Origin: Tetrapyrgos nigripes
Lineage: Eukaryota; Basidiomycota; Agaricomycetes; Agaricales; Campanellaceae
Reading direction: 5' to 3'
Length of the DNA stretch: 64,000 nucleotides
Assembly: GCA_013368315.1 (NCBI GenBank)
Contig: JAACJM010000112.1
Coordinates: 186,001 to 250,000 of the forward strand
Below, piece by piece: positions 1 through 64,000 of the stretch. The notes under the pieces were generated by a model. It ran no database searches. It was not told the DNA's origin and saw only the letters and a program-made list of their open reading frames with translations. The stretch's first letter is position 1, and each line of letters opens with the position of its first letter. A program made the position numbers and the translations under genes.

Positions 1-64
1 ACTGCAGCTTGCATAGCTATACGAAACGATAATTATAGATAAAATTGGTTGTGGCAGGACCAGC

Positions 65-71
65 TATAAAA
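65..71 (+). promoter_or_regulatory. TATA box of the secreted peptide gene
   Basis: TATAAAA lies about 100 bases upstream of the ATG at 171 and is followed by a pyrimidine-rich leader, the usual layout for a strongly expressed fungal gene with a short 5' leader. The transcription start is not visible directly. Confidence 0.55.
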
Positions 72-170
72 CCCTCGAAGCTTAATCACTCTTCCTCCCA
101 TCTATCCATCCAACCAAGTTTCTTATACACCTATTTAATATCTTTCATCTTTCATATCTTCTTAACTCAC

Positions 171-1237
171 ATGGCCGTCTCAAACTCGAATTCTAATCCT
201 CAATTTTGCCAACTCCTTCTCACTCTCTTCCTCTGCCTCACTGTCTCCCTTCAGTTCGCCGACATGGCCCAGGGCGCTCCAGTTCCAGTTCCAGGTCCAA
301 AAGAGAGCGAAGGAGGGGGAAACGGAGTAGATGTACTAGCTCGCGTCAATGTCAATGGTATGTCCAAAGCTTATCCTTCGTCCAATATCCTTCATATATA
401 GCTCAAGCTCACTGAATCTTAATTACAGGAGCCGATAACAGCTTCAGTGACACACGGCGATGGAACCCTGTTGATGTTGGCACCTTGCCGCCTGGTACTC
501 GTAGACAAACCGATATCCCAGGTGCCGAGCCTATAACAGGCGATCCCCCTGTTTCTGGTGGTGATTCTGCTCGACTGATTAATCGTATTAATGGTAAGTC
601 CAGATCTACACTCGCCATTTTCCACCTGAAGCTTTCGAAATCATTCGAGTCATTCATGATCATTCAACGTTATTGACCAAACTGTGACTGACTGCTATCT
701 GTAATATGGCAGGACAAGCTGCGTCCTGGAAACGGATTAATGGTAAGTCCCTCCTCCAGCCTTCTTTCCAATCATCTCGCGCTGTTTTGCACTTGGAAGC
801 CTTCCAAATGATTATCATTCGAGTCTTTCATTCAAAGCTATTGACCAAATTGTGACTAACTGCTATCTGTGAATGTAATATAACAGGACAAGCTGCGTCA
901 TGGAAACGTATTAACGGTAAGTCCCTCCTCCAACCTTCTTCCCAATCATCTCGCGTTACTTTGCACTTGGAAGCCTTCCAAATGATTATCATTCGAGTCA
1001 TTCATTCAAAGTTATCAACCAAACTGCGACTAACTGCTATCTGTAAATGTAATATGGCAGGACAAGCTGCGACCTGGAAACGTATTGATGATGGTAAGTC
1101 CCTCCTCCAACCTTCTTTCCAATCATCTCGCAGTGTTTTGCACTTGGAAGCCTTTCAAATGATTCGTTTTCTCGTTCATTCCGAGTCAAAGCTATTGAGC
1201 AAACCGTGACTGACTGCTACCTGTAGCCTTCCCCTGA
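171..1237 (+). CDS. Secreted kexin-processed repeat-peptide precursor (predicted)
   Basis: Six exons fit without a frame break: 171-357, 429-593, 713-742, 887-916, 1061-1093 and 1227-1237. They give 151 residues plus TGA. All introns are GT-AG and phase 1. Residues 1 to about 37 form a signal peptide (hydrophobic LLLTLFLCLTVSL). Residues 74-86 lie between two Arg-Arg pairs. Exons 3-5 each add one copy of GQAA(S/T)WKRI(N/D), so Lys-Arg at 124-125, 134-135 and 144-145 frames three eight-residue peptides, INGQAASW twice and INGQAATW once. The tail is IDDAFP. The layout matches kexin-processed repeat precursors of fungi (pheromone-like, repellent or dikaritin-type peptides), but I recognise no family. 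The core has Trp and no Tyr, unlike the Tyr-containing dikaritin cores. The product is presumably cut in the Golgi and secreted. Genes left of the window are unseen. Confidence 0.72.
594..1226 (+). repeat. Tandem repeat of intron plus 30-nt microexon (period about 174 bp)
   Basis: Each unit holds GTAAGTCC...TGACT(G/A)ACTGCTA(T/C)CTGTAA...CAG followed by GACAAGCTGCG(T/A)C. Acceptors at 712, 886 and 1060 are 174 bases apart. The introns are as alike as the exons, so the repeats look recent. Because every unit starts and ends in phase 1, copies can be gained, lost or skipped without shifting the frame. Confidence 0.85.
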
Positions 1238-1521
1238 ACGGAGAGAAGAGGCTATCGGTGGTGATCTGAGCATATTGGGATATTATTAGGCTCCGAGACT
1301 TGATTTTTCGGCTGGTCATGGCCTAACCTGTGAAGACGGGAAGCGGGATCGGGATCCCGACAGGGACAAATATGAATATTTATTTATGCAGCTTGTCTAC
1401 TCTTCTATTACTGGTAATAGCAGTAAGAGGATATAGTCAATCAGTGTTTTATCAAATCACTCGCGGGCACTCGCAGCCGCTTGAGTCTGTGAGTCCGCAA
1501 AAATTCCGTGAGTTCTTTTGA
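1238..1521. other. Intergenic stretch between the peptide gene and the Helitron
   Basis: This holds the 3' end of the peptide transcript and AT-rich sequence with a short palindromic GGGATCGGGATCCCGAC at about 1345. I see no supported coding region; a 63-codon open frame at 1330 has no features of a gene. Confidence 0.5.
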
Positions 1522-1547
1522 CTAAAATGTACATGAAGAGCTTGTGG

Positions 1548-1565
1548 GCCACCGCTTCGCGTGGC
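1548..1565 (-). other. Helitron 3' subterminal hairpin
   Basis: GCCAC and GTGGC pair around a short loop (CGCTTCGC on the plus strand). On the minus strand the hairpin is preceded by GGGCCTCGTTATT. The same block, GGGCCTCGTAATTTGCCACGCGAAG, occurs in the short elements at 12724-12983 and, diverged, at 20502-20917 and 21794-22113. Such hairpins mark the rolling-circle stop signal just inside Helitron 3' ends. Confidence 0.65.
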
Positions 1566-1603
1566 AATAACGAGGCCCTGAAATCAACAAACATTATTAT
1601 TAC

Positions 1604-4600
1604 TTATACAAATAAGCCATATAGCAAAACTGCTGCTTTTTTATTGTCATAATATGTAACAGATTCAGTTCCATTTACCAATATGCTAGCTTTATGGGGT
1701 ACTCCATTTTTGATACCATCATATATATATTCTGCTTGATTACTGAATATACGGAGAATAAAGTGCTCTTCTCCAAAATAAATTATAGCTTTCAAATCAT
1801 ATGGTTTTTGGTTGCCATTGACAGTGAGGTTAATCATCCTGTCAATGTCCATTGAAGCATTTATTGGGACATACAGTAAAAAGAATTTAGGAAATCTAGT
1901 AAACTCAATGACAGTTTGAAGCTCTGTATGACAGATTTGGCATTGCCAACCAAATGGTTGAACAAAATTGTCTACCCATTGTTGTGTAGATTGATACATT
2001 CTGGTAGACATATAAAGTAGCATATTTGTTCTATTTTTCCATGGTTTATGAACATGATTATTAGTGCAGATAACTTGACTTCTGGAAAATGAAAGATCTG
2101 ACTGCGTTAATGCTAGAAGCACTTCACCGGCATCAGCATACTGTCCATAAGAAAATGCTTCTGAATCAATGTTATGAAGACCACGCCTCACATTTTCTCT
2201 TGCAGCTGTAAGATCTGTAATGCCAGAGCGAAAAGCATCCAGTAGATCCATGGACAGTATTTGTGTAAAATGAGACATTTCAATCTCAAAATGATTGACA
2301 TAAAGGTAATACAGAAGAATGATGGCAGAGTCATAAGCACAGCTATTGAGAAACCATCTTAGGGATGGATAGCTTAAATATGAAGCTGAATTTCTCTGAA
2401 TCTGAGCTGGAACATCTTCTTTGATTTTCTTTTTAGGAGTAGTACTTGGTCTTTCAGGTTCTTCAGCCTGAGCTTTTCTCTTGAGAGTCCTTCCTTTTGT
2501 CTCATTTTGTGTAGCACCTTTTGCAGTTTTAAAATTTCCTTTGAGCTGCCTTTTGTTTTTCTGGTCAGTTTCATTATCAGCAGAGATAATTTGCCATGTT
2601 TCTCCTGAATCAAATGTGTCTGGTAGAGGGTCACTATCATTCCATTCAATAGACTTGTGCACTGAGGCAGGGACAAAGTTTATGCCTTGCACAGTGCGGA
2701 ATGACTTGATCAAACTTGACCGATGGTCACCGAAGACAGAAGGTGACAATATCCCCAAGTATTTTAGTCTTGTTATCTCATCTAGAAGTTCTAATTCTCT
2801 GAGCTCCTGTCTATATCCACCTTTATTCTTTATGCCACCTGTCAATAAGTTTGTATTAAATCCTTGTAAAATAAGAGTTTGATCAGCGCAGGAGCTACGA
2901 GACAATGCTGTGTATATAGCTCTAAAGTCCCTGCTGTTATGTATGTCAACAACATTCCAATCCCTAGTCTTTCCTTGAGAGGCAAAGTCTGTCATTGCAA
3001 AATTGGGTAGTATTTCAACCTGTGTCCGAGATATAGCAATTTCAGAGTCATCTGATAGCTTGCATTCAATTCGGACTGTGTTGCGAGTTATAGGGACAAC
3101 ATTCTCTGGTAAGCCATCAAATTTGATTGGAGCTGGAGGATTGGGTGGCTTATGAAGCTTGATAAAGAGTACATCTAAGACTAACTTGCCATGTTTACCC
3201 GTCTTGGCTTTCCAACCATGAACATAGCCCTCTTGACCTTTTGTGATACAAAGTTCTGTGGCACTATTGTATCTAATCATAACGGGCATTCCTAGGCATA
3301 GATCTAATCTACCTGGAACTTGTCGATCATTATAAGAATGTGGTTGGCTCCAAAGTTCTTTCTGAATCTTACCGTTCACTCGAAATCGCTTAGATCTTCG
3401 TCTTTTTCTGTATTGTCTTTGATCTTCAGGAATCTCCTCAAGGATTACATGTTCATCTTCAGAATAAAAAGATGTGAGTTTCTGGCAAGTTTCTGCAGCA
3501 AATCGCTCAGTTCCAAGCCGATTAGCAACATCCTTGTGCTTATTATAAGTGAGAATGATAGGAGTATTCCGAAAATTCTCATTCTTCAATGATTTTTCTG
3601 GCTGACATGGGTTTGAAATCATTGTCCGCAAAAATGCAATATCCTCAGGCGTACATGACTTGTATCGCATATTTTCTAACGCATTTCTATACTTGTCATC
3701 TCTTTCTGATTGTTCAGTTTGTCTCATATTTTTTCTGAGCATCACAACTGTATTTACTTGATGCCAAAGATGCTGTCCTATGGAGTTTTCTTGATCCGAT
3801 TTTGATTTGGGTGATTGGCCAATAGAGTGACTATATAATGCTACACTTTCTCCGCCTATCGCTGGCGGGAGCTGACTAAAATCACCCGCAAAAATCATAC
3901 TCATACCACCAAAAGGAAGGTGAGGCATGCTTAAAGCAAGTGCGAGCTTTGCGCTGATCTTATACATATCTTTACAAGATAACATAGATACTTCGTCCAG
4001 AAAAACATAATTGACACCTTCTAAACGTGAACAGATTTGTGGTATGGATGTAGAATGGTTTTCTCCCTCAGACTTTGAGTTGATACCAAACATGTAGTGA
4101 TATGTTGATCCTGCCAACAGCGCAGCTGCGCTTCCAGTTGGGGCAACAACAAGCATGCGGTGTGACTCATTGCGTTCTGCAAAAAACTTTCTTAAAGCAC
4201 GGAGAACAGTTGATTTGCCAGTGCCACCCATCCCCCCAATGTACATTTTCAGTTGCTCAGGACATGGACTGGCTGCGTGATTTGCAATAATTCTAAAAGC
4301 TCTGTTCTGCTCAGGATTATCATGGAATTTATATTCATTAGCTATAGTATCAATGAGATTCTGAGTTTGACCTTGTCTTGTCTTGGTCTCAAAAGCTGTT
4401 TTGTCTAATATCTCAACTTGATTAGGAAACCTATTCTTGAATTTATTAGCAGTGTCCTGGTTTGCACTAGATTTATGTCTCTTGTCAAGTATATCCTGCC
4501 TCATTTTGTTAATTTGAAGCTTCCAGCTATGTGCACTTCGGGTGACCTCTGGTTGACATTCCTGTGGGATCAACGACTTACGGTCATGTAAATTATCTGT

Positions 4601-5062
4601 CCAGCCCATTCCTACCAAAATCCCTGTCATTTCATTCATGTCTTCTTGTCGGCGTCTCTCAAATGGCCCACATTCATCTGAAATCTCAAGTAACTCAGAA
4701 TCAATTCCATCATCATATTCTGGTTCATATTCAATGATATCTGCATCTACAGCATTATTACTCATTGTTTTTCTTTGAGCATTATAGTCATCTCTTGAAT
4801 CTAAACATTCATAACGAACTTGGAAATTTTTGAGTACTTGCTTCTGCTGCGCTGTGAACTGGAAATTAGTGAATGCATCATCCCAGCTTTGATCCTCATG
4901 CTTCAAGATTTTTCCATTCCTCCATGGTTTGAATAAAGTTAGCATGACAGTACAATAATATTCGCGATTACCCTTATCAGCTCTGGGTAGTGTTCCTCCA
5001 ATAAAGTTTGGAACAAGTCTTTTTGCATTAGATCCAACTTTCATTGCATGTGTATCAGCAAG
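1604..5062 (-). pseudogene. Helitron-1 Pif1-like helicase half with C-terminal cysteine-protease-like domain
   Basis: This is the C-terminal part of the Helitron Rep-helicase; the open frame begins at 5068 inside the inserted LTR, and true Helitron sequence starts at 5062. About residue 279 is Walker A GGMGGTGKS, about 356 Walker B FLDEVS, about 394 GDFSQLPP, and about 726 the late helicase motif ALSRSSCADQTLI. These are superfamily-1 Pif1/RecD motifs that unwind DNA during rolling-circle transposition. After a basic linker (KRKAQAEEPERPS region), residues about 900-1154 form an extra domain with FLNSCAYDSA (Cys about 910) and GEEHFILRI (His about 1101) followed by IYDG. This resembles the Cys and His boxes of ubiquitin-specific-type proteases. 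Helitrons are known to carry OTU-type proteases; the exact family here is inference. The half itself has no internal stop, but it is cut off from Rep. Confidence 0.85.
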
Positions 5063-5580
5063 TGTCATGAATCGTCTCCCGCCTATTCATTTTCCTTTCT
5101 ATTCTTTTCCCTTTACTACCTATTCCCCACTCTAACCCCATAAACATCAACTATTTCTCATCATCGTCTATAGTTACCATCTCTCTAGATCTATAACTCA
5201 TATTCCTATCTCCTCCGATTCCTATCTCCATGGACATTCTCACTGTCAATCACTTTGTGTGATCCAGTACCTTCATCTATCCATATTTGACTTGTTATTC
5301 TCTCGCCCTTGACATCTCCACATGATACCGTCTATTATTACTTACTCTTTCCCATCTGTTCATATTTTACTTATATACCTGTGATCCTTGTAACCTATTC
5401 CTTAGTTCGTTCACTTCGTCTCCGCTCCGTACTTCTACTACGCAGTGTAGAGCCTAGTCAGCTTACTTTCTCTCTATCTCTTTATCTCTCTATCTCTCTT
5501 GACCAATCTATTCTCTTGTGAACCGGCTTTCTCGTATTGTGTGACTTGGGTGGTTATCGAGTGTATCGACAACCTTGACA
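5063..5580 (+). repeat. 5' LTR of the truncated gypsy element (LTR family 5)
   Basis: It runs from TGTCATGAATCG to CAACCTTGACA. The 3' third, from TTCACTTCGTCTCCGCTCCGTACT to GTGTGACTTGGGTGGT, matches the solo LTR at 54685-55191 and, reversed, sequence from 61613. It contains TATTCC and pyrimidine-rich tracts but no obvious strong TATA box. Confidence 0.85.
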
Positions 5581-5643
5581 CTTGAACGAACTCCCATACA
5601 CCCACCTCCTTCTCCAGACCCTTCAGATCCGAACGACTCAGTC

Positions 5644-6684
5644 ATGGCTGACACGCCTCCTATCGGGTTAAACGGAACTTCCGAACGAGGAAGAAAACCG
5701 GATACCTTCAACGGAGAACGAAGCGAGGCAAAACGATGGTTGGCCCAGTTTAACAACTACCTGCGCATGAATCAAGGAAGGTACCCAACCGAAGAAAGTC
5801 AGGTTGCATTATTTCTGTCATTTTTCGCGGGAGAAAAAGGAGGAGACTGGGCAACGCAGAGATTGACGGAACGAGATGCAGATGAAGAAAATGAGGAATT
5901 GAAAGCTACACCAGATCAACGGAGATGGATAACTTTAAAGGAGATACGTGATCGATTCAAAAGGGACTTCAAACCTTTAGCCTCGGAAGATGTGGCTAGA
6001 ACAAAGATCAAGTTTGCCAGAATGAGGGGGACGGATATCAGCAGCTATAACAGCATTTTTGACACATATGGAGAGGAGTCTGACTTTGGAGAGGCAGCGC
6101 TGTTAGAATTCTATCAGGACGGGTTGCCACCCAAACTCCGAGAAGCAGTTGGAAGGACGTATCCAAAATGGAAGGACTTCGATGAGTATCAGGAAAGAGC
6201 TGTGGAGCTTCACTTAGAGTGGTTGAAGGAACGAGAAAGACAAGGACGCTGGAAGACTACTTCAACGTCAAAGAGTAGTTCAGGCCCGTCTCAAGGAAGA
6301 ACGGTGGCTAGCGTCAATGCGCTCATGGGATCAGGTGCTAACTCGTCTTTCAATCTGCCACCTAAACTGACACCTGATGAAAGGGACCGACTCCGAAAGG
6401 CAGGAGCATGCTTCGCATGTAGACAAACCGGACACATGAGCAACGAATGTCCTACATTCCCGAAAACGTCGTCTCAAAACACTTCCCGAACCTTCCCTCC
6501 TCGCACCATTCGAACAGCCGAAACCGCGTCCCCCCCACCGGCAACAGTGGCACAGGCATCCTCTTCTCGAAACACGATCAAGGAAATCTCTGACATAGTA
6601 AACAGGGTTAAAGGATTAGAAGGAGAAGAAAAGGAACAAGCAACCGTCTATTTGAAGGATATTATGTCTAAATTGGATTTTTAA
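5644..6684 (+). CDS. Gypsy Gag with one zinc knuckle
   Basis: The frame is open from the ATG at 5644 (MADTPPIGLNG), about 346 residues. The central part (GGDWATQRL, then LASEDVARTKIKFARMRG) is the usual retrotransposon Gag capsid region. A CCHC knuckle, CFACRQTGHMSNEC, lies about residue 257, followed by a Pro/Ser/Thr-rich stretch and a short coiled C-terminus (IVNRVKGLEGEEKEQ). Gag coats the element RNA in virus-like particles. The frame has no stops, which is unusual in this decayed neighbourhood and suggests a fairly recent insertion. Confidence 0.85.
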   Translation: MADTPPIGLNGTSERGRKPDTFNGERSEAKRWLAQFNNYLRMNQGRYPTEESQVALFLSFFAGEKGGDWATQRLTERDADEENEELKATPDQRRWITLKEIRDRFKRDFKPLASEDVARTKIKFARMRGTDISSYNSIFDTYGEESDFGEAALLEFYQDGLPPKLREAVGRTYPKWKDFDEYQERAVELHLEWLKERERQGRWKTTSTSKSSSGPSQGRTVASVNALMGSGANSSFNLPPKLTPDERDRLRKAGACFACRQTGHMSNECPTFPKTSSQNTSRTFPPRTIRTAETASPPPATVAQASSSRNTIKEISDIVNRVKGLEGEEKEQATVYLKDIMSKLDF

Positions 6685-6755
6685 ATCGCTCCTCTGTTAC
6701 GTCGTCAGTAGGAGTAAAACAGTACACCGGACAGTTAAAGAACAATCGATATAGT

Positions 6756-7450
6756 GTGTTATACCCCTCTTGTGAGCGATCCTTTCCTTCAGAAATAAGG
6801 ATGTCAGCAATCACTCGCAATAAACAGATACCATCAATCACACTCAAAACTGAACTAATCGGCAAAATTACTGGCAGAAAAATCGACGCAAACGCTCTAA
6901 TAGACAGCGGTGCAGAAGGCATAATCATTAACAGTCAATTCGCACAAAGAAATCAACTCACCCTCCTTCCTATCAAAAACCCATTCCCAGTTCGAAATGT
7001 TGACGGCTCTGAAAACACCATGGGATGGGTACGAGAATACACTATCCAAAATCTTCGTGTCTATTCTCGAGACGACAAGGCGTACCATGAAGAACAGGCC
7101 GAATTCTATGTAACGGACATCGGGGATCACGATATAATCCTCGGTACCGACTGGTTGGAAGAACATAATCCAGATATAGACTGGTCAGACTCACGGGTAG
7201 ACATGACTAGATGCCCGGAAACATGTATCACAGCAAAACCTCCCGTTCTCCACTTGAAAACTAAAACCTTAAAACCCATAGTCATCGATCCAAGAACCCA
7301 TCACAAGGAGTACCAAGTCAGGTGGATAGAACCAGTTGGACGATTCAAACCAACAGCCCAACCGAAAATTGCAGGGCGACGTCGTCGAATTCCTATTCGA
7401 TCTTTCCACCGAAATCCAGAAGAAACGGCAATCTTTACCGAAGATGACTA
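6756..7450 (+). pseudogene. Gypsy protease, cut off before reverse transcriptase
   Basis: This frame differs from gag and begins about 70 bases after the gag stop, so a frameshift or a separate start would be needed. LIDSGAEGIIINSQF carries the aspartic protease DSG triad, and HDIILGTDWLEEHNPDIDW is the usual downstream protease/RT linker motif. The reading ends at the 19-bp inverted LTR tip (7451-7469) and then in Helitron sequence, so reverse transcriptase, RNase H and integrase are missing. The element could move only with help from a related copy. Confidence 0.82.
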
Positions 7451-7469
7451 CGGGAGACGATTCATGACA

Positions 7470-10123
7470 GCAAGTGGATGTCCATGAAGAAAAGGAAACA
7501 TATTTTGTGATAAGGTTTCTTTATTCATTGGTTTGGGGCCTTGTAAATACTCAGCTTCACATGCATCATCATCTTCTTCATCCGATTCTAGACTTATATC
7601 AGAGTCTGTATCTGATACAGTGCTTTCAGCATCAGAATCATTTTCATTGACCACCTCCATATCCATCAACTCATCTGGACTTTGATGTGATACTTTGTTT
7701 TTTGATACATTTACCCTTTCACATAGCTGCACCCAATCATAAAGACACATATGCTCAAGCTCTAATGGACGATATATATAATCACAAACTTGTGAAAGGG
7801 CTACCACTCCATTTCTCTTCCTGAGTAAAATTACCTTATCTTTACCTGGTGGTTTGTCCTCGTCATCACTGCTCCAATATTTTTTAACTTCATTCACATA
7901 ACTCTTCCAATAAAAAGCTTTGAACTTATGGCTGGTATAGTGGTCTGGATTGTCTAATAAGTACATGCAGATCATAGGAGCTCCTAGCTCCATTTTTACA
8001 GATAAAAGATTTACCATCTGTGTGACCAATTTTCTCACCTTCTCTTGCCTGCTCAAAGGTCCATTTAACATTTCAGAATTTCGAACCAGAACAGATTTTA
8101 TAACATCAAAAATGATGTGTGTATTCAAACTCCATTTTGTGATGTAATTAGTCACATAATATACAACTGCCTTAATTGCAGTTCCAGATAGCAGTGAAGT
8201 GACATCTGAATTACACCGCAATAGATATGTCATTGTCGGATTATAAGTGTTAATCCAAGGTTCATGCTTCTGTATTTTCAAATATCCTGTTTCTTCATCA
8301 ACCTGTGTAGTGTCTATGACTTCGCGTGGAAATCTTGCACTACAAGTTCCGTACTTATTATCCAGGCAGCCAAAATAGTCTCTATTTTTCTTACGTTTGC
8401 CATCTTTACCCATAGTTGACTTACATTTGTGTATATGAGTGCGAGTGACTATATCATCTACCTCAGCTTTATACTTATCCCACCATTGTTCAGTAGATAC
8501 ACATACATCACACTGCTCTTTATTATTACATTTATGCGCTGTGCAATTTGGAGGGGCTGATGGAAGAGAGTAAACAGGGTTAACATAATCTTCTGATTCA
8601 GTTCTCAACTTGACTGTTTCCTGTACACTCTCCTGATCTCCTGTCATGAAATTACCAGTATGTACACTTTCAAGATATTCAACAATTTTCTTTTGAAAGT
8701 CACTGTTAGGGTCTAAGATTGCATCTCTGATTTCTTGTGGAGACCTTGAAAAAGCAATCCAGAGAAGCATATGTAAATGAAGTGTCAGCCTGCCTTGCTG
8801 TTCAACAGTCCCATAATAGGCACTTGTTTTGCCAAATAGCCCATCATGACCACTGTCTACTCCAAGAATATGCTTTATAAACATTCTTACCATGAAATCA
8901 AAAAATTTAGCACCGGAGACAGGATTTCTTATTACTTGTCTGGTTCTATCATCATCTGGTAATTTGAGATTTGGCTGGAATTTTTCATGAGTACCAGCAT
9001 AATATAAACACAGTGGATGGGTTGTGTCTGAAGGAGCAAAGGTAATATACCATGATGGTGCACCTAAGTAAGCAATTAGAGACCACAGCTCATTTCTGAG
9101 ATATTTTTTACTAGCCATAGAACCTTTCACACCACCACCTACGTGATCTAGATCTTGAATTATAGAGAAGCAAGCTTTTTCTTCTTCAGTTTCAGGACGT
9201 ACCACATCTCCTCTTTCAAGCCTTTGAATGATATTTGTGAGTACAGTATGGTTGATATTAAGTATCCGGTCAGCAATGGCTGGAAATGATTGAAGCTCAG
9301 TCATTGCAAAGCCATTAGAAGTTGCTGCTTTAATTTGCTCATGGCTGAATGCAACAAATGGAAAGGTGATGTCAGTCTGAAATCGTTTATCATGATAATT
9401 GAGTAAAAACTTTTTGTGAGCCTTTTCTCCGAACTTCAGGATATTGTTCATTCCAAAACCTCCTAATCCATAAGGGAAAAGCCATGGAAAAATTGATGGA
9501 TAAAGTTTAGGATTCTTGAATATTGTTGAGCTCTCCTTGCTGTGGCCTACAGCCAAGAATTTGCCTTGTGCATTCAAATGAGCTAAGGCTTTTGCCTTTT
9601 GTGATTCTACTGTCTCATTTTGAAGGTTTTCACCTGTCAGTCCATGTACAACAAAAGGAACTTCACCCTGTTCAGTCCCAATCTCAGGCTCATTGTCATG
9701 TACACTTGTTCCTTCTGGGATTCGGTTTCCTTCATTGTCTGTAGGCTTCCATTCCACTGATACTGGAGGTATATTTTCAGCGTACATATTAAGATTTTCC
9801 ATAGAGATATTTAGATCATGATACGCGGGATGGTTTAACTTTAACCATGTTAATGCATTGTAAACATATCTACGACGTACCAGCATTGGAGTCCTCTGGT
9901 AATCCTTTTCAGTTGGTTTACAAGGCCCTGTAAACATGATTGCAAGAACTTCATCTAATTCATCAGGCGGGGGTGGTAGGATATCATACACTTTGGTCAC
10001 TGGTGAATCAAAAGCTATGACGTGAGATATCATTTTGCGTGTTCCAGAAGACACTCTTACAAAACAGCAATTAGTCCTAATTTTTTGAATCAGAAGCCGC
10101 TCCACAAAATTCAAATCTTTCAA
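7470..10123 (-). pseudogene. Helitron-1 Rep (HUH endonuclease) half
   Basis: About 880 residues of the Helitron-like N-terminal family. TLHLHMLLWIAF (near 8757-8792) is the HUH metal-binding motif. YYVTNYITK (near 8130-8160) carries the two catalytic tyrosines that nick and join DNA strands. A Cys/His-rich segment with CTAHKCNNKEQCDVC (about 8500-8550) precedes them. The C-terminus runs GHPLA into the inserted LTR. Upstream, the same frame continues through TGA at 10154-10156. With 1604-5062 this was one polypeptide of roughly 2000 residues or more. Confidence 0.85.
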
Positions 10124-11746
10124 CTCAGAAGGAACATCACCAAGCCAGAGTCCTCAAGCCAGTGAGATACGTGGTACTTTGCCATTCAATAAAGCACATC
10201 GACACTCAGAGCATACTTTATCACAATTCTTATCGATTACTGGGCTACTGATGTCAGTAATTTTTTCACTTGAAGATTTTCTTTCAGATCAGGTCACTCC
10301 AGATGTGCACAGTACTTGTAGAAAACCAGACACTGATTTCAATGGATTCAAATCTGATCGAGGTTTCAGTTGACCACAGACAGCACAACCAGCCTCTTCT
10401 ATATTATTAGAATGGAAATCTTCAGTCCAACTTTCAATGATTTTTTTAATGAATTCTGGCTGGTTTGGCTTGGGAGGAAAAAAGTCTGTTTTGACTTGTA
10501 CAGTGCTCAAGGGCTCAAAGACAGATATATATTGCTTACAATCATTAGCACATTTATGAAGACTGCATAGAGCAGCAATTTCATTGAGTTTGAGGTTCCA
10601 ACCAATTTTGATTTTGTGTTGCCTGGCAAGTTTCTGCAAAGTTTTGCGGTTCAACATGGGAACAAGCTTAGAAAGAGGTATGTCAGTATATAAAAGGTTA
10701 GGCACCACGTTTTGAACATTATGCTCTTCACAATCTTGAACTTCCTTGAACCGGAACATCACTGATTCTGGATTTACAATTGAAGTTTCTGCCACTAGAT
10801 AGTCCTTCAGCTGGTAATAATTGAAAGTCGTTTTTGCTACACATGCGCCACCCTTCAAAGCAAATCCAGAGCATTTTGGGTGTGTCAGCAGATGTGATGT
10901 TACTTGATGACTCAGGAGAAACAGCAGGATAAGACGTTGAGAACGATCATGTATTGTTACAAAGAACCGATAGATTTTATCAGTCATATTCATCGTAAGA
11001 GCATGAGTGGTCCATTTTGCGACTCCGTCAAGATTGTTGTTGAACATAATCATTTTAGGGGGAGGATGCAGCATAGACAAGGAAGAGCTGCAGAGAGCAT
11101 GCAGGAAATTGCGGCGGTGATAAAAGGCTACGGACATTAGTGCCCGATAGTCATGACAATACATGAAACTACGAAAAAGCGAAAGTCGGATGTGTAGTAC
11201 CTCCGAATATACATCGAGAAGACACATTGCTAGAGAAACATTGCAGGAGCACGTTACACTGTACAAGGTATACTGCTCAGTGATAGCATGCCAAACATAT
11301 TTGCTTGCTTCATTTGGTATTCTGGTTGTAGCTGACATTGCAAAAGAAAGTAGCGAGAACGAGTGGATTGGTCTTGTAGGCTGCACCATGTGGATCAGAG
11401 TAATAGACTGCTTGATGCATTGTGATGAAGTGATTTTTTCAAACATATAGATCATATTTCGACAAATCGCATATAGTTCCCACTCGAGATCACAAAGAGA
11501 ACTTTGTACAAAATAAATTAATTTCCATAGGATAGTAAATTTCCATGAGCAAATCAATTTCCACGGACAAATCAATTTCCAGTGGCATAGTCCGTGTTCG
11601 GGCGAGCAGGAAGACAATGTAGGAACTGGATTGCAAGGGGAGAAACGTTCACAGGAGTCACTGAGGGTATCCAGGATTGTAACCGAAGACGATGAGAACG
11701 GTATACCGTTACTAGGGATGAGATTGTAATGAGCTGGCGAAAGCAA
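10124..11746 (-). pseudogene. Helitron-1 Rep N-terminal region with two in-frame TGA stops
   Basis: The frame is continuous with 7470-10123 except for TGA at 10154-10156 and 10289-10291. Recognisable N-terminal Helitron features are LQKLARQHKIKIG (about 10600), the Cys-bearing LCSLHKCANDCKQYISVFEPL, CAVCGQL near 10385, and CSECRCALLNGKVPR near 10190-10225. Beyond about 10800 the protein is unlike Rep, so the start at 11746 is only the furthest ATG, not a supported one. The Trp-Lys repeats at residues about 55-75 come from a short DNA repeat. Confidence 0.7.
11515..11585. repeat. Short tandem repeat (CAATTTCC units)
   Basis: Four spaced copies of (A/C)ATTTCC(A/G) as AATTTCCATAGG, AAATTTCCATGAG, CAATTTCCACGG and CAATTTCCAGTGG, about 22-27 bases apart, lie in the 5' part of Helitron-1. 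No gene function is evident. Confidence 0.5.
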
Positions 11747-12343
11747 AGCGAGCTACGCAACAACGCACCAGTATCCGTTGAGTTCCAAGACCGAAAATTG
11801 TAATACCTTGAAGGCAGGAGTATATGGCAAACTGTCCAAGTGCGTAATCCGAGATGTAGCGGAGCTGCCACCCATATTAGTTAGTGCGCAGCTGCGATAC
11901 ACAACAAACGACGCACCTATACCCATCGATATCCGATATCGCGAACTGAAAACTGTAGGGAGCACCAGAGTCCAGCGCTGAGCGAGGGTTATCGAAGCAC
12001 GAATTCCTTGATGCTGTATTGTGTTCAGTTTTTGAGATCGGCAGACACGTTGAGATAATGGGCTGAGGAGTAGGAACTGAGATAAAGAGAGCCAAAAGTA
12101 TGGTGAGCATAGCGAAGAGGTGTTGTCGCATTGAAAAGCTGATGAGCGTTGGGGATGAGAGCGGACAAGGCCACGTCATGACGTGCACAGGATTGGATGA
12201 GAAATGCCGAAGCCGATCGAAACTGAGTACTGAGGTCTGGAGTCTGGACCGCGTCTGGCAGAAAATGCCGGTATACCGACTTGGCATAGCCACTGCTGCA
12301 AACGGCGTGTTATAAGAACGAGACCCTTAAAAGGGCCTCGTAA
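11747..12343 (-). other. Helitron-1 5' leader, no supported gene
   Basis: Non-coding sequence between the Rep frame and the Helitron 5' tip TTACGAGGCCCTTTTAAGGG (12324-12343 read on the minus strand). Short overlapping open frames on both strands have no recognisable features. Confidence 0.5.
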
Positions 12344-12723
12344 TAGGGCATTCCTCCTCGCTATGGACCTTACATATTGACCTGAATCGAGTCTATACAC
12401 TCCATTTACATAGTCTGAGATGGACCTTCTGTATACTATGCTTATCGTTGTCATCAACTGTGTGTTTTTCAGAAAAACCTGTCAAACCTATATACAAAGG
12501 GCAATGGACTTGCCATTTCTCAAAGCACTAGTGTAAATCACAAATTGGGTCTATACTTATAGTGTATCAGTATCCTTTTCAGTATCCTATCTATGTAAAG
12601 GAAGTGGGCAAGCCTGAAATTGAGGAAAGAGCTCTGCAAACCCCTGCCTGCGAGCCTGTGAGTAAAAACATGCATTTGCTGATGTCCTTACACTGACCCT
12701 ATGACAGAAACTTTATATTATTA
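12344..12723. other. Intergenic stretch
   Basis: I see no gene, RNA or repeat that can be supported here. Confidence 0.4.
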
Positions 12724-12983
12724 CTGGGGCAAAGAGCCATCACTTCGCGTGGCAAATTACGAGGCCCTTTCATGTAGTCTAACTCAGGTTATGCAGAAAG
12801 GAGGGAGAATCAGTGGAAAGTGAGAGGGAAGAAGGGTGTTAAGCAGACTAATTTGACATGCTAGCATGACATCATGGTTATTGCAAAGACCAGCTGTGGC
12901 AATGAAAAGGGGTGGGAGTTTGAGGTCGTAGTAAAATTTTCGAGGTCAACATAAGTTAACTCAGCCTTTAAGAGGCCTCGTAA
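12724..12983 (-). mobile_element. Short non-autonomous Helitron, copy A
   Basis: Plus-strand ends are A|CTGGGGCAAAGAGCCATCAC and AAGAGGCCTCGTAA. It shares its interior, in opposite orientation, with 21794-22113 (for example CTGATTCTCCCTCCTTTCTGCATAACCTGAGTTAGACTA and GACCTCGAAAATTTTAC read on the minus strand). It has the same 3' hairpin block as Helitron-1 and no coding capacity. The right boundary is uncertain by a few bases because of an A-run. Confidence 0.75.
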
Positions 12984-14254
12984 AATAAGCTTCTCAGCCT
13001 TTTCACTAGAAGGCAGAATGTGAGCACTGAATTCATTTGTTTGCTCGAAATCCTAGTACACCTAGTATAAGCTGTATCCGTCCTAGGCACCACTTGGAGA
13101 GTCAGAGCCAGACATCCACATACAGTCACCTATAAAATACATTGAAGGGTACACCATAAAGTTACAAGTTCTGGTATTCCTTCTTGCCTTGCTTCTGGAC
13201 TCACTTATTCTGGATATCTTCTGAGTCCATCATGACTTTTCCAGTGACATTTTGTCAACTCATTCTCAAGTAGGGGTTTTGGGGCGGTCTATGCCCTTGT
13301 GATCATGTAGTTTACAGCTTGCATGTACGTTTTAGGTAGCTCTTCACCTGAATCCACTGTGTTTAGCTCTGGCGTAGTGGTAGCTGGCCCTTGGCCTACT
13401 CCACCATCCAAATATCAAGCATAGCCTCATCTCCAGTTGCATTAAATAGAGGGCCTCAATTTCAAATTGGCAGTTCTACAATGCCACTGGAAGCAATTGA
13501 AGAGGTAAAGAATAGTAAAGAGGACTGAGCAAGGGGATATACACATTGTCGATGTAAGCCATCTCTCTAGCGCGCACACAATATTTAACAGAGACACTGA
13601 CCTAACCATGATGATCAGGCCTAGACAAACTCTCTGACGACGTGGAACCCAAGCATCTTGGGCTCCTGTACAGATTGGCAGAGATATTGGTCGTAATCAT
13701 GCTCAACAAGCTGATGACGATGACATGAACCTGTACCAACTTTATGGCTTGTATTGACGCCTCCACTTACTTGCAAGCTTTGCTATTAGGCCAAACTGGG
13801 GGCAACTGCCCCCATTGAAACATAGAAATTGTGAATGAATGGTAGGGCTAAAAAATGAGGTATAGATGTGTGTGTGATGAGGATGAGGATGGTGGCAGTG
13901 AGAAAAGATGTGACTCGGAGTGAATGAGTGGATGAGAAGAAAAGAAAATGAAATAAAGACAATAACATAAATTGAGATAAGTGAAAACTTGAAAAGTCAT
14001 AAAGATTGGATGGTCTGGATGGATGGTCTGGATGGATGGTATGGATAGCTGGGTAGTGTGCATGGAAGGCTTGCATGTAGTGGATGAATGGAATGAGTGG
14101 GAATTATGTGCACACTAGAGCCTAAGACAGTGCTGTTTTTCGTTTATAAGCAGTGTCCTGAAGACATTTGTAGTCATGTTTGCACTTTGGAGACTCTTTA
14201 GCTCAATGGGTTGGATCACGGCAGATGTTACACAGATGACAGCGACCTTCAGGA
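12984..14254. other. Non-coding stretch left of the gypsy element
   Basis: No supported gene. A (GGATGGTCT)n-like microsatellite lies at about 14006-14046. TTAGCTCAATGGGTTGGATCACGG at about 14197 resembles a tRNA A box but has no matching T arm. The last bases (CAGGA, 14250-14254) are the gypsy target duplication, so this stretch should be contiguous with the copia element at 21239. Confidence 0.45.
14006..14046. repeat. GGATGGTCT/GGATGGAT microsatellite
   Basis: Repeated GGATGGTCTGGATGGATGGTCTGGATGGATGG on the plus strand, about 40 bases, with no associated gene. Confidence 0.7.
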
Positions 14255-14713
14255 TGTCATGACGTCTATATTTGGTACTATTTATTTCTTCTTATCTCTG
14301 TATCCTCAGATCTTTACACCATATGACTCTTGTTCCACATGCTATGCACCGGACCTTTCATTTCTCCAATACAGCTTCGATACAGCTTCTTTACAGCTTC
14401 CTTTACAGCTTTCTTTACAGCTTTCCTTACAGCTTCCCTTACAGCTTTACTTTTACATATATAAACCCTGTCCTGACACCTGGTTTCCCATCTTGACCTC
14501 TTCGTCATTGGACCAGGTGTGTATTCCCCTTTTTTCATTACTTCTTTCACCTTTACTGATGGGCACTGTAGTTCCAGTACTTACTGCTGTCTGTTAGGTA
14601 TTTAATACATTCTTTGCTGTTGGGACCAGTTCCAGTACTTACCGCTGTCTGTTAGTCGAGTTGAGCCCGTAGCTCCTTGTTATCACTATCTAAGTGCTTG
14701 CCTCTTTGTGACA
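14255..14713 (+). repeat. 5' LTR of the chromovirus
   Basis: TGTCATGACGTC to CTCTTTGTGACA, 459 bp. It matches 20433-21238 once the nested Helitron is removed, but has an extra segment of about 58 bp near 14593-14650 that repeats GTTCCAGTACTTAC(T/C)GCTGTCTG. A run of (TTTACAGCTTCC)n-like units lies at 14385-14450. Confidence 0.9.
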
Positions 14714-15088
14714 TTAGGTCGAGATCCCTTACTGCACCAGTGGCCTCTGTATAGGTTGTCCTTGCAGGCACTACTGTCACCACATTGGGACGATATGCCA
14801 CACCATCCTAAATCTCTGATTCATCTGTCTCTGCATCTCCCCCACTGTCTTCACCACTGCCCTGTGTAGGTTTCCTACACGGTCTTGACTTATCAGATCA
14901 GAAGCACATCAGCTTTGATATCAACAGCTACGTTGAAGACAGAGAAGAACTCTACAATGACTGCCAGCAACAGCCTTGTCCCCACACTCATCACTCCATT
15001 CCCCAGGTCTGCTACTACTTCTGGGAAGGAAACAATAGTATAATCCTACCCAGCAATCCAGCCCTACTCCACTCCCACTTCCTATGTC
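14714..15088 (+). other. Chromovirus leader between 5' LTR and gag
   Basis: This should hold the primer-binding site just after 14713 (TTAGGTCGAGATCCC), though I cannot name the tRNA. No coding region is supported. Confidence 0.4.
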
Positions 15089-15874
15089 TTGCCTTCAGCC
15101 ACCTGCCATTCTCTGTTCCTGAATTCAGTACTTCCACTGCTCCATCACCAGATCTCTCCACTTCTGCTATCTGTTCCACCTTCTGCCATACCAACAGCCC
15201 ATCCCAGTCCTACACTCGCACCCAATCCATCTCCTCTTCCTGTGTCACCAGTCCCACTCAGTCCTGTTGCCTCCCCAATCACTGACATTGACATGTCCTC
15301 CGCCACCCTTGAAAACCTCCTTCAGGCTCTGGTCAACAACCAGAACCAGCTGCAACAGGCAATCACCAATTTGGTCAATAGACCTACCCGTGAATCCTCA
15401 GACAAAACTCCCAAACCTGCCCCATTCAAAGGCAAGCCAGCCAAGCTCGACTCATTCCTATCTCTCTTCATTCTCTGGGCTGGAGAACAGAAATGGCTCA
15501 AACTTGATAATGGGAAACTTGACCCATGGAAGTGCATTGCAGAAGCACTCCTTATGATAGAGGGATCTGCTGCAGAATGGGCTGCAGAGTATGCTCGTCA
15601 TATCAGCAGAGTCCAAGCAGAAGAAGCCAGAGCAGTCTTTCCCTGGGAAGGGAACTGGGACAACTTCACCCATGCACTAAAGGTTCGGTTCAGGGTAGCA
15701 AACAAGCAACAGCTGGCCAAGAACAAGCTCGAGGCATTGAAGCAGGGAGATAAAACAGTCACAGAGTTCTCTCTCATATTTTCAAGATGTGGGTGGAGAA
15801 GACTGGGTTCTCAGATCAGGACCTCCAGTACAAGTTCTGGAAGCACCTTCATAAGGACCTATTGTTCCCATTAG
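15089..15874 (+). pseudogene. Chromovirus Gag, N-terminal part
   Basis: A likely start is the ATG at 15293 (MSSATLENLLQALVNNQNQ), after a Pro/Ser-rich in-frame extension. FKGKPAKLDSFLSLFILW and KVRFRVANKQQLAKNKLEAL are typical of Gag in Ty3/gypsy elements of this branch. The frame shifts near 15790, after KTVTEFSLIF. Gag resumes beyond a small MITE insertion with the zinc knuckle at 16290-16340. Confidence 0.75.
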
Positions 15875-15881
15875 CAAATGT

Positions 15882-16063
15882 CATCACACAAAATTACTCT
15901 CCATGATAACTCTATTATGAAGATTATATTGGACTAAATTGGACTCTAGTCCAATATAACTGGGTTATAACTCCCATAACTCAATTATCACCAAGCTGCA
16001 ATCTGGTTGGAACTTGGATAAAACAGTTCTGAGAGTTAGCATGGAGTGTATTTTTGTGTGATG
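15882..16063. mobile_element. MITE-like insertion in gag
   Basis: Imperfect terminal inverted repeats of about 32 bp: CATCACACAAAATTACTC on the left against CATCACACAAAAATACACTC (reverse complement of the right end). Inside is a 12-bp hairpin, TATATTGGACTA/TAGTCCAATATA (about 15928-15962). Gag coding stops at the left edge. I could not fix the target duplication. Confidence 0.55.
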
Positions 16064-16125
16064 GTGGAGCTAGGACAGAAGGAGGCCCTAAAAACCTGGA
16101 CAAGTTGATCAACTGAGCACTTCAT

Positions 16126-16413
16126 GTGGAACAGATCCTAGCAGAGTTCATAGGAAAGCTGGTCACTAGCCCTACCCCATCCCTCTCCAAATTCTCTTCT
16201 GCATGCGACCCTAATGCCATGGACGTTGATGCCTCCTGTACCAAGCGTCCCCAAGTTAATGGACATACCTTCATGGACTATCAAAAGGCAATGCAGGGGC
16301 ACTGCTATGGCTGTGGTTCCAGGGATCACCTGAAACGAGATGGAAATCATGGTCGCGACAAGTGTGACTACTGTGAGAGGATGGGTCATCGCTCCTCCGT
16401 CTGTCAGGACTGA
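16126..16413 (+). pseudogene. Chromovirus Gag, zinc-knuckle part
   Basis: CYGCGSRDHLKRDGNHGRDKC and CDYCERMGHRSSVC give two Cys/His clusters, the second a clear CCHC-type nucleocapsid knuckle that binds element RNA. It ends in TGA at 16411. It is the C-terminal portion of the gag begun at 15089. Confidence 0.75.
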
Positions 16414-16819
16414 TACATGGGTCGACCCAAAGGAGGAGGCTGAAACAGACAGTGTGTAGCTGCCACTGGGAGTGACTCTTTTAGTCTCTTCCCTAATGAT
16501 CCACCTCCCTCTACCTCTACTCCTGTCCCCACTGCTACTGTTGCTGCTTCCTCGTCCACTGAATCACTGTTGGTGCTCACTGCCCTGCAAAAATCTATCG
16601 CTGATCAAACTGCCTTACTCCATAACATTGCTAACCAACAGGGTTTTTGAAACGGGTGTCCGTTCCCACCATGGTGCGAACACCCTTGACTACCCACATG
16701 CTCTCTTGTTCCTCATACAATTCTATTCCTTCATGTACCATATCCAGTATCCCTGAAATAGAATCTTATGCTTCTCACTTCTATATATGTGTGAAACTCT
16801 GAGGAAGATGAAATGAGGC

Positions 16820-17218
16820 AGTGGTAGTGGTGATGGTTGACAGTGGAGCTACAGGTCTGTTCCTGGGACAATCATTTGTAAAGCAACACTGGATCCAAAC
16901 CTATCCCTCCGTAAACCCCTAGATGTCTACAACATTGATGGAACCCTTAACCAAGCAGGGTGTATAGATTGGTTCTGCTGGCTAGCTATGACAGCAGATG
17001 GACAGGAGGTGTGGCTAGATTTTCTGGTTACGGACTTAGGTGGAGAAGATGTCATCCTGGGTCTTCCCTGGTTGCGTAAGATGAACCCACAGATTGACTG
17101 GACAAGTGGCCAACTGCAAATCCCTATAGCACTGCCCCATCAGTGGAAGAGGTCCCCGATCAGGATCAGTTCGTTGCTACCAATTTCAGACCAACCTCAA
17201 GGGGAAATGCCATCCTAG
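16820..17218 (+). pseudogene. Chromovirus aspartic protease
   Basis: A frame with VDSGATGLFLGQSFV supplies the catalytic DSGA motif, followed by GGEDVILGLPWLRKMNPQIDW, the conserved end of retrotransposon proteases. It would cut the Gag-Pol polyprotein. The frame around it is disrupted, so it is a relic. Confidence 0.75.
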
Positions 17219-17456
17219 AAGGCACAGAGTCTGAATCAACCCAGTCGATTCCTCAGGGAACACATGCACCCACAGACCAACCCCAGATCTGGCAACAGAA
17301 AAGGAGGAGGAGGAACCCCAAGTCTATCGCATTCATGCTAATAGGGCTACAAGGTGCTCCTGGAAGAAAGCAGGGATCCTTGCTGAGACTGGAGAAGAAG
17401 TCTGGTGTGCTGCAGGGTTCACTTATTCACAACAGCTGGCTGAAGAAGCAAACTGG

Positions 17457-18222
17457 ATGAAACCAAAACAGTCGTTTGAGGAGATAGTCTCTCCTCAATA
17501 TTGGGATTACTCTCAGGTCTTCTCCAAAGCTGAGTCAGAGCGCCTCCCTGCACACAAACCCTGGGATCATGCTATTGAACTGGTACCTGGAGCACCTGCC
17601 ACCCTACAAACCAAGATCTACCCAATGTCCATCAATGAACAGCAGGAACTTGATCAATTCCTTGATGAGAATGTCCACAAGGGTTATATCCGACCCTCCA
17701 AATCCCCTCTGTCCTCTCCAGTCTTCTTTGTGAAGAAGAAAGACAGGAAACTTCGGTTTGTTCAGGATTACCGATGCCTAAACAAGTACACTATTAAGAA
17801 CTGCTACCCTCTTCCCCTTGTTGCTGACATAGTCAGTTGCCTTCAAGGTGCCAAGTACTTCACCAAGTTTGATGTATGTTGGAGGTATAACAATGTCCAG
17901 ATCAAACAGGGGGATGAGTGGAAGGCAGTGTTTGCAACCAACTGAGGGCTTTTTGAACCTACCGTCATGTTCTTCAGATTGACAAACTCGCCAGCTACTT
18001 TCCAGGGCCTCATGAACTCCATCTTCTCAGACTTGATCACAGCAGGAAAGGTAGCAGTTTATCTGGATGACATCCTGATCTTCAGTGGGACTCTGGAAGA
18101 GCATTGAGAAGTGGTTCAGGAAGTGCTAGCCAGGTTAAAAAGGAATGATCTGTATCTGAGGCCAGAGAAATGTGAGTTTGAACGGGAAGAGATAGAATAT
18201 CTTGGGTTGATTATCTGGGAGG
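17457..18222 (+). pseudogene. Chromovirus reverse transcriptase
   Basis: Motifs in order: ELDQFLDENVHKGYIRPSKSP, SSPVFFVKKKDRKLRFVQDY, YPLPLVADIVSCLQGAKYFTK, FDVCWRYNN, and [12 protein letters not shown], the catalytic YxDD box near 18055-18090. In-frame stops at 17943 and 18105 and further damage break it. Coding stops abruptly after YLGLIIWEG at about 18222, where an inverted segment starts. Confidence 0.85.
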
Positions 18223-18569
18223 GTGCCAAAGACCATCTTCTAACATCTGCATTAAGGCTCCCCCTGTTGCAAAGCCCAAAGCATCTACTTCAACTTGGGT
18301 AGGACAATCCGGTGACCAGAGTGTAAGAATGGGCGCAGATGTGAAGGCTGTTTGAAGGGAGTCAAAGGCTTCCTGTTGGTGAGTTCCCCAATTCAATGAG
18401 ATGTCTTTGTGTGTAAGGTCATTCAGAGGTTGAGCAGTTTTGGCAAAGCTCTGTATGAATCGTCAGTAGAAATTAGCAAAGCCAGGAACACCCAAACGTC
18501 GTGGACATTGTGGGGAACTGGCCAATGCTGTACTGCTGCCACCTTCACAGGGTCCATACGAACTTGCCC
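18223..18569 (-). pseudogene. Inverted segment of chromovirus RT/RNase H
   Basis: Read on the minus strand, this stretch encodes the piece that should follow on the plus strand: MDPVKVAAVQHWPVP, then a Tyr-rich linker, then WGTHQQEAFDSLQTAFTSAP and ATGGALMQMLEDGLWHP, the RT thumb and start of RNase H. The plus-strand pol stops at one edge and resumes with PVAFHSASMQSAEHN at the other, so this is an inversion in place, not a foreign insert. Confidence 0.85.
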
Positions 18570-18890
18570 CAGTAGCATTCCATTCAGCGTCCATGCAGTC
18601 AGCTGAACACAATTGTGAAATCTATGACCGAGAAATGCTGGCTATTATCGAGGCACTGAAGGATTGACGGAGTTATCTGGAAGGACTACCACAGCCTTTT
18701 GAAATCATCACAGACCACTCAAATCTAGAGTTCTGGCAAACAGCACAGGATCTTAGTCAATGACAAGCAAGATGGGCCTTGTGGCTATCACACTTTGACT
18801 TTTGACTAATCCATCACTCAGGCAAAGTGAATACCCAAGCAGATGCCCTCTCTCGCCTTCCCTCCCACCAAGTAACAGACTGAGAAGACA
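18570..18890 (+). pseudogene. Chromovirus RNase H, remainder
   Basis: VAFHSASMQSAEHN, YDREMLAIIEALKD, ITDHSNLEFW and HSGKVNTQADALSRLPS are the standard closing motifs of Ty3/gypsy RNase H, which removes RNA from the RNA-DNA hybrid. Several stops (near 18668, 18760 and 18805) break it. Confidence 0.8.
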
Positions 18891-19079
18891 GTCTGGAAAC
18901 CACAGTACTCAGACCAGAGCACTTTGTAAGGCTTGCTGCTACTATGCTGGTCAACCCCCTAGAAAAACGAATTTGTCAGGCACTGGGGAGAGAAGTGGAG
19001 GTGTTAAAAGGACTAGAGCAGTTGAAGAAGGAGGGGTCGCAATGACTTGCCAATGGTTTACCTGAGTGGGAAGAGGATA

Positions 19080-19985
19080 ATGGATTGGTATACCACAAGG
19101 GTGAGTCTATGTTCCTCCAAATGAAGAGCTGCAGAAGGCAGTAGTAGAAAAGTGCCATGACGAGCCATCAGCAGGACATCCAGGGCTATATGGGACACTC
19201 AATTTGGTAACCTCACACTTCTGGTGGCCCACCATTCGCTCTTTTGTGGAGAAGTATGTTGAGGGATGTGATAAATGTGCCAGGAAGAAGCTGCAACGTC
19301 ATCTGTGAGCAGTAATCCAACCTTTGGACGTACCCTTAGGACTCTGGGAAGAAGTTGGAGTTGACCTCATTACACAGCTACCATCCTCACAAGGTTATGA
19401 TACCTCTACGGAAAACAAGTCCACGCCCTTCCCTGCACCTCTAACATCACTGCCACTGAAGTTGCCAACCTATACTACCGAGAAATCTTCTGCCTTCATG
19501 GCCTCCCACTCCACTTTGTGTCAGATCGCGGTCCACAGTTTGCAGTGCAAGCCATGCACTCTCTGTTAGACTGACTGGGGATCAAGTCAAGCCTTTCCTC
19601 AGGCTACCGACCCAGACAAATGGACAGACAGAACAAGCCAACCAGGAAGTGGAGAAATATCTGCATCTCTACACCAACTATAGGCAGGATGATTGGGTGG
19701 AGCACCTTCCTATGGCCAAATTTGTTCTGAACTCCTGCACACACTCTGCACATGGCATAGCACCTTTTGAGGTGACTTATGACTACCTTCCTCTGTTCAA
19801 CATACTGGTGGGCTGATGCACAGGCATTCCAAATGTAGAAGACCATCTCAAAATCCTAAGACAGGTTTGAAGAGATGCAGGATCAGCACTGCACCTGGCT
19901 AAGCACCGTATGAAGGATATGAAAGAGGGAAACAGAAGGGACATCAGTTCAAGGTTGGGGACCATGTTTGGCTGAGTGCAGAAGA
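19080..19985 (+). pseudogene. Chromovirus integrase
   Basis: CHDEPSAGHPG with GCDKCARKKLQ is the HHCC zinc-binding N-terminus. LGLWEEVGVDLITQLPSS starts the catalytic core, and the next stretches (GLPLHFVSDRG-like and TNGQTEQANQEVEKYL-like in shifted frames, 19495-19655) supply the other acidic positions. Frameshifts and stops make it non-functional. Confidence 0.8.
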
Positions 19986-20393
19986 CATCAACTTGAAATT
20001 TTCAAGTGACAAGTTGGGGGACAGGCAGCTGGGACCATATGAGATTGTGGAGAAAATTGGAGATTTAGACTATTGGTTAGACCTCCCTGAAACTCTTAAT
20101 CGTCTGCACCCAGTATTCCATGTCAACAAACTCTACCCCTACAAGGGTAATTTGGTGAATGGGCTCTTACCTGAGGAGCCAGAGCCAGTATACCTCGAGG
20201 GGGAGGATGAACCCAAATACGAAGTGGACACCCTTTTGGATAGCAGGATATGATGGAGGTGACTGAAATACCTTGTCAAGTGGAAAGGGTACAATGACAG
20301 TCACAACTCATGGGAGCCAGTTGCAAACCTCAAAAATGCGAAACATAAGATCACAGCATTCCACAAGAAACACCCAGAGGCAACAAAGACTTA
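19986..20393 (+). pseudogene. Integrase C-terminus and chromodomain
   Basis: FSSDKLGDRQLGPYEIVEKI and LNRLHPVFHVNKLYPYKGN are the GPY/F module. Past stops at about 20251 and 20260, [19 protein letters not shown] (about 20265-20325) is a chromodomain with its aromatic residues, which steers chromovirus integration to chromatin with methylated histone H3. TAG at 20393 ends the polyprotein. Confidence 0.85.
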
Positions 20394-20418
20394 GGATTCA
20401 TCAAGGATGATGAAGTGT

Positions 20419-20432
20419 AGGAGGGGGGGTAA
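20419..20432 (+). promoter_or_regulatory. Polypurine tract of the chromovirus
   Basis: AGGAGGGGGGGTAA lies directly before the 3' LTR (TGTCATGATG at 20433) and would prime plus-strand DNA synthesis. Confidence 0.8.
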
Positions 20433-21238
20433 TGTCATGATGTCTATATTTGGTACTATTTATTTCTTCTTATCTCTGTATCCTCGGATCTTTACACCAT
20501 ACTGGGGAAAGGTGCCACTGCTTTGCATGGCAAATTACGAGGCCTGTTTAAGTAAAATGGTTTCGTATGCAGTAAAAAATTCTTTTAATTAGATAGAGCC
20601 CAATACTGTACCACTTTAATGTAACAGCGCCTTTAAATGACCGTGGATTAGAGGTACCCATAGTGATTCAGAGTCTCAGAGAGCAGCTTTTGATGACTTT
20701 TGATGGCTGTTGAGGGAAGGTAAATGTGTCTGAACCTGGTGCATCGACAGTGATGGAGGGAAGGCAGGAATGACATGTCAGTTGAGCGTCAGCTGAAATG
20801 GCAGTGTTCAGGCACTTCAGAGCGCTGAGGTGGCGTGTAAAAGTTAGAACCTGTGAGAAAGTTTGATACTCAATTGGGGGGTCGACATAAGTTAACTCGG
20901 CCTAAAGGGCCTTGTAATGACTCTTGTTCCACATGCTATGCACCGGACCTTTCATTTCTCCGATACAGCTTCAATACAGCTTCTTTACAGCTTCCTTTAC
21001 AGCTTTCCTTACAGCCTCCCTTACAGCCTTACTTTTACATATATAAACCCTGTCCTGACACCTGGTTTCCCATCTCGACCTCTTCATCGTTGGGACCAGG
21101 TGTGTATTCCCCTTTTTTCATTACTTCTTTCACCTTTACTGATGGGCACTGTAGTTCCAGTACTTACTGCTGTCTGTTAGTCAAGTTGAGCCTGTAGCTC
21201 CTTGTTATCGCTATCTAAGCGCTTGCCTCTTTGTGACA
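20433..21238 (+). repeat. 3' LTR of the chromovirus, split by a Helitron
   Basis: TGTCATGATGTC to CTCTTTGTGACA. Without the nested 416-bp Helitron it is 390 bp, against 459 bp for the 5' LTR; the difference is mainly the 58-bp duplication in the 5' copy. The two LTRs differ at scattered positions, so the insertion is not recent. Confidence 0.9.
20502..20917 (-). mobile_element. Short non-autonomous Helitron, copy B
   Basis: Inserted in the 3' LTR between CCATA and TGACTC. The 5' LTR keeps the empty site CCATATGACTC (cut between 14323 and 14324). Minus-strand ends are TTACAAGGCCC and CCTTTCCCCAG. The A|T target without duplication is typical of Helitrons. No coding capacity is seen. Confidence 0.88.
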
Positions 21239-21297
21239 CAGGATAAGGGTCTGTGGAATAACCAGACAATACAGTTGATTCAGATTCAGACGACAAC

Positions 21298-22640
21298 ATG
21301 TCCAAGGCGACTAAAGCATTCAATAAAGTTACAAAACTTGAGAAGGACAGATCTAATTGGATTACATGGGTAACAAGAGTACAGAGAGCAGCAGGATCTA
21401 TCAGATACAATAAGTATCTGACTACAGCACCCATATCAGTGGCAGACAAACAACAGCAGGATAAAGACCTGTTGAACAGCATTATCAGCACATTACCAGA
21501 TACTATTTTTAGGCATTACAAGAACAAAGCAACATCAAGGAGTTGTGGGATGCATTGAAACAGGACTATGACGCCAAAGATCCTCTCAACAAAGCCAGCT
21601 TGCAAAAGCAACTCTTCTCCCTTACATGTACCAATCCTGCTAAGGTTGGTAAACACCTTGACAATCTCATTGCAATCATGAACGAACTTGCCAAACATGG
21701 AGTTACTATGCCTGATTCCCAATTCAAATTGGCCATCATCTCTTCTACTCCCGGTATGTATCAAGTCACCATCAAAGCCCTTGTCACTGTTTATTACAAG
21801 GCCTCTTAAAGGCTGAGTTAACTATGTCGACCTCGAAAATTTTACCACGACCTCAAACTCCCACCCCTTTTTGTTACCACAGCCGGTCTTTGCCATTCCC
21901 AACAACTGGAATGTCCAGACTCAGTCTGGACCAGATCCAAGGACCGTTGACGTCAATAACCATGATGTCATGCTAGGGTGTCAAATCAGTCTGCTTAACA
22001 CCCTTCTTCTCTCTCACTTTCCACTGATTCTCCCTCCCTTCTGCATAACCTGAGTTAGACTATGTGAAAGGGCCTCGTAATTTGCCATGTGAAGTGATGG
22101 CCCTTTGCCCGAGTAGAGAAGAACCAAACAAGTTGACACCAGAAATGTTGATCGCAGCCATTCACACAGAAGCTCAGGGCAAGAACTTTGCTTCCAGCTC
22201 CAACAAATCCCAAGAATCTGCAAACTACTCCAATGATAACTTCCATGGCAGAGGGCATGGCAGAGGCAGAGGAAGAGGAGGAAGAGGTAGAGGAAACAGC
22301 AGAGGAAGAGGAGGAAGAGGTAGAGGAAACAGCAGAGGAAGCAGAGGAGGATCATCATTCAGAGGTCAAGGAAATTTCAGAGGAAGAGGCTGAGGTGGAG
22401 CAGGAGGAAATTGGCAAGGAAACAATCAGACAGGGGGGAACCCAACTGTTATAATTGCAGAGGACTTCTCCAAAGATTGGTCATCTAAGTGCATGCAGCA
22501 TGCTAACGTTGCCAAAGAACACTGAGATGATAGGAATTACAGAGAAGACAGAAGGAATGGAGAGAATGGACAACAAAGGAATGGAAAAGGAAGGGATACA
22601 GCAAGCAGTGCCAGAGAAAAGGAGGAAGTTGGATGGCCAT
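21298..22640 (+). pseudogene. Copia Gag (interrupted)
   Basis: MSKATKAFNKVTKLEKDRSNW opens a copia Gag of the UBN2 type. The frame shifts near 21510 and continues as LWDALKQDYDAKDPLNKASL and LAIISSTPGMYQVTIKALVTV. The Helitron at 21794-22113 splits it; without that insert GTT-TAT-AGA-GAA reads straight into EEPNKLTPEMLIAAIH. Then comes an Arg-Gly-rich tract with a duplicated 30-odd-base unit (22266-22334) and a decayed CCHC knuckle (CYNC, then GHLSAC after a shift). It would package element RNA. Confidence 0.82.
21794..22113 (+). mobile_element. Short non-autonomous Helitron, copy C
   Basis: Starts TTACAAGGCCTCTTAAAGG after host A (21793) and ends CCCTTTGCCCGAG before host T (22114). The 3' hairpin is GCCATGTGAAGTGATGGC. 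Its interior matches 12724-12983 in opposite orientation. Excision restores the copia gag frame, which fixes both ends. Confidence 0.88.
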
Positions 22641-22674
22641 TGAAATTCCAGGGATTGAAGATTCTATTGATCAC

Positions 22675-22944
22675 CCCACCATCAATTGCTCTGACATAGC
22701 CAAAGAAGAACATACTCCACCAGTTCTATTTGACTCTGGATGCTCATCCCATATCTCCCACTCTGAGATCAATTATGAAACTACCAGACTATTCCCACTC
22801 AACGAATCCAAACTGCTAACTCCGATACATTCACATCCCAAGGGAAAGGCACCCTACACATCAAGACAGTTGATACAAAGGAGAAACCCCACTTCTTACC
22901 TCTATGTGACACTCTCTACTGCCCAGATATGCCCAATACACTAG
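22675..22944 (+). pseudogene. Copia protease
   Basis: HTPPVLFDSGCSSHISHSE carries the copia aspartic protease motif (DSG followed by SSHI; the usual Ala is Cys here). The protein is short and the following region is frame-shifted. Confidence 0.75.
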
Positions 22945-23025
22945 TATCATTGGGTAAATTGGATGACACAGGATATGTCATCCATATTGAAGGAGGAATC
23001 ATGATTATTTCAAAACAAGGTCACA

Positions 23026-24026
23026 GCATTGCATGGGCTTTATCAAATTATTGAGCATGAAAATGCTTATTCCATCACCATTCACACCCTATCCTTATAT
23101 GAAGCCCATTGTGCTACCAGACACCTGAGTTATCAATACATTGAGACATTATTTGCAAACAATGCAGTTAAAGGAGTACAACTTGATCTGAACAGAATGG
23201 AATGGATTGAATGGATTGTATGCATGTGTGCAAAAGGAGCTTGTTGTCATGGGTCATGCATGTTCTCACCCTCTATACTTTCTTTTTCCAGACATTCTCC
23301 TCTTTGAACACATGTTCAACACTAATGAGTCATATAGACTCATACATATAATATATAAACTGCCAATACTTGTACTTGTACTTTAGCTCTGATATTTTGT
23401 AAATGTGTACCTCAAGTTTATTCTGAACATCAGTTTGACAACAACATCAAGGCACAAAGACTAATTCTGGCTCAAGACTTTCATCAGTATGACGTTATAT
23501 TCCATATTCATTTTCCACTATTGACTCTACTACTTATGACATCCCATTCCGTGATTTGCAACTGCTTAGCAGTCCACAGCCTGAAGAACCATTTACTGGG
23601 CTTCTTTTATCAATGTTAATCCTATTGACATGGTTCTCGGAGGCTCGGGTACAACTCTTGACACTTGTCTCACTATTCCAAAATTACATCTTACTCCACA
23701 TGCTGAGAACTTTGGAGACAGGATGCACATGGATGTTTGGGGACCAGCATCAGTCAGAACTATCAATCATCAGGAGTATTCACTCACGCTCATCAATGAT
23801 GCCCTCTACTGTGCTCTAAAGACGAATCATTCACCAAATATGTCATCTTCCAGATCACCCTCAAGACTCAATACAACATTATTATCAAAATCCTTCAGTC
23901 AGATCAAGGAGGAGAATTTCTAGGAGAAGAGTTTATGAAGTATTTGGAAGGAAAGGGAACAGAAAGAAAATTCACAGTTCATGACACCCCAGAACAGAAC
24001 AGTAATCCAGAATGAAGTCATTGCAC
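23026..24026 (+). pseudogene. Copia GAG-pre-integrase and integrase, truncated
   Basis: LHGLYQIIEHE with AHCATRHLSYQYIETL is the GAG-pre-integrase zinc-binding region (two His). After a non-coding interruption (about 23240-23510), GDRMHMDVWGPASV, ILQSDQGGEFLGEEF and FTVHDTPEQN give the integrase core with its first two Asp positions. Coding ends at the LTR starting 24027. The interruption holds ATATATAAACTGCC and TGAGTCA motifs and could be a solo LTR, unproven. Confidence 0.8.
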
Positions 24027-24797
24027 TGTCACAAACCCTCAAGCTTGGCTAACCTCTTGATGCTGAATGGGCTTGTCAATGAAGGGAGAATGCCCCAGGA
24101 GGAGTCTGGAACCTAGGAGTGGCTTCAGTGAGAGGGAGTGACACTACTCATCCACTGACCCTAAGCCTACAAGACCAAAGATCCAAGCTGCTGGTGGATC
24201 AATCTACACACCTGTACAGCAACTGAGATGACAGCAAGGAACTAGACCAAGGAGAACAACAATGGATGGTGAATGTAGAATGAGAATCCCTATAAAGGAT
24301 ATGAGACAACTGTGACTCCTGAGGGAGTTGTCTGACTAGATTCACCATGCACAAGTGTAGTGCACATATCCCTTGATTTGCAATGCAGAACAAGCAAAAA
24401 AGAATGAGAGGAAACAACAACAAGATCAATTCTGAGGCTTGAGTACAGGAGAACACTACCTATATACAAGTAATGAAATCACCTCCTGTATCAAGACTGC
24501 GCAACTAACTATGATGCTCCTATAACTAATATACTAGACAATCACGAGTCCCAAACAGTGAATAGAATAAACGAATCAAATGTTAAACAATGAATATAGA
24601 TGTGGAGCAATGAATAATTGACATAATAAATGAAACGGAAATAGAATAGGATGGGGGTGCACATAGGTATAATTGAAAAACCCTCTGAGGTTTCTGGGCT
24701 TAGGCAGTGAATGATGTAAGAGTGACAGATATGGAAATATGAAGGAGTGTATGGATATGGCTTGTGCTGAAAGTGGCTGAGACGAGGATTTCTGACA
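24027..24797 (-). repeat. 3' LTR of the non-autonomous element
   Basis: On the minus strand it starts TGTCAGAAATCC and ends GGGTTTGTGACA, 771 bp. It breaks the copia integrase on its left. Its terminal 110 bp recur at 28433-28540. Confidence 0.8.
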
Positions 24798-24813
24798 TTA
24801 CCCCCCTCTAAGG
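24798..24813 (-). promoter_or_regulatory. Polypurine tract
   Basis: CCTTAGAGGGGGGTAA on the minus strand, directly before the LTR start TGTCAG, fixes the element's orientation as right to left. Confidence 0.78.
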
Positions 24814-25129
24814 TGAACTTTTCCACAAGTGAGTGTTTTTCAAGTCGGCAGCAGTATGCATTATACCTCAAATAGGAAATATGAAAGGTAGGATCTGGAT
24901 ATGAACAGTGGGATCCATATGAAATTCCATCAGAGAATAGCTTTAAAGGTGTCTGAAAAGGAAGAATTTCTGTTTGATTGAAATCCTTTCAATTTTTTGA
25001 GCCCTCAAAAGACAACCCATTCTTTCCCAATGATCACCACCATCTCTCCTCACTGAACCAATTATCCAACTGTCCTCGTCATCCATCATGACCAACTGAA
25101 CCATGCTCATGTCTTGCTTCAAGTCCTTT

Positions 25130-27197
25130 ATCAAAGATCTTGACCAATCTTGCTCCCCCCGACTCAGCAATTCTCTCAGTGTCTGCTCCAAAGCCTGTTA
25201 CCCAACAAGCCACATACAAATGGGATTGCCTCCCAAAGTGTTTGTTAAGGTTTCACATTCATGGTGCTAAGAAGTGGACAGCGGAATTTCTTGATGAAGA
25301 GGTCTTTCCAGTTTCTGAAGAGGCGAGGAAGAAAGCTGCTGCTCTTGTCTTTATGAAGGGCAACTATCCATCTGGAACAGAAATTATTGACACCAGCTTT
25401 GACTTTCTTCTTCATATGGTGAGTCTCCTCGGAGGATTTTGATTTTGGTTAAACACCTAACATGATCTTTCCCCAATAGCATTTTCTCTTCAAATTCCTA
25501 CTTGTCTTGACTGAAAAACATCCCAGTTGTATCCAATTTCTCATATCCCTAGCCTTCTATCGCCTTATCCAAGAAACCAATTATCACTATCAGTTTATTC
25601 AAGACAACAATGCCTTCTTTCATCAATGGAAGGAAGCCAGGAGTGTTGAACATTGGACCATTGACCATATTGTGCAGGTTGCTGATTTGAGCAATGAGTG
25701 GATGAATCTCTGGTCCCATGTATTGGGTCATTTCGACACCTTCAATCCAGATACAGTAGTTGAAGATTACTTTGGAACGAATGTGATGGATGTTGATGAG
25801 GATGTCATTGAAGATGCTGGCCCCAAGATTCCTGCAGTTACCACCTCCCCTCCTCATTCACCATCTCCCATACATGCTTCATCTGCCTTCTCATTCCAAT
25901 TGGATTGTCAACTCACCCTTCTCCAATCAAAATCTATCCCTTGCCTTTGCAACCTGGCCCATCACACTCCTCTCGGACACCTCTATTCACTTCCACCTGT
26001 CCAACATCCCCTTCTCAGCTCTTTGACAATGATCTCAACATTGTTTCGAGCCCTGGAGGAATTTCAATGGGATCACTGACCCCTCGTCCTTCTCCAGTAC
26101 CTCAAGATCCTGTAGAAGAATCTGAATCTGAAGACAAGACTCTGATCACCAAATGACTTTGTAAAAGACATTCTTCATACTCCCCTCCTCCGCCTCACAA
26201 AGTCCTTAAAACCACTCCCAATGTTTCACCACAGGAATCATCATCTACTCCTTGAAAATTTCCATCTGGCATGCAACGTCATTGGTGAAGAATCATCATT
26301 GGGAAAGAGAAAGAGGGATAAGGGAAAGGGAAAGGCAAGATTGGTTTGTGGGGCTGAAACAGAGGGTGAGGAGGATGAGACAGTCCCTGTGATGAAAACT
26401 CACAAGTCCAGACAGTTCAGGGTGAAAAACCCTTGAGAAGATCCTGGACCAGTGTTGCCTGAGGGATTTGTTGCTCTGTCTAATCAAGATCTGTCTTTTG
26501 AGCAGTCTCGAGTCCTCTGTTCTAACAACAACCCTTGCTCCTGTGTCCCTGCTTTTGCCTTTCAAGATGCTGACATCATCAACAAGAACCCTTTCGAAAA
26601 CAACTGGCACATTGAGTCCCCTTTGAATGTAGCCAGGGTACTAAGGTGAGATCCTCTTTTACCCAGTATATTTTCCATAGGTATTTTATTTATGATTCTT
26701 CTCTTTAGCGTCTTGAAAGACATATCCAGAATTATGGGTATGTTGTTTGGCCACGCAATGATTATCGATCGACCACCCTGATGCCTTTCATCAGTCCTAC
26801 TGATGCTGTGAAGAACATTGGTAACTTCTGTATCAACACCGCTCCTGGGATTATCTATGATATCCCAAGATTTCCTTGCAAACAGTGTGCAAAGCACAGG
26901 CTCCCCTGTGTCTTTGAAAAGACTGTGAGCAAGTCCTGGTGGTGGTCCCCAATATTGTGTCTAGCATGTCGATGGAAGGCAGGAATGAAGTGTTCCTTGA
27001 AAGAGCTCCAGGACCCATCTTTCTGTCCCTATAAGTTTATGGGCACAATGTTCATGCTGTTTCATCATGGGCATACTTGGTGTAAGTACCTTCACTTCCC
27101 TTTCGAAGGATTTTCAAATGCTGATTGGATTTTTCCAGTGGCTCCCAAAGATTTCACCAAGTGCAAGTTCACTGGTAACTGGGACTTTCTCATCTAG
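25130..27197 (+). pseudogene. Antisense cargo gene with Zn-cluster-like Cys motif (unknown function)
   Basis: Not recognised as a named family. An exon to 25418 (VSAPKPVTQQATYKWDCLPK) joins in phase 0 across a GT-AG intron 25419-25479 to HFLFKFLLVLTEKHPS, followed by an acidic stretch (NVMDVDEDVIEDAG) and a Pro/Ser-rich region. After a frameshift near 25900 come basic (GKRKRDKGKGKARL) and acidic blocks. The last part, 26710-27197, has CKQCAKHRLPC and CLACRWKAGMKC, two CxxCx6-7C-like halves reminiscent of a Zn cluster. It lies antisense inside the LTR element, so its introns would survive retrotransposition. Frameshifts suggest decay. Confidence 0.5.
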
Positions 27198-28432
27198 GCA
27201 TCATTGATGCCCTGATGTGAATATCTTTGTCATTGTCGTCAAATTGTTGGTCGCATAGAGGGTAAATCATTTTTGGGAGTATTGAACACTTGTCCTCTTT
27301 GCTGTCTTTCTCGTGGACTTTAGTTGATTATGTATTTTCCACTGTATCACTGTTTTCTTGATTTTGTATATGAAATGTATAAATGTGTGCACCACATGCC
27401 ACCCTTCTTGAATCTTCATGTGAAAATAAGTTGAACATCGAAATTTGCAAAACAGAAATGAGTTGATGAAAAATAATAATGAAAGAGTTCGAGAATATAG
27501 GAATATGATGAGAGAACTTGAATCTGAGTTGGTACATCCATCTTGATCTTCTATTGGACCAGGTACAAGACATAAAACATTTTGTAGGTTATCTGTGTCA
27601 CGTACTCACCCAGAGGTTTGTTGTTCCTGAGTCTCTCAACTGCCCTTGGATTTCACCAAATTACATCTCTGATCCGACATTGTAAGGCTTTTTGATTATC
27701 CAGGTCACGAGTTAACTCAGTGTTGAACTGGTTACTGGTGATTAACGCTAATGCCTCCATGTACTCTGTAGCAATGATAAGTCTTGTGTGGGAATTGCGT
27801 AATGATCAATGGTGTCCTCATCAAGGATATGGATTCGTTGAAATTCAGTCAAAATCCCTTGCAAGGCATCTTGGTATATGTTGACATGTTCTTCCAGAGT
27901 GAGTATAGCTCCTACTCCTTCTCAAGGATTTTGAACAAACACAAAGCCTTCCTGTGAGTGTAAAGCATAGGATACGATTGGCTGAAGGATATGGATATGA
28001 TAGAATTGGATGATATAAGTCTTGAAGTCAAACAATGTCTGAATACAGTTAAACGTAACATTCCTGTGAACCAAATACAAGATGATCAACCAGAATACCT
28101 GCCCAGTGGTTCTGATCAACCAATCAAGCACTGACACTGTGCCCCTAAAACCATATACAGCCAATATACCCCTGTCTGGAAAGGTGTCAACAGCGATGCT
28201 CTTTACTGATGAGTGGTACCAATGACCCCAACAATGATCTGAAGAAGTAGTGAGTTCCTAAGGAAGATGTTGACATCTGATGGTGGTACCTGAGGTGCTC
28301 AAAGAGGTTCTCAAACAAGTCAACCCCTCGAGGTTTTTGGTACTGACAGAAAAGGAAGAATAAAGGATAGCATAGGTTTGATAAAGATAATTGAATGGAT
28401 TCCCCCGAACAACAATGGGAGAATTGATATTC
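27198..28432. other. Non-coding 5' internal region of the non-autonomous element
   Basis: AT-rich sequence with short open frames only. The primer-binding site should lie just left of 28433 (minus-strand GAATATCAATTCTCCC); I cannot assign its tRNA. Confidence 0.4.
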
Positions 28433-28540
28433 TGTCACGAACCCTCAAGCTGGGCTAACCTCTTGATGCTGAATGGGCTCATCAATGAGGGGAGAATGCC
28501 CCAGGAGGAGTCTGGAACCTAGGAGTGGCTTCAGCGAGCC
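28433..28540 (-). repeat. Partial 5' LTR of the non-autonomous element
   Basis: TGTCACGAACCCTCAAGC onwards matches 24027-24134 at about 93%. It stops at 28540, where a different LTR begins, so the next element landed inside it. Confidence 0.8.
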
Positions 28541-28860
28541 TGCAAATAGGGGCTATCTTGCACTTCACTGTCCCTTTGGATCACGCTAGCGGTACTAGTC
28601 GTTATAATAGGATTCGAAAGCCTTTGTAGGCTATCTTTATTATTTGGTGGGTCTGCTATCATAACTCCAACTCATACATATCTATCATAGTACTTAGAAT
28701 GAGTTGTTTCTCCATCCATAAGCACTTAATATTATTGTACTAGGTCTTAACTAGCAGTTCAGGGCTCACCCTAGTCCTCTTATTCCCTTAAAAGAATGTC
28801 AAAACTGATATTATGGACCAAAATCTAAGTATGTATATGGCAATTTTGTATGGCATATCA
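28541..28860 (-). repeat. 3' LTR (LTR family 4)
   Basis: Minus strand: TGATATGCCATACAAAATTGCC to GCCCCTATTTGCA, 320 bp. A near copy in the other orientation lies at 55696-56032. Confidence 0.78.
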
Positions 28861-29050
28861 TCTCGCCCCAACTAAAGATCTTGACCGTCCCTTGGTCAAT
28901 GGAGTCAATAGAGTAAAGCTGATGCTGCGCTAACTTGCTTTGAGCTCTGGGTACATTTTGGCCTTAGCACATGGTCCATTCCAGCCTGACTTCTTTGTTT
29001 GATCATTGTAAGTGTGCACAGTCCCCATTTTCATATGTTTTCTGGAAAAG

Positions 29051-29856
29051 TGTTACGATACGGACAAGAGGCAGGAATCACAATCGAATTAGTAAGCCCG
29101 ACAGACGCCACAAAGGACAGGAATGCGTACCAAAGCTGTCGAACAACAACGGTGCGAGGGAATGGATTACTGAATAAGGATATCTGGAGACGACTGGAAG
29201 AAGACAAAGACTGTTGAGATGATTTTGAAGAAGTGAATGGAAAGAGAAAGTTCTGCCCCAAAAGGAAGACACAGAATCAGTGAGTCGTAAAGAGTCATGA
29301 AGGACCTGAATAGTCACGGAAGCCAGAGGAGAGGAGATGACTCAAGATAATGAGTCATCGGGAGACAAGTCAGAATCGGAGAAAGGTTGCGAAGGAATAA
29401 GAGTCATTAGTAGTCATACCCCTATTTAGTTTTTTGAGTATATAAAGGAGCTGGGGACTCGCGAAGCCCCCAGTCTGCTATTTTGTAACTACATACATTG
29501 AAATATAACTTGTTTACCTTTACTTAACTATCTACAGCTGCCGTTTAACTCAATGAACTGCAACAAACCTACCATAAGTCTACATTCTCACCTGCCGTCA
29601 AACCCTTGACTGCATCACCATCAACCAACCAATCCCATCACTTCGATTATCTGAGTGTACTCTAAATTGAGTGTTCCAATCAACTATCCTTAAGTCCGAG
29701 TAGGTCCTTTGGATATCAAGTCCGTTCAATAAATATCAACCCCTATCCGTGCGTGTCATTGAGCTGCCTAGCGGTTCTTAGTTGCAGGACATAAGTACAT
29801 CATAAATACATTGTATTACATACTTAAATAATACAATTTGTGTACGCGTCCTAACA
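29051..29856 (+). repeat. Solo LTR (806 bp) with AAAAG target duplication
   Basis: TGTTACGATACGG to GCGTCCTAACA, flanked by AAAAG at 29046-29050 and 29857-29861. It contains TATATAAAGG at about 29438 preceded by several TGACTCA/GAGTCA-like sites, so it keeps an LTR promoter. Removal rejoins TTTTCTGGAAAAG to AAGCCTGC. Confidence 0.9.
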
Positions 29857-30461
29857 AAAAGAAGCCTGCAATTGTATCCATTTGTATGAGTCATTCACTT
29901 TCTGGCCACCAAACTATACATTCAGGATTACCCTGAATAGCTAATCTAGCTTTTCTCGAGTTGTGGGTCCCAGTTCTGATTGGATTTTCTGGTCAGGGAC
30001 ATTGTGAAAGGCCAGTGCCCTGTTTGAGGCTCGTGATCTGGGGTTAGGGCATTGTTGGCTGTACCCTAGCATGATTATAGAGAAGTAGGTAAAAGCTTTT
30101 CGACTTGAAATTTTTCTAAGTCCCCATTCTTGCCTTCTCCTCCATCATCAACCATGTCCTCTCACCAATTCCCTTTTCTCCACTTGTTTGTTCCATTGTC
30201 ATGCCTCCAAGATCAACCATGCTGAAGCCCCCTAACGACTAATCCTTCCATCCTCATCGCCTCAATCCTCGCAGATGCAAACTTCACTGCCGGTTGCTGG
30301 AACTGTGGGATCAGTATGAGAGCACGTATTGTTGGGCATGGGTTAGTCATCAAAGCCTGAGCAATGACGATCTGGATTTTGTTGTTATCAGGATTCCTTT
30401 CATTGTGTGTCCTTCAACTTTTCTTTTTCCCTCATTCATACTCACTTTCGCTTTGTTCTAG

Positions 30462-32024
30462 CGCGATTTCTGGCACTCAGTATACACTCTGTGGATGCCG
30501 AACGTGGTTGCAATGGTCCTCAATCTGGTCATCACCACTTTCCCAGCCAAGCGCAATCTCAAGAATCGAAATTCACATCCATCGTTGGATATTTCCTGGT
30601 TGATGATTGTCGATCATTTGTCCAGCTGGGATTTTGAGGACATCCTGCCTCATCAGGATAATTTGGTGAGGCCTCCTTCTTCTTTTGCCTCCTCAGGATG
30701 CCTAACAATCTTCATTGTTATAGGTGGACGAGCCTTTGTACTTGGATGAACTTGCTAGTGTCCCTAGCTCAAGTTCCCTCAAAATCAAGGTGCCTCCCTT
30801 CAAAAAGCTCAAGACCACAATTGCAGGATCACTCGTAAGTTCCTTTTTTTCATTTTTCATGTACTTTTGAGTACTGAACTCTCTCGTTTTTCCAGCCTAG
30901 CATTTCTAAACTCTCGTGTCCGAGGAGCAAGTCTGTTCCCACAGCTGAAGAACATGCTAAGGCCGACAAGAAGAAGAGCAAGGGCAAGGAAAAGGCCAAG
31001 GACCAGGATCAGGGTGCGACATGTGTCATCTCTCCTGCCCCTTCACAGGTAGGTTCTCCCTTTTACTCTTTTACTTTTGAACTTTTGCTGATGCTTATCT
31101 GCTAGCCGGAGGCTTCCACATCAAGGTATGTATATCGGCCGTACCACGGGGTTCACCAGCCTCCGTCACATCAATACCACCATCCTTCCCCTCCACTCCA
31201 GTTCTAATATCCTTCCCCTCCACCTCCAGCACAGCTAGTGACTGATCCCACTGATCCTCTCTTCCTTCCAGATTTGGATAGGTGCCATCTCCTCAGCCTC
31301 CGTCTTGTAGGCAGACTCACTCTCCCTCTGTTACTGCCGAGGTTGAGACAAGTGCTCTGCCTCTGGATCCAGACACTAGCTGGGGTGCCGAGGCCTCAAA
31401 CCCTCCTGCTGCTCAGGGGGCTCCACCCTCCCAAGGTTCAGGCAATCCTCTGGGACTTTGGAACTATGACAAGGTCCAGGCTTGGGCTGAAGACCAAGTT
31501 CACAACTGAATCTGAGTAAGTTTCTGTCATCATTTTTCTCCTTTCTTTATACTTACTGGGGTTAGGTTCCTCCTTTTGTGCTTGACTGGTTGAACAAACA
31601 CACATTTGACAACCCCAAGTATTACAACAAGCCTACCACTTTTGGTTGTCCTGTTCACCTCCTTCGTCATTGTCAAGAATGTTTGTATCAGCCTCCCTCC
31701 TATCCCATGCCTCAAGAGTGGGCAGCTTCAAGTTCCCATGTCCAGGTAAGTGTTTTTCCTTTCTTTATATGCTAGCTACTAACATATTTATTTTCTTCTT
31801 TAGTTGCCTCTGAATCCTCCTACACCTGTCCCTCAGTATGCGCATTCAAATTGAATTCGCACTTTGGCGATGGTTGAGAGCAAGGAGTCTCATTCCTCAG
31901 AGTCTAGTGATGCTGCTGGACTCCTGTCTCATTTCCAACCTCGGGCTTTTTGTCGCTGCCTTGTCAATACTTTCCAGGCTCCTATCCCTGAGGAAGATGA
32001 AGAAGACAATGAGAAGCTCAATTG
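30462..32024 (+). pseudogene. Antisense cargo gene A, multi-exon (unknown function)
   Basis: Phase-0 exons fit exactly: 30462-30665 (RDFWHSVYTLWMPNVVAM), 30724-30834 (VDEPLYLDELASVPSS), 30896-31048 (PSISKLSCPRSKSV, then a Lys-rich block KADKKKSKGKEKAKD) and 31106-31125. A Pro/Ser-rich exon ends near 31510. Next come 31566-31745 (VPPFVLDWLNKHTFDN, CPVHLLRHCQECLYQ) and 31804-32024. In-frame TGA codons near 31508 and at 31852 show decay. The introns are 50-60 nt GT-AG. The start is not fixed; I recognise no family. The basic block and Cys/His pair recall nucleic-acid binding, which is only a guess. Confidence 0.55.
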
Positions 32025-32383
32025 ATGTATCTGGACTCTGATTAGGACATTTATTTGTAGTCTCATCTCTCTTTTGTATCCCTTTTTGTAGTTTTTAAGT
32101 ATTGGATTTTGTATTCCTTTTTCTTGTAGACTTTCTTGTAGCTACTTATGTAGCTTCATGTACAGGACCTTTAAGAGTCCTTAAATTATATGTATCCTCC
32201 CTTTTTATCCTGTGTGAACGCTAAGTTTTTTTAAGCTTTTGAACTTGTGAGTTACTCAGACGTTCATTAGGGGTCACTCTCTCTGTTCTGAGTAGTGTAT
32301 TTATGATTTCTTGTTAGCATAGAGCCCTCTTGTAGTATCTTATTGCCTATACCATTGATTTACCTCTGATTTTCTCTTGATAG

Positions 32384-33567
32384 TCTGAGCCTGTAGATGC
32401 TAAGGAGTTCTGCAAGTCCAAGGCTTGTGTTACTGCCTATCTCTGCCACACCAAGACCATCAAGGGTTACATTGACCAGTTCAATGTTGACAAAAACAAG
32501 CTTCACAGCTTGGACAAAATCACCAACTTCGCGGGGACTCTTTAGGAGGAGGAGTTGAACAATAAAGGCAAATGCAGGGTGCATCTAGCTAGCATTTTCT
32601 TTATCAACCATCTTACTTATTTTGGCTTTCTACCTAGTGTGGTCCTTCCTCTCCAGCTATTATCGAAGATAGTGGGGAATCTGATATCGAGGTTTTGCCT
32701 GATCTCAAAGACATTCCCGAGGACAACATTATGGTAAGTCTGCGCCCCTTCTAACCACTTATACCTCTCAATCTCATCTTATTTTATAAGATGGGCGACA
32801 CTCATGGTCTTGGAGCATCTAGCCATGCTCCTAAGAATGTTAAAGAGCTTCCGAAGATTGCTAAGGTATGTTTCTTCCACTTATTCTAGTACTTAAAGTA
32901 TTCTGACTGTTCTCTCACTAGGTCAAGGCTTCCGGAGCAACTTCTGGTACCCCTCATCCAACAACTCGTGCTAGCACCATATGTCTCCATTATTCCTTTG
33001 TCGAGGGCATTGATACCTCTTCTTGAGAATACCTCAAGGCTGACTATTACCTTCATAAGGCTGAGGCTAATTGTCAGGATGAGCTTGCCTGTACCAAGTG
33101 TAGCCATGTGTTCACTGGTTCTGTGAACAACTTCAACCCTCCATCTACTGGTAAGTACTTATTTTCTCTATCTTTCTCCTACCTAGCAGCTCATTACAAT
33201 TCCCTTTCTAGAACTGCTTGATACACCCAAGGAGCTTTTCCATAAGACCAATGTCGGGGCTTTCTTCAACTATAAGAAACTTTCTGACAAGTCTTTGAGC
33301 GCTATGCAGAACTTCCTGAGAGGGGAAATGCTGTCTGTTACTCATCAAATGCACTTCCTCACCTCGCATTACAGAGGGGCTTATGACACTTTAGTTGCAG
33401 TTATCGACACTAAGCTTGAGTATACAGAGTTGAAGGATGCTGCCATGGCCGAGAAACAGTCTCTTAGGGACCTTTCTCCTGAGAGTAGCACTAATAAGTC
33501 TATCTCTGTTATTCCGATGGGCTTAGTTACTTCTGCCTCATCTGTAGCTGCTCAGGCCTCTCAGTAG
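32384..33567 (+). pseudogene. Antisense cargo gene B, multi-exon (unknown function)
   Basis: Exon-like blocks joined by short GT-AG introns: SEPVDAKEFCKSKACVTAYL from 32384, an acidic block (EDSGESDIEVLPDLKDI) before 32730, MGDTHGLGASSHAP near 32790, ASTICLHYSFVEGIDTSS and QDELACTKCSHVFTG before 33150, and a final exon from 33212 (ELLDTPKELFHKTNVG) to TAG at 33567. In-frame stops near 32542 and 33024 suggest decay. It may be the second half of gene A or a separate gene. No family recognised. Confidence 0.5.
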
Positions 33568-34362
33568 ACCCTTAGTATAGCTTTAGCTAGGTAGTCAGTT
33601 TTTGGATCATTTGCATAGGTACACCATCTGCTAGGTATCAATAAATCTTTCTTTATTGACCCTTCTGATCTCTCCTAAGCTCTGTCATCTTTTCCACTGC
33701 TCAGATCTAGATTCTGTCGTCATTCAGACTTGGATCAGAATATTTCTGAGCAGGATATAAACTGTTAGCTCTTAGTGCCACTTTTTCCAGACTTGATCCA
33801 TCCTCATGGCCTGTGTCTATTGTACTCTCAGACATTGGTCCCATTTCCTTCTGTCCTCACCAATGTCAAGATGTGAGGTCTTCATCCCATACCCTGGCTT
33901 TGAAGAGACATCCTACAGACTCTCTTCTCGCTAACCAACATTGGGTGGCTTCAAAATCCAATCCTCGTCTATTCAGTCGTACTACTCATAGAAGACCCAT
34001 TGCTGTTTCCATGAGTCAATTGTAAGTACATCAATTGACTATGATGCGTAGTTGCTAATGTCATAGACCAGAATGCATCCTCAGATCTATTCAATTGGCA
34101 AACTAAAGGCGGGATAAACACTTTTCCCATAGTAAGTACTGTAACCTCATCCCTTAGTGTTTATTTGACTCTTCCACTAGGTCCTGCAGGCTGTAGCGTA
34201 CTTTTAACACTACTGGATTGTTTCTTGTCCTTATATTAAGTAGATAATGGCCATGTATTAATCTCATTAAGCGGGATTGCCATATTATGTAATCTTGTGC
34301 CTACAGACTTTTCCAATAGTGTTCGTAAGTACATACAACTGGGTTTAAGTATAGGATTAACA

Positions 34363-34470
34363 GCAAGTTTAGTGTAGTGGCTAACACAGCGTCGAAGTAT
34401 AAGATAACACCAATGCAGTGTTGGTGTTGTCTTACCCTTGCAATCCTTGGTTCGAATCCAAGAACTTGCA
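34363..34470 (+). ncRNA. tRNA-like structure with an extended central hairpin
   Basis: GCAAGTT (34363-34369) pairs perfectly with AACTTGC (34463-34469). GTGT/ACAC makes a D-type stem (34372-34375/34384-34387). CTTGG-TTCGAAT-CCAAG is a perfect T arm (34446-34462) with the B-box consensus. U8 and A14 equivalents are in place. A normal anticodon arm cannot be drawn; instead 34400-34413 and 34421-34434 form a 14-bp stem (one G-T pair) with the 7-base loop TGCAGTG. It could be a tRNA pseudogene, a tRNA-derived SINE head or an odd structured RNA. It lies between cargo gene B and pol. Confidence 0.55.
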
Positions 34471-34642
34471 TTCCATCACCTATCCACGGTGTTTGGTAGC
34501 ACCTTGCATATCTATAGCAGTCAATTGCTCCTATGGATCAAATGTTATCCACCCTAGTCCTACTTAATCAACCACTATTTTCATCATAATTTATTCCACT
34601 AAGTGTTTTTGGCCCTAGCTCTTGTACGAGGTCCAATCAACG

Positions 34643-37600
34643 TCAACTCTGCTTCAGATAGCTCTTCTTCGTTGTCTGACCCTCCTTTGGCTCAACTGTT
34701 GACTCTACTATTTCTCTGTTCAAGTCATATCGAGGAGCTCTTAGCATAGGCACATGATCAAAGATGTAGTCTTTTCCTGGTACCCAAGACTTGTCCATAG
34801 ATTCATCCTCAACCATTGCTCGGAGCTGCTCTGGCTCTAAGTCAATAAGTTTATGAATATCTTCTGGGAGATCTATTGGTTCATATCTAGCTTTATGAGG
34901 TAGAACCCTAAAGGCAGCCACTTTCTCTCACAGAACTGTTCTGTCCATTTCCACTAGGATATAGGCACCTCCTTTAGTTCTTCAGATAACAATCATAGGT
35001 CCTATGTACTTAGGATACATCTTCCTATCTAAGTTCTTCTCAATTTGAGTATTACGAACTTGAACTAAAGTTCCAGGTTTAAAGTCCCAATCTTTAATAA
35101 CATGTCTATACTTCTTGAAGCACTTCAATTCAGCCCTCTTTTGTTCATCCACTCTAGTGATCATTTCTTCTACATGCACTCAATGCTTAGCTAGTGCCTG
35201 AGCTCGATATCCCACTAGTTCTTCAGTTGATAGAACTCTATCTAGTAATTTTACTAACCAGGTTGATTCTACTATGTCTAAAGGTAGAATATGTTCTGCT
35301 CCCAGAGCAATAAAGTACAGTGAGCATCCCAGACCTCTCCTAGGAGTTACTCTTTCTGCCCATAGCACTAGTTTCAAGAAGCAAAACCACTTAGACAAGT
35401 CACCACCAGTAGCTTTCACTAAGGCTTGTCTAATATCGAAATGTGCTTGTTCAATTACTCCGTTAGCTTGAGAATTATATGCCAAGATAGTTATACCTCA
35501 AATCCTGTATTTATCTTCAAGCCACTGAAGAACCGCTTTCATTTGAGGAGCATTATCAGTCACAACTTCTTCAGGAACTCCCTTGAAGAACCATTCAGTG
35601 ATGGCCCTAGCAGTATCATGCTTTAATGCACGACCTTCTGACCATCTTGATAGCGCACATCTATCATGCACAATGTTCTTACACCTGTTGCTAGCTGGTG
35701 ATACTTTGAAAACATCTACATGTACTTTCTGGAATAAGGAGGAGGTATTTTTGGTAGTCAAGCATTGCAACTTCCAACAAACCACTGAATGTCAGTTTCC
35801 ATATCTGGCCACCAGAATTGTCTAGTGATTAAACCTTCTGTTGCATATACTCCTTTATGTCCTAAATGATCATGCATGGCATGCATCATAAACATTCTCC
35901 TTTCTTTAGGTATGTAGAGGTGCTGTCCTTGAACGTCAGGGTTCTTTCAGTACAATCCTCCTTCATTAACAAAGAAATGCGTAGCTCTTTTTATAACCTT
36001 TCTCCTAGCTTTTATGCTAAGTTCCTCCAATGAGGAACTGGTAGGGTCCTTTAAGTATTCAATAATTTGAGGGATCATATTATCAAACTCTTTAGCTTCT
36101 TTAGTTCAGTGTTGTTTTGACCATTCTGCACTATCCAGCAGTGCCATGATAACATGTGCAAATTGTTGAAGAGGCAGGTCAGTGATCTCTTCCAATTCTC
36201 TCGGCAATTTTACCCCAATACTTTCTGCAAACCTTGTCCTCGCTAATGAGCAGACGTTTTCATGATCTAATTCCTCTTGAATTTCATCCTCTCTTTCTTC
36301 TTTTCCAACTGCTAAGCCATTGAAATAGCCTCCCCTATAATCGATTAAGTGCTTAAACTCTTCGAAATCATAGGGTTCTTCAGTTTCTTCTTCTCCCATC
36401 CTGAAGCGTAGAGGTAGCTCATCATCCTCTTCCTCTGTATCTTCATCTACTTTTGGAACCGGCTTCTGATACTTCTCGCCTTCATTTGGAGCCCATCGGG
36501 ATAAACCATCTGCTAGGATATGAGTTTTCCCTTTTACATGTACTAGCCCAAATTGGTATTTGTGGATTTCTTCAATCCACCTGTTAATAGTCACATTAGG
36601 ACCACTACTAGGATTATCAAACATTCCCTTAATGTAGCTAGCGTCTGTGTGAATGTGGAGGTCTCTACACCCATAAGTATAGTAGAACGAGTCTTCCAGA
36701 GCTCGCTTGAGACCGTAAAGTTCTCATTTTGGCTGTGAGAATTGTTTCTCCCTTGGATTCAAAGGTATAGACCCAAAGTAGATATAATTCTTCTTCTTTT
36801 GATATAGGTAATATCCCACTGCTATGTACAAAGTGTCCACCAATAAGATTATGCCTTTCTCGCTAGTGTAGTCCACTGCCTTTAATGCTGGGGCACTGCA
36901 TATAGTGGCTTTAACCATCTCAAAAGATTTTTCTTGTTCTGGTCCCCAATGCCAAAGTACATTCCCAGTAAGTTCGTATAAAGGTACTGCTATAGCGCTG
37001 TAATCTTTCACATACATCCTAAGAATACCCACGGTACCTAAGAAACTCCTAAGCTTGCTAAGGTCCTTTGGTACAGGCCATGTCTTAATTACTTCCACTT
37101 TTTCTTCATCTGGTTCTCGACCTTCGTAAGTACATATATGACCAACTATCTTAGCTTCTGGACTACAGAGGAACGTCTTCTTCCCAGAGAAGGTCCCACC
37201 AGCATACTTCATGTGCTGCACTACTCAATTCAAATTTTGGAAGTGATCCCAGATGAATTTTCTTATGCCCAGATTTTCTGGTATTGTCTCATAGCCCCCA
37301 TCCTCAGTTTCATATCTCAACAGCGGTCCCTTGATGGGCCCATCGTCTATGTAAGGAACAGTGACATGAGGCATCTCCTCCTTGAGGATATAAGTAACAT
37401 CATCATGGAAAATTGGGACTGAATTAGTCCAACCCATTGGTAATTTAACCAGTCAATGAAGTCCAAAGGGTGTTTGGAATGCAGTCATATCTCTCCAGGA
37501 CTCATCAATGTATTGATGATCATAGCTGACAAAGATATCTAGCATCCCGAGGCATGCTCTGCCCATAAATTCCCTAGCTACATCAGCAGTTGCTGGTGGC

Positions 37601-38340
37601 ACACCCAAATGTTGAATAGTTACTTTATTCAGGGGTTCCAGACTATGTACTATCTGGACTTGACCATCCTTCTTAAGAACACAAAACTATTTTCCCTGAT
37701 AACTACCATTGCATGGTTTGTATGTTCAATAAGTTCACATATCTCCTGATATTTTCCTGGCAGAATTGGGAAGTTCTTCTCTACCCAAGGAACATGAGGA
37801 ATTACCGCTAGCTTTAAAGGTGGAAAGAATTCTACCTTAAATTTACCAGCTTCTTAGTCTTCCAAGTGAATCCTACCTCCTGCAACTTCATAAATATGTG
37901 CACAAGTTTTCGCTCTTCCAGCCACAGAAAACCTTCTGGGTGATTCTCATCAATTACTTTCTTCCTTTCTTCAGTATAACACTTGCCAGGGGTGAATTCC
38001 ACTGGGTTAGTAGGTAACTTAGGTATATCCTTTAGCAGATCTCCTGTTATATTCCTTGTAATCCGGTATTCAGGAGGTAACTCCGTTTTGACTGGCTTCA
38101 CTTTAAGTGCTACGGGTTTATATCTCCCAAAAGCACTCTTAATGTCAGGATCATCATTATCTGTTGCCCTGCTAGGCTGCATTGCAGTTCAGAGACAATG
38201 CTTGAGCTCTGAACATGTTAGCATTGACCACAGTGGGATTCTTAACTCCTTTCTGAGCTTTATACTGTTGAAGCAGGACACTTGCTTTCTTATCCTTCTT
38301 CTTTATACCATCATTGTCTGCCATGAAGACTCTAAGAAAC
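34643..38340 (-). pseudogene. Gypsy Pol polyprotein with YIDD box, decayed
   Basis: From right to left: MADNDGIKKKDKKASV near 38320, GRYKPVALKVKPVKTELPPE (38100), the FTPGKCYTEERK segment, RT with VPYIDDGPIKGPLLRYE (37330-37385; YIDD catalytic box), KYAGGTFSGKKTFLCSPEAK, RNase H start (APALKAVDY, 36880), FGLVHVKGKTHILADGLSRW (36480-36560), integrase core with HVDVFK, VTDNAPQMKA (35540) and YNSQANGVIEQAHFD (35440-35480), and the C-terminal PGTLVQVRN region. Stops and shifts at about 37830, 37222, 36720, 36100, 35490 and 34980 break it. This arrangement is common in agaricomycete Ty3/gypsy elements. Confidence 0.85.
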
Positions 38341-38539
38341 ATAGTGGACCGATACCATTACACCCAAGGACTTATTGTCTAGTGTAGAGAAATGGAAGGG
38401 AAGTTGGCTCTGGCTGGTAGTAAGTGTTATTGCATCATCTATTTCGTACTGAACTGAGGATTTTACAGTCTCTGATAGACTGTCAAAAACAGTGCTTACA
38501 GGGCTACTGCTTAGGGGATTCGATCAGTACTGGCCAATT

Positions 38540-39191
38540 ATGGGTGAGCTACTCTAACATTATCATGCCAATGGCAGAAGGTTAACTCTCTATATATATT
38601 GGTCTCTCTTTGTGTCTCTCTACATCTCACTGTACCGCTTTTCTCCTGGTCACCCACGCAGATAACGAAAAGGCGAGCTTGGTCACTGCTGATCTTGCTG
38701 CTACATGTGCTAGCAAAGAAGAAGGAAGGCAACGTGAGTGGGCTAACAGACTTGTATGTTTCCTCCACACTTACCAGATAGTGTATCAGCAACAAATGAA
38801 GAACTTGGTAAGATTTTGTTTAGCTACCGTTTGAACTGTGATTGAAAGGCATGTAGAATCTCTAGCTGCTTTCTTGTGGGATCATTTTGGACTACCAGAA
38901 GGTCCACAAGAATATCAGCTTCCTTCTGGCATCACTGACTCTTTCAACCTCCCTCTCAGGGAGATGGGGTGCTACGCACCAGACCGTAGGACAGGATGTG
39001 GGGAATGTGATAGATATTTGCCACCATCAAGTGTGGAGTATGGGCATTTGCAAGTGTGTCCATATCATTTACTCAAGCAGACGACAGAGCGACTAGTAGA
39101 GTGGGTATCATCACACTCGTTGGACTCAACAATGTTACTTAATACTTTTCCTAGCAGTGCGCCACAGAGGTGGGATGTGAAAGAGGAATAG
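38540..39191 (+). pseudogene. Exon-like open frames, unknown protein
   Basis: TATATATATTGG at 38592 precedes a frame reading DNEKASLVTADLAATCAS up to about 38807, followed by a frame from 38850 (HVESLAAFLWDHFGLPEG, CGECDRYLPPSSVEYGH, LKQTTERLVEWVSSHS) ending at TAG 39191. A 41-nt GT-AG interval could link them, but the phases do not match, so a shift or another splice is needed. CGEC and CPYH might bind zinc. I recognise no family. The style resembles the cargo genes to the left. Confidence 0.35.
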
Positions 39192-40947
39192 AATAGTACA
39201 TTGACAACAAATAAAAAAAGTGTATGGTCCCCCAAATAGAAAGTCTTGTTAACAAACAGTAAAGTAAGTGCTAGTGTAGCACAATTTTTTACATGTTAAG
39301 AACAACCAAATGACCAAGTGGAAAATGTGGCATGATTTTGGATATTTCATGTGCCTGAGTGTTCAATCCACTGTTGGGTTGCTTTGTTAAATACAATTTA
39401 TTTTCACGTGTATGAGGGTACAAATTCCCATGGCTCAAGGATCTGCGTTCCAACGCCAAAAATTTGGCTGGCTCAGTTTCAAAAAAGACTGATTACTACA
39501 AATAGTAATCGTAAAGTACAATAGGAAAAAAGGGGGAGACTCTGTATAACATAAATGAGATGAAACCAAGACAGGATAAATGAGACTAGTACAGTATATC
39601 AGGAGTAAGTGAGAAGCAGATGGAGACAGGAGAGATAGGATGAGGAAATCATTGCCACAATAGGCCTGAGCCACGGGGCGTGAATCGTGACCACGATAGG
39701 CCTAAAACCACAGAGGTATGATGCAATGATTTGGACAGCCCGGAGGTCCTACACATGGAGCAGTAAATGGGTTAATTATACAGAATCGAGAATTGAACTT
39801 ACAGTGCTGATTAGTTGTTTGTAAAAGGGTTTTAAAATAAATAAAAACAGTAAGCAGTGGCAGCAGGATAAAATACCAACCCATCCATAATGATACATCT
39901 GATGGTTGAGGAGTAATAAAACGGAGAGTATCATTATTCGCCACTAAAGAGAGTAAAGAAGTTGGAGGGCAGTTGAAAAAGCACTCACCATTGTGACTGA
40001 GACAGAGAATGGAGAGATTTTGTACGCCTTTTTGAAAGTGTCCTCACCGTTGTGACTGAGATGGAGAATGGAGAGGTTTCCAAGGGTTTTAAGGGATAGA
40101 ATTTAGCATGTCTCCTTGAGCTGGGCCTGAGCTTTGCTGGATTCCACACATAGCAACAGTACCAAATGCAGTGAGAGGATAGGGACTGAGCACAACAAAA
40201 TGGGTGGTGCGTGGTGCGTTCAAAGCAAGGTCAAAGGGCAGAGGGAGACGGGTTGTCGTCAAGGGCTGTGCAGCTGGTTATGACCAGACCGGATGTTCCT
40301 TTTTGGTCGTAAGGTCCGACCCAGCCCCCCCCCCCCCTCTACCTTCTAAAAAAGGAAGGAGATTAGATTGCAGAGATTATGGAACATTGGCTGACGCCTC
40401 AATTTTATTGGAATTCTCCCAGAGAAATCATGGTACGACCGTTTGAGCCGCGGATAATGTCAAGCATTGAGCCAGAGAGGTCATGGTACGACGTTGAGCC
40501 GCGAATAATGTCAGGCATTGAGCCAGAGAGCATAAGGCCATGGTAAACATACGCTGTTAAGTCCGAAAGATTGTCGGGTAACGAATCTTTGTAATCTCAT
40601 AGGCAATAGTCGCGTGAAACCAGATTGACGATACATTAACAATGGTTTGTATGTACATATGCAAGTGTCGACGAGGCTAAAGCCCAAAAAGCAGTGAAAG
40701 AGACAAGAAATATGCGAAGAGAGTTCATCATGGTGGTATAAAAGGGAAAACAGTTGAGTCATGGGGAGTAGAGCTGTCCGTAAACGTTCGGAAGTGAGAT
40801 GGAAAAGTTCGGGCGAAAAGCCGACCCATGCTTTAGATCGTGAGGGTCGGTAATAAACAGGCGGAGAAAACCGGGAACAATTAAACATAGCCACAAGAAT
40901 ACAAGAAGAAAGGGAGTAAACCTCAGTCTCATTCTTCGGCCTCGTAA
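39192..40947. other. Non-coding repeat-rich stretch ending in a Helitron 5' tip
   Basis: It contains a dispersed repeat (39443-39520) shared with 51155-51240, a duplicated CACC(A/G)TTGTGACTGAGA(C/T)(A/G)GAGAATGGAGAG unit (39987-40075), a C14 tract at 40325, and two tandem units at 40425-40530. Its right end, CGGCCTCGTAA|T at 40947, is the same 5' tip as the other Helitrons read on the minus strand (TTACGAGGCCGAA). The left end of that element is not found. Confidence 0.45.
40425..40530. repeat. Two tandem units of about 58 bp
   Basis: TCATGGTACGAC(CG)TTTGAGCCGCG(G/A)ATAATGTCA(A/G)GCATTGAGCCAGAGAG occurs twice in a row with small differences. No function is evident. Confidence 0.7.
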
Positions 40948-42499
40948 TGCGAACGCTGCAGCTTGGAGAGGAAGAACCGGTGCTTGACCTATGGAGTAAC
41001 AGCGTTAAGGGCGTAGACTGCCATTGACTTCAATGGTTCATTGTCTTTCATATTTTCAACCTTTCGATCAATTGGAACTATCATAAGTACTAAATGCTAG
41101 TGATTTTGGCTGGTATGCAGGTAATATATACTATGATTTGACCTTGCTTCGACTAGTCATTGGCCTGGTACCGGTCTTGAAGCTTGAAAAGACCTTTACT
41201 GGATTAGAAGCGAGTCACAGGACGCAATAATGACTTATTCCGACAAAAAAATGTCTACATGTACTAGTAGTATACAACAATTTTTCACTAAAACGCCCTG
41301 GCTTAGGCACAAGCCCGGTCAGGCACTCTTCGGGCTTGGGTCTCAATTTTATGAACCCCAGGCACTAAAAAACCAGGCCCAAGCCGGAGCCCGTACATCA
41401 CTAGGGCCCTTCACGAAAGAAATTTACACTACCAGTGCTGCCATTCCAGTCATCAATCGACGTCGATGGCGCCACAGACCCTGAATTAGAGCTTGGCTAC
41501 AGCCTGAACCTCCATCATCGAAAACACCCGAGAGCAGCTCTCAGTTTAGCTCTGGAAACTTAGACCCTCGCTCCGATTACCCGTCAAACATCACTGAGAA
41601 ATATCTTTTGTGAGAATTCAAATCAAATCCAAATTCAAATATGTTACTTTAACACAGTACTGGTTTGCAAAAATAATGACACCTGTCGGGCGTGATCGAT
41701 GTTTACACAAATACAAATAAGATAGCTTTACTCTTACCACCGTCTTCCTGTCTGGTGTGTGGTCTATTGTACTATTACGAAGCGAAGTTCATTGATTTTG
41801 CAAATTTTGACCAAAAAATCTCCAAAAAAAAACGCCGAATCTAGCCTGCTGCCTCAAGGGTTTTTTTGAGTGGCGTGTGGCTGAACTTCGATTCGTAATG
41901 GTACAGTACATCTACAACGCCTCAGCTCATGCCTTCTACACTGTCTACGCCGCTCATACTTCAGATTGGCCAAGACGATGGCAAGACTCGGTAACACCAT
42001 TTTGATTTTGATTTGTGAGAACTATAAACATTATAAACATCGATCGCGCGCGACAAGTGTCATTATTTTTGCATACCAAGCCGCTATAACTAACTATTAC
42101 TGAACTAATTGTGTCATCACTCATTTTAGCTCTATGCTTGCGACCTAGTGATTGATCCTATCAATCTGCTTGCAAACACACCAGCGCTGCAACTATAGAT
42201 CTTCGTATCCTTACTTTGACTGAGTCAATATCCAAAGACAACTTGGCCCATCGATTTTGTCCTTCCACAAATCCGGTACTATTACGTGGCGTCGACGAAT
42301 TCGTAAAGCTTGGTCTGAACAAGGCTACAAATTTATCAATGACATTGATTTTGAATAACGAAGCAACGAAGCAATACTTAGTGGACTTCGGATCCTGCCC
42401 GAGCTGGTACTTAAAAGACCGCGCCTCCCTAGCATTGATATCTCATCCCATCCCATCACACATCCTTTCACAAGCCTTTGAGATTATCACTTGGACGGC
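40948..42499. other. Upstream region of the oxidoreductase gene
   Basis: It holds a fragment like one end of the GC-rich MITE (AGCCCGTACATCACTAG, 41388-41404) and an inverted-repeat element at 41661-42079. No supported coding region. The oxidoreductase promoter must lie in the last few hundred bases, but no clear TATA box is seen. Confidence 0.45.
41661..42079. mobile_element. MITE-like inverted-repeat element
   Basis: TGGTTTGCAAAAATAATGACACCTGTCGGGCGTGATCGATGTTTA at the left recurs inverted at 42033-42079 with few changes, giving arms of about 46 bp around 325 bp of non-coding DNA. No clear target duplication was found. Confidence 0.6.
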
Positions 42500-45089
42500 A
42501 TGAAGTCTTTCTCGCTTCCAATGCTTCGAGCCTGTTTCTTAACCACAGTCCTCAGTGGCGTGGCACAGTCTGCGTCGCTTTACACTGATCCCAATGATGT
42601 ACCAACGAAGGAATACGACTTCATCGTGGTAGGAGGTAAGTTTCAAGACATATTTTCTGTTCGACTTTGGGCTGACTTGCTTTATCCTTCCAAGCCGGTA
42701 CTGCAGGAAATGTCATCGCCACTCGGCTCACCGAAGATCCCACTAAACGTGTCTTGGTCATTGAAGCTGGTATTGAGTGAGTATTACATCCATTTCCCGT
42801 CATTCTCAAGGTCATTCGTTCTGATTTTTCTGATTTTTTAATCATAATATTTTCAGCGATACCGACGTCCTCCCCATTCACGTCCCATTCCTGGGGTTAA
42901 ACAATGAAGGAAGCATCGTTGATTGGAACTTCACAACTGTCCCTCAGAAAGAGCTTAACAATCGGACACTCTCCGTCCCAAGGGGATTTGTACTTGGAGG
43001 GAGCAGTAGCATCAGTAAGTCGCACTCTTCATGGAAAAGGAACGGACGGAATGAATTGGATTATTCCAAAGATTTGATGATATGGACTCGTGGCTCAAGA
43101 GACCTCTGGGATCATTATGCCAAGGTTACGGATGACTCGGGCTGGAGCTGGAACGCGCTGAAGAAATACTGGAACAAGGCGAGTACATACCTGGACTGAA
43201 CAGCAGTACCACCGTAATAAATGTCTTTCTTTAACTACACATTGTTCACAGGTTTCTACACTCGTTCCATCCACCTCATATCCTGACATTCCACCACCGC
43301 CTCCAAACAACCCCACTTTATCAAACGGAAACGGACCTGTCCAAGTCACCCGAGCTAATTTCCCAAACGAGCTTGATGACAAAGTGATCAACGGGAGCAT
43401 GATTTTGCAACAGGAGATTCCACACTCAAGATTCAAGTATACCGTGGATATGAATACAGGGAATAGTATTGGATTCGGTGAGTATAAACTAGGTCAGTAC
43501 CATGACGGTGACCCCTAGCTAATCCATCACCTCAGGATACACCCAAGAAACCACTGGACATGGAGAACGCAGCTCTTCTGCCACTGCTTATCTTCATCCA
43601 GCTTTGAACAGCAACCGAAGTAATCTTGACGTCTTAATTCAGACGAGGGCGATGAGGCTGTTGCAGTCCAAGAATAGCGCGTCGAATTCGTCGAGTGTTC
43701 CTCATTTCAATCGAGTGGAGGTCGCTCAGAGCGTTGATGGTAAGTACTCCACTCCTTGGATTAATATTGGATCTTGCACTCAACAGTCATTTTCGTATCT
43801 GCAGGCCCTCGGTTCAAATTCAGGGCCAGAAAGGAAATCATTTTGAGTTCTGGAGCAATAGGTGAGCTTCTCTCGTTCAGTTCATCGCCAACTTAGCGGT
43901 AAACTTTGATAAGGAACCCCTCAATTACTCCTCTTAAGCGGAGTGGGGCCCAAGCATGAACTGAAACAGTTGGGAATTGACGTTGTCGTGGATAAACCCG
44001 CCGTAGGTAAGTACTTTGCGACCTTTATAGAGAACAATGCCAAAATTTCTCGCTCAGGCAAAAATCTACGCGATCACCCCCTGCTCTCAACGATATACAA
44101 CGTCAATTCCAACCAAACTTTCGACGATATTACGAGGAATCCCGCATTGCAGCAACAACTCCTCGAGCAATGGCAAAATAATAGGACTGGGCTGTTTGCC
44201 AATACGCCGGCGAGTGTTCTAGGTATGTAAGCACTTGCCAATCCATGGACAAGAGGATTGTGACGTTTTTGTCAGGATTCATGAGATTGCCGAAGGATCA
44301 ATTGAATGGGGTAAAAGACCCTGCGTCTGGTCCTCATGCGCCACATCTTGAAATGGTGTTCGTAGTGAGTATAACCGTTCAAGTTGACTGATCAATAGTG
44401 ATCAACCTTTATGATCAGGATGGCTTCTTACCTCTCTTTCAACCATTACCTGAAACCGGCCATTTCATCGCCGTCCTCAACTCTATCGTTGCGCCAAAAT
44501 CAGGTGAGTACCACTAGAATTTGCCAACGAGAATATATTGTCAATGATCGTTTCCTGTGTTTCTCCATTTCAATTATTAGCGGGGTCATTGACTCTCGCA
44601 TCCGCTAGTGGAGGAACGTTCACTCATCCCCTCATCGACTACAACATATACGGCAACTCCTTCGACATCCAAGCAATGCTTCAAGCAATCAATGACACCG
44701 AAACTTTCCTCTCTACGCCTCCTTGGACTCAAGATGACTTCATCATCTCAGTCTTTGGACGGAATTCTACCAGTATCGGTACGGAGGCAGAGAAAATAGC
44801 GTTCATGAGGGACAATACCATCACTCTCTTCCATCCTGTTGGGACGGCAAGAATGGGAAGCAAACAGGGGGATGTTACGAATTCGAGGCTACTAGTACGA
44901 GGTGTGAAGGGAGTTCGGATTGTTGATGCGAGTGTTTTTGTGAGTCCTGTTTTCTCAAGACAAATCTGAAGTAATTCTGATATACATATCTGTCAGCCTA
45001 CCATACCGGAATGTCACCCTCAAGCAGTGGTGTATACCTTGGCCGAACGAGCGGCGGATATAATCCAAGAGGATCATGGAATGTTGTAA
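42500..45089 (+). CDS. GMC oxidoreductase, aryl-alcohol oxidase type
   Basis: Thirteen exons join without a break: 42500-42635, 42695-42776, 42857-43014, 43072-43178, 43252-43477, 43536-43739, 43805-43861, 43914-44006, 44058-44222, 44276-44364, 44419-44503, 44581-44939, 44997-45089; 617 residues. A signal peptide (MKSFSLPMLRACFLTTVLSG) implies secretion. DFIVVGGAGTAGNVIATRL is the FAD-binding GxGxxG motif. VLGGSSSINLMIWTRG and ILSSGAIGTPQLLLLSG are the two GMC signatures. FHPVGTARMG (His552) and IPECHPQAVVYT (His594) give the catalytic His pair. The family oxidises alcohols to aldehydes and makes hydrogen peroxide, often to feed lignin peroxidases. Intron 43179-43251 uses a GC donor. The substrate cannot be told from this. 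Confidence 0.93.
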
Positions 45090-45155
45090 ATTGACGCCTT
45101 TTTTTTTCACGACCATCGACGCGTCGTGCCCCTATTTTGGGGAGTATACTAGTCT

Positions 45156-46064
45156 CTTGTCTAACTGTACTAATTACCAAACATCTCAATGTAAGGAAGA
45201 TTTTGATTGCTAATTATAATCAGATAGCTACACAAAAGCACTGATTATGAAGTGGTTGTGGGCTAGCGCTGACGCGTGGCGAGTATGAGGCCATAGCGCC
45301 AGCACTTCAAGCCCATAATGTACGCATTATTTTATTAGACTTTGTACCAGAAATCCCCATACAAAGTTACACAAATTCATGTTAATTTGTTCACTTCTTC
45401 ATACGTGTTGCGTTAATGTCCTAGTTTCACGGAGTCACATAAGAGAGGTTGAGAAACACCAATTCGTTGTAGACATATGCTGTACAAGGATAGACGCAAA
45501 ATAGCCTAAGCAGTAAGCATCCCAAACAGCCAAGGTGTGGGAGAGCTTCATGGTGGTACTATGAGAGAGGAAAAAACGAGATATATGTATTAGACCCCTG
45601 TAGCGGAAAGAAATAGACGGCTGTAGAAAACGCCGTGAAATTGAGACTAGAGGCGGAATGGAAGAGGGAGCCTGAGTGAGAAATTCCGCAGTCTGTCTGG
45701 CTGCGATTGCGAACGTTCGGTCTGATTGGAAAGGTAATGTTGCCTTCGGAAGTGATCGTGGCCTAGTTTACACAAGGCCAAAGGGTCTAGTGTATCCCTG
45801 TCAATCACGCAACGCGTATGAAGAAGTGAATAAATTAACATGAATTTGTGTAACTTTGTATGGGGATTTCTTGTACAAAGTCTAATAAAATAATGCGTAC
45901 ATTATGGGCTTGAAGTGCTGTTTCTATGGCCTCGTACTCGCCACGTGTCAGCGCTAGCCCACAACCACTTCATAATCAGTGCTTTTGTGTAGCTATCTGA
46001 TTATAACTAGCAATAAAAATCTTTCTTACATTGAGTTGTTTGGTATTTAGTACAGTTAGACAAG
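45156..46064. mobile_element. Large inverted-repeat (foldback) element
   Basis: Arms of about 264 bp (45156-45419 and 45801-46064) match closely along their length, from CTTGTCTAACTGTACTAA to TTCACTTCTTCATACG. About 380 bp of non-coding spacer lies between. Each arm contains GGGCTAGCGCTGAC(G/A)CGTGGCGAGTA(T/C)GAGGCC, similar to the Helitron-1 3' hairpin block. It starts 66 bases after the oxidoreductase stop, so it may carry or overlap that gene's 3' end. Confidence 0.8.
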
Positions 46065-46110
46065 GGCATCACTTGTAGAAGGTGATGACTGGTGCCTTTT
46101 GAAAGGATTT

Positions 46111-46603
46111 TTAAACAGAAAATAAGAAAGGTTTCAACTCCTCAGGTAGGTTAAACAAGAGGAGGAGTTTCTTGAGAGGGTTAACGGGGGGACCCAGTTC
46201 TCCATGCAAGATAGGGTCAGCAGGGTTTTCGGCAGATGTGACATATTGCAGGGTAATGGACATGTGAAGAGGAAGAATGATGTCGTAGATATGATGGATA
46301 GAATGATTGATCCACACGTTAGGGCTGTGATCCTTATTGACAGCTCCGATGGTATCTTGGTTATCAGAATGTACCAGGAGGTTAACGTTCTGGTAGCCGA
46401 AGCCCTCAACAAAGTAAAGCATTCCTGCTCCCGGAGGAGTCAACGACCCTTCCGCATGTTGTGATTCCAATGAAGGGAATAGGGGGAATAGCGGACCAGC
46501 TGCTGGTAGGAGGGTATTGCTGGAGAACTTGACGAGACAGTATCAGGAGACCGCCCAGACTCATACTGATACTGAATCCTCTTCCCCACAACCTTGTGAA
46601 CAA
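46111..46603 (-). pseudogene. RNase H-like remnant of a retroelement
   Basis: NLLVHSDNQDTIGAVNKDHS and LQYVTSAENPADPILHGELG are the Asp/Asn box and closing motif of RNase H domains found in basidiomycete retroelements. The upstream part (to 46603) is frame-shifted. It overlaps the LINE start on the other strand. Only this fragment remains. Confidence 0.6.
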
Positions 46604-47783
46604 TTACAGCAGCACTCGCACACCAGGAGTATAAATCAAAGACAAAATAATAATGAACTATTACATCCCAATGACCTTCAAAATCTTGAGGAGCAACTCA
46701 ACGTCATCCTGAATAGTCAAGATAAGGCAAATCCGACACTCATACCCCCTAGAAACATGGAGGAACAGTTAATGGAGACATGGGGAATGCATACCTATGA
46801 TGAAAATTACGAAAGAAATATGAACAGCATAAATAATTTCATAGATCAAATCGAAACAGCAATTCGTATAAGGGCAACACGCCCAGTCCCAACACCCACT
46901 CCCCCTGCCTCTATGACCCAACCCGAGGTGCACCTACCTCGGCAAACACGCCGAACAGTTGTGAGGATAGGAAAGAAGACGAAAGCATCAATCAAAGTGG
47001 CATCTCTAAACATTCGGGGCTATGGTCCGAATGAAAACCTGGATGACACAGAAAATAAATGGAACTATATTAAACAGTTTATACGACAGAAACAGATTGG
47101 AGTCCAGGAAGCACACATGGACGAAGACCGGCGTTGTGAAGTCGAGGAGAAATTTTCAAGACGACTGGTAAGACAATCATCTGCTGATCCGGATCGACCA
47201 AGAGGCAAAGGGGGCGTCGCTATAGTCCTAAACAAGCAATTAGTAGACGCGACAGTACTGGAGAAGAAGGAAATCATCCCGGGAAGAGCCCTCCTCATCA
47301 GAATTCGCTGGGATAACAGTCGCCAACTAAAAATACTAGTGGTATACGCACCAAATGTATCTCGCTCCAATGGAACTGAAAATGCCCAATTCTGGAACAC
47401 CTTACGGAAATTCTTCGAACGAAATCCTACCAAAAAACCAAATATAATGGCAGGGGATATCAATATGGTCGAAGCTGGAATGATTGACCGGCTACCTGCT
47501 TGAGACGATCCAGAGGAAGCCGTTGATGCACTGGACAACTTCAAAATGGAAACACAGCTGAGAGACGGCTGGAGAGACATATACCCTGACTCCAAAGCTT
47601 ATACCTTCCACCAAGAAGCCACAGGTTCCCAATCTCGAATAGATCGGATATACGCAACTGACCCAATCTTAAATGCATCCAGAGAATGGAAAATAGAACT
47701 GACCGGAGTACCAGGCGCTGACCACTGGATGGTATCGGTCTTAGCATCCTACACAGAAGCCCCAACAATAGGCAAGGGGAGAT
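46517..47783 (+). pseudogene. LINE endonuclease region
   Basis: A hydrophilic N-terminus (Gln/His-rich, HTRSINQRQNNNELLHPN) leads to the apurinic-like endonuclease: IKVASLNIRGYG (Asn), IGVQEAHMDEDR (catalytic Glu), NIMAGDINMVE (Asp/Asn), and, after TGA at 47501-47503, SRIDRIYATD and GADHWMVSV (His). This nuclease nicks the target to start target-primed reverse transcription. Apart from the TGA the frame is intact to the solo LTR. Confidence 0.85.
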
Positions 47784-48077
47784 TGTTGGAATTCTATATC
47801 ATTATATCAATTTATACTTACAACAATCCACTTGTATCCACATACACACCACCTACTTTCCACTATGCTCCATACTTATATTGTTTCTTACATCATAGTA
47901 ACCACTGTGCTATATTTACAGACTCACTCAGCCACAGTAGCTAACAGTATATAAGTTTGTAAAAGTAGATACTATCATCATGCAATTGCAGTAAGCTGCA
48001 AGCGCAATACACTATTATCAGCTCCATATTATGTGGTCTATGACCTCACTATGAATTACTTTATTGTAATTCCTACA
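47784..48077 (+). repeat. Solo LTR (294 bp) with GAGAT target duplication
   Basis: TGTTGGAATTC to GTAATTCCTACA, flanked by GAGAT at 47779-47783 and 48078-48082. The TGTTGGAAT.../...ATTCCTACA ends are typical of copia LTRs. Removing it with one GAGAT restores LINE codons GGC-AAG-GGG-AGA-TGG. Confidence 0.92.
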
Positions 48078-49109
48078 GAGATGGGCAATCCCTGGGCGCA
48101 TCATAAAAGACAAAACATTCATGCAATATGCCCTGAAAAGAGGTCGAGAAACTGACCGAGAATTAGAGCAAATTGATAGTCTCGGACGCACTGCTGACCG
48201 AAATGCGCAATTAGTATGGTATAAATATTTAAAAAAATGTCCTTGAAGAGGCCCGAAAACGCCAACGCATTGTGGTACCTAGGACAGAGCGTCAACTAAA
48301 GGAACTAAAGGATAAATTAACACAGGTCCATAACGACAGGAAACTTACCGAGGAAGAATGAGTCGAAACGTCATCAGCCCTGTCCAATGATATCACGGTG
48401 TTAGAAAGAAAACGCTTCCAAGAAAAGAGAAAGGACAGGGCAACTCGTAACCATATTGAAGGAGAACAGATATCCAGATATTGGTCAAGTTTGAATAAAG
48501 AAAACAAACCGAGGGATATAATTTATGCCCTAAAGAAAGAGACACCTAACGAAGAGGGCTGGTATGAGACATCAGCAAATGGCATGGCAAAGAGGGCGTG
48601 AGACTACCATGAAAAGCTACAGAAGGAAGGACAACCAAAAGATAATGACCACCAGAGACAAAAGGAGATAGTGACAGAGAAAGTGCTCAGTAATTTAAAT
48701 ACGCGGCTAACGGAAGAACAGAAGACTCACCTGGCTGTGAGATGCGACCGAAGTGACATAGTGACTGCACTCCTTAGTGGAAAGAACTACACATCCCCAG
48801 GCATTGATGGTGCCACCTATGAACTTTGGAAGGCAATATATTCACGCTATCTCGAAGATACGAAAGTGAATAGACCCGCATTTGACATTATAAATCTTAT
48901 GAAAGCAGCCTTTAACGACATTGCGAAGCACGGAGTTGTTGAGAGTACTCACTTTGCAGATGGGTGGATGTGCCAACTCTATAAGAAAAACAACAAATGT
49001 GCACACTTCTAAACACAGACTACTAGATATTTACTAAGGTCTTGGCGACTAAGTTTGGTAAGGTAGCCCCTGACCTCCTACATCATAACCAGGCTGGCTT
49101 TGTGCCAGG
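48078..49109 (+). pseudogene. LINE linker and reverse transcriptase, first part
   Basis: WAIPGRIIKDKTFMQYAL opens the linker, with stops at about 48359 and 48599. NYTSPGIDGATYELWK (48790) is the RT fingers motif, and WMCQLYKKNNK follows. A deletion and a TAG near 49023 break the PITLLNTDY-type motif. NQAGFVPG runs into the MITE edge at 49109. Confidence 0.8.
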
Positions 49110-49609
49110 TAGTGATGTGCGGGCCGGGCTTGGGCTCGGGCTGGGCTCGGGCTCACCAAAAACCCAAGCCCGGGCTCAGACTAGGATTATGTCATCGCTC
49201 AAAAAGTCGCGATCGAAGTGTTGGATAAGTCTGAAGTTAAGTTTGTATTATAGACAAAGTGAACTACTGACCTACATTAAGCATTTACTGACCCAAAACC
49301 AACATTATTGGTGCCAACAAGTGGTGGATAACAGCTGGGGATGACCCAGGAAGATGGTTAGATGCTGAGAAACTGTAAAGTGGTGCGAGAACTTGGTGAG
49401 AATGCCTGCAAAAAAAATTTTCAACTATTTATTGACAATTTTTATTGGTCAGTAACAGGTCACTAAGTGTCGCTGAAAGCCCGGGCCTGAGCTTCGGGCT
49501 CAGGGCTTTCAGAAATCAAGCCTGAGCCCTCAGGCCCTCAAGCCCTCCTCAAAGGCCGGGCCGGGCTTGGGCTGGGCTCGGGCTTCAAGCCCAAGCCCGC
49601 ACATCACTA
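49110..49609. mobile_element. hAT-type MITE (500 bp), GC-rich ends
   Basis: Terminal inverted repeats TAGTGATGTGCGGGC / GCCCGCACATCACTA are flanked by the 8-bp duplication GTGCCAGG (49102-49109 and 49610-49617). An 8-bp duplication with this tip is characteristic of hAT elements. The ends are built of GGGCTTGGGCTCGGGC units. No transposase. Confidence 0.9.
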
Positions 49610-49940
49610 GTGCCAGGAAGGCAAATCAGTGACCAAACAAAATTAATCAGAATGGTGATGGCATCAGCTGAGAAAACAGGACAGAATGAACTGATTATTT
49701 CCCTTGATCAAGAGAAGGCTTATGATAAGATAGACCATGAGTACCTCTGGGAGACACTAAAGAAATTCGAACTCCCAAGAGAGTTTATAGAAACGATACA
49801 GTATCTCTATGAGACAGCAAAAACATCAGTGATGGTAAATGGAGTGTGAAGTGAGACTTATGATGTAATACGAGGAGTTAGACAAGGAGACCCCCTATCT
49901 TGCCTAATATTTGATCTAGCTATAGAACACTTAGCCGCAA
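49610..49940 (+). pseudogene. LINE reverse transcriptase, second part
   Basis: QISDQTKLIRMVMASAEK, IISLDQEKAYDKIDHEYLW (motif A, catalytic Asp) and VIRGVRQGDPLSCLIFDLAI (motif B) follow in order, with TGA at 49847. The FADD-type catalytic box, thumb and any RNase H are missing because the sequence changes at 49940. Confidence 0.85.
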
Positions 49941-50540
49941 TTACGAGGCCGAATGAAATGAGGTTGAGTTTATTACACTCGACTTCTGCTTGTGGCTATG
50001 CTTAAACAGTCCCGTCTATCTGCCCGATAAACAGGTTTGGACCGATTTTATCTGTGTGGCTGTGTATTTTCCTTGCCCGTTCTCCTTATCAGAGGCTAAC
50101 CTGCCACTTTTTCACCTGCAAAATCCTTTGAGGGCAGTGCTCCAACAGGCGCGTCTACATATCTTTTAGCGGCGGCTCAAAAGATGTCTCCTCTCAACTC
50201 TCTTTCCTAATGGCAGCGCCCTTCAATTCTTTTTACTAATTAATAACTAATGCTGTCAAACCCATTCTGCTCAGCTTTATTTTTCGTTTTCTGTCCACTT
50301 GAATGCTTTAAGACTGCCTATCGCAATTGAGGATGCTAGACAATTCATCGCGCTAGAACCCTGAGTCTTAAAGATGACTGCTACCGAGTACACCAGGCGA
50401 CTCATGGTGCTATGACCCTGCTCCCTGCATCTTGTAGATGGTAGCAAAGGACAGAGGCATAGGGAGAAGGATATGATCTTAGCTATGTCCGCAGTACTTC
50501 TCTACTTTTTTTTCTTTGACCTCATTCTATGTTAGCTCTG
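49941..50540 (+). mobile_element. Helitron-like insertion, 5' end defined only
   Basis: Begins A|TTACGAGGCCGAATGAAATGAGGTTGAG directly after LINE coding and matches the tip at 40947 read on the minus strand (TTACGAGGCCGAAGAATGAGACTGAGG). Both continue with a CTTGTGGCTATG... GTTTATTACCGA-like stretch. No coding capacity. The 3' end is not fixed; the end given is a guess at where similarity fades. Confidence 0.5.
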
Positions 50541-51240
50541 AATAAATGATATTAATAAATACGAAAGGCGGCAAATACAATTGATACTAATCCTCATGGT
50601 TGACAAAACGTCTAAATTGAGGAGGCACTCTGACATGGACACTAGAACCATCTCTTCTGCGTGGGCCTGGTTTTCACACCAGAAGATGCAACGTGCAGTA
50701 TGGGCAATCAGTAAGATGTAGATCCAAAAGTTATCTGAACAAATGCTCAGGGCAAGAGTATTTAGGCTCAAGAAGAGCAGAAAGAGTTATCAATGACTAC
50801 TACCCTCATCCTCAACACTGTACTATTATACATTTGTCATGGGAGACACCATCTATCCAGTCCATAGTATGCCTAGAGGGAACACCACCATCTGCAGCAA
50901 GCATATTGAAAAATTTTTCACCGCGTTCTCTATGTTTGAGGGAGAAATCACTTAGTATTCACGAATAGTACATTCGAATTGTGAAAAAATATAATTATGA
51001 CTGCCTCACAAGCTGTATCTCTGGGTCCATTATCAGCCTGCACAGATTTAGATGCGGGTATGAAAAATCTGCAGACACCCTGCAGACACCCAACTATCAT
51101 CACTACTAACTCATTCATTGTCAAAACCATTTTTTTGTCAAGTTCTACTACCTACTATGGATCCGCGTCAGATTTTTTTGAAAAATTTGGCTGGGGTGGC
51201 ATCATAAAATAACGATACCTATAAATAGTAATTGTAATAC
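50541..51240. other. Non-coding junction region
   Basis: No supported gene. CTGCAGACACCCTGCAGACACC at 51069 is a short direct repeat. The last part (51155-51240), AAAAATTTGGCTGG to TATAAATAGTAATTGTAATAC, matches 39443-39520 and abuts the broken end of the Helitron-2 helicase. Confidence 0.45.
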
Positions 51241-52304
51241 TTGACACCATCCAGATTATCTCTGGCTTTCTTAATACCTGTATCCTCTGTGGAAGCTCTG
51301 GAGAAACCAAGCAAGGAATGATAAGTTGTTCCATGAACCAGTGCTGCTGCAGTGCCTGTTGGTGCACAAACAACCATTGAATGTCCTTCTCCTTTCTCAT
51401 GAAAAAATCAACGCAAAGAATGTATGACCTTGCTTTTACCGGTACCACCCATACCACCTAGATACATTTTCAAAGGTTTGAATTCGGCAGATGTAGAATG
51501 ATTTGTAATAATCTTAAATGCTCGCTTTTGTTCCTCGTTTAGAGTCTCATCTGTAACAATGCTGTCAGATAGAAGCTGTTCTTCAGCTATCTGACTTTGA
51601 AAGTCTCTGTCTATATATGACAAATCTTCAAAAACCACTTCATTCCATCTAGTGAAGTTGTTCTTATGTTTGTCTCTACTTTCACCATTGTTATCTGAGT
51701 TCTGTTTCATGTTCAATAGAGCTTTACTCCTCTCTTCAGCAACCTTATGCTTCCAAGTTGTTGCATCAGGACAAAAATTCTCAACAACATTCTTGAGCTT
51801 GTATTTATCAGAGTGAGAATCTAGAATGCCTGACATATCCATAGCCTTGTATATCTGGTCATTCAGTACTTGATTCCTGATGGGACTATTGTTTGGTAGT
51901 AGATCTTCTGTATTGAAATCATACAAATCTTCAACAGCATCCTGGTTACATGCATCATTCACAGTAGAGAGGAACTCATGCATTGCTGCATCATCAAGAT
52001 CATCTATATCAAAACCTGGTACATTGTGGCTAACAGGCTGACCCTGTTTTCCTAAAGCATTATAATCATCCTGGGCATCATAGCATTCATATCTCAAGCT
52101 GAAGTTTGCCATCAGTTTCTTTTCTAAGTCAGTGAAAACATGAGAGTTGAAGGCATCTTCCCATGTTTGGCCCACCTGTCTCAATTCTGAACCATCTCTC
52201 CATGGTTTAAAGAGTGACAACATTACACAGCAGTAATATTCATGATCACCTTTGTCACTTCTTGGCAATGTCCTCCCTATGAAGTTTAATGCCCTTTTAC
52301 TCAA
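51241..52304 (-). pseudogene. Helitron-2 helicase, N-terminal half
   Basis: LNFIGRTLPRSDKGDHEYYC and MLSLFKPWRDGSELRQVGQTW match Helitron-1 at the same place. MYLGGMGGTGKSKVIHSLR holds Walker A (about 51425-51475). A frameshift follows near 51410, then VVCAPTGTAAALVHGTTYHS. Coding is lost at about 51240, before Walker B, so no helicase activity is possible. Confidence 0.82.
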
Positions 52305-52421
52305 GTTGTTGTACCTTCCTAAGCTATGTGAATGCTGCTAACGAGCTTTACACACCCCATCAACAAGACAAGCTGTACCAAAGCTGGACAGGTGTGAGTA
52401 ATATTTGAGCTTTCACCACTT

Positions 52422-54684
52422 TTAGACTTTTGCAGTACAGCAAGTATGCATGTCTGATCTAAATGCCAGATCATCACACTCTTGTTTATATTGGGCTTGC
52501 CACTCAGAAACTCTCAAGCATGAGTCACACCCTCTAATACCTGAACATGAACACACATCAGGAGGAGGTGGTGTAGGCAATGTGAGTGTAGGGTCTTCAT
52601 AAACTGGTTTGGTCTTGTTTAAAATGATCTGTTCATTTATCTCTGTGCTGTTACCAGTCTCAAATTCACCAACGTAACATGATTCCAGATAGGTGACCAG
52701 TGCCTTAATGAAAGCAGAATCATTTTTAAGTATTCTTTCTCTTATTTCATGGGGGCTCATACTAGATGCAATCCATAACAAGAGATGGAGATGAAGAGTT
52801 AGGTGACCCTGTTGCTCAACGGTACCATAATAGGCTTCTGTTTTCCCATATAGACCATTGTACTTATTGTCCACCCCTAGGACATGTTTGATAAATACTC
52901 TGACCATAAAGTCAAAGAACCTGGCTGCTACAACAGGATTTTGTTTGATAAGTCGCTCTCTTAACTTCTTGTCTTGAATATCAATGTCTGCGAAATATAA
53001 ACATATGGGATGGTTCACATCAGCTGGAGATATTGTAATGAACCAGGATGGTAAACCAATCTTGTTGATCAAAGACCAAACCTTGTTTCTCATATGTTTT
53101 TTTGAGGTAACAGAACCTTGTACATGTGAAGCACCTGCATCAACATCATTTATGAGCTGTAAACATACTTTCTCCTGCTCATTAGCAGGCACCACATGCT
53201 CTTTATTCTTAAACCTATTGTACATATTGTCCAGCACTTTACTGTCAATGTTGTGAATGCGATTTGCAATCTGATTGATATTTTTTCTATGCGTCATTAT
53301 AAAGCCACCATCATTGCTTTGTTTCATCTGCTCAATATTGAAAGCAATGATAGAAAAGCTAGGTTTCAATTGGAACCTTTTGTCATGGTACAGAAGATAA
53401 AATTTTTTGTGAGCAGTCTGACCCATACGTGATGTTTGCATTGAGTTATTTATAACCACCCAAACCATAAGGAAAGAGGTGAGGATACATCATGGGGAAG
53501 AGGGAAGGGTTGTGGAAAGTTGGGACAGGTTTTTCATCATGAGCTACAAATAGTATGTTCTTCTTATTCTCTTTTAAATGTTTCATTGCAGCCACTCGCA
53601 TCTCACGAGATGTCATGTTTCCAAATTCTTCCCCTGTAAGGCCATGGACACTGACAGGGCACAAGCCTGTCTCTGTTCCTTCATCTTCAATTTCTTCATT
53701 GATAGCTGAAGTTAAAGCATCTTTGTTAAACTCTTGTTGATGATATTCATAATCAATAGGTACAGATTCTTCATCATATGAACTGAGATTCTGTTCTGAA
53801 ATGATAATGTCTTGATAGTCTTTGTGGTTAAGTTTCAGCCACTCCAATGCCTTTTTAACTACAACCCTTCTTACCAGCAACAGTGTGTCTCTCAACTGCT
53901 CAGGTGTAAACATGAATGCAATCATTTCCTCTAACTCATCTCTACCTGGAGGCAGTATATCATATATCTTGTCAACAGGATTAGAAAAGCACATGATATT
54001 AGCTTTCATCTTATATCTACCAGAAGCCACTTTAACTAAGCACCTGCTATGTCTTACTCTTGCTATCAATATTTTCTCCGCAAAACGAAGGTCCTTGAGT
54101 TCATCTGGTACATTTCCAATCTGAAGCCCTTGGTGGCATTTTATTCTTGCCCAAGTTATTAAAGCATTCACCACATACATAGTCACAACTTTCAGCTAAC
54201 ACAGGACCTTCTAGATCTGTCACAGGATCATTTATACATCTGTGTTCCTTTCTAGTCACATTGGGAACTTGTAATATACTCAAATCAAGTTGATCATGAT
54301 GCAGAGGATGGCTGTCAATCAAAGGATGCAGCTGCCCACATATGGCACAGCCTGTTTCTTGGAATTTAGAGGGACTAGTGTCTTGACAAAACCCTCAAAC
54401 TATCTCCATGATCTTCTTATCTGTTGAAGGTTTAGGTGGAAATTTGATCTGTGACAGGTTGCCACCATTTTTGGGGTGTCGTGTGACAGATTTACTTCTA
54501 TTCTGGTGTGTTACATTGTTCCCAGCTTCTTCCAGTCTTGTATACCACTCTCACTTTCTCTGCTCATTGGACTTAATGACAAATGGTTCAAACAAAACAA
54601 CCACATCTGGACAGGATTGACATTGGTGCTGTTGTAGAATATTTAGAATATTGGGTTTACTACTTTGATTGGTGATGAAAATTC
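52422..54684 (-). pseudogene. Helitron-2 Rep, lacking the catalytic tyrosines
   Basis: GHLTLHLHLLLWIASSMSPH (about 52760-52815) is the HUH motif. MYVVNALITWARI and VYDILPP-like KIYDILPPGRDELEEMIAFM match Helitron-1. CAICGQL (about 54340) and CGECFNNLGKNKMP (about 54150) are the N-terminal Cys clusters. Shifts occur near 54140 and 53450 and a stop near 54398. Coding ends at SDMHTCCTAKV (52430), so the YxxxYITK part is deleted. The frame upstream continues past the solo LTR. Confidence 0.82.
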
Positions 54685-55191
54685 TGTCATGAACTGCTAC
54701 AGTTCTTTGCCCTCCTTCCTCTTCTACTTTATTATCAAACCCTTTCTCTGATCATTTGTCCATTGCATTTCCTCGATAAACCCTTCAACCTTATACTTCT
54801 GACTTTGAACTTTATAAAACCTGTCAAACTCTATAATAACTGTTGATCAATCTTCCCATCTTTCTTATCTCGTATCCATGCTTCCTATCTTTAACTTGAT
54901 TGATCCGATCTTCCTATCTTTCTCAACCATATGGTACCATTCTATTTTTATTTACTTTTCTCATCCCTTTGCATTTCTCATATATACTTGAGATCTCTTG
55001 TAACTGATTCCCCAGTTCATTCACTTCGTCTCCGCTCCGTACTACTACTACACAGTGTAGAGCCTAGTCAGCCTAGTCATCCCTCTTCCCTTCTACATCT
55101 CATTTACATCTCTCTCTCAATCTATCTGTTTGTATCTGCTCTCTTAGTGTGTGACTTGGGTGGTCATTTAAGTGTATCAACAACCTTGACA
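54685..55191 (+). repeat. Solo LTR (family 5, 507 bp) with AATTC duplication
   Basis: TGTCATGAACTGCTAC to CAACCTTGACA, flanked by AATTC at 54680-54684 and 55192-55196. It is the same family as 5063-5580. It sits in Helitron-2 coding sequence; across it the minus strand reads AVLKSMANLHG into IFITNQSSKPNILNILQQ. Confidence 0.92.
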
Positions 55192-55616
55192 AATTCCATG
55201 TAGGTTTGCCATACTCTTCAAGACCGCAGTTGGCAATTCATCCAAGAAAGCATCATTTAAAGGTAGAGCATAAACCAGATAAGTCTGTAAAGCTTGTTCA
55301 CTCAATAAGTTTTAATATGAGCTTGGTGGACTCTGAATTTAATGCAATGACTGTAAGGAGAAACACCCTCTCTAAAGAATGGAGATAATTTTTTGAAGTA
55401 GAATGATGAAGTGCCACTACCTATTATATGATGTGCATTTTCTTCATTACAGTACCATGATGATGTTTCAGCACACAGCAAATCCTCAGCTGTGTTGGTA
55501 AAGGATGTTGCAGTAGAAACATTTAAAAACTTTAAAACTTTATCTCCACATAAACCATCATTTCGACGTTTGCTGCAAATTATATGCCTACATAGGTCAG
55601 CTAAAGGGTTTGTCAC
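55192..55616 (-). pseudogene. Helitron-2 Rep N-terminal region
   Basis: LPTAVLKSMANLHG next to the LTR corresponds to the LQKLARQHKI segment of Helitron-1. Further upstream, on the far side of a stop near 55302, is an open frame with CRHIICSKRRNDGLCGDKVL and LLCAETSSWYCNEENAHH, a Cys/His-rich N-terminal extension. It is decayed, and the true start is unknown. Confidence 0.55.
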
Positions 55617-55695
55617 ATACAGGACATACCTATTGTATTTAATATAAAAGTCTGCTTGTTTTAGCAGATTGCAGATACAATGAAGATATGCATGG

Positions 55696-56032
55696 TGATA
55701 TGCTGTACAAAATTGCCATATACATACTTATATTTTGGTCCATAATATCAGTTTTGATGTTCTTTTAAGGGAACAAGAGGACTAGGGTGAGCCCTGAGCT
55801 GCTAGTTAAGACCTAGCAGGACTAGAAAACAACAGTACGATAATATTGAGTGCTTATGGATGAAGAAACAACTCATTCTAAGTACTATGAAAGATATGTA
55901 TGAGTTGGAGTTATGATAGCAGACCCACCGAATAATAAAGATAGCCTACAAGGGCTTTCGAATCCTATTATAACAACTAGTACTGCTAGTGTGATCCAAA
56001 GGGACAGTGAAGTGCAAGATAGCCCCTATTTG
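55696..56032 (+). repeat. LTR family 4 copy
   Basis: TGATATGCTGTACAAAATTGCC to AGCCCCTATTTG is the reverse complement of the 28541-28860 LTR with scattered differences and a short insertion. No target duplication was found, so it may be a fragment. Confidence 0.75.
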
Positions 56033-57376
56033 TGGGCATAAGAACACATAGAGGCAGCACAATCCTCAGCTGAAAGGTCAATTGGAGAAGACAGCGCTAA
56101 GATTGGACATGCAGACAAGCACACTAGGTCTAGATCTATGTATTGGCAAATCCTGTAGTATTAAGACAGCTTTGAAGGAGTCTTAAGTATCTGTAAAAGG
56201 TACATGTGGATAAAAGTAGGACAAAGTATATATGTACAGGATCCCAGAGAGTTCAGCTATCCATTGGTACAGAGGGGATAGTGAACAGACATCTCTACAC
56301 AGAGATATAAGAGACAGAAGTGCTAAGTCGCAGTACATCTGAACAATCAGAATACAACCCAAATGGGTAACGGTATTTCCAGATAAGGATAAATCTGTCA
56401 GTAAGCATCTAGCTAGGTGTTGAAAGTGTTGAAGGATGAATAAGTATGCGAACAGGACTGCAGAAGAGCTGGACTCATATGTAGGACTAAGTAGTAGACT
56501 GTTGGCAATGCATAGAACATGTATAAAGCAACATTGGAGAAAAGGGAAAGGAAAACTGAACAGAACAAAGAAACTACGAGAAAACCCTACACCCCTAGCA
56601 TAAGGACGCGTATGAGGGACCTAGCAGTCATAAGTGGAGCATTCTGAGTCATAGATGTGATGCTTGCTAACCAGGACAGTACATGAAACACCAGATGGCT
56701 TACAAAGAGGACTGAAGAAAGTTCCTACAAATATTTAGATAATATTGGACAGTTCCGTATACCCTAATAAGCAAGTCTTTACTTACAAGGAAATAGGTAG
56801 AACTCGCTAACAGACTTTTCGATTTGTTTTGTATTTTCTCTATGTACCTTTTAGCAGACATCAAAAAGAAATAAGTAACTGTATAGTTGTAGCTGCGAGT
56901 AGTATAAAAGGACCAGATATTACGAGTAGCTACCCAAGCCACGTACTGTAGAGTATTGGATCTCGCTAGCAATAGTAGAGGACGTGAAACATGGACTAAA
57001 GCTTCTAAACAAACTTAACTGCACTCTCTACGAGGATAAACATTGTGTTGGATATAATAGAGTTTAAATTGAACATTTTTTGGTTATAACTGTGATCTTT
57101 GTGTTGACCTTTGGTCTATTAAGTGTCAAGAGTGTTTGATTTGGGACTCGTTGATCCCCTTGGTGTTAAACTTGTGTTTATTGTGTTGCGTGCGAAGTGC
57201 TAACTTCATTGAAAAACCCTGATCAAAAGTACTTATAGTACAAGTAAACTGGGATTTTGAGTACTCTGACTACTTGGAACACTCATCTCATTTACATTTG
57301 TATAAGGGTTTGTGTTTGGGTGTAGTTCCTAGCACTTAATTAGAAAAACCACCTATTAATGGTATACTAAGTCCAC
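56033..57376. other. Non-coding stretch
   Basis: AT-rich sequence with only short open frames, possibly internal sequence of the LTR family 4 element. Nothing further can be supported. Confidence 0.4.
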
Positions 57377-57850
57377 TCACTGGTTCTCTCTTGTCAAATA
57401 AGTAAATAACAGATGAGAACTCAACACATTATCAAAGTGATATTGATAAATGTAGCAGTGAGAATCCATATACCTTTTACTGCTGGGTATTTCCTGATGT
57501 TTTGACCTGGGCCACAAGTGCAGAGGGCCGTGTTTGGATTCACTGTCTTTTTGCCTCAACAGCAATAACGTAACTGTAGGCCTCCAGGGGTTGCTCCAAG
57601 GGCTTTTACTAGCATGCGTGAACACTAACAGGGCCAAACATGACCTGTCATCTAGCAGAGGCTGATTGCAACAAGGGCTATGATAAGTATGCACCTGCAT
57701 GATGCACTCAGAAGCATGGGAATGTAATGTGTATGGCGATCGTGACACATCATGGTAGAGAGGCTTATTTTGGTGGCAGAGTGATGTAAGTAGTAGTAGA
57801 GCATATAAAGCAGTTAAACTAAGAGATGCAACAAAACACAGAAGAGTCAT
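57377..57850 (-). other. Open frame of 157 codons, doubtful gene
   Basis: The product starts with a hydrophobic stretch (MTLLCFVASLSLTALYALLLL) that looks like a signal peptide or membrane segment, then Cys/His/Ser-rich sequence without recognisable motifs. No homologous copy lies in the window and flanking splice sites are not evident. It may be a chance frame. Confidence 0.2.
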
Positions 57851-59528
57851 GATGAAGGTAGTAAAGAACAGCCAGGGATTTACTCAGCGACAAACTCAAC
57901 ATGGCACAAACAAATACAAATAATAAAATTCACAGGACAACAACCTTTGATATCCTTGTAATAATTCCAAAACAGTATAGTGGAAACACCATTCAAGTCA
58001 CATCACTAATATGGTTCATAAGTAGCTACTATCGTCTCACCTGCCATTTATATTGGAAAAGTACAACTGCAGTTTTATAGCTCAACAAAACTACAAACCT
58101 GAACAAACTCCTTCTGTCATGAGTTGTATCTACAGCTACCCCTATCTTTCATTTCTCCACATTTTCCCCTTCTGGTACAACACATGCACCTGAGTCTTAA
58201 TGACTCATTCCTATTCTGACTCATAATGACTTGTATACCTCTCAACACATGTTCAACACATGTGCTTGAGTCTTACTGACTCATTTACTTACTTTGACTT
58301 GTTCTGACTCATAGTGACTCATACATACAGTATATAAACAGTAGCTACATCTACATTACCCCAGTCCTGATATTTTCAAACCTTAGTCTGCAATGCCACT
58401 GGTATTTCTCTGAACAACTGCTTTATCTCTGCACTTATCCATTCTGCTTCCATTTTGGCTTTACCCTTCCTGCAATATCAAGATATTTGTGACTGCCCAG
58501 TGGTTCCATGCCTCAAGACTGTTCCAGATGACATAACCTTATTTTCCTATTGGCATTCTTGACTTCAAGGTCCTTGCAGATACAGTCCCTGACACCTTCC
58601 TTTTTAGTAACATGATTCTTTTCTTCAGATATCTCCAATCAGCAGATAATGTTGCTGACAAACCTTGATAATGCTGACCCTTTGTCAGTCACTTACCCAC
58701 AAACTCATGCTATTCCCTAACCACCTCATTAAAAAGCCATCCACTACCCGCATAGTCTTCATTGCTGATGTATTAAGATCTCGAAGCTTATTTACATTTC
58801 ATTTCTATTCTTTTTTGCAAAGGCAAAGATGAGCTACACCTCTAGCACCTAGATTTTCTTCTCGTAAGCACTACTACAACCCTGTATTGTTTTAAGACCA
58901 CTAAATAAGTAGCATTGAACTTGCGAAGGGTGTAAAAGTCAGTACTGGGAATGCATGGTATGTGTATATAGAGCACAACAACAGGGAATTGAGCCCTTAC
59001 AGTCACCTTGTGAGTAAAATGTTAAAGAAGTAATAGGTCAAATGGACCATACTCACCTGGACGACCTGCTTAAAATGAAATGAAAGCATAAAAATGAAGT
59101 TGATGGCAGCCCAAGACACTAGAAGAGCATATAGTTGGGATAGGAACCAACCAGGAAGTTTACCTAGTCTCAATCCCATGATGGAAAATGTATGGCACAT
59201 CATGCAATGTTAAACGCCTCCACATATTAGACATGAGAGTGAATGCTAATGAGCTGAAGGTGTTACAGACATACTCAGTGAATACACCATTGTGAAAGCA
59301 ACTACCCTCCCATTAAATCACATGGCATAAGACATAGGAGCTGAAGACCCAATTGGTTCAGCTAAGAATAGGCCTCCTGATATTGTCAATTTGTAGCTGC
59401 CATGAGTTGTCAACGTGAAGACAGTCCTTGTTGTCATGAAGGCAGTCGTGTATAGGCACAACCCAACAGTAGCAGTCTCCAACATAACACAGATGATGAG
59501 ACAACTCTCCAGTGGATGCAGTATATGT
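57851..59528. other. Non-coding stretch with an LTR-like promoter
   Basis: No supported gene apart from the promoter-like cluster at 58198-58336. A 66-codon minus-strand frame at 59003-59203 has no features. Confidence 0.4.
58198..58336 (+). promoter_or_regulatory. TGACTCAT cluster followed by a TATA box
   Basis: TGACTCA occurs five times, near 58201, 58216, 58279, 58308 and 58316, then TATATAAA near 58330. TGACTCA is the Gcn4/AP-1 bZIP site. The stretch begins soon after TGTCATGAGTTG at 58117, so it is probably an LTR promoter. The solo LTR at 29051-29856 has a similar layout. Confidence 0.5.
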
Positions 59529-60377
59529 CTACACAGGTTGCGCTAACATCACCTTCCAGCCCTTGCCCTCATACTTTTTAATGGCAAGATGGTATTTATC
59601 TGAATTGAGAAAACTGGGATAACAGAGCATGGTAGCCTTATTGATGAAGCTAGTGCAAGGATAGAGAGAGTATGTGGCTTCTGAGGTGAAGAAGTTCATG
59701 ACAACTGCTGTATATGATGTCAGTACATGCACAGTAGTGGTGAAGAATGTATATGCACTGGAATGGAACTCAAGAAGTACACCAATCACGGAATCGGCCC
59801 AAGCAACTATCTGGATGGAAAGTGACCCTTTTTTGAAGTTGAAGACACTGTCAATTGCCCAACTATCATATTGAGCAGAGATGATTTGAGGACTGTCATT
59901 GGCCATTGCTTACTCCAAAGTATGTATAAACGACTGGTCCTGGCTGTTCTGTGGCTCATACATATACCCACAAGAAGAAACAAAGTCTCCCAGAGCCTTT
60001 GCATGTGCAGACAGAACATACAAGTCCAAATCCGAGCCAGACCATGTCTCTCGGAGTATATACTGCAAGACCGCAGAACCAGATACAATGAAATGAGTAT
60101 GTCCCTGAACTTGTTGCAGAGCGTGCATATGATGGGTGTCAAAAAAGGGTTGGAACAGTTTGGATAGTTGGAAAATGAGCTTCAGAAGGTTGTCCATGCA
60201 TGTTTTTAGGAATTTGCAGACGAGATGGAGATGATACAGGTCCACAGTGGAGGAATGAACAAGTACATGGTCTACCATTTCTGGGGAGCTGTGTTCGGTC
60301 AGTATATGTGCAGAAAAATACATGATGGAGGGGCATTCATGACCAGCCTGAGCCAACATGGTGAGGAGAAAGAACAT
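59529..60377 (-). pseudogene. F-box / nucleotidyltransferase-like protein, one premature stop
   Basis: SSPEMVDHVLVHSSTVDLYH followed by LVCK is an F-box-like start (binds Skp1 in ubiquitin ligases). VSGSAVLQYILRETWSGSDLDLYV carries a GSxxDxDxYV motif like nucleotidyltransferase-fold proteins. VFNFKKGSLSIQIVAWADSV, VLLEFHST and YSLYPCTSFINKATML complete an agaricomycete family I know only as uncharacterised. The intron 59708-59758 (GT-AG, 51 nt) is needed to join EFHST to VVMNFF. TAA at 59910-59912 breaks the frame between HTLE and AMANDSPQ. The N-terminus may extend beyond 60377. Its biochemical role is unknown. Confidence 0.62.
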
Positions 60378-60740
60378 ACAAACTTATACCAGACATATCT
60401 TGTATAGTTCTGTGTACCCTCCCAATATTTCAAATGGGAGAAGTCTAGCCCAAAGCCATAGCAGCGCCTGCTGATCTGTGCCTGTAGAGGAACTTCAAGA
60501 CTACAGAACACTCTTACAAAGGAGAAGATGTATTTGTACACAGGACAAGTAGTAGTGTACTAAGATAGTTGTGTCCAGAATTGCAAATGTCCCACAACTC
60601 AAGGAAAAGACATCTGGCTACTGATGTCACACTGTTCCCACACCAGTGATTTCCAGGTTTTTTGATCCTGTAAAGTAGTTAGAAGCAGGAAGAGAACCAG
60701 TGACAGTTGGAGAATTCCTCTAGAAGGCAACATAGTCTTC

Positions 60741-61427
60741 TCACTCATTTACTGTCAGTTTATAGATGCCATACAGCAGTGGAACCACTTGTCCAGTTGC
60801 TGACTCCATAAGCCTTTGGAAAATCTGGTCCCCAGTTCTGCATATTGACATTAATATGGCAAATGTATCAGTCACTAGCTTTGTTGACAGCATAATGTTC
60901 CACCAGTATGGCTTGGATGGCCTATGTAATAGCCCATGTCCAGGAGTTGTAACATTGAGTGCTGCTTGGACCAGCATATCCAACATGTTGGTGATTCTCC
61001 TGTACTTGGTAGATGAAAGAGTATCAGTACTAGGGAGAGAACAGTTAGTATAAATATGGGGACCTTAAAATAAGAAGACAAGAGATGAAACAGCTAAAAC
61101 ACAACATACTCGTTGATGCACATTCCACAAAGAGCAATCCCTGGTCAAATGAAACAGTCAGAGTATTACAAGCCTTGAGTTGCAGTCAGTTTTCACCATA
61201 TACGAACAAAGGAATAGCTCACCCACCTGACATGTATCTGTGTACAAACAGTAGGTAAAGTCCTTGACATTCACACCCAAAAAAACAGGTGGATAATTGG
61301 ACTGGAAATGCCAAACCTGTAACAAGAGATCTGCTTCAGTCAACAAAGTTGCCTGGGAAGCATGGTCCTTTTTACAAACTCTCCAAATATCTTCAGGATG
61401 GGCTTTGCAGCTGTCGCAATCCTTCAA
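60741..61427 (-). pseudogene. Exon-like blocks of an unknown gene
   Basis: On the minus strand: a block near 61430-61230 (DCDSCKAHPEDIWRVCKKDH, LLLQVWHFQSNYPPVFLGVN, YCLYTDTCQ) ends at a GT donor at about 61226. A short piece GIALCGMCINE (about 61141-61109) follows a CAG acceptor. Then YRRITNMLDMLVQAALNVTT and TGQVVPLLYGIYKLTVNE run to TGA near 60741. Splice sites are plausible but the phases were not all proven. CxxC pairs suggest zinc binding. Family not recognised. Confidence 0.4.
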
Positions 61428-61881
61428 CAGCTTAAGAGATGTGTGAGCATAACCATGACATTTGCGTTATTGAAAAGCATTCACCTTGGGCCATGTCCAT
61501 GGAGATAGCTGCAATTTCAGACTGTAGACATATGAGGGGCATTTTAAAGTGGGCTTTTGGTGGTGTACATGTCCCAAAGGTGGGTTTTAAAGGCTACCAA
61601 ATTTCAAATTCCTGTCAAGGTTGTTGATACACTCAAATAAACCACCCAAGTCACTCAGAAGACAAGAACAGATAATAGATTGAAGTAGAGATAAAGAAAA
61701 ATGAGCTAGCTGACTAGGCTCAACACTGTGGAGACAAAGTGAACGAACTGGGGAATTAGTTACAAAAGATCACAAGTATATATGAAAAAGTCTAAGGGAT
61801 GAGAAAGAGCTAATGGAAATATAACAATGGCCATATGATATGTCAAAAACGAGAATAATAGATCAAATATGGATAGATATA

Positions 61882-62091
61882 CAGTGGGTCAAAAAATTGT
61901 CCACATGTTTCGCATTTTTGGAAAGATTGCCAATTTAAGCAATACTGAGTAGAGATATTGAAATGTGGTCAGTGATGGGCAGAACGCCCTTGATAAGAGC
62001 TACAATAATCTGTTTTATTTGTCCTATTTGGCTCAAAACTCATGGAGATATGATTGATTTAAAATGGTATGTCATTTGGACAATTTTTTGA
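61882..62091 (+). repeat. Left terminal inverted repeat of the Tc1 element
   Basis: It pairs with 63299-63508. TCAAAAAATTGTCC at 61889-61902 recurs inverted as GGACAATTTTTTGA at 62078-62091, so the repeat is itself bounded by inverted copies of one motif. Confidence 0.93.
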
Positions 62092-62251
62092 GTTGCCACT
62101 TCAAAATCAGTATTGTAACTATGTGATGTCTCATAGATGACATCATAAGTGGAGTTGTACAATGATGCAATGGCTACATTATAATGATATCATAGCTGCC
62201 AGCTGGACCATATATAAGGGCATCCAGTTGTTCTATAGCCCTCATCAAATC

Positions 62252-63268
62252 ATGAGACCCATCACATCCACCCAGAAAGACAATATCCTCTCTCTCCTCC
62301 AAACTTCTGCTTCATCCAGGGAAATCTCTGCTAAAACTGGGGTATCCAAGTCAAAGATTGCTTCTCTGGCCAAAGAGATGTATCCTGACAAGGAGAACCA
62401 TCAAGCAGGGCGTCCTAGAAAGCTGTCTACCACTGATGAACGTGCTGCTATCCAACAAATCAACACTGGCAAAGCTGAAAATGCTACAGAAGTGGCCAGA
62501 AACATCAATCCCCTCCTTGACCAACCTGTCTCCACCCAAACCATTCGAAATTCCCTTCTCAGGCATGATGTGGACACATCTAAAACGAAGAAGAAGCCCA
62601 AACTCACTGCAGCTCACAGGAAGGCTTGTTTAAACTTTGCACAGAAGTACAGAAACTGGACTGTGGATGACTGGAAAAGGGTTATTTGGTCAGATGAGAC
62701 TAAAATCAATCGATATGGGTCAGATGGACAGCAGTATGTGTGGGGGAGGAAGGGTGAATCCTTGGGAGAGAGAAATGTGGTGGAAACAGTCAAATTTGGA
62801 GGAGGAAATATCATGGTGTGGGGATGTATGGGGTGGGAAGGAGTTGGAAACATGGCAGAGGTGGAGGGCAGGATGAATGCAGAGCAGTATGTGGACATTT
62901 TGGAGAACAACCTTCTGGAGAGCATGGATATTTTGGGTGTTGATCCAGAGGTGGCCATTTTTCAGCAAGACAATGATCCTAAACACAAGTCAAAACTGGC
63001 CACCAAGTGGTTTGAAGACAACAACATCCATTGCATGAGCTGGCCTGCTCAATCTCCTGACCTGAACCCCATTGAACACCTCTGGACAACCCTCAAACAC
63101 AAGCTCAATGGATATGACACAGCACCCTCTGGAGTTTGGGAAATATGGGACAGAGCAGCTGAAAAGTGGGATGAAATCACAGAAGAAGATTGTCAGAAAT
63201 TGATCAGGAGCATGCCTAGAAGGATTGAGGCTGTGTTGAAGGCCAAAGGAGGGCATACCAAGTACTGA
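62252..63268 (+). CDS. Tc1-family DD34E transposase
   Basis: I prefer the ATG at 62252 (MRPITSTQKDNILSLLQ); an in-frame ATG lies upstream at 62165, giving up to 368 residues. The first half has two helix-turn-helix units (SSREISAKTGVSKSKIASLA and ATEVARNINPLL with STQTIRNSLLRH) separated by a GRPRK AT-hook-like motif, which bind the terminal repeats. Catalytic Asp lie in VIWSDETKIN and FQQDNDPKHK, and Glu in SPDLNPIEHLW, with 34 residues between the last two, the DD34E signature. The enzyme cuts and pastes at TA. No stops or shifts are present, so it may be active. Confidence 0.95.
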   Translation: MRPITSTQKDNILSLLQTSASSREISAKTGVSKSKIASLAKEMYPDKENHQAGRPRKLSTTDERAAIQQINTGKAENATEVARNINPLLDQPVSTQTIRNSLLRHDVDTSKTKKKPKLTAAHRKACLNFAQKYRNWTVDDWKRVIWSDETKINRYGSDGQQYVWGRKGESLGERNVVETVKFGGGNIMVWGCMGWEGVGNMAEVEGRMNAEQYVDILENNLLESMDILGVDPEVAIFQQDNDPKHKSKLATKWFEDNNIHCMSWPAQSPDLNPIEHLWTTLKHKLNGYDTAPSGVWEIWDRAAEKWDEITEEDCQKLIRSMPRRIEAVLKAKGGHTKY

Positions 63269-63298
63269 GCTAGCACTTTCTGTATTTTCACTTGCATG

Positions 63299-63508
63299 TC
63301 AAAAAATTGTCCAAATGACATACCATTTTAAATCAGTCATATCTCCATGAGTTTTAAGCCAAATAAGACAAAACAGACAGAATATTGTAGCGTTTATCAA
63401 GGGCTTTCTGCCCATCACTGACCACATTTTAATATCTCTACTCAGTATTGCTTAAATTGGCAATCTTTCCAAAAATGCGAAACATGTGGACAATTTTTTG
63501 ACCCACTG
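63299..63508 (+). repeat. Right terminal inverted repeat of the Tc1 element
   Basis: Mirror of 61882-62091 with about a dozen differences, mostly in the inner half. TCAAAAAATTGTCC at 63299-63312 and its inverse at 63488-63501 bound it. Confidence 0.93.
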
Positions 63509-63560
63509 TAGGTACCAAATGTCAGAGAAGTGATTGACAGTTATTATAAGGTTTGACAGA

Positions 63561-64000
63561 AGTTTGTAAGGGTCGTACCTACAGTTGTTAATGTTGTTCT
63601 GGACGATGTTGATACGTAGGAGACCACTAGGCAATATGGCAAGACTATAGGAAGTTGATAGAGCTGATAGGGGCTTGTAGCCACAGTTGGAGTACTTAGA
63701 GTTAGCCAAATGATATAAAACTAAATGGCCACATTGAACCATTGTATTGTAATGACATTGGTTGTAGTAATATGGCATTGGGCCATGCAGCACTGAGATG
63801 TTATAGTAAAATGGCATTGGGCTGTACAGCATTGAGCTGTTGTATTGTGCAGGCATTGAGCCATATGATGTAACAGTATTGAGCCCTGGAGACATAGAGC
63901 AATCTTCAGCATATGCCATTTTAGCTTGAAAGATCATGCCAAGACCATTACAAGTCATAAACACAGCAATTCAATCTGCAGATGAAGAATTGCTCAAGCC
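63561..64000. other. Non-coding edge region with imperfect tandem repeats
   Basis: Between about 63745 and 63890, units like GGCATTG(G/A)GC(C/T)(G/A)T with ACAGCATTGAG(C/A)TGTT recur at roughly 30-50-base spacing. A 170-codon minus-strand frame across this stretch (63452-63964) is repetitive, Tyr/Met-rich and overlaps the transposon tip, so I do not call it a gene. Confidence 0.4.

Follow-up and report, generated by a model that had tools for sequence, protein, structure and literature searches.

The gene at positions 171-1237 of the window (the whole analyzed stretch of 64,000 nucleotides, which starts at base 186001 of the 280,061-bp contig C109 of Tetrapyrgos nigripes) is predicted to encode a KEX2-processed repeat protein (KEP) that would release linear peptides ending in tryptophan. 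We assign this reading a probability of about 0.8, and the gene is most likely a working one. KEPs with tryptophan-ended peptides are already known from mushrooms; the new element is the architecture with one exon per repeat. DNA and protein searches of the 98.46-Mb genome (587 contigs) matched the gene itself only, so that no paralogue was found.

Gene model and predicted precursor

By predicted splicing, six exons on the forward strand (Table 1) are joined to one open frame of 151 amino acids, which ends at the stop codon TGA (1235-1237). This agrees with the first-pass annotation, in which the same 151-residue protein, with a signal peptide, had been assembled by hand. All five introns are of the GT-AG type and in phase 1. 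The donor is GTATGT in intron 1 and GTAAGT in introns 2-5. Branch-point-like sequences (CTAAC or CTGAC) were found in introns 2-5, beginning 17-31 nt upstream of the intron end, and none was found in intron 1 by this pattern. The TATA-box-like sequence upstream is followed by a pyrimidine-rich leader. For the last intron, the acceptor ending at 1226 was preferred because of a branch-like motif; alternative AGs are also possible and would lead to different C-termini. When a single intron is retained, only intron 4 can be read through (199 aa), and each of the other four brings in a stop of its own.

Table 1. Predicted features of the KEP gene and its surroundings (positions of the window).
Feature	Position	Strand	Remark
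TATA-box-like TATAAAA	65..71	+	about 105 bp 5′ of start codon; sequence; putative function
Exon 1: start codon, signal-peptide-like hydrophobic segment, Pro-rich pro-region	171..357	+	hydropathy
Intron 1, 71 nt, phase 1	358..428	+	not in repeat
Exon 2: pro-region, two RR sites	429..593	+	
Intron 2, 119 nt, repeat-type	594..712	+	alignment
174-bp tandem intron-microexon array, 3.3 copies	660..1225	+	Tandem Repeats Finder
Microexon 3, 30 nt: rest of INGQAASW, then KR and IN	713..742	+	
Intron 3, 144 nt	743..886	+	
Microexon 4, 30 nt: rest of second INGQAASW-KR	887..916	+	
Intron 4, 144 nt	917..1060	+	
Microexon 5, 33 nt: rest of INGQAATW-KR, then IDD	1061..1093	+	
Intron 5, 133 nt	1094..1226	+	
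Exon 6: final residues (..AFP) and TGA	1227..1237	+	putative acceptor choice
Helitron-type element: PIF1 helicase and Helitron_like_N frames, retrotransposon-like stretch between	1533..10153	-	right edge approximate

The N-terminus of the precursor fits a signal peptide, as judged by inspection and by hydropathy values of 2.05-2.4 for windows covering residues 13-29, with a cleavage-like site (AQG-AP) further on. The three predicted cores follow in the order INGQAASW-KR, INGQAASW-KR, and INGQAATW-KR, and the protein continues with IDDAFP. Thus, the Lys-Arg after each of the three cores, as read from the letters before, could be confirmed. Dibasic sites are present as RR at residues 72-73 and 87-88 and as KR at residues 124-125, 134-135, and 144-145. 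The first core is preceded by Asn-Arg, without a dibasic site immediately before it, so that only two of the three, the second and the third, have a dibasic site both before and after them. Between the two Arg-Arg sites lies a stretch of 13 residues, WNPVDVGTLPPGT (residues 74-86, window 461-499), which could be a further released peptide.

With the predicted secretion signal and the cores spaced by KR, two features by which KEPs are recognized are found in the precursor. The third, a kexin in the organism, is represented by a kexin-type gene on contig C3, where an S8 subtilase and a P-domain are encoded in adjacent frames.

The intron-microexon array

The array was detected by Tandem Repeats Finder with 84% matches and a score of 780, by which the 174-bp unit noticed previously was recovered. 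Each repeat unit consists of an intron and one exon of 30 or 33 nt. According to the alignment, introns 2-5 are related to each other, and intron 1 lies outside of the repeat. Each microexon encodes (G)QAA[S/T]WKRI[N/D].., and the preceding exon supplies the Ile and Asn codons plus the first base of Gly. Because the exon boundary falls after this first base, each eight-residue core is assembled across a junction. The statement of the first-pass annotation that each copy comes from its own 30-33 nt exon is therefore right for the exon sizes, but the core itself is not confined to one exon. The 3′ end of exon 2 (RLINRIN-G) resembles the end of the microexons (KRIN-G). As expected from units running from phase 1 to phase 1, all eight combinations in which the three microexons are each retained or skipped remain in frame, share the stop codon and contain one core per retained microexon; by sequence, frame-safe skipping is thus possible.

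Three of 30 sites differ between microexons 3 and 4, and all three changes are synonymous. The chance of three silent changes out of three is about 0.016 under a neutral silent fraction of 25%, which provides modest evidence that the microexons are coding. Microexon 5 shows two residue changes, a conservative S to T in the core and N to D just past KR. These observations have to be weighed against a decayed gene or a minisatellite within a single long intron, with unused microexons and exon 2 joined to exon 6 (120 aa). Indeed, 594-1226 is removable as a single intron in frame. Moreover, the pairwise divergence of the microexons (3/30, 3/30, and 4/30) is about equal to that of the introns (9.7%, 16.9%, and 20%), i.e., the microexons are overall not less diverged than the introns, and splice sites and frame would be copied by any tandem repeat. 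Against unused microexons stand the silent changes, the fact that all four repeat introns have kept the donor GTAAGT and an acceptor CAG or TAG, and the indels, which are found in the repeat introns, whereas the microexons carry only one, of 3 nt. In addition, the product of joining exon 2 directly to exon 6 would be a KEP without any core. Taken together, the minisatellite or decayed gene is very unlikely.

Further arrays of this type were searched for in the genome. The core pattern with up to two mismatches gave 36 matches, three of them the exact array copies, and the reversed control gave nine; the 33 extra matches outnumber the control partly because one dispersed sequence recurs. Among 27 of these 33, checked over 1.5 kb on each side, no W-KR microexon-like array was found, and one of them (L016) shows a single microexon-like spot. 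A near-match beside a UstYa gene on contig C178, outside these 27, was rejected as an array, its surrounding sequence being free of repeats. A spaced W-KR pattern with gaps of 135-165 nt gave four matches vs. 61 in the control, in a scan that has no positive control because the gap of the window gene itself (166) is outside this range. None of the four was retained: the match on C31 belongs to a dikaritin-like precursor encoded on the opposite strand, the two on C352 fall in a minisatellite with stops, and the one on C24 is no KEP. The C352 minisatellite (C352:48241-48680) consists of 4.7 copies of 144 bp with TGGTCAACCTT sub-repeats, its frames being broken by stops. Published tryptophan cores gave three weak matches in the T. 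nigripes genome, none of them KEP-like, in a search which is blind to microexon genes, since the window gene itself was not returned.

Relation to mushroom KEPs, alternatives and genomic context

Linear KEP peptides have been detected by mass spectrometry in several mushrooms. Published findings include SGTGEASAADW from shiitake, MSGVAADW, LSGVAADW, and SGVAADW from oyster mushrooms and GPPAPSW from the medium of Coprinopsis cinerea, as well as QYKAPSW from C. cinerea KEP 490115 expressed in Pichia, and the identical -AADW ends among these peptides have been remarked on (PMC9769878). As in these tryptophan-ended KEPs (-AADW, -APSW), Trp stands immediately before a dibasic site in the window precursor. 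INGQAASW and MSGVAADW are identical at four of eight positions (G3, A5, A6, and W8), which is reached by 3.1% of the permutations; for the best of seven published cores the fraction is 0.16, so that the likeness is not significant beyond chance given the composition. The core had been noted as not recognized. This can be specified insofar as its end AASW-KR resembles the AADW cores of published KEPs (PMC9769878), within what composition alone would produce.

A query built from published tryptophan cores led to three proteins, namely P0001 and P0003 from Lentinula and P0002 from a JGI contig. The Lentinula proteins have a signal-peptide-like start (by eye) and SGTNEGSAADW-KR repeats. Together with KEP 2599 of L. 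edodes (PMC9769878), the three proteins share with the window precursor a signal-peptide-like start ending near QAAP, a short pro-region, tandem cores ending Ala-Ala-x-Trp right before Lys-Arg, and repeats which, where inspected, lack Ste13 dipeptides. These proteins differ in their longer core and in a pro-region that cannot be aligned with the window precursor. In the BLASTP comparison with P0001 only AAxWKR was aligned (16.5 bits, E 0.14). KEPs with the layout looked for in relatives by the first-pass annotation thus exist in Lentinula, but the one compared, P0001, does not establish homology to the window precursor. The gene is therefore said to work like a tryptophan-ended KEP and is classified as a KEP by layout; common descent with the AADW group cannot be concluded from the alignment. 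The L. edodes model P0001 exits the repeat after a Gly (SGTNEG-TQYVV) that is equivalent to the intron-split Gly of the window gene. It could be that this model runs into an intron there, and the intron position may or may not be shared.

Among the published KEPs, those of Pleurotus (1091723 and 1439342, MSGVAADW) also have an eight-residue core, with peptides seen in fruiting bodies, but they carry Ste13 XA/XP motifs, which the window precursor does not (PMC9769878). The peptides of C. cinerea KEPs 490115 and 447393 (QYKAPSW and GPPAPSW) end in Ser-Trp like INGQAASW; KEP 490115 has RR and Ste13 motifs, and the peptides of KEP 447393 derive from a non-repetitive C-terminus (PMC9769878). No homologue of the full precursor was found at E<=1 among about 5.8 billion proteins, of which only 16 candidates had words in common with it, and no Pfam family matched the precursor.

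Two other kinds of Kex2-released peptides were weighed against the linear KEP peptides. Precursors of dikaritins and epichloecyclins, i.e., RiPPs whose released cores are subsequently crosslinked by UstYa-type oxidases, have the same layout as the window precursor. UstYa (PF11807) is matched 33 times in the genome, on 13 contigs in all, and C31 carries a dikaritin-like precursor, its repeats being of the PHVYALSEDE type, about 6 kb from UstYa genes. None of the 33 UstYa matches is located on the 280-kb contig of the window gene, and neither INGQAASW nor INGQAATW contains a Tyr. A dikaritin crosslink requires Tyr in the core. Because of the missing Tyr and the missing UstYa matches on the contig, the RiPP alternative of the first-pass annotation, taken as a RiPP of the dikaritin type, is quite improbable. 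The modifying enzymes which might have been expected to the left of the window did not appear either in the 17 left-flank frames that were scanned out of 63 (at least 110 aa, over 50 kb), which include no recognizable RiPP set; such enzymes might also act in trans or belong to unknown families. In one survey, a UstYa-type gene is near only 6.1% of basidiomycete KEPs (PMC7329392), and its absence is therefore usual in these KEPs and has little bearing on the KEP status.

An alpha-pheromone-like signal with a Ste2-type receptor would likewise involve Kex2-released peptides, and tryptophan ends recall the layout of the alpha type. At four places, two on C45 and one each on C67 and C158, STE2 (PF02116) is matched in part, and one of these matches is above the cut-off (29.8 bits; its frame 27.4 vs. 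a cut-off of 27.2). Nevertheless, these matches span only about 60-80 of 280 positions, the one spliced STE2 candidate gene remains below the cut-off (20.9 bits), two STE2-like pieces matched no receptor among solved structures, and the profile gave no strong match in the genome. The lack of a strong match suggests an organism outside the ascomycetes, which have Ste2. The Ste13 XA/XP dipeptide of alpha-pheromones is not found after the Kex2 site, where IN or ID follows KR instead. A pheromone of the alpha type is therefore highly improbable; the partial STE2-like loci on C45, C67, and C158 are possible peptide receptors.

The C31 precursor (around 557298, minus strand) has a signal-peptide-like start, and its uninterrupted frame of 478 aa contains some two dozen repeats of the [A/N]PHVYALSEDEAVSKR type and one GYDFSEDDEFVGKR. 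It shares the signal-peptide-like start and the KR-spaced repeats with the window gene, whereas its repeats include Tyr and are encoded in a single unbroken frame close to UstYa genes, the window gene being otherwise on all three counts. With this precursor near UstYa genes, the fungus seems to possess the RiPP kind too.

Multi-copy Helitron sequence begins at about 1533, 296 bp beyond the stop codon of the KEP gene. Setting aside the gene's own place, none of the 44 matches begins left of 1525; among the matches listed, six other Helitron copies reach across this entire part of the query at 99-100% identity, and one does so at 95%. A location of the gene inside the Helitron was rejected, since the multi-copy sequence starts only there. 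Between the Helitron parts, gag- and protease-like frames (named by eye) are found on the forward strand at about 5545-7487. In the 3 kb left of the gene, all sequence is unique but for two stretches, one a dispersed repeat and the other matched at 78% over about 210 bp. Among the left-flank frames, a GST, a protease of retroviral type and carboxylesterase pieces were recognized. A further piece, about 7 kb from the KEP gene on that side (C109:178428-178883), resembles terpene synthases of the TRI5 family. In an inverted duplication (L034:57-1375 and 5884-7437), the same frames recur about 5 kb away on the other strand.

Proposed processing and significance

The architecture, the Kex2-type protease gene and the published peptides of mushroom KEPs (PMC9769878) all speak for the proposal of a secreted precursor from which kexin releases peptides. 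In the KEP pathway, the precursor would enter the secretory pathway, a Golgi kexin would cleave after KR and RR, and the carboxypeptidase Kex1 would trim the basic residues. Copies 2 and 3 would then be secreted as the linear peptides INGQAASW and INGQAATW, respectively. Copy 1 would have to be freed by cleavage behind the single Arg of INR and would otherwise remain on a 35-residue N-terminally extended form; cleavage at single Arg has also been suggested for mushroom KEPs (PMC9769878). The peptides would most likely serve in signalling or in biotic interactions, roles that have been proposed for other KEPs of mushrooms. Six C. cinerea kep gene knockouts showed no phenotype (PMC9769878).

The array probably expanded by unequal exchange of the 174-bp intron-plus-exon unit, and with growth in such units the number of peptides could vary while the frame is kept. 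As the units run from phase 1 to phase 1 and the cores are completed across junctions, skipping could also set the peptide number. That the array is a splicing-tunable dispenser, in which regulated skipping sets zero to three tryptophan peptides per precursor, and that this device is common to other mushroom AA-x-Trp KEPs, is an unlikely extension of the KEP reading.

In a limited literature search on KEX2, RiPP, and pheromone gene structure, no report of one core per exon in fungal KEPs was found; within the main texts of three KEP papers, the word "exon" had no match and "intron" one. The C. cinerea KEP screen began from predicted proteins (PMC9769878). Exons of 30 nt could be easily missed or mangled by gene finders, and KEP genes of this kind may therefore be undercounted. 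The window gene would be a clean case of peptide number altered by exon duplication. In a 2024 paper, functional microexons were said to be previously undescribed in filamentous fungi (PMC11121469), and with the window gene it could be tested if a secreted peptide can be under the control of microexons in a fungus.
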